64,000 nt of DNA from contig JAJSPD010000007.1 of NCBI GenBank assembly GCA_021307315.1, positions 1,054,001 through 1,118,000 of the forward strand. The letters are read 5' to 3'. This document shows, one piece after another, positions 1 through 64,000 of the stretch. Origin of the DNA: Bisporella sp. PMI_857 (taxonomy: Eukaryota; Ascomycota; Leotiomycetes; Helotiales; Helotiaceae). The notes under the pieces were generated by a model, which saw only the letters and a program-made list of their open reading frames with translations, was not told where the DNA came from and searched no databases. The position numbers and the translations under genes were made by a program. Within the stretch, counting starts at the first letter, position 1; every line of letters begins with the position of its first letter.

Positions 1-2644
1 ATCTGATTGATACATTTCTGATATGCCTGAATGTAAAATATTCCGATAATAGAACTGAACCCAATTGATATCTTTCCTGATCCTAATAATTCCTCTCTTG
101 GTCTTCACAAGTGTCGATAGAATGCGCCAATTAATAATAAGACTGCGGCCCAGAATATCGATGATAACCCCAGTACGATGGACATTACTTTCGTGAACAA
201 AACCGAGGCCATGAGGGTCCGTATCCAGGAAGAATATAGAATGCTACGAACAGCGCTGTATCTCCCAATCTTCCTATGTTGATGTCGCGGCCATAATCCC
301 AACTGTCCAGCCAAACTCCCCTCTCTCGTCATCTTCTATTGCTATACGTCGAGTGACGACGCCTAGACCAGGAGCGCATGACATCAATCCTAAACATCCG
401 CACTCTATCGCAGATATATTCGACTCCACCACTCATCATCCACATCAACTCAACAAGTTATAACGATCCGCGGTTACTAGACTCGCGTGCACTACTATAC
501 AACTAGACACAAGGTTAAAAGGTTCTGAAATCAGCGGAGAATTTGGACGTACAAAAAACGGTTATTTAGTTTACATATACTTTGTTGTCCACCTCAGCAG
601 TCATAGCAGCCAGTGAAACATTTGTCAGGGTTCCAATTTTCCCTTCCTGCAGGTTTTTTTTGGGGGGGGGGGGGGGACGGTATAGTCATAAGAGCCTCCA
701 ATCTCACAGACGATGCAACGGTTGGTGATGCACCATAACTACGGGAGTTCCTCCAGTTTGGGGATGGAAATAGAAGAGGAAAGCGGCTGTTGAGCATAGG
801 CTCAGAATGTTGATTGATTATTTCATGCACGGTTCCAGCCTCCAATACGGCGGATATACTGGAGAATGCAGGTTGGTCAAATCACTAAAGTAGGCTGGAC
901 ACGTCCAAGGTTACCGTACTTTACCATACCTCAGCATGGCCAATGATCTGCCTCCTGCGCGTGGTCTGGTTTCTATCTACGCATATATACATACGTATCC
1001 GTTGAACGTAAGTGCTCTGTTTGTGACGTTTGGTATATCGTTCTGACTCGGCGACCTGCTGTTCACCTGTGTGTGCGGCCACTAGGGAAAACCTTCCAAC
1101 AACCTTATACTCTGGTAAATCCACCCCGCAGGACCCTGACTCCCCAAAATTGTGTGATTGTGTATACCTGGTGTGGCTCAAGTGCCTTCTGTATGCTATG
1201 TAAATTGATGATGTCGTTTTAATGAGGGTTGAAGAATCGGCTAGGTAGGACTGCAGTTACAGGAAGTGGTGATGCTCTCCCAAGTCCACACAGAATTGTG
1301 TGGTTGTTGTGTAGTACTGTGTATAATGTTACCGCATCTGAGATCTGGGTGGTCCAATTAAGGCTGTGTTGAGGTAGGAAAACCTTTGAGTTGCTGCCGG
1401 CTTGCAAGAATGCTTCACCTTCCTCCAATGCTAATCACCGCCAGTAATCGCTCCCAGCACAATCCCATCTGCCACTATGACCGGAGCCCCGCGTGAACTA
1501 TCGAGCCCTAAGGATAATTCGATGCCGAGTCGCAATCGCTTTCGAGGTGCTGTTGCAACTCGCATATCCACCATTCTACTGGCCACTCTGTTATCTCGAG
1601 CATGATGGGTTGGCAGCCGCAGGATTCCAACCTACCAGTACAAGTTATTTTCCTCGACTCTGGCCGTGAGAAGAGTATGCACAGCAGGCGCCACTAGAGA
1701 GGTAGTGCCAGCTCAGAGTGTGTGAAGCATTTCAATTTCCTAGGAAACCGAAATGCACAGCCAAGGGAACGGCGGGCAAACTAGCGCAACAATAGACCTC
1801 GGTAATACTACAGTAATGGGGAAGGAGTGGTGTTCTCGCTTATGATTGGTTCAATGCATCAGGTCACTGTTCCAGAACAGCTTTCCAGAAACGCACTTTA
1901 TAACTACTTGTTCTCAAATATGAAGACATCAATCCAAAAATCCGGATCTGGAATTTACGATTTGAGATGTACTGTTTTGGGTCTTCGAGATACCAACATT
2001 CTATTTTTAGATAGCCACAACGCATTTTGCACAACGTTTACGATTTGATTGGAGCTGACCATTGCGAAAGCAGGGATGACTCCAGCGACCTATTATTAGC
2101 AAACAATGATTCCCAAAATCTGAGAACAGCACTTTTCAATTTACGAAGTATCAATTTTGCTAACTCAAGTTTGACAAGCTAGAATTTAGCATGGATTATT
2201 TTGTTGTAGTGCTTGACTTTTGTAACCAGGCTGATGGATCTGTCAGCCGAGCCGACAGTACTGCCATGAGGCCTCAGGCCACGATACAGAGGGAGGAGAT
2301 GCTATGATTGGTAGTGGTCAGCTTCAAAGATTTCGAGAAAGCTACGGGATTGACGATCGCCGATCACCGCCCTTCCCGATCTGAGGCTGTGGCACCGCGG
2401 ACTGAGGAGAATTGGGCAAGCATGTTTGGGGCTTGGGTGAAAGTATCCCGTGAAGGTATTACGTCAGAAACAAGCAATCAAACTGTGATTTTTAGAACGT
2501 AAAACAAGCTTGATTCTCTAAGTGGCTAACTTAGCTATGTTCTACTTATATAATCACGAGGTATGGAATCAGGTGACATCATGTGATATAATGTGATCGA
2601 AGGCTTCCCAAATGCCTGAACAATCGCTGTAGCCCAAATATGCG
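1..2644. other. gene-poor stretch
   Basis: I see no convincing gene here. There is a T8 run followed by G15 at 654-676, a likely unstable homopolymer. Minus-strand 1434-1637 is open and has coding-like composition (ends ...SSRGAPVIVADG...ITGGD then stop, preceded by a possible TAG acceptor), but I cannot assign it. Because the captain-type recombinase at 2645-4990 points leftwards, this would be the start of cargo if a Starship is present; no cargo gene is evident in this part. Confidence 0.5.
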
Positions 2645-4990
2645 TCAGGCGCAAACCTTTGAGCGCTTCCGTCGGTCTGATCCCAGTTGCGTCTCACCAT
2701 TGGGGATGGACCTCTTCTTGATATTCTGAGGGATATAGTGAATTTCGTTACGGGTCAGATGGTCTTTCGCAGGTTTCTTGGGATGCCTTTTGGCCTTCTT
2801 TTTTGAACCTTCCCCAACCCTGAGCTCGTTAAGGGTGGTCTTTTCAGCTTTTTTCTGAGCTTTCTCCAGCTTCTTAAGAGCTTTTGCATGACGGCGAGCT
2901 TGCTTTTCCAGTTTCTTCTGGGCTCTTTCAATTTTTTCCTTATCCTGAGCTCGCTGTTCTCGACCTCGACCTTCCAGATCTCGCTCGAGGTCATCTACTT
3001 CTTCATTTTGAAGGTGGAGATGTTGAGGTTCCTCATTCTTCTTCGCAGCCGAAACCGAGTTTTCTGAATTAATATGATCTAAAATCATTTCCAGGGCGAA
3101 CAACGGGCTACTTCGGTGGCCCTGGTTAGGATACAAAGCTCTAGTGAGACCCTCTCTGACAATGTTATTATTGGCCACCGGCGGATATTTTTTGTACATC
3201 GTGTCTGGGTCCAGCATTATGTCCTTCATGAATTTTCGGCCTAGCCGCCCTCTTATTAAGTCCCTACGGCGCCTCAAACATACAGTCCTCCCTCGTATTG
3301 CGGCTCGTATAGTTGTTATATTTATCTCAGAGGCTGCGCTACGCGGCTCTGACGCTTCCAGCATAAGGAGCTGGAGTTGTAACTGTTTCTTAGACTCTAG
3401 CAAGTACTGGACATCTGCATCCTTATTCACGTGTTCCTCTTTTTCCTCTTTAGGGAGCCGTGGTAAGTTTGGATTGTAGTGCGCGCGCATGTTCAACACT
3501 TCTTTTCTTTCCGCACGAGGAGCTTCTTTTCGAAACAGATTCCCAGTATCGACTGTCAATAGCGTACTTTGGTAGTTCTCTCGAAAAACGCGATCCTTTT
3601 CTCCGGTATGGCCCATAATCGTCTTTCTCCAAGCATCGCTAACATCGCCTGAGCCGTTAGTAATAAACTACATGTTAAATTAAAAAAAAAACCGAAACAC
3701 TTACGGCTGTCATTCATTGCATTGGCGAGCGTTCGTCGAATAGTATAAAACGTCCAACGCTGTGGATACCCGGCTGCCTCGACAATCCGCTTAAATTCTG
3801 TAATAATTGGTCCTGTATTCCACGGCAAGATAGGAGACAGTTTGCGTTTTCCAGCTCCTCCCATCCTGCGACAAATTGGAATTTGTAACATTTCAGGCTT
3901 GAATCGAATACGGCGATCTATTGGATCTGGATTTTGCTTGTGAAACAAATCTGCCGGTGACTTTATGCTCTTATCGTAGAAAACATTATCTTGAAGTGCC
4001 AATGCTAAGAACCACAGAATAATGCAATGCGCATAGCCAGGTCGTTGCAAAAACCGGATATCCAGGCGCCTACCACGTCAGTCAAATCAATATCAGGACG
4101 CAGATAAGACGGTATTGTTACCTTTTCGTATCCCTTTCGTTCTTGCGGTTGTGAAACCTAATAGTCATTTCAAATCTGGCAAGCTGACCTGGACTTGTTG
4201 TAGGCTTCATGACAAGGTCCACATCCTGGGGTTGCATGAGGGAAATTTTCTGATTACAAAAGAGGGAAAGCACTCACTTCGTATAACAAAGCAATTTCTT
4301 CATTCCGATAGCAGTCCGAACGGGCAACTGCGCCGATGCGCTCTCCATCATCACTTATAATAAGTAAAGTAACCATGGCCTGCGCTAAAAATCTCGGGTT
4401 TCTATATTTGTGCGTATCTTTGGCGATCATATAGTATATGATGTTTTGGACATCCTCCCAATCGCAATACTCTTTGTCGAACTCAAGGTCTTGGAGCCGT
4501 AAACCCTCATGCTTTGACAATGTTGTCGTAATAAACTATACACAATATCAGCTTGGATAGAAAACAACATAATAGCAAAGTTCTGACCTTTTGACAGTCC
4601 GCCAAATCCTGTTTTGGTATCTGATAATTGTTGCTCCGATTCCATTGGTAAAAGAATCTTTCCATATTCTTAGAAAGCGTTTTTACGTCGGCATGCTCAG
4701 CTAATCTGCCACGGCTACGAGCCGCACTGAAGAATGCAAATTTCTTCAATCCATCTATATCAGGTAGTTGGCTGGAATTCTTCACATCGATAAGAAATCT
4801 AAACAGTTATGTCAGAATGTCAATCACTACAGATTACAAAACTTAAGTTTGCAACATACTCTTCCCAAAGCTTTTCTTGAGCAATATACTGGGTTTTAGA
4901 TGGAGTTCGCATATTGTCCAAATATGAAGGCGGCGTTTCGTCGTTCTGATGTTTATCGATCCAGTCATATTTGCTCACGTGATTGGTCAT
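2645..4990 (-). CDS. DUF3435 tyrosine recombinase (Starship captain-like)
   Basis: Reconstructed from six exons (4990-4860, 4798-4588, 4535-4278, 4225-4122, 4069-3705, 3648-2645) giving 690 residues with one continuous frame. Tyrosine-recombinase signatures appear in order: box I ERIGAV (Arg180) followed by LLYEDVDLV, box II YTIRRTLANAMN (Arg346/347), then MGHTG (His370) and FRENYQS (candidate nucleophile Tyr382). The N-terminal ~110 residues look like the usual SAM-like core-binding part. The C-terminal third (about 570-690) is a Lys/Glu-rich coiled coil followed by a basic tail. DUF3435 proteins of this type mobilise Starship elements, where the captain is the first gene at the 5' end and reads into the element. 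No stop or frameshift is seen, so it looks functional. The start (MTNHV...) was chosen as the first Met in the domain-containing frame; an upstream Met in the same frame at 5074 is possible. Confidence 0.85.
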
Positions 4991-5516
4991 GCTGAAGCCG
5001 AAAGGAGGAAAAGTGAATGCGAAGCTCAAAGAGTTGAAAAGGAAAAAGAAAGCACCTACAAGGCGAGGGGTCACCCGTAAATAAACTTACTCTTGCCGCT
5101 GCGAGTGCAGCATGCCAGGGGTTGGACTTTTTTTTTTTCAGCTGCCAAAGTTTTTGGGGTTTCAAATTTCCGTATTCGAAGCTCCCCGTAAACCAAAAAT
5201 GAAAAACGAAGTTGCGTATCTAAAAAACGGCTAGGCGGTGAGCGAAAGTACGGCAATACAACACCCTAGAAAAAAAAAAATATTTTCATTTTTTTGGACT
5301 GAGAATGCGAGAACCGATTGTTGTAAAAGGCAAACCAAAACTTTAACTTCTAAAGGAAATATCAGGCAGCGATCTAAGTTTTTAAACACAAATCGCGGAA
5401 CCAGGAAAGCCGTAATCTAAATCGCCGGGACCAAATTACAAGAAGGCCACCATTGAAGATGGGGGGTATTTAACATGGTTGGCGCAAAATCGACATAAAT
5501 TAGCACCTACCGGCGC
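4991..5516. other. leader region upstream of the recombinase
   Basis: No gene seen. There is an A/T-run-rich stretch (A10 near 5270, T10 near 5130). If the recombinase heads a Starship, the element's 5' boundary should fall here, between the gene start and the tRNA-like gene. I could not identify a direct repeat without the other end. Confidence 0.4.
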
Positions 5517-5599
5517 GCTTCTGTGGTCCAATGGTTAGGATTCCACCCTTCCATATACAAAGTTAGGTGGAGGTTCGTGTTCGATTCACGGCGGTTGCA
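5517..5599 (+). tRNA. tRNA-Gly (UCC)-like with 11-nt intron
   Basis: The cloverleaf folds as follows: acceptor GCTTCTG (5517-5523), D arm GTC/GAT with GG in the loop, a perfect 5-bp anticodon stem CCACC/GGTGG, T arm TCGTG/CACGG with loop TTCGATT, and discriminator A. Loop CTTCCA gives anticodon TCC at 5550-5552, and 11 nt (5554-5564) sit at the canonical 37/38 intron position. Box A (TGGTCCAATGG) and box B (GTTCGATTC) are present. The acceptor stem has two T-T mismatches (positions 3-70 and 4-69), so it may be decaying or altered. Glu-like ancestry with a changed anticodon is the alternative reading. Confidence 0.6.
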
Positions 5600-5604
5600 A
5601 AAGC

Positions 5605-5613
5605 TTTTTTTTT
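5605..5613 (+). terminator. RNA polymerase III T-run
   Basis: Nine consecutive T follow the tRNA-like gene by 5 nt, the expected place and form of a pol III terminator. Confidence 0.6.
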
Positions 5614-6155
5614 AACTTTTGCGGTATGATTAAGTGCTTCTTTTTCTATTGTTTGCATGCAACCTCTTTTTCTTTTGCAGTACCATTCGGAACCGAGGCG
5701 TGGGTCCTTCCACTCTTGGCAGCGACAAGAATACTGCACAGGGTAAGCTTGTTGTACTTTTACTTTAGTGTCTGTAGAAACAAAAGACTGGGTGTCAATG
5801 ATCAAATTTGACCTAGCGCCTTAAACAGCATACTACAGCATTTCATCTTGCGCGGCAATGACCTAAGTCATGTGTATGATCATCAGAGCAACATAGGCTG
5901 TTTAAAGTCAAAATTCCCCTACAATCCACCAATCATCTCAATGTATAAGCCATAATTCGTTTCACATAAAGATATGCTCTTCTGCCGATTGATGGTAAAA
6001 CTTTGCAATAATATAAATGTTTTGCTAATGTTGTATTCAAAGTGTCAAATGATATACATAACCTCAAGATGCGTTAGTCAAAATCTCACTTGGTCTTCGA
6101 AGAATATCTGGTCCATTTCTTCTCGTCTCCTTGATATTCAACTGTAGCTTTCAGC
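5614..6155. other. intergenic, nothing recognised
   Basis: No gene or repeat identified. It holds the promoter region of the LPMO gene at 6156. Confidence 0.4.
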
Positions 6156-6948
6156 ATGTATGAACTCAAAGTATCTCTCATACTCTCCCTGCTGGGTAGT
6201 GTTCAAGCCCACCAGAATTTCCATCAGTTCTGGGTGAACGACGTCTCCCCAGGCTACCAAGTCTGCATCCGTATGCCTCCCTCCAACAACCCAGTCGTAC
6301 GTGTGCACTCTACTTCCTTTCGTTTGTAAATACTAAGACCTGCAGACCAACGTCCAGTCTAACGACATAACATGCAACGTGAATGGAAATACAACTCCCA
6401 GAACCGAGGCAGTCTGCACCGCCAAAGCAGGCGACAAGATTAAAGTGCAATGGGATTCCTCCACTCACCCAGGACCCATTACGCATTGGTTATACGGACC
6501 CATTACTGATGCTACGAAGGCGGCAGGCGTTGGGACCTGGACCAAGATCGATGAGCTGAGCTATAAGAATGGAAGCTGGGCGAATGAGATTATGGAAAAA
6601 GTATCTATGACCTACGAGTTCAAGCTACCGGCGAAGTTAGCTAGTGGTGATTATCTTGTACGTCCAAATCCGCTCTGCTTGAACTTGAAGCTGCATGCGC
6701 TAATAAGATGGTAGCTGAGGAGCGAGATGGAAGCTCTGCATTCCTCACAGACACTAGACGGGACACAGTTCTATATTGGCTGCGCACAGCTGAGAATCAC
6801 GGGCCCGGGTGGGAAATGCAGTCCTAGTGTCACTCTTCCTGGTGCATATAAGAATACCGATACCAACATCTACATTCCTAACTTCTATTATGGATTCAAT
6901 GTGGCTACGTTTACTGCACCAGGCGGGCCAGTGGCGACATGTACATAG
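6156..6948 (+). CDS. AA9 lytic polysaccharide monooxygenase
   Basis: Three exons (6156-6296, 6346-6657, 6715-6948) encode 228 residues. Introns of 49 and 57 nt have clear signals (CTAATAAG branch in the second). The signal peptide ends ...SVQA, leaving His19 as the first mature residue (HQNFHQFW), the hallmark of the copper histidine brace. The second brace His is His88 in STHPGP; axial Tyr171 and the conserved Gln169 are in TQFYIGCAQL. GDYLLR and LPGAYK are further family motifs. The enzyme is secreted and cleaves cellulose or related glucans oxidatively. There is no CBM1 or linker, so it is a single-domain member. All active-site residues are present. Confidence 0.95.
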
Positions 6949-7161
6949 GAGAGGTAGAATGGGGCGGACTTTCCACAACGTCGCTGTAGTAGTGCTTCAA
7001 GTATCGCAAATTAAGATGAATTGTCTCTTGGCGCAAGCCCAATAAAGGTTTCAAAGAAGGTGGGAAATCATTCTAAGCTTGTAAAGACCATACTCCCATC
7101 CTGATCTATCGGACCGACAAGCTTCTTACTACAAATTCGAAATACTCCTTAAACTGTTCAA

Positions 7162-7967
7162 TCAATGCAAAAATTCATTAAACCAACCAACAGCAGCATT
7201 CTTAGCCCTCTCTAAGCCACTCTTCTGCTTCTCATCCTTCTGATCTCCTTTTACCGCAAACCCATGCGCCAACCCAGGATAGAAATCATACCTATACTCT
7301 ATCCCTAACGTCGGTATCACCCTATTAGCATGTGACTTTAGCTCCTCCGTCAACGCCGGATCAAATTCAGGCGCCACGATCTGCGTCGGCACCCCAAGCG
7401 CATCAATCTCCTCCTTCGTAAGCAACGATGGATGAGCGATCGTAATGCAATCCACGAGATTCTGCCCCCTAGCGCCGAGCTGCAAAACGCCCCAGCCCCC
7501 CCAGCAGTAACCAATGGCGCCGACCTTCTGGTACTGAGAGCGGAGGGCTTTGGCGCAGGCGAAGATTTCCGGACTGCGGATGGCTTTGCTGTTCCGCTCC
7601 AGATATCCAGGGAGATCCATCAGCTTGAGCTTTTCCGGATCCGCGAAGGCCTCTTCGATAGTCTCCTCAGGGATTATGTCGCCGCCGTAACTGTACATAT
7701 GTTAGTCGTCGTCTCGTGGTGCGAAGGGGGATCGAGGATGGTTGCCTACAAATCGGGAACGTAGCATGTGCAGTCAGCTTCTGCAGCGAAGTGATCCGCC
7801 AAGAGACGCAAGTTATTGAATTTCCATCCGAACAAATCATGGACTAGAAGGACAGCTACTGATTTGTTCGAGCCGGCAATGTATGCATTGTTTTGCCCAA
7901 GGGTGCCTTCATGACCGGTGGGTTTGCCGACCCACTGGAAGCCTGTTCTGCAGCATTCATGTACCAT
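7162..7967 (-). CDS. dienelactone hydrolase family protein
   Basis: Two exons (7967-7750, 7690-7162; 59-nt intron) give 248 residues. The join restores the family motif YVPDFYGGD. The alpha/beta-hydrolase catalytic triad is visible as Cys135 in GYCWGG, Asp183 in PEFDP and His215 in GLAHGFAV. The N-terminal part LLVHDLFGW carries the strand-turn typical of eukaryotic members. It is cytosolic by appearance (no signal peptide). Family members hydrolyse lactone or ester bonds; the real substrate is unknown. It converges with the LPMO gene (214 bp between stops). Confidence 0.9.
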
Positions 7968-8457
7968 ATTGATGACTACTCGTTGAAGATGAAGATATAT
8001 CTGCTAGATTTTATGGTAAAAGAGGATAAGATATAGCTACATACTTTGATCTTGTTAGGAGTCATAGACTCAAAGAAAGCGGCTAAACCTAACAAGGTGT
8101 CGGGCCTAATACTTAATAGATAATTAGGCTATCATCCAAACAAACAACCCGTGCAGCACAAAATTACACTTATTGTCCACAGTCTACCGCGTACATCGTG
8201 GTATGAGTATCCGCATTTCCATAGAGAACAGAGGAGGAGTGCATGTTTGTTGGCGTAGTGGAGATTTTCCTATAACACGCTCTTCGGCCTATATCATTCA
8301 TTTCGTCAGTTGCACACCCCGAATGCTACATCCTTACATTGTGGGGTTCATCCCCAGCAATTTTCACCGCTCTCGGGTTTTATCCGGCTTTATCGGCTTT
8401 AAATGGTCAAAGTCGAGTCCTTCCACCTTTTTTGTTGATTTGATTTCATTTACTGTA
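7968..8457. other. intergenic, nothing recognised
   Basis: No gene or RNA recognised between the hydrolase start and the MITE. Confidence 0.4.
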
Positions 8458-8782
8458 CAGTCATACCTAGATAATTCGGAGGCTTCGGTTCCAAGGCAAC
8501 CTTCCGGTATATAGAGGTTTCCGATATATAAAAAGTGCATTATGCACAATTATTCAGATTTACATAAAAACAGTATCACGTGTTTTACAAATTTAGTGCA
8601 TTACTAAGTTAGATTTATTAAAAGTATATATCGGAGCCTATTTAAATTCTTTGTACTTGCTTCGGATTCCGAAATAAAGAGGTTTCCGAGTTACCCAGCC
8701 AAAAATCGGCCGTTCCGCAGTTTCCCTTCCGGAATATAGAGGTTTCCGATATAGGGGCATCCGAATTATCCAGGTATGACTG
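8458..8782. mobile_element. pogo/Tc1-mariner-type MITE
   Basis: A 325-bp element with TA at both flanks (8456-8457 and 8783-8784). The terminal inverted repeats run ~28 bp with two mismatches; each begins CAGTCATACCT and continues into a GATAATTCGGA block. Subterminal copies of TTCCGnnnTAnAGAGGTTTCCG occur near 8505, 8665 and 8733. No transposase is encoded, so it is non-autonomous. CAGT termini and a TA target are known for the pogo/Tigger/Fot lineage; that assignment is from tip resemblance only. Confidence 0.85.
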
Positions 8783-9021
8783 TACTGTATGAAATTATAA
8801 ATCGAACTTGGATTAGAAATCAAACTTGAGGACGCATAAGCTATGACGTACGCTATTAAGATCTATTAGGATATGTAAGTCAGCTTGTCCATTACATTGT
8901 TCTAAGACAAGTCAGATCAAGTTAAGTCGGAACTATTTTATTCCTTTGTGTCACATCTTTTATGATATAAGGCCTAACTGTCTATTAACCGTCTTCCTTT
9001 AAGCTTACAGCACACCTCCCA

Positions 9022-10625
9022 CTATAAACGATATCTAAATCCTGGGGTATTAAAGTCGGTAACATCTTCATAATCCGAAGCGGTCAGTTCCCTCTTGCCT
9101 GGTGCTATCTGATCTTGCCCATCAATACCACCTTCGGTCCTGTCCCTTCTCTTGTTTATAAATGTGAGATATAAGCGTAGAGTCATCGACAAGACCATAA
9201 CAATTCCGTAGCAGCAGAGGATGGATTTGAATGCTGTCGGATAGCCGTGATTTTTCTCAGAGCTAATGAATGTCTGAGGACCAATAATATTACCAGCACA
9301 GTAGGTCACGAAGACGATGGCAGTGACAGTCATCTTCTTCGTGACTCCTTTGTAATTCGCAGAAACCAACCCAAGAAATAAAGGCATCGCCCCAGGTCCA
9401 GTCTGCAGACAATAGTAGGCGAACAGGCGAACACCTTTAACTTTGACAGAGAAGATCAGGGCGCTACCAACCACAGGTGGTATGACCACCGCAATGATCA
9501 AGAATGTAGTTATGTTTCGATATCGGCTAGCGAGCCATCCAGTACTTACGATGGTGCTAAATGCGATCACAGACGCAGGGAGCGTGACCAGGGTCGTTTC
9601 CAGGCTTGTGAAGCCAAAGCTCTTCAGTGCCAGATTTCCAAAACTACCAGTTCCCCCATTGGGAATCTATAGATTGTCAGACAAATCTTAAATCCTTGTA
9701 ATAGACATACCTGCGTAAGAATTGCTATCGTCGCGAAGAGCCAGGTCTTTGGATCAAGCAAACACTCCCATACTTGCTCTAGTTTCCACTGGCTATTAGT
9801 AGGATCAACACGACCAGTACCGCCAAGTACGACTCTATCCTCGGCATATTGCTTTTCTTCTTCATTTAAAAAACGAGCTCCGTTGATGCTATCGGGAAGA
9901 ATGAAAAGCATAATTGCACCCCACACACTTGTTGCAACCCCGAAGATCTAGTTCAAATCAACAACAAGGCATAGCATGTAGATATAGGGACATACGATGA
10001 ACATCCATTGCCAAGGGTGCAGGGGATGAGTGATTTGCCCAATACCATATGCCAGTAACGAAGAAAGGAAGCCACCGAAGCTATTCCCAGCGAACCAGAA
10101 ACCGGTCCGGCCCGGAATCTCGTCGCGCGTATACCATATACTCGTGATATAGACGCAAGCAGGTGAAATTGTTGCTTCCTACTTAATCTTAGGCCTTCGA
10201 TACCATTCCGAGGACGGGGAACATACCGCAACACCGAGCAGAAATCGAACGGTGACTAATCCCCCAAAACTGGTGCACGCCGCTGTGCACGCTACAACAG
10301 CGCCCCAGAAAATGGTGACAATAGAAAGATATTTGCCAATCGGCAACCTTTGGATCAAAATAGTAGTTGGGTATTCCCAAAAGAGGTATCCGAAATAGAA
10401 CATTGAGCTGACCCATGAATAGTCACGACCTTCGAGGTGATTGTCCTCGGTGAGGCCGAACACCGCAGCGGAGGAAAGGATCGTCTTGTCCATGAAGTTG
10501 AAGTTGTAGGTTACAAACATAACCATTAAGATTCTCAAGTCAATCTTGCGTATCACTCGTTTCGCCAGAGCCTGGGTATAAGGACTTGCGCCTTCCACCT
10601 CGTTAATTATTTCGTTACGCGCCAT
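9022..10625 (-). CDS. MFS permease, Dal5/anion-cation symporter family
   Basis: Four exons (10625-10227, 10178-9996, 9947-9711, 9666-9022) encode 487 residues in a continuous frame; introns are 44-51 nt. Features typical of the allantoate/nicotinate-type (Dal5, Tna1) family: an N-terminal KRVIRKIDLRI...NFMDK segment before TM1, the WVSSMFYFGYLFWEYPT loop, the RFLLGVAEATISPACVYI motif, the WYTRDEIPGRTGFWF block, and GPGAMPLFLGL in the second half. About 12 TM segments are expected at the plasma membrane. The substrate is a small organic anion such as allantoate, ureidosuccinate or a vitamin acid, not decided by sequence. The adjacent adenosine-deaminase-family gene (same strand, 609 bp apart) fits purine or nitrogen scavenging, but this is inference. 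Confidence 0.9.
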
Positions 10626-11234
10626 CTCTGTGGTAGCTTCTCAAGGCCCTGGAAGTCGTGAATGAATTTGTCAAATTTCTGAGGCTGCTTCCTGGTTTTG
10701 TATCCTGGGGTTACCCAGCAATTCTACACGGCTAAGCCTTCAATAATGGGGGAAAGATAAGCCCACTAACATAAGTTTGACTAGAAAGATTGCCGGCGGC
10801 TAAATTATGTTTCCAGCGATAAGGTTTCACGATGATCATCAGCTAGATCAAGAGACACACCGATACTATGGCGCCGCGAAGCTTTATCTGGCCTGTAACG
10901 CCGTTTCTTGATGCTCTTGGCGTTCCTGGTAAGGGAATTGTTGATTGGCGCCCGTGGCGTTCTGTCGTATAGAGATACCGAGAGTGGGTTCAGCATCAAC
11001 CTCAAAGGTGGGGGAAAGTCCGGGCATGTCCGCACCTATCGTCTTAGCGCCTTTAGCATTACTCAAGCTTTGCACGTAAAATAATCTAGGATAAATTCTG
11101 TGATAGAGTGATGAATTAGACAAGTTTTCAAGTGTGTTCACCGTGCTGGGTGGGTCGTAGAATTGAATCAGATGGGCGTTCTTCTACGCCTCACCCAAAC
11201 TATGATCAGTTTCCAAAGCATCGATACTTTGAAT
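10626..11234. other. intergenic, nothing firm
   Basis: Promoter region of the permease gene and 3' flank of the deaminase gene. Two overlapping minus-strand open frames of 76 and 85 codons are present (10805-11141) but show no recognisable motif. Confidence 0.4.
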
Positions 11235-12443
11235 TTACGACTTCTCGTTGAAACCATGTGCCTTCACAAACCCATCGAGTTCTCTTGTTAATTCCTCCTT
11301 CAGATCTGGGGATGCCCAGCAGGTCTCAATCGCATTTCTCTGTAGCTTCTCAATCTCCGCATTGGTGAATTTACACTTGTCGCGAACCATTAGCAGATTA
11401 TGCATAACCCAATTGTCATGCATGTATGTAGGGTCGTCGCTCGCAACTGTGACTTTGATACCTGCATCAAATAATTTCCGAATTCGGGGAAAGATCTGAT
11501 CTTCCGGCGTGTGCCGAATATAGGCACATGGACAGACTGTCATCCCGATATCCTTTTCTTTTATAGCTTCGAGCAGAGTATCGACGTCTGTTGCATTCAT
11601 GCCATGATCAATTCGATCTGCGCCTGTTCCACCCAGTTCATGTACAACTTGTCTGATGTGCTCATGGGTGTCCTTTTGGTTAAAGTCGCAGTGGCTAGTG
11701 AGCTTGAAGCCATCCGCGCGAGCACGCTCGTAAACTTCTTTGAACAGCATAGGCGGCCTATCATATTCGTCGGACACAAGTCCTATCCCTGCAATCATAT
11801 ATTTATATGGCAAAGCTGCTTCATACTGTCGCACTGCAGAGTTTACAGACATATCACGAAGAAAGCACATGATCCACTGTGACTTCACCTAAAGTAGAGT
11901 TATAAACATATTCATCAGTCGGCAGAACACACTTACCTGCAGTCTTCGTTCAGCTTCCAGCTGAGCTCTCCGTAGTCCACCCATAATTACGTCCATCTGA
12001 ATACCACGTTTCGTATGACCTTGAGGATCTACAAAGAGCTCGCAGTATCTCACATTCATTTTTGACACTCTTTCGTAGTACTCGATTGCCAAATCATAAT
12101 AATCCTCCTCATCTTTCATCAACGCTATTCCTCCATGAATTGCTTCGAAGAATGTGAAATCTGTCTCTGAACTTGCAGAGGCGGCTCCAACCCTCCCTCG
12201 AATTCGTGTATATGCTTCTCGAGTCTCATCCAGAGATGTGATTGGAATATTCTGGGAACCTCTTGTAAGAGGTATTCCATGCCGCTGACTTAGTTTCCAC
12301 CGTAGCTCCGGTGACATTGTTCCGTCGATATGGACATGAAGCTCAATTTTAGGAATGTTTGTAATGAAAGTATCGTTAGATTCAAGGTGGGTTTTTCGCC
12401 ATGTCTGGCGCTCTTCAAAAGTCGCTACTCTGCTTAGCAACAT
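11235..12443 (-). CDS. adenosine deaminase-family amidohydrolase
   Basis: Two exons (12443-11937, 11888-11235; 48-nt intron, donor CAG/GTAAGT) give 386 residues. Metal-site motifs of the ADA superfamily are visible: ELHVHIDG (His36, His38), SHCDFNQKD (His235), RIDHG and VTVASDDPTYM (metal Asp plus its neighbour). In classical adenosine and adenine deaminases the third motif is HAGE, whose Glu is the catalytic proton shuttle; here it is HCDF, so this belongs to a subgroup with altered chemistry or substrate. I therefore do not assign adenine versus adenosine. Cytosolic. It lies next to a Dal5-like permease. Confidence 0.85.
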
Positions 12444-13515
12444 ATTGGTGACAGAAGCTGTTGTTGGAAGTATAACACCTGGAAATGAACATTAAAATCA
12501 TACTGAATTATGGAATGCCATGATTAGTTTCATAGGCCAAAGCCGGAACGAGTCTAGTGGACGAAGTGCGGCGCCTCCCACTTTTGACGCATAACTGATT
12601 CCTGTAGCTTGTCCATAGCACTCGGAGCCGCGAAAAGCCAACACCGCGTATTCGTTATTAATGAGTTATACGGCGTCTTAAAGTCCGATACCAGGAGCTC
12701 TTCTACCCTCTTCGCTCAATTCTTCTTTCGCCCTACCCACCTTTTAGCGTATCTCTGGGACGCACATCCAATATATGTGTCACGCATTCTTGTAGGTTAA
12801 ATAATATATTCGTACACTTACCTCCAATTCTCAACCGTTTTTCCGCGGCATATTATTCTAATCTTGAAGCCAAGAATCGGCTAGCTCCTCACTAATCACT
12901 GCTCGAGCCACAAGGTTGCCGACACTTCTGATTTAATCTTGTCTTCGTCTCTAAGATGAAAGAACTCCCCAAACTGAATCCCCAGAATGAATTCATTTCA
13001 TTGCTCGTTATATCCTTGGTGACTGCATCTAGCTCGCTGCAAACCTGAAATCAGCTTTCTCGAAGCGCATATGTACAATGCCTGGATAGTATCTCTAGTT
13101 TAACCGGGTTAGCTCCCCGTCTGAACCAGGCTTCAACGCCTTTAGAGGTGAACTGACCCTATGGCCATGGAACGTAACCTTACCTTTCTTTCTATGCACA
13201 TGAGATATCACAAATATTTAAAATTTTCATAACTTCTCACCAAAGCCTGGAAATGACCAAGAATTCTCATTCAGTAATGAATTAACGCCGAGAAGGCTAG
13301 AAAATCGCCTTACTTGTAATTTCTCCCAACTACCGAGTCTTATACTGACATAGATATGGCTAGTTGGCTACTGCCTTGTAGCAAAGCAAGATGGCTTTGG
13401 CCTCTATGTGAGCACTTTAATTGTAAATAGGGCTGTAATATGTGGGCTTACTTAACTAGCAGTTAGTCCATCATTCAGTTAAAATTTGCCCTGTAGGGAC
13501 CTTACACTCACCAGT
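12444..13515. other. intergenic, nothing recognised
   Basis: About 1.07 kb with no convincing gene, tRNA or repeat. Confidence 0.4.
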
Positions 13516-14296
13516 CTATGGGTTGAAGACAAAGCCGACCTCGGCATACGTTTCTGGAACTGTGCCACCCTCGAGCCGATCGAGGTGTAAAGAGATTCTT
13601 TCTTGGGCCACAAAACCATGTTTATAATATAAGGAACTTGCTTCAAGAGTACTTTCAAGGTACGCAGGGAAATTATTCTTTCTACATTGATCAATACCCC
13701 ATTGTATCATCAATGATGCTGCGCCACGTCGTTCATATGCCGGGTCTGTGCCGAGAAAGCTGAGTCCTAAATCAGAATTAGTAGAGTCATCTTGCGGCAT
13801 CTTGTAAATATTATTAAGCGATTTTCTAACTTACGATAGCAAGGCGCCTGCTTTAGAGATTTCTCGAACGCCTCCTCTGTCTTCCTCGTCCACTTCTCCA
13901 ACACTTCAAGATTCGTGCCTTTCGGCCATACCCAAGGCGTCTCTTCATAACTCGTACCATCCGTAGCAGGGTGATTCCACTTCGAAAAACTGATAATTTT
14001 CCTATCTACCTCTTCCAACTTTAGCGCATTGAACTCATCACTTCCGGGCATGCCTCACCCTTCGCCTCTGGCACTACAGTTCTCTGATCATCTATTTCTC
14101 TAACAACAAGCACGCTGATTTGCGGATCCTTGATATCAGCAAGAACTTTCTTTTCGATGCTGCTCTGAAGAGCGACCCGAATCTCTGGGGTAGGAAATTG
14201 TGCACGCAGCATTGTGTTTGAGATAAAGGCAGCCATGTGAATTTCTGCAATCCGAGGCGAATCATCTGGCGTCGCGAGCGAAAGGCTGAGAGGCAT
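13516..14296 (-). CDS. GNAT-family N-acetyltransferase
   Basis: Three exons (14296-14059, 14005-13835, 13766-13516) encode 219 residues. The second intron carries a good CTACTAATTCTGATTTAG acceptor region. The acetyl-CoA-binding motif A is TDPAYERRGAASLMIQWG (about residues 143-159), followed by YLESTLEASSLYYKHGFV, the usual motif B. The N-terminal LATPDDSPRIAEIHMAAF is the standard start of fungal GNAT members; I chose the Met at 14296 because it begins this block, although an upstream Met exists at 14317. The substrate is unknown (small molecule or peptide amine). Confidence 0.85.
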
Positions 14297-15905
14297 CCTG
14301 TCAATAAGTAGGAGCAATCGACTGGGGAAGTTGATGTACTACTTCTTGAAAATGATATGAGAAGTTTGAGGGAAACATTTGGCTAGAAAAGATGAATGAG
14401 GAGCCTCGCTTATTGTAAACGTAGGTCACGTGGAGAGCTTTTCATTTTGTTGCTTTTATGTGAAGGAAATACTTGCTCCTACAGGAATTTGGTGAGGAAT
14501 AAACTGCTGTTACCTAACGTTCTCACTCGAATAACTTAACTTTCTTTGGCGAGGAAACTACTTAATTGATACGTGACACTACACTTCTTACTCATTTCAA
14601 GTCTGGCCAAGCACCTTGTGGATATTTCAACAAGTGGAAAAGCTTGTTTTGACTTGACATCTGCATTTCCTATGCATCTGGAAACCGTCTTACTCAAAAC
14701 ACATAAGATAGTGACATCAAGGATGGAACATGGAGGTGCCTATTCTTGCAATGGCAAGGGAACATGACTATAGATTCGCAATATCTACTTTATGCGCACC
14801 TCAAAGTCATGGCCGACTGGGAGATCAAGGGCATGTCAAGGCAGTGGAAAATAGCGTCGATTTGCTTGTCTTTAGAGCTCACATCGCTGTTCATAGCGTA
14901 ACACCAGGCATAATGCTCTCAATTGAGCCATTGAGGCGCTGCACCTTCCTTGCCATCTTCATCATACCACAGACCGCTGGCGATACTTGTTGATTCTCTC
15001 TATCTCTATCTCTACAAATTCAAGGCCAGTTTCATGTACCATCTCGTGTATCATCGCACTTGGGCCTATAATTTTACCACCGCAAGTTTCCACTTTGAAG
15101 CCTCTACCTGAACGGCCAGGATCATAGTTCTTAGATGCGCAACCTGCTTAATATGAAGCTCCCTCAATGGTGAGACATAGAATGTAAAACACATTTTCAG
15201 GGGCCGTTCGAGTCAAGTTCGTCGTACAGTCGGCGGATCCAGATCGATAGTGGTCGAGCTAAGGCTTACAGGTCGAAGAACTTCAATCTGGTGCTGCTGG
15301 ACAGAATAAAACTTCTTCACTGGGTTGGCACAATAAGCATCTAAAGGATCACGGTTATTCTGTTGCTAAGAGACTCATACCACAAAGAAGGGAGACGTAA
15401 AGGCACTGAGATGCATATTGAAACATCTGAGCTTTGTATAAGGGCTCAAGATACTAGATGGCAAAACAATCGAAAAAATTGCGATGGGGGCGGACGCATA
15501 GTCTAGCACCAGTGAGATCACTAACTAAACAATACATTACTTTGGCGTGAGTGAAGAAAGGACACAAGCTACCGACAATTAACCTTAGCTAGATACCCGA
15601 TAAAGCATCAAATCTGCAAAATGAGACAAGGACAATTAAATATAAGCAGATCCCTTTTACGCTACTTACTTCATTCCACCTTCGCCGTGAACTACCAGGT
15701 TAATACTCTCTGATAAGAACATGCTAAATGATTGTTGCACTGCGCACGGACCACTGAGCAAACCCCCCCACGATTGAAGCTACGACATTTCAAAGCTGTA
15801 TGATGCCATGCATGTTCGAAATATATAGATTAGAATATATCCTCACAGTATCAACAGTCTAATTGGGGTTGCTTATATACTTAAGATCTAACTTAGAGGA
15901 GAACA
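14297..15905. other. intergenic with a possible decayed coding fragment
   Basis: 1.6 kb without an intact gene. On the minus strand, about 14993-14807 reads SGLWYDEDGKEGAAPQW..., crosses one TGA and continues with coding-like composition for ~40 codons. It vaguely recalls six-hairpin glycosidases, but this is too short to assign. Confidence 0.35.
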
Positions 15906-16748
15906 ATGACTGATATATCTAGCTTGCTACAAGCCCGATATGGCTCTTCATCGACGACATTAGAGGGAAGCAATACCCCAGCAAATCCAACATTGACGAC
16001 GCTATTACAACATAAATCAATACGGCACTTTCTACAAGAGCAGCTCGCGCCAGGAACCCTTGAAGTCATCGTGGCAGCAGGACAGAGCGCGGCTACGTCA
16101 TCCAACCTACAAACCTGGAGCGTGGTAGCTCTCGAAGATGAAGATCGCAAAAACAAGGCGGCAACGCTCTGTGGAGATCAGGACTTCATCAGAAAAGCGC
16201 CTTTATATCTCGTCTTCTGTGCTGATCTGAGCCGCCTGACCCATGTCTCCCAAGGCAAGCACACACCTGGTAAAGGGCTGGACTACACCGAGATGTTTCT
16301 CATAGCATCCGTAGATGCAACGCTTGCTGCCCAAAATTCCGTTGTAGCTGCTGAGTCGTTGGGTTTGGGAATATGCTACGTTGGAGGGGCACGTAATCAC
16401 CCACGAGAACTCTCTCAGCTACTGGGACTACCGCAACGGGTCATTGCCTTGTTTGGGTTGGCAATTGGCAAGCCAGATCCGGTTCATTTTTCTTCCGCAG
16501 CGGTCAAGCCAAGATTGCCCTTAAGCGAGGTTCTGCACCGAGAGACATGGGATGATGATAAGGAGACTCAGTCGAAGCACGTCGTGGAGTATGATGCAAT
16601 ATTAGCGGACTTCAATGCAAGTCAGCAGCGAGCTGGGCTGGTTTCCTGGACGCAACGCTCGGCGCAGCGAGTGGCGACTGCAGACTCATTAATGGGACGT
16701 CATATTCTGCGCGAAGTTATTGAAGAACGTGGCTTTGGACTGCGATAG
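15906..16748 (+). CDS. nitroreductase-family FMN oxidoreductase
   Basis: Single exon, 280 residues. The fold's motifs follow the NfsA/Frp type: HKSIRHF (36-42, FMN phosphate contact), AAGQSAATSSNLQTWSVV (FMN loop), the central helix ...VDATLAAQNSVVAAESLGLGICYVGGARN (FMN and dimer interface), and LGLPQRVIALFGLAIGKP. The C-terminal ~60 residues (YDAILADFN...SLMGRHILREVIEERGFGLR) form the extended arm seen in NfsA-like enzymes that favour NADPH. It probably reduces quinones, nitro compounds or flavins in the cytosol. No signal or TM segment. The start is the first Met, 5 nt after an AG-rich leader. Confidence 0.9.
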   Translation: MTDISSLLQARYGSSSTTLEGSNTPANPTLTTLLQHKSIRHFLQEQLAPGTLEVIVAAGQSAATSSNLQTWSVVALEDEDRKNKAATLCGDQDFIRKAPLYLVFCADLSRLTHVSQGKHTPGKGLDYTEMFLIASVDATLAAQNSVVAAESLGLGICYVGGARNHPRELSQLLGLPQRVIALFGLAIGKPDPVHFSSAAVKPRLPLSEVLHRETWDDDKETQSKHVVEYDAILADFNASQQRAGLVSWTQRSAQRVATADSLMGRHILREVIEERGFGLR

Positions 16749-17129
16749 TAGAAAATAAAACACGTTCCAAAACAAGAAGCCTGAACTACATATTATAGAA
16801 TGGTATAGAATCATTTAGAGCTTAACTGCTACTCAATTCCGGAAGGCTATGCGAAACTTCGCACAGAAGCTAGAGCCAAATGGCTTATCAAAACTCTCCG
16901 TGATGTTCTGTGGCGCTTTGAAATGAGGTCAACGAATCAAATGGGAATGGAATGACCTGTTGAATTGAAGGGAAGAGCAGTATAGAAATATGCCTGAGCC
17001 AAAAGTGAAGCACTTGCATCAATTAAGGTTGATAAAGTTCCATTGCCTTTATAATCATACCTTATTCCATAACCATGCAAATATACCCCTAACTCCATTC
17101 CCCTTCCGCTTACTAAAATGAACAAGTTC
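16749..17129. other. intergenic 3' region
   Basis: Convergent 3' ends of the nitroreductase and EBP2 genes. Nothing else seen. Confidence 0.4.
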
Positions 17130-18361
17130 TCATCTCTTCCCGCCTGCCCTCCTCGACTTTCCCGGCCTTTTCTTCACAACACCTTTCATCTTCTTACTCG
17201 AGAATCCTCTCAGGTCACCACTCGATAGTGCATCTCCGCTCTTAGAGAACCTCTTCTTACCTCCAAACCCATACTTCTCGTCCTTCTTAGCGCGCTTGTT
17301 TGGACCCATGCGATCTTTCCTAGACGGCTTCGACGTCTCTTCCTCAAGAGCAACATCGAACATATCCGTTTCATTTGTAGCATCATTATCTGCGCCTTGG
17401 CGCTCTGTTTACAATTATCAGTACGAAATCAGCAAGCAATTGGCTCTTGACACTTACTACGCTTAAGCACCTTAATCTTCTCCAGTGTCTGCTTCGTCTC
17501 TTTTTGCCTCTCTTGCAACTTGGCCACTTGTACTTGCTTGCCAAACTTCTTCAAATCCCTCTGTTTACGGGCATCAGCACTGGCCTTCTTGCTTGCTGCC
17601 TCGTCAATCAATTTGGCCTTGATCTTTGCCATATGTTCATCCGCCTTCACCATCTCCGCAAAATAGTCTGTAGGTCGCGTAAACGGAACGCCTTCCACCT
17701 TGAACTGTTTCCTAGCTTCCTGCACCGCAGACAATGACTGTGCATAGAATGCCAATTCTCTATTCAGATCGTCTGAGACATCTGGTATGGAAACTGGCTC
17801 AGTGGTGGTGACTGATTGATGCTCGGAAAATGGCAGCTTAGATATGGGTAATGCGATTCGCTTTAACGCAGCCGTGAGAGCAACCGTGTTGTTGATTGTG
17901 AGGCGTTGGTGGGGGATGAGATCCTCCTTGTCTTCATCGTCCAAATCCTCCAGGTCTGACATTGGTATATCCTCGTCATCCTCGTCCTCATCGCCATCTA
18001 GCTCCTGATCATTCTCGCCTACGGAAGAATCGCTGTCGCTTTCATCAAGAGCAGCAAAATCGATCTAGAGCGCGGTTAGAAAAATGCCTGTACTACTTGA
18101 AGCATGACTTGCCTTCATCGGAGCCTCAACCTCGTCTTCGCTCTCACTCTCCGCATCCTCCTCGTCTATTTGTGCGCCTCCATCCTCGTTATCGTCGCTT
18201 CCATCTGCACTCTCCCAATCCTCATCTGCGCCCAACCCCTCCTCGCCTTTCTTGACCTTTTCTTTCCTCGCAATTTTCTGCTTTTTCTTCTGGTTGAGCT
18301 TTTTGAAATCGACGCCCTTTTCGGCCACAAGGGCTATCTTCAATTTTCCTTTGTTCACCAT
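17130..18361 (-). CDS. EBP2: rRNA-processing protein Ebp2
   Basis: Three exons (18361-18113, 18064-17458, 17404-17130) encode 376 residues. The N-terminal 130 residues are Lys-rich then highly acidic (DEDWESADGSDDNED...), the middle holds the conserved Ebp2 core (DLNRELAFYAQSLSAVQEARKQF...PFTRPTDYFAEMVKADEHM...), then a coiled coil (KQRDLKKFGKQVQVAKLQERQK...) and a basic tail. Ebp2 acts in the nucleolus in 27S pre-rRNA processing and 60S assembly. The first intron (48 nt) has a GC donor (AAG/GCAAGT) with a strong TTCTAAC branch and CTCTAG acceptor, a genuine GC-AG intron; the second is standard (GTAAGT...ACAG). Confidence 0.93.
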
Positions 18362-18817
18362 TGTGCTGTCGTCGACGTAGCAATTCGCATTAGTTTCTGG
18401 AAGGAGAGCTCTACAGAAAATCTGAGCTTCACTTTTTTTTTGAGATTCGGTTGATGCGGCCGCTGCAAGGGTATGCCAATGTGGGGCCGCGTCTCAAAAG
18501 TGGGGCGTCATGCCTTAGGCCAATTGGGGGAACCTCCTCCTTTCCCACTGGTAGTAGTCAACCCCAACTTAGCCCATAGTAGGGAATCTTCCTCAAATTT
18601 CATGACTTTGCATTTTTATCGATTGCGTACAAAGATCACATTTGAGGCAGTCTCTCCTCATGGAGCGATTCAAAGGGACTCATGAGAGCTAAAGCTTCAA
18701 TACATTTAACGAATGCGTATCCAAGACTACCCATTTGCAATTCTTCCTTATCCCACTACTTTTACATGACTAGCTTAACTTTAAGCTCCAACTATATACA
18801 AATCTACAAAGCAAAAT
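18362..18817. other. intergenic, nothing recognised
   Basis: Promoter of EBP2 on the left and 3' flank of the carboxylesterase gene on the right. No further feature seen. Confidence 0.4.
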
Positions 18818-20733
18818 CTAATACCACAATGCCCTATTCCAGATCAGACTCTTCTCAGTGGCCAGATCATCCTCCGCAGTGGAAAAGGTAGTATTGAAGA
18901 TAATTTGAGTGCCAGTAGTTGTGTTTCCGTATTGCGGCCAATTGATCTTGTCTTCAGGCCACAAGGTATTTGGGTCTCCAGTAAGTACGAAAGAGAGCAA
19001 ATACTTTTGCATCATAACCTACAAGCAGATATCAGTATCGGATGCCTGACAGACGAATGACAAAGCAGGTATTACTTACGGCAACAGTAGCGTTAACCGA
19101 GTCTCCGCCACTGGAGCCACCAGAACCGCCTCCAGGACCAGCAGCTGTAGTCGAGTTACCGGAGGTGGTGCTGTTAGTGGATTCAGTGGATCCGGTGGAA
19201 GTTGAAGTCGAGGAAGAAAGCGTGTATGTGCTATACCCTGCAATCGACATCAGCAACTTGCGCCTTTAACGCCAACTTATGAACTCACAGTAATAGCTCT
19301 GATCAGTACCATGAGTAGCAGATCCAAGTGCAACCTGCGCATTCCACGTCTCGTTATTCAGCGCATGAGTAACAGCCAAATTGTGAGCAGTCAAATCAAA
19401 AGATTGCTTCATGTCAGCGAAGCGCAACCCGGGGCTGGTATAATCCGACTCTGGATAAAGGGCTAAGATTTCTTCAACGACGTCATCGGTGATACTTGGG
19501 AAGAAAACCCGAAGCTCTGTGGACACATCTTCTGTGGTATTGACACCAGAGTATGCTTGGCTGTTCGCTTCGTGCAGCTCGTGGCTGATAACGAGTGGGC
19601 CGCTAAAGTTGAAACGTCCTTGGTAGAGTTGTGCCTCGTCTATCCTTTCAGTCAGCAAATAACTCAATATTGATTAGAAAGATTGGTGACTCACAGGTGT
19701 CAGCTATGATATCGCCATCAACGCGAGGTTGAAATTGGTAGGTGTAAGTGTCCTCTATATCTTCTGCTGCAGTGTTGAGATCGGCGAAGTCAACATTGCG
19801 CATGCAATCTATATGGCCACCGTCACAGCCAGCAGCTGTTGATACATTCTGCCAAAATGCCTGTCGAGTTCACAAATTAGTCACTCTTGCTAATCTCCGT
19901 CGCCCCTCAGATGCCAAACTTACCTCTGCGTGTTCATGGCCGGCTCCTGGAACAAATCCTGGCGACATGACATAAGCACGGTTGAAAAGCTGCGCGGCGT
20001 GACCAGCGAAACGCTGTATTTTGTTAGCAAAAAATTCTATCAAATCCAAACAGGGACAATATACAGTCAATTGGAAAAGAACCTGAGAACCACCAGCGGA
20101 GAATCCCACAGCCGTAATCTGGTCAGGATCACCACCAAAAGCGCTGATGTACCTCTGAGTCCACTCAAAAGCATGCGAGACATCCCAAATCGCCGTGTTA
20201 GATGTTCCTCCTTCGTGAAGCAGTGTCGGCCCGTTCGCCAATCCAGTTATCCCAAGCCTGTAGTTGTAGGCGACGAAGATGAAGTCGGTACTAAGATCGA
20301 AGAGTCCTTCTGGGGTGTTTTGGGACTTGCTGCCACCGGTGAAACCTCCTCCGTATGTCCATACCATGACGGGAAGACTCTTCCCGGCGCTGTTTGCTGG
20401 GACCCAGATATCCATGTAGAGACAGTCCTCCTCTGAGGAGCAGTCTACGTCAGATGCGGCGAGGGAGCCATCGTTGACATCGGTCTCGACTGGAGGCCAT
20501 TCAGGCTTGGCCCATCGCAGATCGCCCGTAGGTACGGCAGCGAAACGGATGTTTTGATACTTGTAGTAGCCGAGAGTCTCGTTTCCAGCAGCTGGCGTGA
20601 GGGTGCAGTAATCCAGGGTGATGGTAGTAGAAGTTGAGTTTGAGGTTTGTCGAGCCTGGCGCTGGTAAGGGACACTAGCAGCCGTCGCTGCAGAGGCAGC
20701 CAGTACTGGCAGGAAGCTTGAAAGAATATGCAT
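18818..20733 (-). CDS. secreted type-B carboxylesterase/lipase
   Basis: Six exons (20733-20065, 20013-19924, 19860-19695, 19639-19289, 19237-19080, 19018-18818) join into one frame of 544 residues. A signal peptide is present (MHILSSFLPVLAASAATAAS). Motifs: EDCLYMDIWVP, oxyanion-hole WTYGGGFTGG, nucleophile elbow GFSAGGS (Ser212), FNRAYVMSPGF, and the catalytic His418 in ATHGTDQSYYW. A Ser/Thr/Gly-rich insert of ~50 residues (STSTSTGSTESTNSTTSGN... then Gly-rich) follows the His, an unusual low-complexity loop for the family, probably O-glycosylated. It hydrolyses esters or lipids outside the cell; the substrate is unknown. Confidence 0.92.
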
Positions 20734-22223
20734 AATGGAATCTAGGAAAGTGTAAGACGAGCGAAGAAAATAGCTAAGAGCCAAGCGAGAGTAATGCACA
20801 GCTGAAGTGCTACCGAAGCAAAATGCAAAGAAGGAGAACGAGAAACTTTTATACTTCCCAACGATCAACCTAGATCTGATAAGATTACATGTTGATAGAG
20901 AAGAGTCTCATCAGAATTCCCCATTATGGATCTATAATTGGGCACAGCCCTGAATCGTGATAACGTATCGACGGAACGACGTATCCGCCACCCCTGGCAT
21001 AGGCGTCCAGCAAACAGCAACGGCTACTACCAGCATAGCTCTGCAATTTTGGGAGCATGTTTCAAGCGCGCTGCTCAGCCCAGAGCGTTGAAGCTAAACG
21101 AGCGGACGCGTCAATGCCTGTGTGAATAAAGTTCGTGAAGTGGTTGCCACAAAAACCTCGCTTAGCCCCAATGCGTCATGGGCTGTCGCGGCATGAGCTG
21201 GAGACCCGTTCGATACCGCCGTTGAACCGGAAACATGGAAGTACTAAAGCTGGAGGTTCCCGCGAAAAAAACGTATTTGATGTGGCTTTTCACTGCCAGC
21301 ACAGGCATGCCAGTTCAAGTACCGTGGCTAGTCTCCCGCTTGAAAGGAACAGGAGAGCCGCGTGGCCCAGCCCCAGCCACACAATAATTGCCAGAGCCGA
21401 CTTCGCAAGACAAAAAATCTGCTCAATCATGTGTCCTAGGAATATATGTTTGATGATGATTGTCCATATTCATCAAAAGGAGCATAAATACCAGAGCGAC
21501 CCTTGCATCATGAGAGCGGCTGTCTGCTTCTGCCCAGATATGTTTGGCCGTATCCTTGTTTACACATCCCCTATTTTTAACCGAGTTCGCCAAGACATCA
21601 TTTATGCAAACTGTACAGTTAACTCAGGGGGAAGATGGCCATCTTTCTCAAAGTAAAAATTTGACAAGTTTGCACCAGGGTTGAAACACGACCGACAGTC
21701 AGTGTGGTGAAGGCAAGGAAACTATGAAGGAAACGAGTAAAACAAGTCGAGTGGTTTAGTCAAAGGCACAACGGCCGGCAAGAGAAATTAAGAGGTCCAT
21801 AGCTGGGTAATATGCTTGTCAGACGTTCTTCCCTGAGCAGTCAAATTAGAACAGCCTCGAAAGTTTTATAGGATAATAATGTTTATATTTTTGGAAATCG
21901 CTCGCAGCGGTGCGACTAAGCACCGGGCACTTTAACTAATGCAAACTAGCCTTTCACATGAAGGGCCTAGACCGCAAGCACTCACCTCTGTTTCTGAAAT
22001 GGAGTCTTAGTCCTTCGACCACTATAAATACCACGGCAGATTACAGCTTGCTGGTACCTCTACATGTAGATCACCTCTTTTGCTTCAAGAAGAGTCACAA
22101 TAGCTATAGTCTTTAGTCCTGATGCACATGGTTGTGATTTCGCTTCATTCGCTGCCTGAATATCATGCCTAAACACGACCTCAGAGCAGGACCTCGGTTC
22201 CCTTCTCAAACCTCTGAACGATG
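20734..22223. other. intergenic, nothing firm
   Basis: 1.5 kb. A plus-strand open frame of 173 codons (21135-21656) has no motif, no codon-like composition and no splice context, so I do not call it a gene. Confidence 0.35.
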
Positions 22224-22433
22224 TCAATTAGCAGCAATGGTCTCCCAGCCCTGCGCCTCTGTTTCATCCTCATATTCCATTCGATCGAAACACAAAGCAC
22301 ATTCGTAGTGGCGCCATTCTACCTGGCTGTAGATATTGCCATCTTGACAGAGGTAGAAGTTTCTGATTGCGCATCCAAGGCGTACAAGTAGCTTGTGGCC
22401 GCACTCGTATGTGAAAATGGTGACTTGGCACAT
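22224..22433 (-). CDS. small Cys-rich protein (MC...YxCGH type)
   Basis: Predicted 69 residues starting MCQVTIFTYECGHK, with later Cys pairs (LGC, LCQD, YECALC) and an acidic tail. Small fungal hypotheticals often begin Met-Cys with a YxCGH motif followed by CxxC pairs, which suggests a zinc-binding knuckle; function is unknown. The Met at 22433 was chosen because it begins this pattern; the frame is open upstream to 22478. The gene at 23224-23687 has the same architecture, so the two may be paralogues. Confidence 0.45.
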   Translation of the reverse strand: MCQVTIFTYECGHKLLVRLGCAIRNFYLCQDGNIYSQVEWRHYECALCFDRMEYEDETEAQGWETIAAN

Positions 22434-23223
22434 CTCTAGTATGGTAGGTGGAGCAGGTTGCGGCTGGCAAAGAATCAACTATCGAAGGTCTGAAATAATC
22501 GCTTAGTGTAATTCTTTTTTCAATTAAATGCCGTGAAGATACTCGAGCAAATGGCCTTGTTCTTAATAATTGTTCATACTTGCTTTTCAATGTTATAGAA
22601 ATATTATTACTCACCTACACAAAGAAAGTGAGGCTGACTAACGTCAAGCAGTCGTAGCAAGTATCTTATTTCGGTCTATCCCTACAGTTAGAACAATCAA
22701 ATTGTTTCTTGGAACATATCATTGGTTCTTACTTATCGCTCTGTCCTTGCCTGAAGTATTATTGTTTTGTTCTCGGTTTGTGTTGTTATGTGGGAAGGCT
22801 ATAGGCTTGATTGATCTGTTGGCTGTCATTTGAACACCGCCTTAGCAATAAAACTAGCTACCATTGAATTTTTTAATGCTTCTGGCTGGAAAGAGCCATA
22901 TAGTTCTGCAACGCCCTTGGGCTTTGCGCTCAGGCATACCATTTTCTTCTTTTACACAGAACTATCTCGAGGCTGCTCAGCTTGAGCGGCTTGCTAGACA
23001 AAAAAAAGAAAGAAAGATAATGAATATTACTTACATTCCTCTCACTTTCAATCAACATCAAAAGCAAAAGCTAACATATCAGCCTTCTGCAAATAGTAAT
23101 CATAGAAAATATTTAGATGCTCGATCGTTCTTTCTAGAAGGTTTGTGGTAGAAGCAGCCAATATATCAACAAAAGGCCCCCGTTAAACTGTCCAGCACAA
23201 CCAAAGGAACGCTGTTCAACATT
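22434..23223. other. intergenic, nothing recognised
   Basis: No gene called between the two small Cys-rich genes. Confidence 0.35.
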
Positions 23224-23687
23224 TCATTCATGAGAACTTGGATGCGGTTTCCGAGATGCGTTAATTCCATCCTCTATCTTGATGCTGCTTCCGCTGAAAT
23301 GGCTCCATGGCAGCCTCTCATTCTCCGGTGGAGGTTCTTTTTCTGCTGGGTCGTCCGTTCTCTCGAAAGCCTTGCCCTTTGCAACTCGACACCGAGGGCA
23401 ATCGAACTTTCTGTAAAGCCTTCTTCGTTTGGCGTTAGCTGGCATCTGCAGGAGCCGAAGAGAAGCCCACATAGTAACGTACATATTTTCAGGTGGATCA
23501 CTGGTCCGAGGACAAAACACGTTTGAACCCTTCTTGTCACGAACTTCGCGGCAGCGGCTAATCCTCGTAACTATGTGACACGGTGAGCTTCTGAAGGTGA
23601 AAAGCAAGAACATGGTTGCTCTATACCCTTATGTACTGTTCTTTCTAGTCCACTGCATTCATATTCGGTGATGATATAATGGCACAT
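23224..23687 (-). CDS. small Cys-rich protein, paralogue-like
   Basis: Two exons (23687-23627, 23570-23224; 56-nt intron GTATAG...CACATAG) give 135 residues. It starts MCHYIITEYECSG, matching the MC...YxC opening of the gene at 22224-22433, and later has SRCREVRD, FCPRTSD and FDCPRCRVAKGKAFE (a CxxC knuckle). The C-terminus is Pro/Ser/His-rich. A second intron may lie around 23485-23430, which would shorten the middle. Function unknown; zinc binding is inferred from Cys spacing only. Confidence 0.5.
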
Positions 23688-24166
23688 ATTGATATCGGGA
23701 TCAATGGGTGTATTCTGTTGATAAGATTGAGTGTTGATTTGTGATTGAAATTACAAAACTCTCACTATCAAATATAGAAGTCTGCTCTTTGGCCCTTTCC
23801 TTTATTTTTGCTTATACTTCCTTCCTTTTAACTGTGCACAGCAACAATGAAATAAAGACCCTACATCTCCCAATGCTTATTGTTCTACATTTATGTTCGC
23901 TCTGCAGGGTAGCAGTCAAAAAGAACGAATTGCGCAAAGAACAGAAGATAAATTGATCTGTTCTAGCTCAGTGCTATAAGATAGCGTCCACGCGCGTCCA
24001 ACTTGATTTTTCTAAGAACCCGTCCGCCAATACAGACACATACAAGTCGTCTCATATCATTCAAGAATTACTACGAAGGAGGAAGCGACTTCATTCACTC
24101 GACACGTTTTCCAAAAACCACCACATCTTACCGAGCCTGGTGTGATAGCAGGAGAATAATCACGTC
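23688..24166. other. intergenic promoter region
   Basis: Between the divergent small Cys-rich gene and the 847-codon gene. No motif picked out. Confidence 0.4.
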
Positions 24167-26710
24167 ATGAATCCACAAGAGGCCTGGTGTTCCTGTAGAG
24201 GTGAGGTAAGGATTTGCCAGGAATGTGGAAGAACTCACACGGAGTACAGAGAGAGATGCGAAGCCCATCAAGAAGAAGAGCCCGAGACAATACGCGGAGG
24301 CAACCCAGTCTGGATTTCACGAACAGAATGTCCCCACTGTACCCAGCAGCTTAGAAACGAAAGGGAACGGGAACGCTCTCACGTCATCGTACATGACCCG
24401 GACTTTGAACGAAATATTGAAGCAGTGTGGGCCCTCCATAAGTATTGGAGAAATGAACGGCCGACCCCATTCACTGACGCTCAGCTAGAGATGCGATACT
24501 ATCTTAGGCTACAAAGTGGTGAAAGAATCCATCCTTTCGTTTCACCAAGGGATGTACGTGACATGGTGCCTCCAGGCATGCTGGAAGTTTGGGATGCTGG
24601 TCGCGGTGTGCCTGATCCCATTCTACTTGCAGATCTGCAGGAATGCCTAGACAGACAGCGAGAGGCAGATGCTCATGGCGGAAGACTTTTGGACGGAGAT
24701 CTTTTCTATAACCGAGATCGTGTCCTGGCTCGTCATCGTGAGAGGGTGAACCAACTGGTGGGCGCCTTTAGTCTTGAGGAGGCCCGATGCCGCATACAGG
24801 AAATGGCCCGCCATCGCGACCCAGATCCAACGGAGACTTCTGACCATGATCTCTTGATTGAATATCTTGCCATGCCACCGTTACCCTTCCAAGAATACAC
24901 AAGAGACTTTGGTGCCCATCTTGATTACTATTATTATCACCCTGATCGTGAGGCTTTGTTAATAGACATCGAACACTATATCAGATATCTGAATGAATAC
25001 CCAGACAAGCACAGAAATTTCTTCCTTATTTTGGTCCGGAGAGTAGAAGACCATGTAAGACAACACTGGAATTTCGTACCACGTCCTCCTGCGCGGTCCT
25101 TCCAAGATTGGTATGCCGCATATCGACGGCAAGATCCTCACTGCGGTGCTCTTTCTTCTACGATAGGGGGTACATATACTAAATACCTGAACGGTCTGGA
25201 TATGGTTCAGCATGAAGAAATTGATCGTTTGTTGGATGAACTAGACCGCATGGCAAGAAACAATAGACGTTACCTTTATTATTTTTCCGGTAGTCTATGG
25301 CAGCCTTTCGAGGTACAATCGGTGCCACATCTATATGCTGACCGGTTCAGGCCAATGACGTTCTTCGACTGGACCCAGAGTAATCACCAAACTAGAATCG
25401 ATCAGGTTGAGCCTATCTTAGATTCCACAGAATACATTCTTGAAACCGATGTCTCCACCTACGAATGTGAGTATCTAAGTCAACAAGGGCGGTATAATGG
25501 CCCCGAGATTCAAGAGTTCAGAGCTCAGCGTGAAGCAATCCATAACCGAAGAGCTGACTTTGACTTTTCTCCAGAAGAACAAACTCAACTGCTCAGCTTC
25601 AAGAGATATAGGTATCAAGACCTCGATTATCTTCAAGCCTGGGCGGATGCTCTCTCAAGCTATGAGCAATACTTATCGTGGCATCCAGGTTCACCGCTCC
25701 AACAATTCATCGCTGTGCGCGATCGCTGGGTTAATTCTGAGCGAGAAGCTTTCGAAGCACGCTCAGAACTACCACAGGAAGAGGTTTACGACCAGGAGGA
25801 GCTTGAGAAGATACTAAAGGGGCTGCATAATATCTTAGAACGTCTACAGCAAAGAGATCTAAGTGAAGGTGAACTCGCCCAAAGGATAAAAGCTATCATT
25901 GGAAATATCGACCAGCACGGACACAGATTGCCACAATTATGGCTAGACTCACGACTCCAAAAAATAGCGGAGGATTACCCACCATCAGAGGAACCAACAG
26001 CTGACGACGTGAGTCTACGGGATGAGACAAGTGGAAGCGCCTCTGACTCCACTGGTGATCGGTCCATGGTTGATAGAGATGGAAGAGGTGAAGAGATTCA
26101 GCAAGCGCTGTACCGAAGAAATTCCATGTTGAGTAATCATAACAGAATATTACTCGATCTTTCGAATGCCAATGCTCCTGATCAAGAATACATGGCTGAG
26201 ATGAATCGATATAACCTTGAACTCTCGCAATTTCAGCAGGACGTGGCACACCTGAATAATCCCAGCGGGCAGGTTTCTTTGGATTTGGACTCCGACGACC
26301 TCGATGGCTCTGAATTCTTTGAAGATGAGGGGGCTATGCCCGAGATCCCTCGTATGCATCAAGACCTACCGACCCGACCGGACCTTCGAGATCTCCCAGA
26401 CGGTCATATTCGACCAGGACTCGACTCCGCGAGAGTGATTGCGGCGGTTACGCAGGAGCTGGCCATCCGTGAAGCTAGGCGCCGGCTCAGAGGCGAGCGC
26501 CCAGCGGAGATGCCTGACTCGGAGGAATGGCAGAGCGATGATTCTTCTCCCAACGCTCGGAGCGACGGTGACGGCGTAAGTCTCGATCCTCTGCGCGAGA
26601 GCGAGGTGCGCGAGAGCGAGGAACGCGGCCAAACCCCGATAACCATAACCTTAACCCGGCGCGTTGACCACAATCCCGAGGCTAATTCCGGCCCGGAATC
26701 CGAGGAGTAG
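24167..26710 (+). CDS. 847-residue orphan protein with N-terminal Cys cluster
   Basis: Single uninterrupted exon. Residues ~8-58 hold a zinc-knuckle-like cluster (CSCRGEVRICQECGR...C...ECPHC). The bulk (80-600) is rich in Arg, Asp, Glu, Tyr and Trp and predicted helical, with loosely repetitive phrases such as ...HPDREALLIDIEHYIRYLNEYPDKH..., but I recognise no family. From ~600 on the protein is acidic, Ser-rich and probably disordered, ending ...NSGPESEE. An 847-codon frame with no intron in a genome rich in introns is notable, but the length and lack of stops make it a real gene. No signal peptide or TM. Function unknown. Confidence 0.8.
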   Translation: MNPQEAWCSCRGEVRICQECGRTHTEYRERCEAHQEEEPETIRGGNPVWISRTECPHCTQQLRNERERERSHVIVHDPDFERNIEAVWALHKYWRNERPTPFTDAQLEMRYYLRLQSGERIHPFVSPRDVRDMVPPGMLEVWDAGRGVPDPILLADLQECLDRQREADAHGGRLLDGDLFYNRDRVLARHRERVNQLVGAFSLEEARCRIQEMARHRDPDPTETSDHDLLIEYLAMPPLPFQEYTRDFGAHLDYYYYHPDREALLIDIEHYIRYLNEYPDKHRNFFLILVRRVEDHVRQHWNFVPRPPARSFQDWYAAYRRQDPHCGALSSTIGGTYTKYLNGLDMVQHEEIDRLLDELDRMARNNRRYLYYFSGSLWQPFEVQSVPHLYADRFRPMTFFDWTQSNHQTRIDQVEPILDSTEYILETDVSTYECEYLSQQGRYNGPEIQEFRAQREAIHNRRADFDFSPEEQTQLLSFKRYRYQDLDYLQAWADALSSYEQYLSWHPGSPLQQFIAVRDRWVNSEREAFEARSELPQEEVYDQEELEKILKGLHNILERLQQRDLSEGELAQRIKAIIGNIDQHGHRLPQLWLDSRLQKIAEDYPPSEEPTADDVSLRDETSGSASDSTGDRSMVDRDGRGEEIQQALYRRNSMLSNHNRILLDLSNANAPDQEYMAEMNRYNLELSQFQQDVAHLNNPSGQVSLDLDSDDLDGSEFFEDEGAMPEIPRMHQDLPTRPDLRDLPDGHIRPGLDSARVIAAVTQELAIREARRRLRGERPAEMPDSEEWQSDDSSPNARSDGDGVSLDPLRESEVRESEERGQTPITITLTRRVDHNPEANSGPESEE

Positions 26711-27345
26711 AAGGTGAGTTGAAGAGAAGGTAGGTCAGAAAAAGTAGGGGGTTACCGCAAGGGAGGTTCAAGGTAAGCTAGGGTAAGGTACTTCCCTTTA
26801 TAAGCGGACAATATGTTTTCGTTTACTTTTCCTAATTAATGCAAATTGTTTAAGAAATTGCTGAGCAGGAGCGGATTTTCTGACGTGAATGGATATAAAT
26901 TTGACCTATATAAGCCGAAGAAGCTAATCAATGTGGCGGGTGTCTGCAGGGGGGATAACATTCGTAGTGCTCTCCATGCCTGAAAGGAGCAGCAAAGTGT
27001 AAGTATATGTCGCCACATCTCCTATGCTTGCGTATTTTCTTCTTGAAAGGTAAGTCCTCGGTCGGATGTTTCATTGTTCACTTTTCATTGTTATTTAGAT
27101 CAAGAGTCCAAGAAATGAACTGTCTTTGTCCGGCCCTTTCTTTGCGGAAGTTAAGTCATTCAGTACTTTTAGTCACAAAAGATGTGACCACTGGCGTTAG
27201 CTTTGAGAATGCAGTAAACTCGTTTTAATATGTGCAAATTATTTGGTAAACCGACGCTGTTTGGAAAGATACCATTAACCGTGAGCGCAGGAGAGTGAAT
27301 GTCTGTGCTGAAGGTGCGTGACGGTTAATACGCAACATCAACTTG
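26711..27345. other. intergenic, flank of TIR element
   Basis: 3' flank of the orphan gene up to the TA preceding the 4.1-kb element. No gene recognised. Confidence 0.4.
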
Positions 27346-27347
27346 TA

Positions 27348-27800
27348 ACGTGCATCCCTGCGTGCCGGAAAACCCTCCGTGCCGGAAAAAATAACAAGTA
27401 CTTTGACTTTAAGCAATCATAAATCCTACTTGAACTATAATAATTCTTTATAATGATTTGAAGGTTATATTCTATGGCTATTCTAAGGTATCTTCAGCCT
27501 CTTTTACCAGAAAACCATATTCATGTCGTCGCCGCTGCAGCTGATTTACAAAGGGTCTCATTTTGTAGCGAAACGTACTTCTTTTTATCAACGCTCTACC
27601 TCTAGGCTCTTAGTACTTCTAATACCTATAAAACGATTCAATTCGGGCTTTTAAGCCCTCTAATCATATAGGAAGTCGTTGTCAGCCTTGAGGCTGCTGT
27701 GGCGTTCAAATCTATGCATAATCGCCACGCGATTCGGTACTCCGTACCTCGGTTCGAGGCGAGTGACGATCTTGGTGGGGAACAGCCTCTCACAACCCAT
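27348..27800 (+). repeat. left terminal inverted repeat arm
   Basis: Its tip contains two tandem ~16-bp motifs (reverse complement TTCCGGCACGGAGGG and TTCCGGCACGCAGGG) within 27355-27386, then TACTTTGACTTTAAGCA and ~380 bp that recur inverted at 31015-31440 and in direct orientation at 31441-31835. The right limit is approximate. Confidence 0.7.
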
Positions 27801-28159
27801 AGTAAATTACTGCCTGAAATCCTAGGCTACTGTATCGAACTCCAAAGATCGTAGATTTGTTTTCTCACCCACTCTCTATTCCTTCAGCTTCTTTTGCAGC
27901 GACAGAAACAAATCAAGCTTATCGAAATTGACTTCGAATATGATATGCCTATAGCTTCCAGGATTCCAGCCTGAGCGTCTGGCAGACTTTCGCGCTTCCA
28001 GTAATGTACGATAATGGCATTGCCGCGGGGCTGCCCCAGCTGAGCCCGCCAGCCTTAACATAACGTTTTTCTCCAACTTCACTCCGCATCTATGCTAATT
28101 CGACGGCTTAACAACTGCCCGATACTCTACCCTACTGCGACCTTCGAACCTTTAGAATA

Positions 28160-28895
28160 ATGCGTCCGCTCCAGTCTGACAACGATGGCAACTTCAGCCT
28201 GACCGAGTTCTTTGAAAGCACCATGCCCAACTATACTATACTGTCACACAGATGGGGAGCGGAGTAAGTCACTTTCAAGGATATGACAGACGGCACGAGT
28301 AAAGTTAAGGCTAGCTACAACAAGATACAGTTCTGCGGAGAACAGGCGAGGCGTGACGGTTTACAAATACTTTTGGGTAGATACCTGCTGTATCGACAAA
28401 TCGAGCAGCGCCGAGCTCTCAGAAGCTATCAACTCGATGTTTTGCTGGTATCAGAAAGCAGCTAGATACTACGTTTATTTATTGGATGTTTCGATACGGG
28501 AGCGGAAAGCAAGTAATATATCTGGCGAGCGTACTTAGGAATCTGCTTTCCGAGCAAGCGAATGGTTTATACGAGGCTGGGCCCTTCAAGAGCTTCTCGC
28601 TCCAGCATCAGTTGCATTCTTCTCCCAAGAACGCGAGCAACTAGGTAATTAGAGAAATCTAGAGTAACAAATCCACGAGATTACTGGAATCCCTACCACG
28701 GCACTTCCAGAATACGTTCTATCCCAATTCGATATGGATAAACGACTCTTATGGGCAAGCCGACGTATCACACGCGGAGAAAACAAGGTATATTCGCAAT
28801 TTGGCATTTTCGATGTCCAAATGCCCCTTCTTTATGGCGAAGGAGAAGTCAAAGTGTTTTAGCGACTCCGAGACGCAATCGACAAACCTTTCAAG
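28160..28895 (+). pseudogene. HET-domain gene relic
   Basis: Reads as the N-terminal HET domain of the same subfamily as the NLR gene at 32427-36689: NDGNFSLTEFF, YTILSHRWG, VTFKDMTDGT, IQFCGEQARRDGLQ, then after a frameshift near 28360 YFWVDTCCIDKS, INSMFCWYQ, ESAFRASEWF, RGWALQELLAP, and GIFDVQMPLLYGEGE. Several stops break it: TAA near 28264, TAG near 28538 (where the family has Trp), and further TAG/TAA around 28650-28860. It is too damaged to function. It lies inside the 4.1-kb TIR element, ~360 bp from the left arm. Confidence 0.88.
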
Positions 28896-29417
28896 GGTAA
28901 GTCCTATCCATACGACTAATGCTCGACAAACTCTTAAGATTTTAGGCCTTGAGAGACACCTACTTCGTCACCTACTGTATGCTGAGGCTCATTTCAACGC
29001 ATACGACCGCCAAGACGAACCGGCCTGCCTCCCTAACACGCGCGTCGACCTTCTATAAAAGATATATGACTGGACTGATGGGAAGGATGGACAAAATGGG
29101 TGATATATCTTCTGGCTGTGCTTAAATTAAATTAACTGGAGTATTAATCTAATATCTTGTGGAAAGTGAGATTTTATATTGATGAAGCTGAAAAAGCACA
29201 GATGCAATTTCGTGCTTAAATTCGGTTTTGCCAAAAACCCGGTATACGGTGGCTGAAATCCCTGTTAGTTTAATGCGCCGCGAGTGTACGAAAGCAGCAC
29301 GCCGAGTAGCAGAAATGAAATATAGCATCCCGTTAAGTACTCAAAGTAGAGTCTCACGCTATTTATGAAATCTTTCACTTTTCATCAAATCTTTTCATCT
29401 TTAGATTCACCGCCAAA

Positions 29418-30815
29418 ATGTTTCTCGAAGGTTTAACGAACTCACTCTTGATTGAAATAGTCAAGTACGCCGGCCTCGATGGGTCAATCTCAACATTGCG
29501 AAGCCTAGCAGGCGTCAACAAAACCCTTAACTGCATCGCCACTCCAATGATGTACTTAGAATTCGACGAGGTCAGCCGTACATCTGTACCGAAATTCCTA
29601 CGAACTGTTTTAGCAAAACCTCAGATAGCGACCTACGTAAGGATTTACACAGGCTACGGTATCTCGAATAGGCCATCTCCAGAGAAACTTAATCCGATTA
29701 CAATGCTCCAGTATCTTAATCAGATGGAACAAGCGGGTATTTTTGGTGAGGAAGTAGAGGTCTTGGACGTGTCGGATTTAGAAGACGCTGATTTCGCGGC
29801 GTGCCGAGAGACTCTGAAAATGATAGAAGTCAACCCAGAAAGGATCGAGAATTGGATGTCTCGCATTCGTGATGGAAATTGGCACGCTCTGACAAGCTTG
29901 CTTCTTCTCCTCCTTCCTAAACTAGAGGATATCGAGATAATCGGCTATCGATATGACGAGGAAGGAGATATACAATATGCGCTAGGAAAATCAGCACGTC
30001 TTCAGGACTCTGGGATCCCAAGTCGGTTCTTACTAGGGCATCTCACCAACGTTTCGCTTGCCGCATTCATGCCACCAGATGACGACGAGTCTTATGGCTT
30101 TGGACTAAAACAAGAACGAGATTACATCTATTTTGCAGATGTGATGCCTTTCTTGATGCTCCCATCTGTTGAGACCGTTATTATTTCAGGGCTGTCAAGT
30201 GACGAGGGTCGCAGTAACGGGGCAACTCTTCTACCAAACGACATCAATTTTGGGACCAAGTGTTTGGAAATCAACAATGCTTGCTTGGACATGTGGTGGT
30301 TGGTCAGCTTTCTAGGCCTCTTTACATCACTACGCAGGTTCTCGTACAACCACGTTGCTATGGAACAGGAACCAGACTTCCTACCCCAAGAGATCGGGAG
30401 TGCAATTGCACACCTTCGTCCTTGCTTGGAGGAACTGGAGATCTCTTACGTGTGTGAGGGAAACGGAGAGTACACGACACCAACGGAGATTGGTACCTTG
30501 GCCGGGTTTGAAATGTTAAAGAGTATTGATGTCGAAGGTAATATCCTGTTTGGTTATCCGGATCCCGAGGATGGATCAATGCCGATTTTGCGTTTGTGTG
30601 ACATTCTTCCTAGAGCATTGGAGAGCTTAGTGATTACTCCTAGTGATAGTCCATGCCATGAAAAGCATTTGAGAGAATTGCTGCGGGTGAAAGAAGAGAG
30701 GTTTCCTGAGTTAAAGAGAGTAGAGATGAAGTGGTTAGGAAGTTCACTGAACGATCCCAAGGGACTGAAAAGAGAATTCAAGGCAAAAGGGGTAACGCTT
30801 CTGCTGGGAAGATAA
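29418..30815 (+). CDS. F-box-like protein
   Basis: Single exon, 465 residues. The N-terminus (LTNSLLIEIVKYAGLDGSISTLRSLAGVNKTLNCIATPMMYLEFDE) has the L..LL.EI......ISTLRSLA.VNK pattern of a fungal F-box, the Skp1-binding motif of SCF ubiquitin ligases. The rest (80-465) has loose leucine-rich, LRR-like segments (VEVLDVSDLEDADF, LEDIEIIGYRYDE, LTNVSLAAFMPP, LEELEISYVCEGN) expected of the substrate-recognition part. The frame is intact although the neighbouring HET relic in the same element is wrecked. It is the only intact gene in the element. Substrate unknown. Confidence 0.75.
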   Translation: MFLEGLTNSLLIEIVKYAGLDGSISTLRSLAGVNKTLNCIATPMMYLEFDEVSRTSVPKFLRTVLAKPQIATYVRIYTGYGISNRPSPEKLNPITMLQYLNQMEQAGIFGEEVEVLDVSDLEDADFAACRETLKMIEVNPERIENWMSRIRDGNWHALTSLLLLLLPKLEDIEIIGYRYDEEGDIQYALGKSARLQDSGIPSRFLLGHLTNVSLAAFMPPDDDESYGFGLKQERDYIYFADVMPFLMLPSVETVIISGLSSDEGRSNGATLLPNDINFGTKCLEINNACLDMWWLVSFLGLFTSLRRFSYNHVAMEQEPDFLPQEIGSAIAHLRPCLEELEISYVCEGNGEYTTPTEIGTLAGFEMLKSIDVEGNILFGYPDPEDGSMPILRLCDILPRALESLVITPSDSPCHEKHLRELLRVKEERFPELKRVEMKWLGSSLNDPKGLKREFKAKGVTLLLGR

Positions 30816-31014
30816 AGCAAGAAGTCACATGACCGTTGGCTTACTGTAGCGATCACAATCCAGTTAGAGAACACAAATTCTGGTATGTGGGTTCAAATGG
30901 ATGTGAAAAACACGAATTTACTGTGTGCATTCCATGGTTTTAGATCTGTGGCGAGGGCGGCTTGGAAGAGCGCTTTAGTAGTAGGGTGGAGAGGAGTCGA
31001 TGTTTTTGAGGAGG

Positions 31015-31440
31015 AAACTATAGCCGATACAGGCCGTTACTCGCTTCCGAGGTACCGACTCGCGTGGCGATCTTGCATGAATCTGCACGCTACAACCGCT
31101 ACAAGGCTGTTACGATTTCTCGTATAGTGGAAAAGTTAAAGAACTCTGCTAAGACTCTTTAATGAGTTTTTGAGATAGTGCAAGCTTAGTGGTACAGCTA
31201 TGGTAGAGGAAGTCTGTTACGATATAAAAAGAGAGCCTTTGCAAATCAAACGAAAGGCGACGACGGGAACGTAATTTTTTCAGTCGGAGGCTTTTAGGAT
31301 GTTCGGAAGTGGCTATAGAATACAACCTACAAAAAATAATAAGAGGTATTGCGTTGTGCATAGATTTAATAATACTTAAAGTCAATGTACCGGTTAAAAT
31401 TTCCGGCACGTAGGGTTTTCCGCTACGCAGGGATGGACGT
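31015..31440 (-). repeat. right terminal inverted repeat arm
   Basis: Reverse complement of the left arm, with the same tip motif order (31400-31440: TTCCGGCACGTAGGG then TTCCGCTACGCAGGG). Inner limit approximate; matching blocks continue to the AGATCGCCACG stretch near 31070. Confidence 0.7.
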
Positions 31441-31835
31441 TACTTTGACTTTAAGCATCTTAAAATTCTGCACACTTCAATATCTCCTATATTTACTTAT
31501 AAGTTATGTTCCATAGTTACTCCCGGACACCCTAAACCACTCCCACTAGAAAATCACGTTCGCATTGTCGCCCTCACGGCCTGATTTGCAAAGAGTCTCC
31601 TTTTATAGCATAACAGAGTTCCTTCACTACAGCTCCACCACCAAGCTTCTATCATCTCTAATATATATAAAAGAATCGTATCCAAGCTCTAAGGCCTCAC
31701 ACACCTATGCAGGAAATCGCCGTCAGCCTTGTGGCTGCTATAGCGTGCAGATTTATGCAAGATCGCCACGAGGTTCAATACCTCGGATCAAAGCGAATGC
31801 CGATTTTGGTTAGTGCGAAACAACCCCGCAATATT
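31441..31835 (+). repeat. third copy of the TIR arm, direct orientation
   Basis: Starts TACTTTGACTTTAAGCATC directly at the TA closing the 4.1-kb element and runs parallel to the left arm (27405-27800), with shared blocks TGATTTGCAAAGAGTCTC-like, GTCAGCCTTGTGGCTGCT-like and AGATCGCCACGAGGTTC-like. It lacks its own outer tip of ~50 bp in the expected orientation. It reads towards the NLR gene. Confidence 0.7.
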
Positions 31836-32426
31836 TACGACGTAATTTCAATTATGCATCCTTAGGCATGAAGGCCAAGAGTGGCTGGAGATACTGGGGT
31901 GCCTGGTGCGCCATAACCAGCTTAGTAACAACTTTTATGCCTGGCTTAGTTGGTCAGGCACGAAAATCGTGAACAAAAACTTGTACATAGCAAACCCTGT
32001 ATCCAAAGCCGCATTCAAGCCATCTCGCATTTGCAAAAATCTCGCATACTAGAGACTCTCAAGTACACTACTAAGTGGCGGCTAGGCCGGCTCGTACCAT
32101 GCCTACTGCTCTCAAGCTGGATCGCCGGAAACCCATCACAAACGAGTCGGCACTAAAGAAAGATGCAAATATCATCAGCCAAGCAGGAACAGTCAGAGCA
32201 GCGTTGAATACCAAAAGACCATTTGAGTCAGGAGTTGACCCATAAATGGACTCGGCTAGACAAGCCAGCCCGCATTTTTTGCCCACTTCGTACATAACTA
32301 TTCTAGAAGATTCCTAGGAACCTAGTAGTATTTATCAAACACTACCTAAAACCCTCTATGAAATAGAGATGAATAGAAAAAGAAATATTATATTAAGACA
32401 TTCTTACAATGTTTACTTATTCATAT
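31836..32426. other. intergenic, nothing recognised
   Basis: Between the third repeat arm and the 3' end of the NLR gene. No gene called. Confidence 0.4.
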
Positions 32427-35400
32427 CTACATGATAAGCTTTCGGCCTTGTTTAATCTGAAAAAATGAAATACTTCCTGACGAATGTCCTAAAACAACAA
32501 TTTCATCCAAAACAGCTTTACAAGTAGGTCGGTAATTAGTAGGTAACCAGAGAATTTTTGTAATACCTTCTACTAGCCAATCATTGGACACGTGTAAAGT
32601 TGGTAGCAGCTTGCCGTCGGGTGAGAAGGCGGTAGAACTGACCCAGTCCGAGTGGGCCTCGAGCGTCTGGAGGGCGGCCCCTGTTGAAGCGTCCCAGAGC
32701 CGCACCGTATTATCGTAAGAGCCCGAGACGACCTGCTTGCCGTCGGGTGAAAAGGCGACAGAACTGACCCCGTCTAAGTGGCCCTCGAGCGTCCGAAGAG
32801 CCGCCCCTGTTGAAGCGTCCCAGAGCTGCACCGTATTGTCGTAAGAGCCCGAAACGACCTGCTTGCCGTCGGGTGAGAAAGCGACAGAAGTAACTGTGTA
32901 CGAGTGGCCCTCGAGCGTTTGGAGAGCCGCTCCTGTTAAAGCGTCCCAAAGCTGCACCGTATTATCGTAAGAGCCCGAGACGACCTGCTTGCTGTCGGGT
33001 GAAAAAGCGACAGAACTGACCCAGTCCGAGTGGCCTTCGAGCATCTGAAAAGCTGCCCCTGTTGAAACGTCCCAGAGCCGCACCGTATTATCATAAGAGC
33101 CCGAGACGATCTGCTTGCCGTCGGGTGAGAAAGCGACAGAACTGACCCAGTCTGAGTGGGCCTCGAGCGTCTGAAGGGCGGGCCTTGTTAAAGCGTCCCA
33201 GAGCCGCACTGTCTTGTCGTAAGAGCCCGAGACAACCTGTTTGCCGTCGGGTGAGAAGGCGACAGAAGTGGCCACGTTCGAGTGGCCCTCAAGCGTCTGG
33301 AGGGCCGCCCCTGTTGAAGCGTCCCAAAGCCGCACTGTCTTGTCGTGAGAGCCCGAGACGACCTGCTTGCCGTCGGGTGAGAAGGCGACAGAACTGACCC
33401 AGTCTAAGTGGCCCTCGAGCGTCCGAAGAGCCGCCCCTGTTCCAGAGTCCCAGAGCCGCACTGTCTTGTCGTAAAAGCCCGAGACGACCTGCTTGCCGTC
33501 GGGTGAAAAAGCAACAGAACTGACCGCTCCCGAGTAGCCCTCGAGCGTCTGGAGGGCCGCCCCTGTTCCAGCGTCCCAGAGTTGTACTGTCTTGTCGTGA
33601 GAGCCCGAGACGACCTGCTTGCTGTCGGGTGAGAAAGCGACAGAAGTGACCGGTCCCGAGTGGCCTTCGAGCGTCTGGAAAGCTGCCCCTGTTGTAGCGT
33701 CCCAGAGCCGCACTGTCTTGTCGTAAGAGCCCGAGACGACCTGCTTGCCGTCGGGTGAAAAAGCGACAAAGGTGACCGCGTTCGAGTGGCCCTCGAGCGT
33801 CTGGAGAGCCGCCCCTGTTCCAGCGTCCCAGAGCCGCACCGTCTTGTCGTGAGAGCCCGAAATGACCTGCTTGCTGTCGGGTGAAAAAGCGACAGAAGTG
33901 ACCGCGTTCGAGTGGCCCTCAAGCGTCTGGAGGACTGCCTCTGTTGCAGCGTCCCAAAGCCGCACCGTCTTGTCGTGAGAGCCCGAGACGACCTGCTTGC
34001 CGTCGGGTGAGAAGGCGACAGAAGTAACCAGTCTCGAGTGGCCCTCAAGCGTTTGGAGCGCCGCACTCCAATGCGCTTGTACGTTAGACTTTCTTGGGAT
34101 CCAGCTGGGGATATCCTTATCAAACGTTACTTTGACAATACTCTTCTCTGGAGAGAAGACAAGGGCTGAACAGTATAATTGAAGAGGCGCCTGTTCAATT
34201 ACTGATCGGTTATACAAGGCAAACTTTTTTGCATCATGTACAAATGCAAGTAGATCAGGACTCTCATCGGCCTTATTAAAGTTAATAAGTCTTTTTTAAT
34301 ATAATAGCTGAATAACGTAAAAAGACTTACCTGAAGCCAATTCTCAAGCTTCCTAATCATAAGTATACCATCTGAAAGGCTTCTCATCAGGCTCAGCGCT
34401 TCAAGCCAGTAAAGAAAACTCTGGCATAAGAAGCTGTAAACCGAGCCACCGTCCTTGAAGTTATTCATTGTGTTCCCTTTAGTTATACAGTCGAGTAGAT
34501 GATCAATCCAATAGAGACAGGAGTATCGTGCAGCGTCTAGTAGATCTGGATCAGGTGGCTTGACTTGGTCGATGGAGATTCCGGGAGCGCTTAGGCTATA
34601 AATGTCACGTCGTAATGTCCTGGACATGACTTGTAGCGACCGCGAGAAGATGGTGTGGTGTGTGTCGTTTGTCCCGGAAGGAAAAATATCATTAGATGCC
34701 TCTTTGAGTAGAAAGTCCTTTGCTGATTGATGGACGAAGTAAACAGTAGTTTCTCGAAGGACCAAAAATGAGCCACAAAGTCCGATGATTACTACTAACG
34801 ACTCATGGTCATCGGCCATATTCTCGAGCGTTTTGACGAAAGAAGTAATTTCCGTTAAAGTAATAGGTCGATACACTATTGATGTAATAGCAAGAATCTG
34901 CTTGCAGAGATCTACATCGTCTGAGTTACAGATTTGACTCATCATTCGCTGATAAAGTGAATCAAGCCCAGGTGGAAATTCGTTCAATTTTGCAAGAGTC
35001 TTCCATCGTGGTACATTCTTCAGATTTTCACAAACCAAAGCTACCCAGAGGAAGGTATCGTTCGCATTCGAGACTAGATGTTGTAATACGGCTACGCGGG
35101 TTCTATCGTCGTAATTCTTTTGATCCGCCAGCTGAAGTGTCTTGTGCTCAATATAAGTACTAACAGCTGCGGAAACGGACTGTTGGTTCAGCTCGAGGCA
35201 TAGTCTCATCATGTGCCCGGCTCTCTCTAGTCGTTCTTCGATGTCCGGCCAGTTGCGGCTAGAAATGACCCACTTGACACGGGGAGAAACAGACGACTTC
35301 TGAACGATAAAGTCTAACAGTTTAGGCAAGCCTGCTGCGCATTCGTCAAGCGCATCGATGATCAAGTAGGTGTTGTTCAAGCCCGGGTCTTGCAGAATGC

Positions 35401-36689
35401 TTGTGAAGACCTCAGACAACGCTACCCATGCATTTGCATCCTCAAAGAGGCCTTTACCAGCGTGATCGTACTTTTTCCGCACATGCGAGAGAAGCGATGG
35501 CTGCTGGTCCACGAGTAGGTAAATAAGACCGCGGAGTACAGCCACCGCATTGTTAATGCGAGAGTCAGTGGCCTGGCAGAAGAAAAACGACAGTAGCGTG
35601 GTTGCGCTCTTGTCTTTAAGCCTCGTCAAGGCGCTCATCTCGTTGATCATACCGCAGAGTAGCATAGTCTTGCCTTTGCCGGGATTGCCTTTGATCCATA
35701 GCACTCGACCCTGTTCGTCATTACGCCATTTGTGAAAGTCAGCATGTTTGAAGATCCACTGGTACGAGTCTTGCAGCAGGCCGCCTTTCATGTCCTCGAT
35801 CCGCTCCTTGTCCTCGCGGGGATCTGTTACCCGTAGGTCTTGTATACAGTTTCGACTCTGGGGGTCAGGCAGATGCGGCTCGTTTTCTTGTAAAAGTGAT
35901 TAGCGTATGGCCAAAGATAAAGCAATTAATCGTGTTTTCACCTGTTAGAGAATTCTGGATCTCCTTCCTGAGCCGTTTGAACGCGTGCTCTCTCCCTTCG
36001 CCATAGATGAGCGGCATATAGACGTCGAAAATGCCCAGCATCGAGTACGCTTTGTCTTCTCCATGTGTCGTCTGACGGACTTCTGCCCATAACAATCGTT
36101 CCTCAACGTCGAACTGAGTTAGAGGGGTTCCTCGAAGCGCTGCGATAGGAATGTTGGTGATCTGGTGAATCCGTTGTTCTAAAGTTTTCTTATCCCCTAG
36201 ACGCTCTCCTTCAAGGGAGAAGAATTGAACTGAAGTTGGGGCGAGGAGTTCTTGAAGGGTCCACCCCCGCGTGAACTATCTGCTAGCCCGAAAAGCCGAC
36301 TCCCAGGGCAGCTGGTGAGAGTTATTGTCATGACTGGAGGTAGATGCTGAGACATCTGATAGATAAACGTAGCATTTATTGGCATCGCGGTACCAGCGAA
36401 ACATTGAGTTGATGGCCCCTGCAGGCTCAGTGTTATTCGATTTGTCAATGCAACATGTATCAACCCAGAAATATTGTATGCCATCCTGGCCAGCCTGTTC
36501 TCCGCAAAACCGGATCTTCTTGTAACCAGCCTTGCTCTTACCAGTGCCATCCTTTAAGTCTTGAAAGGTGACCTCTTCTATATCCTCTCCCCATGTGTGC
36601 GAGAGTATAGCATAGTCGGGAATGTTGTCGCCGACGAAGTTCTTGGTCAGGCTGAACTCGCCGTCATTGTTGCCTTCTAGAAACCGCAT
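32427..36689 (-). pseudogene. HET-NACHT-WD40 (HNWD-type) NLR with one in-frame TAG
   Basis: Three exons (36689-35942, 35886-34331, 34271-32427) form 1,382 codons with a single interruption, TAG at codon 138 (36276-36278). HET domain: YAILSHTWGEDIEEVTFQDL, YFWVDTCCIDKS, WESAFRASR-[TAG]-FTRGWTLQELLAP, GIFDVYMPLIYGEGREHAFKRL. NACHT: Walker A GNPGKGKT (316-323), Walker B TYLIIDALDEC, then WALVCENL-type helical region. The bridge FVHDAKKFALYNRSVIEQAPLQLYCSALVF is the conserved linker before WD40 repeats. This architecture matches Podospora HET-E/HET-D/HET-R proteins, which sense variants through the WD40 part and trigger cell death through HET. The TAG stands where TGG (Trp) is expected and would cut translation to 137 residues; everything downstream looks intact, so it is either a very young pseudogene or a recoded or edited gene. 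Confidence 0.9.
32604..34058 (-). repeat. tandem 126-bp WD40 repeats of the NLR
   Basis: Eleven complete 42-codon repeats plus a twelfth truncated after 23 codons. The consensus LQTLEGHS..V.SVAFSPDGKQ is almost invariant. Differences cluster at the two residues after GHS (RL, NA, NA, GP, GA, DW, NV, DW, DW, YT, DG, DW), at H/Y in GS[HY]D, K/N in D[KN]TV, R/Q in TV[RQ]LWD and the two residues after LWD. The last repeat runs into a non-repeat tail of ~58 residues. Confidence 0.95.
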
Positions 36690-37672
36690 TTACTCAATCA
36701 ATTTTGAAAGGCCTGAAGGGAAGGGATGCTTGGTGGATGACCCCACTGCATTTGGATGTAGCATCGTATGTTCGAGGCTCTCCTGGCAGGGAGGCCGCTG
36801 CTAGGGCTACACTGGCGCGGTCGCTCATGAAGCATACCTCCGTACCTTACATGGGGATTGGAACGACTGAGTGGCAGCTCCGTGTAGAAGCAGAAACGTA
36901 TGTGGCTTGGTGTGGAAACTTCTAAAATCACGCCACACTTACCTGAGTTCCGCAAAATTTACAATTTTATACGTTTAATTTACTGTAACGGTAGATATAA
37001 TATTAAGTAAGCATATCCTTCGCTTATTATAATGCTTGGCGAATTATATACCTCCTCCCACGGGTGTCCGGATAAACCCCGCACATAAGTTACCTCACGC
37101 TCTGTGTCTTTAAACTTTGGATCTTATATTCTTTCTTGATAGGGGCTTCGTGTTATGGTCCCAAAATTTGGAAATAAGCCAATAGTTATGATAGAGCAGG
37201 GGGGAACAGCCGAAAGGGCTTTCAACGCCATTAACGGGACAAATGATAATATAACCACAACCGTAGTATTTTCTTACTGCAAACCGGGCCGTTGTGGGGG
37301 AATAGCTAGAGGACGGTAGGAGGCTAGTTGTAGCTTTATATATTTATGTGGTAGGGGTTTGGGGCCCCCAAACCATGAAGTCGTTCCGGCACGTAGGGGT
37401 TTCCGCCACGCAGGGATGAACGTTAGATATTCTAGAGAAGAAATTTAAGTAACTAATTTGTGGTTATCATCACCAAGTATCTTATCCATATTATTACATT
37501 TAGTTAAACTAAGAAAAATAAATGCCTCGCTTGCTGGTAGACGTTTTCAAAGTACGCACGCTAAATCCGAGCATGGAATCACCTTTTCAACGCCTCTGTG
37601 AATGTCCCAAATCTCCTCTGTGCCAATCGGTGTAAAGTTAAATGAGTTAACGCCGCACCCCCCCAAAAATAC
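36690..37672. other. intergenic upstream of the NLR gene
   Basis: No gene recognised; two overlapping open frames at 36698-36955 lack motifs. It contains the orphan TIR tip at 37384-37423 and homopurine/GC-run patches (for example GGGGCCCCC near 37365). Confidence 0.4.
37384..37423 (+). repeat. orphan TIR tip of the 4.1-kb element family
   Basis: TTCCGGCACGTAGGGG then TTCCGCCACGCAGGGATGAACGT followed by TA (37424-37425). It matches the right tip of the 4.1-kb element at almost every position and has the same orientation, but the ~400 bp inside it do not match the arm sequence. Confidence 0.75.
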
Positions 37673-39199
37673 CTAGTTTAGCTCCGGGAAATACTGAGCG
37701 ATTTTCAATGGATCACCATATGCAACGGCTCGAGGTTCTGGCTCATCGGGCTCCTGGTACTGCTGATGGATCAGATTCTCTCGTCCATTTCCACTTAAGC
37801 TCTTACGCTTCTTCTTGGTGTTGCCAAGCTCCTGGGGCTTTTGGCTAGTGTTGACGTTCTTGAGTGAAGAAAGATGCCGAATATCACTACTGCCTGGAGT
37901 TGGTAGTGGCGTAGGGTCTGGAGATACTGTAAGTGGTGGCAACATGTGCATTGACGGAGTAAGGTTGGAAGTAAGGCCGTCGTTGAGGGGTGATGATCCA
38001 AGAAATCGTTGGTTGATTGATGAGATTACGGGTTTAGTAGTAGGGGCAGCAGTTCCTTTCTCATCGCTAACAAGCCCTCTGTCATGTACAAGGTTTGAAG
38101 AACGAGAATAATAGGGGTTGTGGTTGTAGTACTCATCGATGATTGGGTGAACCATGACAGTTTGCTTGTGGATCGTTAAGACGGAGTTGGTGGGGACGGT
38201 GACCCAGGATTCTATTTTCATTGTTAGTTTAACTTTTCAGAACATTTGAGTTGCACATACGTCGCTCAAAAGTCAAAGGTTCGCTTGCGACCAGAACAAT
38301 ATCCGCGCCCTTGTCCTTTCGATCCATCTGATATTGACCCTTCTGGCTCCGATCCTCCCAGCTTGTTCCAGAGGAATAGAATAAGCTTGCTGCTTCTTCT
38401 GTCAAGCTACTAACATATCTTGTGCAGACCACACTATGTCCATCCGATAGCGCAAAGTTCAAAAGGCTTCGAGTATCCTCCCCTTCACCTAGAATATTTT
38501 CAGGGATTGCTTTGATAAGGTCGTTGATATTCTTGATAGTCTTCAGCATCGCTTGTCGCAGAACCGTAGGGCCAAAACCTTCAGGTGGAGGTGAGCTTGG
38601 ATCGTGACCCATTCGCTCCAATGTATCCAAGTACAATGCAAATGCCCACTCGCTATCTGTCGACCCATGTGCAGCGTTGAACCATTTATCAGCTAGTTGT
38701 CCTTGCAATCGTCGTCTAATATGTGTCCAGCCTCCTAATCCCCCATTATGCATCCACATCAAGCTTCGGTAGTAGAAAGGGTGGCAGTTATCATCGCTGA
38801 GCGATCCTTGTGTTGTAGCACGAACATGGGCAAAGATGAGGCGCGAGGCTGTCTTGGAGGCGATTCGTTGAAGATTGATGCAGTTCCATGCTGGAGTTGT
38901 AGACGTGAATATGCAGGGCTCTGGACCAAGATTTTGATCTGTATAATATCCTATGCCAAAACCATCGCCTGCAAGGGTTAGCGTCCTCTCGCAAGGATGA
39001 ACATGCTGACGAACCATTGTGAGGCCTTCTCATATCCAGTCGAAGCCTAGAGTCGAAAGATTGCTTGAGGATCGAGTGCGATGGGTCAAGAATCAATTTT
39101 GAAAGCAAGATCTCATCGGAGCCCTTATACACCTGGAATCAATTGATCAGCATGCGTTTGTTGATACTGGTGAGAATCTGTTACCAGGAATCGGCACAT
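37673..39199 (-). CDS. DUG3: Dug3-like class II glutamine amidotransferase
   Basis: Four exons (39199-39185, 39132-39015, 38968-38261, 38211-37673) give 459 residues. The tiny first exon encodes MCRFL; joined, the protein opens MCRFLVYKGSDE, placing Cys2 as the N-terminal nucleophile after Met removal. Other family motifs: SFDSRLRLDMRRPHNGDGFGIGYYTD, FAHVRATTQG, NCHPF, WMHNGGLGGW, HGSTDSEW, SDGHSVVCTRY. In yeast Dug3 works with Dug2 in the cytosolic gamma-Glu-Cys-Gly (glutathione) degradation complex. The C-terminal ~130 residues (Ser/Pro-rich, KKKRKS) are a filamentous-fungal extension, probably disordered. The third intron donor is GTATGT; the second is a weaker GTTCGT. Confidence 0.9.
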
Positions 39200-39876
39200 G
39201 GTCGCGACGGGACGGGAGGGGCGGGTTATCGACTTGTTGTGGATTGTTGCTTTCCCTCCAATCCACGATGGCAAAATCTGTAGCTATCCCTAAGCTTTTA
39301 TGGAGAGATAATTGAATGTGGATGGACACAGTTGAGTCAAACATTGAAAGATAGGGCGAGGCTGATATGAGAGACAGATGGCGCAATTGCTTGACCAGTC
39401 ACCGCTCGAGAAGGAGACGGCCAGCTAGTTGACTGCAATTAGTTTGGAAGAATGTAGGGGATGAGAATTGCGATACAAAGCCTTTAATTTGGGACAAGAA
39501 AAGGAAAATGAATCATGGATGCAATATGGGATTCAATTTATCTCTAAGTAACCTTTTTCTATATGGGAGGGGGAGTACACAAGTACGTACAAACTCTCTA
39601 CAGTAGTGACTTAACTGTCCCCTGTAAGTAGGCAGTCAGGCTTAATTAGGTAAGGTGGAAGTTGAAAAGCTGTGACGACAATATCTCTACTAGCCACAGC
39701 AGCACCAGCCACACATCACCCCAGCACCCATCGGGCTACCAACTTTCCTTTCAATGCGTTGAGTATCTAACCCCCCATTCACCCTCCCCCCCTCCCCAAA
39801 AAGGAAAATTATAGTTCGCTCGTCTCATGACTTCTCTTTATCCCAATCTCTCCCACTATATTCCAGCTTGGCTACC
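39200..39876. other. divergent promoter region (DUG3-like / MGM1)
   Basis: 677 bp between the start codons of two divergent genes. C-rich tracts (for example CCCTCCCCCCCTCCCC near 39785) precede the MGM1 start. No other feature. Confidence 0.45.
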
Positions 39877-42800
39877 ATGAGTGGAAGACTCATAGCAGCC
39901 AGGCTCCAGCCTCTGGCACAAAGAGCCGTCAGAGGAACGCGTCAACTTCATCACCATGGCTCTTCATCCACCGGCGGATTGCTCAGGTCAGATGCAGCGG
40001 TGCGCGCAGCAAGGCGGCGGATATGGCCTGCTGGATATACCCCGTTCTCCAATGCTGTGGCAGTGCGAAATGCGAGCTTCGCGAGGATGCTACCAAAGCT
40101 ATTCGCCAAATTCGTAAGAATCCCGGCGATGTTTGGAGGTGCTACCATAGCTGGTCTCGCATATATTCAGTATCAAGCAGCCCGTATGTCCTACATACAT
40201 TCTAGCGCATGTAAATACGCTAACATAATGCGCAGAGGCCGGAAATTATGCTATGGACCTGCTTAGCAGGACAACAGATACGGTAACCGGTGTTGCTGGC
40301 AATCTGTTTGGCAGTGCTAGAGATATTGCGGAACAGACTCGGCAAGGGTGGCAAAATACGACAGAGCAAGCTGAATGGCCTGAGTGGATGCAGAAAATAT
40401 TACGAGTTAATGAAAATGCTTCAGGGGAGAGTGGTGAAGGAGGTAGCGGCGGACCAGAACCACCAAAGAAAAGCAGACTGGGAGCCGGCGCAGGAGCCGC
40501 TACTGCAACGGCTGCAGCATATGGCTATGAGCAATCGCCCGAAGATGACGAGAGACCTGGAGAAGAAGTGGCCCGCGACGATCAAATGATGGTTCTTACC
40601 AAAAAGATGATTGAGATCCGCAGCATATTACAGACAGTCGGACAATCAAACACGTTAACTTTACCCTCAATTGTTGTGATTGGATCACAATCATCTGGGA
40701 AAAGTTCAGTTTTGGAAGCCATAGTTGGGCATGAATTTCTCCCGAAGGGCTCAAATATGGTCACGCGGAGACCTATTGAGCTGACGCTCGTTAACACACC
40801 CAATGCGCAAGCTGAGTATGGCGAGTTCCCAGCGCTTGGCTTAGGAAAGATCACAGACTTTTCTCATATCCAGCGAACTTTAACAGAACTTAACCTGGCA
40901 GTGCCAGACTCGGAATGTGTTTCTGACGACCCGATCCAGCTCACTATATCGTCTCCTTATGTACCAGACTTATCATTAATTGATTTACCTGGCTATATTC
41001 AGGTTGTCGGGCGCGATCAGCCATTGGAATTAAAACAGAAGATTGCCGACCTATGCGATAAATACATTCAGCCGCCAAACGTAATTCTCGCCATTTCAGC
41101 AGCAGACGTAGATCTAGCCAACTCCACAGCTTTGCGGGCAAGCCGAAGGGTAGATCCGCGTGGTGAGCGGACCATCGGCGTGGTGACTAAGATGGATCTT
41201 GTTGATGCCACCAGAGGAGCTGCCATCTTGAACGATAAGAAATATCCGCTCAGACTTGGCTACGTAGGTGTCGTATCTAAGGTACCTACACAGACTGGCT
41301 CGATCTGGAAAAAAGGTAGTGGCAGCATCACATCCGCTATAACCAGGAATGAAAACGCTTACTTCTCGTCACACCCCTTCGAATTTGGACCAGAGGCTGG
41401 ATTAGCTGTAGGAACGACCACTCTTCGCAAAAAGCTTATGCAGGTTCTTGAACAGACCATGGCGGCTTCGCTTCAGTCTACCTCTACTGCCATTCAACAA
41501 GAGCTCGAAGAGGCTACTTATGAATTCAAAGTCCAATATAACGACCGACCTCTGTCGGCAGAATCATACCTTGCGGAGAGTCTAGACTCATTCAAGCATT
41601 CTTTCAAGGAGTTTGCTGAGAACTTCGGCAGGCCTCAAGTCAGAGAAATACTAAAGCAAGAACTAGACCAGAAAGTCTTGGATCTGTTAGCAGCCAGATA
41701 CTGGAACAAACCAGTTGCTAGCCTATCTCCGCCACCCCCCGAACCAGACTCATTAGCCGATCTTCCTAAAGCAGATCCAGACTCTCTGTATTGGCATCGC
41801 AAGCTTGATGCATCATCGTCAGCACTTACTAAGTTGGGGATTGGCCGGTTGGCAACAACAGTCGTAGCTAATGCCATTCAAGCTAATGTTGATAAGTTGA
41901 TCGCACAATCAACATTTGCGTCACATCCATTTGCCCGACAAGCGATTACCGAGGCTGCATCGGGCATTTTAAATGAGAGGTTCTACAGCACCAGCGATCA
42001 AGTCGAAAACTGTATCAAGCCATACAAGTTTGAGATTGATGTTGAAGATGGAGAGTGGGCGCGTGGCCGGGAGAATATCACAAGTGTGTTGAAAGAAGAG
42101 TTACGAGCAGTGGAAGAGGCTACAAAGCAAGTTGAGAAGGAAGTCGGCGGAAAGAGGAAATTAAAGGATGTAGTATCGTTCGTCGAGAAATGTCGTTCAG
42201 GGTACATCAATATCGAAGGCGATGGAACTGCCGCCAGCGGTGCAGGTGGGTTTAGCTCTGCCCTGTTGCAGAAAGGTAAATCTTTACAATTCCCCTTCAA
42301 GTCACATTCTAACGCATTTTCATAGGTAGGGAAGCAGCATTCTTATCAGACCGCGCTGCTCTTCTCCGCATGAGACTTACGGCTCTTCGCTCAAAACAAT
42401 GCGCCAACCCACAGAATAAATATCATTGTCCAGAGATTTTTCTGGACGTGGTGTCCACCAAGCTCACATCCACTGCGGTGCTTTTCTTGAATGTAGAGCT
42501 TCTCTCGGAGTTTTTCTATAGGTACGTTTGATTGCATATTAAACTTCATGAGTCTTATTACACCTGCAAACCTGATGATTTCAAAACAATGCATAGTTCA
42601 TCTGAGGCCATCAGCCCCTGAATGATACAAATCAGCAACGTCTTTCGCTCCTATCTGATTTCCACATTCTATATCACAATGTCATGTTGCCTTTAAGCGG
42701 TGCAATGCTGACCATACTTAGCTTCCCCCGAGAACTAGACATCCGCCTCGGTCGAGGCTTAAGCAAAGAAGAAGTCGAGCGGTTTGCTCGCGAAGATCCT

Positions 42801-42959
42801 AAAGTCAAGGCGCACCTAGAAGTTATTCGGCGAAAGGAGCTCCTCGAGCTTGTCCTCGGCAAGATGGAGGGGCTGCGAGACCTAGACGTGCAAGAAAAAG
42901 CACGAAGGGCGTCAAGCGGGGCAAAGAAGGCGCCTAAGAAACAGGGATGGCTGTTCTAG
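39877..42959 (+). CDS. MGM1: mitochondrial inner-membrane dynamin GTPase Mgm1
   Basis: Four exons (39877-40183, 40236-42275, 42326-42521, 42722-42959; introns 52, 50 and 200 nt) encode 926 residues. An Arg-rich presequence is followed by a TM segment (IPAMFGGATIAGLAYIQY, ~residues 86-103) and an Ala/Gly-rich stretch (GAGAGAATATAAAYGY, ~187-202) in the position of the rhomboid-cleaved region. GTPase motifs: G1 GSQSSGKSS (252-260), G2 Thr in MVTRRP, G3 DLPG, G4 TKMD. The C-terminal GED-like part ends ...QEKARRASSGAKKAPKKQGWLF. Mgm1/OPA1 fuses inner membranes and shapes cristae. I moved the end to 42959 because two further exons restore the conserved FLNVELLSEFFY...FPRELDIRLGR...EDPKVKAHLE segment. 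Confidence 0.94.
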
Positions 42960-43380
42960 GCCTCATGATGTGTTATTTATGTGGGCAAGCATTCTGTATA
43001 ATGAGTTACGCGGCGTTGGCGGTGGACGGAATGAAAGTTTGTGATATCACGGATCCGCTCCTCTGGTTATAGGTAGATTCTTGGAGTTTGACTGTTCATA
43101 AAGCGTTCGCTACTTAGCTATATCATCCACCCTCCCAACCATGCATCTTATCTCTCACTTGAGTGAAATTATAGTTTCACATAGGTAAATTCTGATATTG
43201 TGTATAATCTCTTGCTTCTGATATATATATATATATATAATTTACCTCACCCACCCACTTGGTCATTTATCTCATAACGCCATCCTGCTCATGCCCTATA
43301 TATAACCAATGTCTGACCAAAATCTTCGTCTCCAAAGTATAAAACAAGAAGTAAAGCTGTTGTACATATGCACATGAGTC
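42960..43380. other. intergenic 3' region with (TA)n
   Basis: Convergent 3' flanks. A (AT)n microsatellite of ~20 nt lies at 43221-43240. Confidence 0.6.
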
Positions 43381-45201
43381 TCATGCTCTTCCATCCGCGT
43401 CTAGTTGTATGGTGACTTCCCACCGTAGACTGCTCCCTTTGCCATATTCTCCACCAAGGCGCTTCCGTATCAGGAGAGAAATTCGTTCGCGCAGCTTGCC
43501 CAGTGTAACGTCCTCGGCCGCTCCGCCCCCAAAACCTCGAACTCGCAACTTCAGGTTCGCCATCGCGAGCCCATAATGCACCTGCCAGAACCGCGCTTCC
43601 TCTACCCCTGAAATCGCTGGCTCACTTACTATCTCCCGCATAACCTCCGTAACACCCTTACCATTGTAGCTCATAAGCAACATCAGTCCTTGGGCCGTTG
43701 CAGAACGTAGACCTAGGAAAAACATGGATCCAGCAATGGCAGCACAGAGCATGCGATCCAGCCAGGTATACATTGTTATGCTTAGCAAAGGAAGAGCCAG
43801 CATGAGAAAAGAGCAAAATAGAGTTAAAAAGTGGGAAGGGTTAGATAGGATAGAAGGCAGGAATGAGAGGTACTGAAAACGCATTGCGTTGCCAATCCGC
43901 GCATGATTTCCCATCCAATATGCAGATATGGCTGTCCCAACAATTGAGAGCAAAGCAGAGAGATCCACGGATCCAGGTGCTACACGCTCATGCGAATGTG
44001 GGTGATGAGGTTGGTGCGAGCCAAGGGATTCGAGAAAATGCTTGAGATTATGCGAGATGAGGTCGAAACCCATGAAAACAAGAAATATGGACATTGCGAA
44101 ACCTGCCAATACCTCAACACGCTGCAGCCCAAACGGATGCCGAATAGAGGAACGCTTCCAAACTTCGAAATTGTGGGATATGTCGACTGCCACGCAGAGA
44201 GAAGCGGAACCAGCATCAAAGAATATAAGGTGGGAAAGAGCTGTTAAAGCAGCTGAGCCGTCGCCGGAGTGGTGGACTATGCCAGCAATGCTGAAGTGAC
44301 AGATGCACCATATACTGCGCCAGATCTGCTCACTTGATAACGACTTCCATGTCTCTTTATAGGTAGGTATAGGGAGCGCGGCGGGAAGCGCAAGCGGTGG
44401 TCGCGGTGGAGGTTCGAGGAAGATTTGGTGCTGAGTAGACACACTACTGTGTTTGTAGCGATGACCTCTTCTCTGTCCAATATTCTGTTTATCTGTGTTA
44501 ACGGAGGGAAGTATATAGGGATAAGTATCTGTAGGGGGAGTAAGGTTTGCTAGAAATTGTCTGCGACTTTTCACTGCAAACTTGTCATCATTGTCCTTCT
44601 TCGAGGCATAGGATCTAGCAGTAGAATTGTTTCTGCGGAAAGCATTGCCTGATTGCTCTTTGAGAATCCGGGACAAGCAGTTATCCGTGGAATAATTGTC
44701 ATCATCTGAGTCCAGATAATCAACAGAGGGAGGTGTTTGTGGCACATCCCCGAAGATTGGAAACAAATTCATTGCTGCTAGACGGCCAGAAGGAGGAGTA
44801 GACGGCAGTACATTGATGGAAGGAATACATTGAAAGTCTGCTCGACATACTGATTTTGCGACCACGGGAGTATCTTTAATGGTCTGGGTCTGAAAGTTGA
44901 AAGGGTTGCGCCCACCGGCCGGAGGAGGTCCCGAGCTCCCATCAGTTCTAAGTTCACCGACGGTGCTGGCAGGTGAAGGGAGCGCAGATTCCATAGCACC
45001 AAAGCGACTGCTTCCGGCGAATTGATCAGACCAAGGTGATAGAGCGTTGGGATCGAGAGTCCCTGGGTCGTAATGAATAGTGGAGCGCACGGTTCGAGAA
45101 ACGCCATCCATTCCTAATCCTTCCTCCTCTTCACCTCCTGGTATGGGGGTTGGAGGCGTCGGGGTGCGAGGAGGGGCAGGGATTGGCAGACTGGACGCCA
45201 T
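43381..45201 (-). CDS. Zrg17-like cation diffusion facilitator
   Basis: Single exon, 606 residues. The N-terminal ~280 residues are Pro/Ser-rich and poorly conserved (PIPAPPRTPTPPTPIPGGEEEEG...). TM segments follow from ~295: IWCICHFSIAGIVHH, ALSHLIFFDAGSASLCVAVD, RVEVLAGFAMSIFLVFMGFDLI, SALLSIVGTAISAYWMG, FLTLFCSFLMLALPLL, MLCAAIAGSMFFLGL. The block FEVWKRSSIRHPFGLQRVEVLAGFA is diagnostic of the CDF family. A His-rich loop (HQPHHPHSHE) lies between TMs. Yeast Zrg17 pairs with Msc2 to load zinc into the ER; similarity in length and layout suggests that role, but CDF subfamily assignment by eye is approximate. Confidence 0.75.
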   Translation of the reverse strand: MASSLPIPAPPRTPTPPTPIPGGEEEEGLGMDGVSRTVRSTIHYDPGTLDPNALSPWSDQFAGSSRFGAMESALPSPASTVGELRTDGSSGPPPAGGRNPFNFQTQTIKDTPVVAKSVCRADFQCIPSINVLPSTPPSGRLAAMNLFPIFGDVPQTPPSVDYLDSDDDNYSTDNCLSRILKEQSGNAFRRNNSTARSYASKKDNDDKFAVKSRRQFLANLTPPTDTYPYILPSVNTDKQNIGQRRGHRYKHSSVSTQHQIFLEPPPRPPLALPAALPIPTYKETWKSLSSEQIWRSIWCICHFSIAGIVHHSGDGSAALTALSHLIFFDAGSASLCVAVDISHNFEVWKRSSIRHPFGLQRVEVLAGFAMSIFLVFMGFDLISHNLKHFLESLGSHQPHHPHSHERVAPGSVDLSALLSIVGTAISAYWMGNHARIGNAMRFQYLSFLPSILSNPSHFLTLFCSFLMLALPLLSITMYTWLDRMLCAAIAGSMFFLGLRSATAQGLMLLMSYNGKGVTEVMREIVSEPAISGVEEARFWQVHYGLAMANLKLRVRGFGGGAAEDVTLGKLRERISLLIRKRLGGEYGKGSSLRWEVTIQLDADGRA

Positions 45202-45807
45202 CGTTAGGCTTAGTTCAAATACGTCGCACGAGCATTGAAATGTCCTCTCTTAAAGCTAGACGCCGCAATTGACACGTTGTTTGGTCTTGTCTCCGCGAGC
45301 TGCAATGTAGCAGCAGAGTGGATGTAGCAGATTGATTACCGGGAGATGCCTATTTAGGGAAAGGTTACAACGGGAGCGGTTATTATCCAAAGTAATCTTA
45401 GACGCCCGAAGCGCAGAGACCCAGCAAAATCACCTTAATCAGATGGCAGTTGAGAAATTAAAACGAAGCGTGAGGCTTGATTAAAAAAAAAGGGCTCTAC
45501 CTTATCATAATTGCTAATCCAGACCACATTCCTTTGGAACACCTTTCATCTGCAGGCTTTGTTTAATTCTTGGAATAGACAGGCACCACATCCCCATTTC
45601 AACCTAGAACGCTATATATTCTATGCCAAGCTATTTTTCACGTGCTAAAAACGTGTCACAAACTCACCTCAGATGTATCTATAACTTAACCCCTGTCCCG
45701 AGAATCTTGCTGATAGATCCTTAGACGGGGTCCTACACAAGAAGCCCTCCTTCTACCGTCATTGGGGTTCATATTTCTTGGCTTGAATATGGTCTACGCC
45801 CCCTAAA
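45202..45807. other. divergent promoter region
   Basis: 606 bp between the zinc-transporter-like gene and the two-TM protein gene. Nothing further recognised. Confidence 0.4.
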
Positions 45808-46896
45808 ATGGAGCATCCTGTTCCTATTCGTCCTGATGATCCTCATCAAACCAACGACGCAGCCACAGATCAGAACCCAGCAAGATTCGAAGATCTGCGT
45901 CAAGGGCACAAGAGAAATCTTTCTGGATCTCTTCTCTCTAAACTGCCCTTTCTCAGACCAAGCAATGATGAGAATGCAACGCCTACGGAGAGAGGACCCT
46001 ACAGCCCAGAATTCACCCCTGGCGATGACAGGATATCGTCAAAGAAACCCGGAAGGGCCATGGCTGTGGTGCAACAGCAACAGAAGACCCGACGGAGGAA
46101 GGGCTCCCTGCGAAAAGCGGCACTATTAGGAAGAGGCGCCCAACGAGAAAAGAAAGAGGACAAGGCATCCTCCCTAGAAGCCGGGGCACATCTCGGATTC
46201 GGACGAGACGGAGCCCTTGATACAAAACCTGACAGCGAGCCAGCAGCGTTCGGGTTAGGCATCATAGAGCCCACGCCACGGCCTGCCATGGACGGGTATC
46301 CAGGGCGTGGCAATCCCCTCCTATCGCCGATAAAAACGCTACCCATGGGCTTGGACGATCATATCGTCACGTCACCTACCCAGGCCACAAGCCCAACTCT
46401 CACATACACATCCACTACCGATGAGGATGACGTCCTCAGCATACCAACCCATATCCCTGTGCTCAGAGGAGGGCCTCAGACATCATCGGGATCCGATACA
46501 TACTTCCCCATGTCCGCGGGCTCGCTCGCCCGACGACGCTCCGCCAAAACCGCCAAATCGCCGCTGTCCCTGGGAGGCTTGGCCGCCAGCCCGCTGCCCG
46601 TCCCGGACGCCGAGTGGGATTACTCGGAGACGGAATGGTGGGGCTGGGTGATCCTCGTCATCACGTGGATCGTCTTCGTGACGGGCATGGGCTCTTGCCT
46701 GGGGGTGTGGAGCTGGGCGTGGGACGTCGGGGAAACCCCTTACGCGCCGCCGGAGCTCGAAGACGACGCCACGTTACCGATCGTCGGATACTATCCGGCG
46801 CTGATCATCTTGACCGCCATCATGGCGTGGATATGGGTCGTCGCTGCTTGGGTGGGCATGAAATACTTCCGGCATGCGAAGATCAGTGGCGATTGA
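45808..46896 (+). CDS. conserved fungal protein with two C-terminal TM segments
   Basis: Single exon, 362 residues. The first ~265 residues are low-complexity and basic (QQQQKTRRRKGSLRKAALLGRG) with Ser/Pro/Thr clusters that look phosphorylatable. The end is strikingly different: DAEWDYSETEWWGWVILVITWIVFVTGMGSCLGVWSWAWDVGETPYAPPELEDDATLPIVGYYPALIILTAIMAWIWVVAAWVGMKYFRHAKISGD is described here only by landmarks: TM1 at ~281-303, a PPELEDD loop, TM2 at ~330-350 and a KYFRHAKISGD cytosolic end. I believe this terminal block is widely conserved in ascomycetes, but I know no function. The 3' third is distinctly more GC-rich than its surroundings. Confidence 0.8.
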   Translation: MEHPVPIRPDDPHQTNDAATDQNPARFEDLRQGHKRNLSGSLLSKLPFLRPSNDENATPTERGPYSPEFTPGDDRISSKKPGRAMAVVQQQQKTRRRKGSLRKAALLGRGAQREKKEDKASSLEAGAHLGFGRDGALDTKPDSEPAAFGLGIIEPTPRPAMDGYPGRGNPLLSPIKTLPMGLDDHIVTSPTQATSPTLTYTSTTDEDDVLSIPTHIPVLRGGPQTSSGSDTYFPMSAGSLARRRSAKTAKSPLSLGGLAASPLPVPDAEWDYSETEWWGWVILVITWIVFVTGMGSCLGVWSWAWDVGETPYAPPELEDDATLPIVGYYPALIILTAIMAWIWVVAAWVGMKYFRHAKISGD

Positions 46897-47729
46897 ATGC
46901 GTATATTGTGCCATGCCTAGCCACACACTTGGAGTTGAGCAAGATTATACCCTACCAGTTCGGTGCCTCTAACCCGAGGAATAAACCGCCGCCATATTTC
47001 ATCTAGCTGTATACAAAGTATGACCAACAATCTTCAGAACTCCCCTCACAGAGATGAAGGGTTGTGCAGATCTTGTGGAACTGGAATCGCGGTGTAATAC
47101 ATAACATTTGGAGAGTAGAAAGACCCAAGCAGAGCCCATCCACCGCAATATTAGAATTAAGCCTAGCAGTGAATCGAAACTATCCCAACTCCAACCTGTT
47201 TACCAAGTAGATATCCCTTGCACCAAGTGAGTACCACCAATAGAAGAGATGATGTCCAGGTCAACTTCTGCACGTATCAATTCGAATCGCAGAAGTGTCT
47301 ATAGGTGCCGTACAATAGCTTATGTACATTTTTATCTCAAGGTCCACCAATACCTCTCATATCCCTTCCCCTTTACAAACCCCACTTTTCCCATAAAATG
47401 CAGACAATCCAAGTTACTCCCGTTCTTACTCTCGACATGCACAATCTTAACATCTCGCACCCGTCATGCCCGCACCGATATGCAACCTTCCTAAACAATT
47501 AAATCGGACTCGGCATCTAAGCACAGATTAAACAAGTTCAGAACTCCCATGTAATGGAGGAGGAAGTAAATTATGTAATTATGTAAAGAAAGAGTTCGCG
47601 TGATAGGCCGTTACATTAAACAGGACGCTGCTAGATAGCTCAACAGCCATCGCAAGAACAAACATTAAGAGATGATATATTCCACCGAAAGAACTAACCC
47701 CGTATATACGATTCGGTTGTGGGATAGAG
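46897..47729. other. intergenic, nothing recognised
   Basis: 833 bp of convergent 3' flank. Short open frames here have no motif. Confidence 0.4.
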
Positions 47730-48704
47730 CTATTGGATGTTGAGATCAAACGTTGGAGAGCTTGGAGTGACCTCAAGAATTGCTGGACCAGCAACGGTGT
47801 TATCATCGGTAACGGCGCCGCTGTCGTCTGAGGTCAAGAAAACATAGCTCTGACCCTCTATATCTGCTGGAACGATGGCCGAGAGCAAGTCGCCGGAGGC
47901 GGTAACCGGGACGGAGACAGATGTGAGACCACTGACGAAGGTGGCATAGACTGTACCAGAAGGCGGATTGGCGGGCCTCAGATCGACCTGTGCGGCCTGA
48001 GCAGTTGGCAGTCCCGAGACGAGCGTGAGGCCGGGGAGGACCTTCAACGGGAGGGGTTCATTCGTAGATGGGCAAGAGACGATGAATTGAGAGGCGATAG
48101 AGAAAACCGGATTCAAGCCAAGAGGCGTACCGTTCGGGTTGGCGAAGGGGATCTTTCCTGTGGCGTCACGAGCTTTGGATTGATGGAGGGCCTCGGTGAC
48201 AAGGATAGAACCAGCAGCAGTGAGGTATGCCTTCTCTGTGATGGATGGGGCGGCACCAAGGTATGCGGAAACTCCAACGCCTTCGATGATTGATGCGAGC
48301 TTGATGAACTCGCCGGGCGAGGTCATGGGGAAATTGTATGTGCAAGGGGCAACGGGCTCAGCGCCGGCAGCTTTCAGACCTGCGGTGAGGTAGACGACGT
48401 GGCTCTCTTCGTCGTGCGTAACGTATTTGAGCTGCTCGTAAAGCTCTGCGGAGAAACCTTGTGCGGTGAAAGCCTCTAGGGTCCAGGTACTAAGAGCCTT
48501 CTTATAGAACGCGTTCTCGAGATGTTCCAGCTGATACCTTGTTAGTGGTGATTGGGAGTAGATTGCTGTTGTACCCACAGTCAATGCATATTGGAGAATG
48601 ACGGGATCGATGTTTGCTGCTTGCTTCTTGGATAACATGGCAGGGAGAGCGGAAGCTCCAAGGGCACTGATCATAACCAGGGCGGCAGTGGTAGAGAAGC
48701 GCAT
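47730..48704 (-). CDS. Rds1-like secreted ferritin-like protein
   Basis: Single exon, 324 residues from the Met at 48704, chosen because it begins a good signal peptide (MRFSTTAALVMISALGASA); an in-frame upstream Met at 48893 would bury it. The helical core has the ferritin-like pattern of Rds1: QYALTVGTTAIYSQ, RYQLEHLENAFYKKAL, VTHDEESHVVYLTAGL (EExH), IIEGVGVSAYLGAA, LVTEALHQSKAR. The Glu/His residues are arranged as in a di-iron site. The C-terminal ~120 residues are an Ig-like or beta-rich tail. Fission yeast Rds1 is induced by adenine, glucose and stress signals; biochemical function is unknown. Confidence 0.88.
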   Translation of the reverse strand: MRFSTTAALVMISALGASALPAMLSKKQAANIDPVILQYALTVGTTAIYSQSPLTRYQLEHLENAFYKKALSTWTLEAFTAQGFSAELYEQLKYVTHDEESHVVYLTAGLKAAGAEPVAPCTYNFPMTSPGEFIKLASIIEGVGVSAYLGAAPSITEKAYLTAAGSILVTEALHQSKARDATGKIPFANPNGTPLGLNPVFSIASQFIVSCPSTNEPLPLKVLPGLTLVSGLPTAQAAQVDLRPANPPSGTVYATFVSGLTSVSVPVTASGDLLSAIVPADIEGQSYVFLTSDDSGAVTDDNTVAGPAILEVTPSSPTFDLNIQ

Positions 48705-50329
48705 GGTGACGGCTGAGCGGTATTTTTGAACTTTGCAACTGGTGAAAAGGTAGGAAGGGGTAGCTTGAGTGCAGGGTATGTGTACTGATGAAATGATAAA
48801 TACTGGTTCGTAGGAAGAAGATTGATTTATATTAAATGTGATGGCATCATGATACTGAACCTTGAGGAAGGCACACATCCGACGACAACGCACTTGTCAA
48901 ATTTGGAGAGCCTCCTGCTTGTTGCTGCGCATTTCGGCTTCCAAAGATGCCGTACCTTACCTACTAGTATTTCAAATCAACAAGATGGTTGTACATCATC
49001 ATTGTTCAGCTTGCATCTCGGCGGAGGCTCTCAAGCACGGGTTATGACGGAATATCAATCCAATAGTGGCAGAAAGTCATGAAAGCCATCACCAAGACTC
49101 TGGCTACAATAGGGCATGCTGCTGTCTTTCTCGGTTCATCTTCAATCCGTCAACTAGTGCGTAGCCGTAGTCAATTAGCTGGGAGAAGCCAAAGGACGGC
49201 CAGGCGCAAGCCGCCTACTCTAGGCCTAGTGCTGAGCCATCGCCTCTCTAGTCTGCCTCTTTTAGAATTGATCGCAGGTCAGTGAACGCGGGGTTATCTA
49301 TTTCATCAGATTCGTTTCCCCCAGAATAGAGCGATTTTGGCGTTTGACAGGGTGGCTGTGAAAAATCACTGCTGCTGGTGTTGGTGTCCCAAGCTCCACG
49401 GCTTAGACCACTCATTGCCTCGTAGACAACTGCCAGCATAGTGCCATACGGGTAAAAGGAAAGGAGTCCTTTCATAGGTCCCCATTTTTGGAAGATAACC
49501 CACAAACTGGGATAAAGGAAGCTAAATGGCGCTATTTAATAAGCTTATTTCATTCCCGCTCTTCGACCGCAGATCATTATTCTTTCTTTCTCCACCTTGG
49601 CATCCACGTGAGCTTCTCCTAAAAGAGGCTATCTACAATCCATCAAACGTCTTTCATCATTCTTTCAATGGTGAAAGTGAGAACAAATAAACATGGTTAG
49701 ATCTGTCATCGGTCTAGCTGAAGGAAAAGATGCCACTGCTGAAAGGAAGTGGCGTCCAAACAACCGTCCGTCAATGACTTGGCGATTCGTTCGATCTGGC
49801 TCCGGATGCTTCACGACCCGAAAAGCTTGCGCCGAACGCCATCATTCAACGTACCATCATTTCAGATTGAACGAACCACCTGAAAGATTATATACGGGTC
49901 AGCGATAGAAGGAACTTCTATTGGATAACATGGCATAGTTTGTCGAAAGAGGGAAAACAGAAGATTTTGGCTTAGAGGCAGGATCACATGACATTAATCA
50001 GGCTGATCATTATTACAGCAGTTTGCCCATGATTTGCAATCCGACCTAAGCCCAGTCAAGTATAACATTAGACATGAGAGATAGGGGTAATATTGACAGC
50101 AGAAAGTATTGACAAGGTCATATTGTTATAAATTTCTTTGAGTTGGTGTTATCTTTTACTCCGTATATAGGAGGAATAAGTTCTATCTTGGATCTCGATA
50201 CATCGGTCAAGCAACATCTCGTATCGCAGACAAATCACGAGAAGTACAAATATTCTGTGGGTGGGGGTTTTCCGATACAGCGCAAAATAAGGTTAATACC
50301 GCTCCTCGTGATTATCGAACGGCCAATTC
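48705..50329. other. intergenic, nothing firm
   Basis: 1.6 kb with no intact gene. A minus-strand frame at 49248-49505 (...FYPYGTMLAVVYEAMSGLSRGAWDTN...) could be a remnant, but I cannot assign it. Confidence 0.35.
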
Positions 50330-51190
50330 TCAAGAACCCCTTTCCTTACAGCATCGTGCTCTAAGTTCTGAAGCCTCCGCCTTCACCTGCTCATTCTCCG
50401 CGAAAACATCATCACATGCGTTTGCTGATACCTACCTACCAACGCTAGTGCCTATTCTATCGCGCAACTTGTCTACGCGTGAATCTATTGGATTCTGTAG
50501 GGCCTCCATTTGCAAGCATTCCTCAGCCTCATCATCGGAGAAGCTGATCGGGCATGGAGGCGTGTTACCATCCTTGTCAGCGGTGAGCGCTGTTCGATCC
50601 CTGACCTCGTGAATGAGTTGTTCCCTCAGACTAACACTATCGCCCTCCCAAAGAACGTTTTCAAGTTTCTCGAGGTTCTGCCTTGGTGCGCCGAATCTTC
50701 TAATAAACCATCAAAGTGAGGTTTTTTTGTACTTGGCGGAGGGCCAAGCAGAAATGAAAGTAACGTCGCCGGTACTGTTGTAAAGCAACTGCTTGTTCTG
50801 CCTCATTCACATCATCAAACGATTCTGGCAATAATGGTGTGTTAAGGTGAAGCGAGTCTTCGCCTTTGAAGTTTTCGAAAGATTCGACCACACTTACTTG
50901 AAGTATTAAGGGTAAGACTGAGCCGTGTTGCCAGTCTCTCCAACTTGTAGTTGTAGAGTCTTCTGAAACAAATATGTTATCCGGCTTAACGTCTGGTGGC
51001 GCAAAGTTGGCCGCAGCAAATAATCTTTCCGGGGTACTGGATATGACGCAAACTTCTTTATCCTAGTCACATAATCAGCTGGCAACACATTTTGAAATTC
51101 ATAAAGCATCTCCGCGTCAATAAGATTAGTTGCGGTCTCAGAGCCATGCACTCAGCTACAGGCACGCATTTGACAGACACCCTTAGAGAA
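50330..51190 (-). pseudogene. aminoglycoside-phosphotransferase-like (APH) relic
   Basis: Reading right to left in shifting frames gives the C-terminal half of a fungal APH/choline-kinase-like protein: LRPTLRH, then after a one-base loss PDVKPDNIFVSED and WQHGSVLPLILQ (active-site and DxD region, partly altered), FENFKGEDSLHLNTPLLPESFDDVNEAEQ, YRRRYFHF, then after TAG at 50700-50702 and a frame change WEGDSVSLREQLI, CPISFSDDEAEECLQMEA, and YDDVFAENEQVKAEA-like text ending at TGA 50330. Fungal APH proteins contain these phrases in this order. At least two frame changes and two stops make it non-functional. The 5' half is missing or beyond recognition; the right limit is approximate. Confidence 0.75.
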
Positions 51191-51423
51191 GTAAATCTCT
51201 TTTGTTAGGAGATGTATGAGTATATTGACTGTAACACATAGCCTCTCAATATAGGGTACTGGGGGCAAATATATACATGATAGCTTACATCAAGGGGGCT
51301 AGGAAGGATCATGGCCGCACATAGTGGCATATAATGACCTCTCTTTCCAACATCTTTCCTAGTAATATTACTGCACCCTTGTTTAAGAATATAGCAGAGC
51401 GATGTGGTGACGGAAGTCAGAAG

Positions 51424-52931
51424 TCACGCCATTAATATCGGGCTCCACTCACGGAGAAACCTTTTAACGCATCTACCCTGTCCGGCAACCGTGCTGCGCA
51501 ATAGAGTTCGTTCCCATAGGTGTCGGCTTTTTGGATTTGTCCTCTCTTCTAGCAGCAGCTGTACAATTTCCTCGGTACCATGGTCCACATGGTTCACAGC
51601 AGATAGAATGGTTGTAGTTGGCTCAGTTAGGCTTAATGGCATCTCGTCGATGTTGGAGCCATATTCATACAGCATCTCCACCACAGGTTTCCCTCTAAGT
51701 TTTGGAAGTGATAACTTATTTTCGGGATTTGATTCGCTGTAGAATTCTGCGTCGTAGTCAAGCATTAATTTTGCTGCAGCCGACGTATTTGAACATATAC
51801 ACCAATAATATTTGAAAAATTCGGTTCTGGTAGAAGTGGTTTGGAGCGAATCCTCTCCGACCTTTACCCAATATTTACACTCCAATTCCAAGTATTCATC
51901 TTTATACCAAATTGCCTCTTCTAATCGGGCTCGCGATCCACTTCCAGGATGGATATCAGCTCCGGACTGGTGCAAGAGACTGATTGCATCAATGGAGCCC
52001 CTGACGACTGCTTCCTCGAACGCGGTCTGGTTCTCTGATGACTTAGCATCAACATTCGCGCCAGACTCGATAAGGAACTTTGCAGTAGTAATGTTCCCGT
52101 TTCTCAGAGCCTGATGGAGCCACGGATCAGTCGTATTCATATTGACGTCCACGCCGGCTTTAACAATCATCTTCAAAAGACTGATTGCATCAATGGAGCC
52201 TTTAGCGACTGCTTCCTTGAACGCGATCCGGTTCTCTGATGACTTAGTATCAACATTTGCACCAGACTCGATAAGGAACTTTGCAGTAGTAATGTGTCCG
52301 TTTCTCAGAGCCTGATGAAGCCACGGATCAGTCGTATTCATATTGACGTCCATGCCAGCTTCGACAATCACCTTCAAAATATCCACATGCCCTTTTGCGG
52401 CGGCGAGGTCACCAACTGTTGTTCTCGTGGAGTTTCTTGCAAGCAAACTCGCATTCACCGAGAGAAGTCCTTTCACCCTGTTCTCATCTCCTTGACTAAC
52501 AGCTTCCAAGAGGTCCAGATATCTATCTTCTGCGTGCGAGACTATTCCATTCAGAGCCTCCTGGTAGTATCGTCGTATGGCCTTCTGGGAAATTGGATCT
52601 TCAATACCTCCATGGGAGCTTTGCATGTGTCTCCAAAGATAGTTTTGGCGAGATGCACCCTTGAACCTGCACCTAGGAAATTTACACATGAATTTTGAAC
52701 GGTTTAGCCCATGAGTTGTCCTGTGGCGGTCACGATCTGTCTTGAGGCCAAACGATTTTTCGCAGATGGTACACTTATGAGGGCGGTCGTGGCTCTTTCG
52801 ATGCCGACTGATTGAACTCCTCTCAGCTAAGTTTCCCTGTTGGACGGACTCTCTTACTTGTAATCCATTTGTTTTCCAAAAGTCTTAGAGCAATTCTCAT
52901 TCTCACAGCTGAAAATCACGGGGGACTCCAT
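51424..52931 (-). CDS. C2H2 zinc-finger / ankyrin-repeat protein
   Basis: Two exons (52931-52858, 52807-51424; 50-nt intron) encode 485 residues. The short first exon supplies the Cys half of finger 1 (CENENCSKTFGKQMDY), and the join gives NRHRKSHDRPHKCTICEKSFGLKTDRDRHRTTH, so there are two classical fingers and a third divergent one (CKFPRCRFKG...RHMQSSH). Ankyrin-like repeats follow. Two consecutive ~73-residue units (about residues 160-300), each with VNMNTTDPWLHQALRNG, ITTAKFLIESGANVD and KSSEN, are nearly identical. It may be a nuclear regulator or an immune-type receptor-like protein; this zinc-finger-plus-ankyrin layout occurs in fungal NLR-like families. Targets unknown. Confidence 0.85.
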
Positions 52932-53279
52932 ATCGCGTTTAGGTTAGGTCTTGTTTGTCCCATGGGGGACTAAAGGCCACAGCTTGCCATAGATAAAATT
53001 GAGGAAATATAAGCATATTTCATCTCTGAGTTCAAGTGGCGGAGCCTCGTAGGGCGGTGGCGGTGGAAGTGCTAACCTGGAGAGGGCGACGCCCTACGAG
53101 TACGGCTGGCTGAGGAGCCATCACCGCAAAACTTTTGCTCCTCGAGAAACCGCCTTTCCCTTCACCACCACGAAACAACCACAACACGCAATCTGTTCAT
53201 ATCACGGTCAAATTTCTCAACTATCCTACCAGCCGGTATCGTAGTGATTCCCATTTCGCGCTTAAGGCAGCAAGTCATC
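52932..53279. promoter_or_regulatory. shared divergent promoter of two zinc-finger genes
   Basis: 348 bp separate the start codons of two divergent genes, both encoding C2H2 fingers. Within it lie inverted GGCGGAGCCTCGTAGGG / CCCTACGAGTACGGCT-like words at about 53039-53057 and 53091-53108, a possible stem or operator. Confidence 0.4.
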
Positions 53280-54601
53280 ATGTCGCATCTACTGCAACCC
53301 GTGGTGGATGATCATCAGGACGACTCGTGGGATCAGAATGCATCAGTGAGTCGGAATCTTGCAAAGGATGGCCTGGAAGGAGGATTTCGGGCACACACAT
53401 GTTCTGGCCGAGAGGCGTAAGTCCAATTTTTTTTTTCGTCAGCTGACGGTATGGCTAAAAAAGGTCGCCACCAAATTTGAGTGCGTTTGATTGCGTTCGC
53501 ATTCATATGACACCAAATATTACCACTTTCGAGCTCTCTCGGTGCAATCAGCCCAACCAGCCCAACTCACTATCGCATTTAGAGTGCGCATCGACACCAA
53601 ATGCCATGACAGAAACCCTCATCAAGCCAAATAGCTATCACCCCAATGCAAGTATCAACTACAGTGTCCTGGAAGCCTTTACAGGGCCACATAGCTGTCA
53701 ACCCAACCCAACTTCCGAGTGTGTTGGGTGCATGTCGACACCAAACTCCAAGACCTGTGGACCCGTCTCGTTCAAAAAGCTTGGCTGTCACTCGCATGTG
53801 TCGACGTCGACCCCAAGCTGCCGTTGTCAAATAAATAGGGCCGACATAGTCGCCGAACTCAACGCTTTACAAGAACGATGTTCTAGTTTAAAATTTGCTG
53901 TTGCACAATCCTCGCTGACGACGCCTCACCTCCAAGACGGCTTTGCTCTCCCATCCCCAAGGGCGATCGACAATGGCGCTGCCATGCCTATGAACCGAAG
54001 TGACTGTGGCTTGAGCTCAGGCGCAAGTCCCATTCTCACCGGTCCCGAAATTTGGGGAGTGAGCTTTGCTGGCGACCTGCGTACCAACTTTATGGACCAA
54101 ACATCACAGAACGCATTCGGTCATGCTCTACCCGTCTTGGGATCTGAAGCTCCGGTGCTGAATCAAGAAGCTCCAGCCGAAGATCATCCTCAACTTGACG
54201 CCTTTCTTGACGGCAACATTGACACCGAATTCCCAGATATCTTTGACTTCAATGCTGCCTCGCTACCACTACCCCTTGATGTTCATGGAATAACTAATTC
54301 CATCGCAGAAAGTGCAACGAAGGATGTGTCGAACATACTCCCCACACTTCCCACCATCTCACAACCAAAATTTGACCTCACTGTCGTCGCACCAGTAGCG
54401 AGTGGGACTGACACTCGCCATCGTTGCCAACATTGCGGGAGAACCTTTAGTCGCTCAAGCGATCGAGACCGTCATGCGCTCAAACACGACCCCAACGCTC
54501 CTCGATATGCCTGCTTCTTCCCGGGTTGCGACAAAGTTGGAAAACGTGGGTTCCTGAGGCGGGATAATTTGACACAGCATCAAGCTCATATGAGACATTG
54601 A
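53280..54601 (+). CDS. C2H2 zinc-finger transcription factor-like protein
   Basis: Two exons (53280-53416, 53464-54601; 47-nt intron, GTAAGT donor, GGCTAAAAAAG acceptor region) give 424 residues. The N-terminal 45 codons were recovered by the join; the acceptor ends AAAG, so this exon is less certain than the rest. A Cys/Pro/Asn/Ser-rich region (~50-170) repeats CxSTPNxK-like phrases. Near the C-terminus are two C2H2 fingers: CQHCGRTFSRSSDRDRHALKH and CFFPGCDKVGKRGFLRRDNLTQHQAHMRH. An acidic stretch (FLDGNIDTEFPDIFDFNA) may be an activation region. Targets unknown. Confidence 0.82.
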
Positions 54602-55998
54602 CTTATTGAGAATGACTGCATGTCATTTGTGAAGGCAGTGTTGAGGAGTGGCAGTCTTACGATCCGAACTATGATCTTTTGTCGATCTTTTCTTTCGTCT
54701 GCGATGGTTAGATTTCCTTTGTCTTTAGTCCAGCCTCTTTCAAAACCAATCCAGAATTGTTGTTCTTAGAGTGAAATCTCATATTACATGCGACAGGCCG
54801 TTCCGTATATCGAATTACAACATGCCAAATATTTTTCATTCTCCGTGATTGAGTTTAGCCACTTGAAAATGTAAACTTCCAATGGAACAATTCTGAAATG
54901 CAGAAGCTGTATTATGTTTGCTTCCTCCTATCTTCGACCAGATTTAATTTTAATTTCGGGGTTAAATGGGCTCTGAAGAACGCCAGGAGTTGGAGAAAAG
55001 GAACTTCTATGTAGAGTGCGACCTATGCTAGATACCCCACCAACTACGATGCGCTTGCAAAACCGAGTGACTTCAGCAGCACTGCCGCCTATTGTGGGCT
55101 ACTTCGCTAAACTTCAGGGGCTAAGTTCCAGGCTTCCCATCGCCAAAAAAAATAATAGAGACCATTGACTTAATATCAAAGGGAAAAGGACTAGTATTAA
55201 ACAGAAGACCGAATTTTCCATAGTCGTTGTACGGGTCACTCCACAACTGCACGGTGATGCCGTCCTCTGATCGGTGCTCCACATTCATGACAGCGAGCCA
55301 GCTCCATGGCATACCGCAATCGCCGATTGCGAACTAGGTCCATAATTAGGAGTTTTTTTATTAAAAAAAATTGTGTGGAATCCGTCTGAACTCACTTAGT
55401 GCCTATTTCTCGCAGTTTGTACGGGGCCAGAGTGGGTATCCCGAACTACTGGCTGTCAGGTGCTCAGGGGTAAAAAGGGGTTTGGTAGAAGTTCTGGGTC
55501 TCGGCACCAAAAAGGAGGTAAAAAGTTACGTATATAATTTTAATATGCCAAGCTTTCATATTTTGCTCTAGTCTCATGCAACCTGCTTGCGCTCGGTATC
55601 TCGGTATTTGTCTCAAGTAATACCACGCTATTCGCGCTGCTCAACGCCGAAACTCTATTTGCTTGGTAATCTCATTTGATTTGTTATTCAATAAGATCGG
55701 TAATACCTACAATTCACGTGACACCAGGAGCTCTTGATAGAACGAGAAACGACAATCAGCGTTAAGTTCAGTTAAGCAGTCCAAACTTGATGCAATGGTG
55801 TTCAAGGGGCAAAGCCACAAGGCGGTTTTTGCTGAGCAATATAATGCCTCATTTTCTCTGTTCACTTCTGCGCGTTGAACATAAATATAAATATAAATAT
55901 ATATATATTCATGAACCTCCGAGATGACACAATAAATACTTGCAACCTCAACCTCAAGCTCTAATTCCATTTCCAAAGAAAAATCAACAAAAACTAAT
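54602..55998. other. intergenic with a possible gene fragment and a microsatellite
   Basis: 1.4 kb. Minus-strand 55121-55330 reads FAIGDCGMPWSWLAVMNVEHRSEDGITVQL..., coding-like after a CTAG acceptor, but no upstream exon fits in frame, so it is probably a fragment. (AAATAT)n/(AT)n repeats occupy ~55879-55908. Confidence 0.4.
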
Positions 55999-56797
55999 AT
56001 GTCGGCTGATAAGCAAATCATTCTTGTTACAGGTTCGCCATACAGCTCTCTTTGGCCGCACATACTCTCTAACTTTCACAGGCGCAAACGCGGGAATTGG
56101 ATACGACGTTTCCTACGCCCTCGTTGCCGCCTCGCCCAATAACCATGTCATTATGGGCGCCCGCAACCAGGCCAAGGGTGAAAAGGCGCTCAAGGAGCTC
56201 CAAGCCCGTAAACCCCAAGGCACGCTCAGTCTCGTCAGCTTAGACGTTTCCAAGGACGACTCCATCGAGACTGCTGTAGCAAAGATCAAAGCGGATTTCG
56301 GTCACCTTGATGTTCTGGTGAACAACGCTGGAATCGTCACTCCCGACCCTACCACGCGGGAGTCCCTTCGCACAGCCTTTGACACCAACGTTTTCGGTGT
56401 CTTGCTCTTGACCGACGCCGTGACTCCCCTTCTCAAGGCGTCGAAGTCGCCAAAGATTATCAATGTTAGCTCAGAGCTAGGCTCTATCGCCTTGAGGCTG
56501 GATCCGACCAACCCTTCCCACAAGATACCGGGCGAGGTTTATCGCTTGACCAAGGCCGCGCTTAACATGCTGACCGCTTGTCAGCACGTAACAATCCAGG
56601 AGTTTAATGGCACGGCGTGGGCTTTTTGCCCCGGATACGTGGTCACCGATCTTGTGGGCGACAGGGAGGAGAGGAAGAAACGGGGTGCCGAGAGCTCGGA
56701 GACAAGCGCGCAGGGTATCCTCGAGATTGTGGAAGGAAAGCGCGATGCCGAAGTTGGCAAGTTCGTAACCAAGTATAACAAGCAGTTTCCGTGGTAG
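55999..56797 (+). CDS. short-chain dehydrogenase/reductase (classical SDR)
   Basis: Two exons (55999-56032, 56082-56797; 49-nt intron) encode 249 residues. The intron falls inside the cofactor motif; splicing restores VTGANAGIGYD, the Rossmann TGxxxGxG. Others: NNAG, INVSSELGS (catalytic Ser) and YRLTKAAL (catalytic Tyr and Lys as YxxxK), then CPGYVVTDL. MGARN after the second strand suggests NADP preference. Cytosolic. It resembles plant/fungal carbonyl-reductase-like SDRs; substrate unknown. Confidence 0.92.
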
Positions 56798-59079
56798 ATC
56801 AGCTTATGCTGTAGATCAACCCAGTTTTGGGATGCTACAAAACCGCCAAAATTTGTCGCCTTGTCGCGGTGCAAATAGTCATAAAATATAAATACAAGTT
56901 GCTGAATTGCCCCTTTTCCATCGTCTTCGAGTCGTACCAATCTGAATAAGTTGTATCGCAACTATAGTCTCAGTTCCTCTAAACCTCGGTTATCAGCGTT
57001 AAGCTCTTGGCTATCTATAGGGCTAGAAAGAGTAGCTTTATTTTCATTAACATTACATTAGGATTAATAATTAATGAGGCAGAGTGCCAATGTAGAAGAT
57101 AATAGCAAATGTAATGATGGCACTTGATGGCCGTCTCAACTTTTCCGTACACTGGTAAGGCGCGATGTAATGCAGCTGTCCACATTTCGCTAACGGTTAA
57201 TGCGCTGAAATATGCGACCCAACCCGCATAAAGATCGACAAGAATCTGAGGACCACACTTTTGCGCAGGCCAAATCATTAGCAGTGGGGTCTCTGTGGCG
57301 AGAGCAAGTGCTGTACACTTATCGGTGAGTCTGGGATTACTGGTCCTTCACGAAGGCCGCTCCACTGCTAATAATTTAGCCCTATACCAAAGTAAGCAAG
57401 TGGCACTAGTACTAATGCTTTTTTGATGAAAGGCGTTTATGAGATTTGGACAGGGTAATTATGGAATCTAAGGCTATTTGGCGTTCGTTTCGAACATGCT
57501 CTCTCCAGGCAGGTTTTAAAGCAGTTTTAAGATTAGTAAACAAGGTTGGTGGCCTGATCGACCAGAAGTATAATATACTATTTCTTGCAATACTTCATTC
57601 TGTAGGACATGGGTTGATCCTGAGCCCTCCAATTCCGGGTGCAGGACCGACAGAATCAGGTGATGAATATATCCCTTTGTACCTTCAACCTCCATTGTCT
57701 TTACCCTCCCCTCCCATATTTCTTAACCAGGGTTAACAAGCTGCCACTAGCAACACTAATCTAGAAACGACTTGAATAAAACATAATATTGAAATGATTT
57801 CCAAGCCTGGCAGGTGTGATAACACATCAGCACTTTGCAAGTTGCCAGATAGGTGGATATTCCTTCTTACTTAGCTGTTTGGTACGACAGTACTCACGGA
57901 GGCGGAGAAGGAAAAGCGAAGCAGGTTCACAATTTGAACCACAATCGTACAATAAGCATGACGATCATAAACATCAAAGTCTGTACAATGAAAGCACCAG
58001 ATTCAGGCTTATACAAGCATGGTAGCAGTGAAGAATCGGCCAGTCAGGAGTCCTTACTCGTGCTTTATACAGTACTGTAAAACAGAATAGATATTAGTCG
58101 CATTGTTAATGGTGCGATGGTTGATGGTAGATGGCGGCGGTGGATGGGCGTTGGTGACAATTATGCTACTAGCTTTCCTATAGTGGACAAAGCCGGTCGA
58201 AGGGGTGTGCACAGAACTTTGCAGGACCCTACTGTAGGTATCTCTCAAGGATATGATTGAAACGTCCGACCATTAAGGCCCTGGCATCTCCCAACTTGCA
58301 AAATTGCATGTCGCGATTTTGCGCAACTTTATAATATAACACTTAATTAAATCCCCCCCCCAAAAAGAAACTTGATATATTTACATTTAATAAATCTAAT
58401 TAGAACAAATTGTCTAAATGTATATTTATACTGTATATGTTTTGTTGTAAGTTCTATTTTAAAAAGACAGAAAAACAATTTTCAAGTAAAATCGAGTTTA
58501 GTATGTTTCGCTTAATATAACAGCAAAACAATAATCCAAAAGTAGAAAAGCGCATTAAAAGCCTCGATTAACTATTTCAATAAAGAAAATAGCGGGCATA
58601 TGCCAAGGTGCTAATATTCTACGTTCAATTGTACCCCTCTCAAAAGGACTTGGGGTTGGAACATCTGCCCCGCTAAAATGGCCCAAGCTCGCTTGGAGGG
58701 CTGCCGATTTATGGAAGTCAATATAGATCCAGCTTATACTTGGTATTGAGAATTCTATACGATATACGAGATACACCACTTCTTACTAGACTACCAACCT
58801 AGATACAGATCTTTTATTATAGGCCTGGTGGCATACAGATCGTAACCCTCAACATTACTTTCAGCCGCAGCTGAAAAGTCCGCTGAAATTCATCCACCCC
58901 TTTTGGATGCAAGTCCGCAAAAAATCAAATGCCATGATCTCTTAGCCTTCACGTCTGTTCCTAGGATTTAAATCATCCCAAACCCTGAAAGATTCATCTT
59001 CTCCTCACATGTTTTCAGCTGGTATCAAACCCTTCAAGCGAATAACCACCCACTTCATCACAAGAAAGACGGAGAAGAG
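56798..59079. other. long intergenic region, AT-rich in its right half
   Basis: 2.3 kb without a supportable gene. 58320-58560 is strongly AT-rich with a C9 run near 58354. Short open frames lack motifs. Confidence 0.4.
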
Positions 59080-61266
59080 ATGGAAAGCCAAAAAGACACC
59101 CAGTCTTCCGGCCCCGAACCAGAAGATCTAAATATTGGCAGCCTCAATATTGACGGCCACTCGAACTTAATCGCCCCGGCTACCTTAAAGGCAAAACAAC
59201 TCAACGACGCATCAAAAGACAAATTCGAATATGGAGAACCTCTTAAAAAGGGGTATATACGACTTTTTCAACTTCAACCTGGATCTGGTCATGACCCCAT
59301 AGTCTGCTCCTTGCTCCTTAGTCCCCTCGAAGGTGGCCTAACCCCTTTCGAAGCAGTCTCTTACGTCTGGGGTAGTGAGGATAACCCACATCCCATCACT
59401 TGCAACTGGGTTGTTCCATTCATGGACGACGAGGGACTCGGGTTCGCCTGCCCGCAAGAACTTACGAATAATATGACAGTCACTGATAGCCTCTATCAAT
59501 TGCTGTTACGTATCCGCCATCCCGAAGGTATGCGTACACTCTGGATCGACCAAATCTGCATCGATCAAGACAAGAATCCCGAGAAGCTACAGGAAAAAAT
59601 GGCTCATGTCCGAATGATGGCCGAAGTGTATTCCGCTGCGGATAACGTGCTGATATGGCTTGGAGAAGAGGATTCCGAGACAGCTACAGCGTTTGGAATG
59701 ATGAAATGGGTGGCAGTAACAATTGAAATGTCAGAACAAGAACTCGGATCCTTGATAAGCTACCTGGCAACAACAGAGGACTTCTCAAACGATGAAACGG
59801 AAGATCTGGTTGGGCACAAACAAAACATGGAGCATTTAAAATCTCTTCTCGTCCATGTTCAGCCAGCTGTTGTCACTGGAATGGACGATCCAGCTTCCCC
59901 AAATAGCACACACATGACTCTACTTGGAAGCAGAGCCCTAGCGGCTCTTCTCGAAAAGCCTTGGTTTACAAGAAGCTGGACATTTCAAGAAACAGTCTCA
60001 GCAAGGAGCGCAACGATCGTGTGTGGTTCCCACGAAGTAAAATGGGACATCCTCTACCAAGCATGCAAATCCATGCAAGCCCGACGAATGTTTGTAAAAG
60101 GAGCTTATGATAGGATCAACATGGCCTTCGTTGTTGAGAGCACAGTAAAAAAAGGAGATTTACGACGGGACTGGGCTAGATTGAAGCGCATGAGCAGCGG
60201 CGATCAAACCTCAAACAGTCCCGACGATTCAACATGGCTCCGCTCGGGAGTCTTCCTTGAACAAAGAAAGATCAAACGCCTACTCCCCCTCCTCCGATCA
60301 ACAGCCTGCAAAGACCCACGCGATAAAGTCCTCGCCATCCTTGGAATCTCCCATGATGACAACCGCTGGATCGTATTTCCAGATTACGAATGGGATGTCG
60401 TCAATCTCTACACTTCCATTGTCTCATACTGGATCTGGGGCGTTGGAAAAATGGACATTTCGTTCTTAAACCATATTCAGGATTCAAATCCTAAGCACAA
60501 ACTTCCTTCTTGGGTCCCTGACTGGAGTACCCCTGTAATTGCAACTCCGCTCATAGACCTCGCCGACTTCTCAGCCTCAGGAGATACAGTACCTAATGTT
60601 TTCATGGACGAGATAGATTACCTGGGTGATCTCGCACCCTTCCCTCATTTCCCACCACTAGCCATAGAAGGCTTTTTCATCTTGAAGGTCCAAGATGTCG
60701 AAACCGACCTTACGAATTACGAACGCCATGCAGAGATAATGAGTCAGTTCGAGAATCCATATCCGACGACGGAGCTATCATATCTGGAAGCGTATCAAAA
60801 AACAGTTTATCCTAAGATCCCAGAGGGTTTTCGGCCCCTCGAACGAGCAGAGGGGACGCCGAGTTTCTGGGAGTACACCAATAACCACAGCCCCAAAACC
60901 ATACCATCATCACCAGAGTCCACCACTACCACCCAGCAACACTACACAGCACAAGACTTGCAATCCCAACTCCCAGACCTTTCAACTCCCTCTGACCCCA
61001 ACTCCCAAATCCAGCACCACACGCGTGCCCCTGGTCCAGGCCGCGCCTTCTTTGTCTCCACAACAGGCTTTATAGGACTTTGCTCCAAGGACACTATCCC
61101 AGGAGACGAGATCTATATTTTGCTGGGAGCAGCGACGCCCTTCGTGATTAGGGTTCCTGAAGATAAAGTCGTGAGGTTTGTGGGGGAGTGTTTTGTCTTG
61201 GGGCTTATGCATGGGGAGGCGGTTGAGGGGAGGCCGACGCAAAGGACTGTCGTGATTATGCGGTAG
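59080..61266 (+). CDS. HET-domain protein
   Basis: Single exon, 728 residues. The heterokaryon-incompatibility domain spans ~60-330: YIRLFQLQPG (59-68), FEAVSYVWGSEDNPHPI (90-106), LWIDQICIDQDK (154-165), VYSAADNVLIWLGEE (183-197) and PWFTRSWTFQE. The C-terminal part (DPRDKVLAILGIS, VNLYTSIVSYWIWG, LPSWVPDWSTP, then a Thr/Ser/Pro-rich insert and GLCSKDTIPGDEIYILLGAATPFVIR) is the common C-terminal layout of fungal HET-6-like proteins. HET domains trigger cell death after recognition of non-self. The frame is entirely intact, unlike the two HET genes at 28 and 36 kb. Partner genes are not evident except a TPR relic 280 bp downstream. Confidence 0.93.
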   Translation: MESQKDTQSSGPEPEDLNIGSLNIDGHSNLIAPATLKAKQLNDASKDKFEYGEPLKKGYIRLFQLQPGSGHDPIVCSLLLSPLEGGLTPFEAVSYVWGSEDNPHPITCNWVVPFMDDEGLGFACPQELTNNMTVTDSLYQLLLRIRHPEGMRTLWIDQICIDQDKNPEKLQEKMAHVRMMAEVYSAADNVLIWLGEEDSETATAFGMMKWVAVTIEMSEQELGSLISYLATTEDFSNDETEDLVGHKQNMEHLKSLLVHVQPAVVTGMDDPASPNSTHMTLLGSRALAALLEKPWFTRSWTFQETVSARSATIVCGSHEVKWDILYQACKSMQARRMFVKGAYDRINMAFVVESTVKKGDLRRDWARLKRMSSGDQTSNSPDDSTWLRSGVFLEQRKIKRLLPLLRSTACKDPRDKVLAILGISHDDNRWIVFPDYEWDVVNLYTSIVSYWIWGVGKMDISFLNHIQDSNPKHKLPSWVPDWSTPVIATPLIDLADFSASGDTVPNVFMDEIDYLGDLAPFPHFPPLAIEGFFILKVQDVETDLTNYERHAEIMSQFENPYPTTELSYLEAYQKTVYPKIPEGFRPLERAEGTPSFWEYTNNHSPKTIPSSPESTTTTQQHYTAQDLQSQLPDLSTPSDPNSQIQHHTRAPGPGRAFFVSTTGFIGLCSKDTIPGDEIYILLGAATPFVIRVPEDKVVRFVGECFVLGLMHGEAVEGRPTQRTVVIMR

Positions 61267-61546
61267 CGGTTGCAGGTTACTGTTCAGAAGATCAGGAGAT
61301 CAGAAGATTATATTGACCTCAGAGTTGAGACTATTCATGGTGGTGGAGTTAGCCCAATGACATTTCTCCTGGAACTTCAGTTCGGCCATGTCTCACTCAA
61401 CAGTCTCATCACGCTTGACCAAGATGACCGGATGCCACCGACGCAACATCAAGTCATTATTTCGCGATTCGCACTTTATTAATAATGCCACTTATCCGAT
61501 TGGCTGCTAATCGTAATGATATACGCGAAAAGTTACGCTTACAAGC

Positions 61547-61720
61547 ATGAACAACCTTGCTCTTGTGCTGCGCAGTCAGGGGAAGTACAATAAGGCCGAG
61601 GCCACTCAACGACAGGCGCTCCAGCTCAAGGTAGAGGTGCTCAGCCAGAAACACCGCTCGACGCTTACGAGCATTAATAGCCTCGCTCTTGTGATCCACT
61701 TCCTAAGAGACCTACCCTGA
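61547..61720 (+). pseudogene. TPR (kinesin-light-chain-like) repeat relic
   Basis: 57 codons reading MNNLALVLRSQGKYNKAEATQ, then RQALQLKVEVLSQKHRSTL and TSINSLALVIHF before a stop. This is one full TPR of the type found in tandem at the C-terminus of fungal NB-ARC/NACHT-TPR receptors (MNNLA.VL..QGKY.EAE) plus the start of the next. The rest of the gene is absent on either side. Its position 280 bp after a HET gene suggests a decayed NLR. Confidence 0.7.
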
Positions 61721-62603
61721 CAGCCGCAGCATCCATTCCTAAGTCATCCATACCGGAAGGAGTCACTCATCGACATCATATCTTTGGTCTAGGTCTGTAT
61801 GTGTGGGAATTACAAGTATACACCAAGAGAGTAATTTCTGAATGAGCAACGGAAGTTGTATTCGAATCCAAAAACTGATTGAATTGCACTTACGCTGAAT
61901 TACAAATATGTTCTAGACTTTGATTTTCTTTCATTTTATTCGTTCACACATCTAGTGCTTATATCAGTCAGGTCCTATGCTAAAAGTGTAAATGCTTTCC
62001 TTCTTAACCAAATATCTACTCTCCGCAAGTGAAATGCTTAAGAAGGTAGATGAGAGACAAATGGCGACCGCACCAAATGCTTTATAGTAAAGTCTCACGA
62101 TTGACCATTCACCAACGCTTTGGAACTAACCCCCAGCAGACGTCAACATGATGTCGACCCTGTACTGTGTATGGAACAGCTGAGAATGTTATACGTGATC
62201 TGCAACGTTTTGGTGTTTGTCAAATATTTATAAGCCTGTAGAAATTTTGAACCCATAACATAAGTTTGGTAACTGCAATTTGGATTTCTAGGTTATCTGT
62301 TTCGGGAGGCCACTCTAACATTAATTTTGACATGAGCCTAAATTTTTGTTTCAGAAAGTCACCTCTGGCGCCAGATTTTGAGGGAATGCTTCGCCCAAAA
62401 AAGTATTTCAAGGCACTTAACTTGTAATGTTTTCGCTTTCAAAAATCTTAAGATAGATTCAAGGGCCGTTTAAAAGAAGACAGGGAGGAAAGAAAATGAA
62501 AAAGTTGATATTTATTAGTCGGATAAGGAATAGGATAGAGTAAGGAAAGGTGGGAAGAGAAGAGAAGAGAATTTAGTCAATTATATCAATTCTATTTCCT
62601 ACT
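61721..62603. other. intergenic, nothing recognised
   Basis: No gene called; a purine-rich stretch (GGAAAGGTGGGAAGAGAAGAGAAGAG-like) lies near 62545-62570. Confidence 0.4.
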
Positions 62604-63416
62604 TTACAAGCTATTACCAATGGATCTTTCAATCCTTGTCATACCCTCCGCTGCTTCGAGCATAGCATTCCGAATCTCCTCGCTCAAGCCGGACTCTTTC
62701 TCAAATGCTCCTCGCAATGCATCCGTTGCCTGGGTATAAATAACCAAGATACCTGCACCTGTGCATCGAGCCATGAAAGAGTTAATTTTCCGCCAACTCT
62801 GTACGTATTCTGGCTTGTACTCTGTTTCCGGTACTAAATAAAGATCTTTTGATACACATGTTAAACATGACTTGTTGGAATTCCTTGTTTTCAATTGGGG
62901 AAGAAGAAAAGCAACAAAAGAGCAAAGAACCTAAGGGAAGAATAACATACCGCGACCACTGTAATAAGCCTCTAAACACTGACCAAATAGAGGTAAGTCT
63001 CCCCACACACGTTGCTCAATCTGTTCGAATTATCAGAAAGTCTTTGACAAAGATGATAAGAATCGATCTCGTAAACACTTACTCCCTACACAACGAAGTT
63101 TTCTTTTGCACACCGCACTAAGAACATTGACGAGCCACATATGTATCTCGCTCGTTACATCAGAACTACCAGCCATTTCAGCTATGACCTCCTAGATCGT
63201 CCATAAATAAGCTTCGACCTCGTTCTTCTCAGGATCAAGAAAAGAGCAGAAAAAGTCAAGGCGACGTGCGGCTTCCGCTGCGGCTTCTAAGGTTGCAGAC
63301 TGAATGGTAGACGCAAATAGATCGAGCACGCTGGTTTCTCGTTCAGAGAAATTCCTTTGCTGTATCGCTTTGAGTTGAAATAGACCGCTCGGGTCGTTTG
63401 TATTATTCGCCATCAT
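62604..63416 (-). pseudogene. DUF3632-like gene with one in-frame TAG
   Basis: Three exons (63416-63114, 63020-62951, 62833-62604) join into 200 codons, with a single stop, TAG at codon 75 (63192-63194). Before it: LDLFASTIQSATLEAAAEAARRLDFF...VEAYLWTI; after it: EVIAEMAGSSDVTSEIHMWLVNVLSA, then IEQRVWGDLPLFGQCLEAYYSGR, then SWRKINSFMARCTGAG...ATDALRGAFEKE. The WGDLP and W..INSFMARC blocks are the signature of fungal DUF3632 proteins, whose function is unknown. Introns are ~93 and ~117 nt, and the joins keep frame. Either the TAG is a nonsense mutation or the boundaries around it differ. Confidence 0.6.
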
Positions 63417-64000
63417 GTCGATTTGCGTTGCCTAAAACACACTAAAGAGTGGTTCGCGCGGAAATAAAGTGTCTAATAATCACCAGGAAGTGCACCATAG
63501 CTTGTGGCGCCGAGTTGAGAGTGAATAGGTTAAGAGGCGAATACCAGAGGCATGAGAGAGAGGAGGTTGGTAGGAGGAGGCTGGTGAATTGAGGCTCAAG
63601 GTTCTTTTATCAGCAGGCCATATTATATCTAGATTTTAGAAATGCTGTTTTGCACCATGTTTTAAGTTCGATAATATATTGCTTTTAAGAGTCGGCTTGT
63701 TACCTAAAAGAGTCAGGATGCTGCGTTTCATAAGCATTGTGACTTTCTGGTTGCCTGGCTAACCGATTTCTAAGACCCAATAGTGTACAAATGCGTTTCC
63801 ATAGGCCATTTGACGCCGCTGCAGCTAGACGCGGCCTTCGGTTCAATGGCCTATACAATAGCTAATATCGGTTGTTGGTTATTAGCTAGCCATCGCTAAG
63901 TAGGTTTTCCGTCCTGCTAAATCCGCCTTACATGGAATGAACAAGCAATTCCAAGGTCTCTAGCTTTCGTCGGTTTGAGAGATCAACTTACAGTCCCTTA
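63417..64000. other. intergenic, nothing recognised
   Basis: No gene, tRNA or repeat seen up to the window end. Confidence 0.4.

Follow-up and report, generated by a model that had tools for sequence, protein, structure and literature searches.

The closest described counterparts of the gene analysed here are the hnwd genes of Podospora anserina (het-e, het-d and het-r), which likewise combine a HET domain, a NACHT domain and a WD40 array of highly similar units, and of which inactive alleles are known (PMC2873952; papers are cited by PMC identifier, each for the part of its text that was available). Several public relatives of the present gene carry the names HET-E or HET-D. It differs from the Podospora genes in belonging to a helotialean fungus with a very large HET repertoire and in having a stop codon in its HET exon, and its role in allorecognition is putative. 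Two further systems resemble it in the state of the reading frame. The pseudogenised het-Vb of Neurospora has taxon-specific premature stops that annotation bridges by means of unsupported introns (PMC9262711), although this is another gene in another species. In Fusarium graminearum, the genes that undergo premature-stop-correction (PSC) editing (PUK1, AMD1, FgAMA1 and FgRID) likewise have a frame that is open but for a TAG, and UAG codons in Fusarium are edited to give full-length proteins (PMC11156358; a second source is PMC11169179). However, the Fusarium genes are those of a sordariomycete and are backed by RNA evidence (PMC11156358), whereas the Bisporella gene is that of a leotiomycete and is known from DNA alone.

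An HNWD-type gene with a TAG in its HET exon

The window, by which we mean the whole stretch of 64,000 nt that was analysed, comes from Bisporella sp. PMI_857 (Leotiomycetes, Helotiales) and contains a HET-NACHT-WD40 (HNWD-type) gene of three exons on the minus strand (36689-32427; Table 1). From its ATG the spliced frame consists of 137 codons, a TAG and 1,244 further codons up to the terminal stop, and with the two introns removed this TAG is the sole in-frame stop of a 1,382-codon frame, as a preliminary description of the locus had stated. The domain order HET, NACHT, WD40 is that of the HNWD type and the WD40 units are highly alike, exon 3 having 12 AFSPD repeat cores with eleven 126-nt spacings and the eleven 126-nt units being 80-94 % identical (mean 86 %). 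When the piece that precedes the TAG was compared with Pfam, the HET match covered profile positions 1-106 of 146; the part of exon 1 that follows the TAG gave no Pfam match by itself. A search by sequence for solved HET structures found none at E-values up to 1.

Table 1. Positions in the window of the parts of the HNWD-type gene and of a nearby HET relic
Feature	Position	Strand	Remarks
Exon 1, HET domain	35942..36689	-	ATG 36689-36687; Pfam HET, residues 26-129 of the 137-residue pre-TAG piece
In-frame TAG, codon 138, conserved HET-domain Trp	36276..36278	-	...FRASR-[TAG]-FTRGWTLQELL
Putative 84-nt intron, GTCATG..TTCAAG	36251..36334	-	In P0128; passes over the TAG and 28 HET-core codons
Intron 1, 55 nt, GTGAAA..ACAAG	35887..35941	-	Also in public model P0128
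Exon 2, NACHT NTPase region, P-loop GNPGKGKT	34331..35886	-	Pfam NPHP3_N and NACHT
Intron 2, 59 nt, GTAAGT..ATAAG	34272..34330	-	Read from the frame and the public model
Exon 3, WD40 array, then terminal stop	32427..34271	-	Pfam WD40
Degraded second HET relic	28160..28880	+	Two pieces in different frames, five in-frame stops

The TAG stands where HET domains have a tryptophan, again as first described: Trp occupies the site in 119 of 120 public relatives (the best 120 of 7,942), the sole relative without it being P0128, the gene's own public model, in which the site is deleted. Trp is also present at this position in the HET exon of a near-identical paralog on contig C13. The change is a single G-to-A of the CpA/TpG class that turned a HET-domain Trp codon into TAG in an otherwise open HNWD gene. 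It is a real feature, yet not an improbable one, since seven of the 28 single C-to-T or G-to-A changes that make a stop in exon 1 are Trp-to-TAG, so that about a quarter of random nonsense transitions would be expected at such sites. The earlier statement that no other damage is present holds for stops and frameshifts but not for missense changes. The window copy carries L89P and E91G, and 27 of 27 intact paralogs agree in the middle codon bases that these substitutions changed. Of the 119 public relatives with a residue at position 89, 118 have L or V and the single Pro is that of P0128 itself; position 91 varies more, with E in 42 of the 56 own-genome entries shown and in 107 of 119 public relatives.

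The reading that we favour, at a probability of roughly three in four, is an ordinary one: a young nonsense mutation that produced a null allele of an expendable HNWD-type allorecognition NLR, and not a switch that is corrected by editing. A recent point mutation would have changed the conserved Trp codon to TAG in one of two near-identical paralogs, and translation would end after 137 residues, without reaching the NACHT or WD40 region. As two splice junctions lie downstream of the stop, degradation of the transcript is probable. The strain would thus have a null allele of a putative allorecognition NLR, of which we infer the null effect, the selective reason and the youth; a young mutation had already been proposed and is plausible with a frame that is otherwise open. 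Allorecognition NLR genes are a class that tolerates loss. The TAG predicts that the window gene would have no activity in triggering incompatibility. The single stop in so long a frame, the apparent purifying selection on the pair of paralogs, the apparent relaxation of the HET exon and the frequency of stops in the family all support a null allele, and there is a precedent in het genes with lineage-specific premature stops that have been taken as putative pseudogenes (PMC9262711). Three features argue against it. Apart from the TAG the frame is intact and keeps all 12 WD40 cores, as would that of a gene used conditionally; the changes in exon 2 are like those of a gene constrained until lately; and Trp-to-TAG changes somewhat exceed the prediction from codon counts. 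The last two are taken up below.

The public gene model and the C13 paralog

The public protein model P0128 (1,354 aa) matches the window exactly if an 84-nt intron is allowed in the HET exon, so the TAG might lie inside a real intron and the gene might encode an in-frame protein that lacks the HET core. The donor GT is present in the window copy, where the C13 paralog has AAT instead. However, the donor reads GTCATG, and among the 11 further introns that we read in public models not one has C at +3 and 10 are 46-61 nt long. Moreover, relatives have coding sequence in the 84-nt region, whose removal deletes a Trp-rich core of the HET domain with Trp 138, Trp 143 and Gln 146, which are common to 118-119 of 120 relatives (best of 7,942). 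Many in-frame GT-AG or GC-AG pairs could remove the TAG, the P0128 intron being one of them, and gene models of Neurospora het genes are known to skirt premature stops with unsupported introns (PMC9262711). We therefore consider a genuine intron highly improbable, and the 84-nt intron of P0128 is probably an annotation repair. Where an unlikely intron in a public model hides a broken gene, the number of functional NLRs in such genomes may be overestimated. An error of the assembly at this base has only the slightest chance of being the explanation: although the public model comes from the same assembly and hence provides no independent check of the base, the window copy differs from the C13 copy at many nearby places and is thus not a collapsed repeat.

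The C13 paralog is 93.7 % identical to the window gene over 3.4 kb, which makes the gene repeated DNA; its HET exon is 94 % identical in protein to that of the window copy, its Trp is kept and its exons are open. It has six AFSPD WD40 cores against the 12 of the window copy. Since incompatibility in Podospora has been reported to need at least ten WD40 units (PMC2873952), we suggest by analogy that a required half may be missing from each Bisporella copy, the C13 copy having an intact HET domain with a short array and the window copy a long array with a broken HET domain.

Outside the WD40 part the two copies differ by 86 transitions and 19 other changes, so that transitions dominate. With pairwise dN/dS at about 0.35 for exon 1 and 0.20 for exon 2, the pair as a whole appears to be under purifying selection after duplication. 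When changes were polarised by a majority (1.5-fold) among paralogs, the exon 1 branch of the window copy had seven nonsynonymous and two synonymous changes, with five more left unpolarised. Its HET exon looks relaxed in view of this 7:2 branch, of L89P and E91G at otherwise fixed middle bases, and of a Pro89 that is unique to P0128. The exon 2 branch of the window copy has 10 nonsynonymous and 10 synonymous changes, and it is this ratio that resembles a gene constrained until lately.

Stops in the HET family and the type of change

The genome is rich in HET genes, with at least 150 Pfam HET matches above the cut-off (150 of 729 candidates scored). Among the listed part of 151 HET matches, at least 28 loci contain stops (36 TAG, 11 TAA and 9 TGA); the duplicate loci L006, L007, L035 and L036 were set aside ahead of one of the further counts. 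We examined 22 of these 28 loci, the remaining six each carrying two or more stops. The 22 loci have 33 stops, of which 14 are Trp-to-TAG, seven Gln-to-TAG (in five columns), three Gln-to-TAA and three Arg-to-TGA, with six lacking an assignment (L064 161, L065 241, L078 91, L076 229, and 167 and 238 of the HET relic, whose N-terminal piece, 28160-28366 with one TAA, stands outside this count). For thirteen of the 14 Trp-to-TAG changes most of the aligned set has Trp at the site; for the other (L080, column 56) only the near relatives of the locus do. Seventeen loci have one stop in the HET match, of which nine are Trp-to-TAG, three at Gln and two at Arg codons, and three are without assignment; 'one stop' refers here to the HET match, the NACHT part of L017 having an extra TAG and a frame break and that of L064 also a TAG. 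The ratio of nine Trp to three Gln in single-stop loci lies somewhat above the expectation from codon counts (post hoc binomial p 0.03, for a model in which only CpA sites change), which tells slightly against a plain null allele in the window.

Beyond the 22 loci, Trp-to-TGA was found in L019, L026, L033 and L034 and Trp-to-TAG in L015, L018 and L032, the Trp of L032, L033 and L034 being assigned by eye from HET motifs. L015 has two Trp-to-TAG changes in its NACHT part, shows no RIP indices and has a frame shift in its WD40 array (placed by eye), and we take it to be a plain pseudogene. The stops at Gln codons, the Trp-to-TGA changes in HET and NACHT loci and the frame-shifted L015 with its two Trp-to-TAG changes all point to mutation, and the pattern in the family fits recurrent loss through C-to-T change together with a small, unexplained excess at Trp. 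An expanded HET/NLR repertoire can decay in this way, many members carrying nonsense changes, often Trp-to-TAG, that mimic edited genes.

We note two cases of shared stops. In the loci L024, L071, L072 and L073 a TAG replaces one and the same Trp (W99, in the motif NSMFR-W-Y), which is either a mutational hotspot or something else. The paralogs L067, L079 and L081 have a common TAG at a Gln position (column 43) and appear to be broken copies that were duplicated once the stop had arisen.

The change at the window site had been described as RIP-type, and the TAG might come from RIP, or from some milder C-to-T process, at work on a duplicated, repeat-bearing gene. Trp-to-TAG does belong to the CpA-to-TpA type, and the stops in the HET family as a whole fit a CpA-only model (chi-square p 0.11) but not a model of uniform C-to-T change (p 0.0016). 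The segment 32501-33000, in the WD40 array, is the only 500-base step of the window with a product index of at least 1.1 and a substrate index of at most 0.75; when the substrate limit is loosened to at most 0.9, six of 255 steps pass, at least four of them in the array. Exon 3 has a TpA/ApT of 1.38 and a substrate index of 0.93, at a G+C content of 56 % and with repeated codons that confound the index; RIP would lower the G+C content. Elsewhere in the genome L018 is RIP-like (TpA/ApT 1.38, substrate 0.78, G+C 35 %), transitions on the C13 branch of exon 2 are 17 C>T or G>A against four in reverse, the loci L008 and L009 differ at seven bases in about 3.2 kb, all of them A or T in L008, and genes of the DNA methylase family are present.

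The HET exon itself does not bear the marks of such a process. Its TpA/ApT of 0.69 and substrate index of 1.26 are those of 28 intact exons (0.72, SD 0.09, and 1.26, SD 0.11). Polarised with outgroups, the window branch of exon 2 has nine C>T or G>A changes against seven T>C or A>G (16 sites unpolarised), and the polarised changes on its exon 1 branch are two G>A, three A>G, three T>C and one G>C. Nor are the transitions between the two copies enriched at CpA (22 of 86, about 24 being expected from composition), and a CpA-biased excess of C-to-T was not found in the HET and NACHT exons. Indices, directions and contexts thus give no support to RIP as the cause of change in the HET exon, although the WD40 array does score as RIP-like. 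A single change of the right type would be compatible with RIP, which we regard as an unlikely source of the TAG.

Recoding of UAG and neighbouring loci

The preliminary description had also raised A-to-I mRNA editing, which would turn UAG into UGG, bring back the Trp at some stage and make the NLR stage-gated. Fungal A-to-I editing favours U at -1 and hairpin loops (PMC11156358). The U is present at this site, by definition of TAG; none of the stops assigned in the 22 loci is Trp-to-TGA; and of the four loci with a TAG at W99 no pair exceeds 71 % protein identity, some of the overlaps being short. The loop is less convincing: depending on the segment that is folded, the site in the gene is paired, unpaired or in a loop. 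With 20-nt flanks, five of 10 Trp-to-TAG sites fell in hairpin loops against 803 of 1621 other U-A sites, and with 30-nt flanks three of 10 against 607 of 1621, loops thus being no more frequent at the Trp-to-TAG sites than at the others; with 15-nt flanks the count was six of 10, a figure that has no U-A baseline (folding covered 10 of the 14 Trp-to-TAG events).

The host also argues against editing. In Leotiomycetes mRNA editing was not found, according to the available text of PMC11087585, in which the Sclerotinia orthologue of Ame1, as tested, neither bound Tad3 nor replaced the Ame1 of Fusarium. The Bisporella genome has three loci of the DUF726 (Ame1) family, on C274, C211 and C225. The one that was read, on C274, has AKSRADKAG and hence AK or KS rather than MV, where the residues were assigned by counting back from the serine of the GYSLG motif and not by alignment to Ame1. 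The available part of PMC12258605 holds nothing on mRNA editing in Leotiomycetes, and that of PMC6794485, which reports editing in Sordaria along with new HET-E homologues, mentions no edited HET gene. When a PUK1-like kinase with a tandem TAG was sought with PF00069, the kinase matches ran through introns.

Editing, moreover, would leave L89P and E91G in place after restoring the Trp, and it would not account for the four loci with Trp-to-TGA or for the several with Gln stops. With a leotiomycete host, an unstable loop state and such stops in the same families, the suggestion finds no support, and we hold it to be as improbable as the intron. A wider form, in which UAG is recoded to Trp, by A-to-I editing or by a suppressor tRNA, across a set of HET/NLR receptors that are silent in hyphae and on in one tissue, is also very improbable, if marginally less so; its trace would be the four W99 loci and the excess of Trp changes in loci with a single stop. 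As proof of recoding, that excess is strong against the uniform model and weak against the CpA-only model, and it is undercut by the Trp-to-TGA loci, the Gln stops, the Gln-TAG shared by L067, L079 and L081, and the frame shift of L015. If RNA showed recoding, mRNA editing would extend to Leotiomycetes and the gene would be a stage-gated immune receptor.

The degraded HET relic of Table 1 lies about 7 kb from the TAG, and its main piece has 84 % DNA identity to a stop-free paralog, L056. Two more HET-domain genes are found nearby, at 58972-61266 of the window (+) and at C252:1121189-1121635, so that the region is a loose HET cluster. Elsewhere, contigs C241 and C263 share seven pairs of matches with identical scores, in mirror order and over about 570 kb, which points either to a scaffold that was assembled twice or to a large duplication of very recent date. 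The loci L008 (on C38) and L009 (on C10) are HNWD-type genes with unlike flanks beyond about 3.2 kb of near-identity; at all seven differing sites L009 has G or C, two of the seven are in a CpA context, and the pair reads as a recent duplication with one-sided change.
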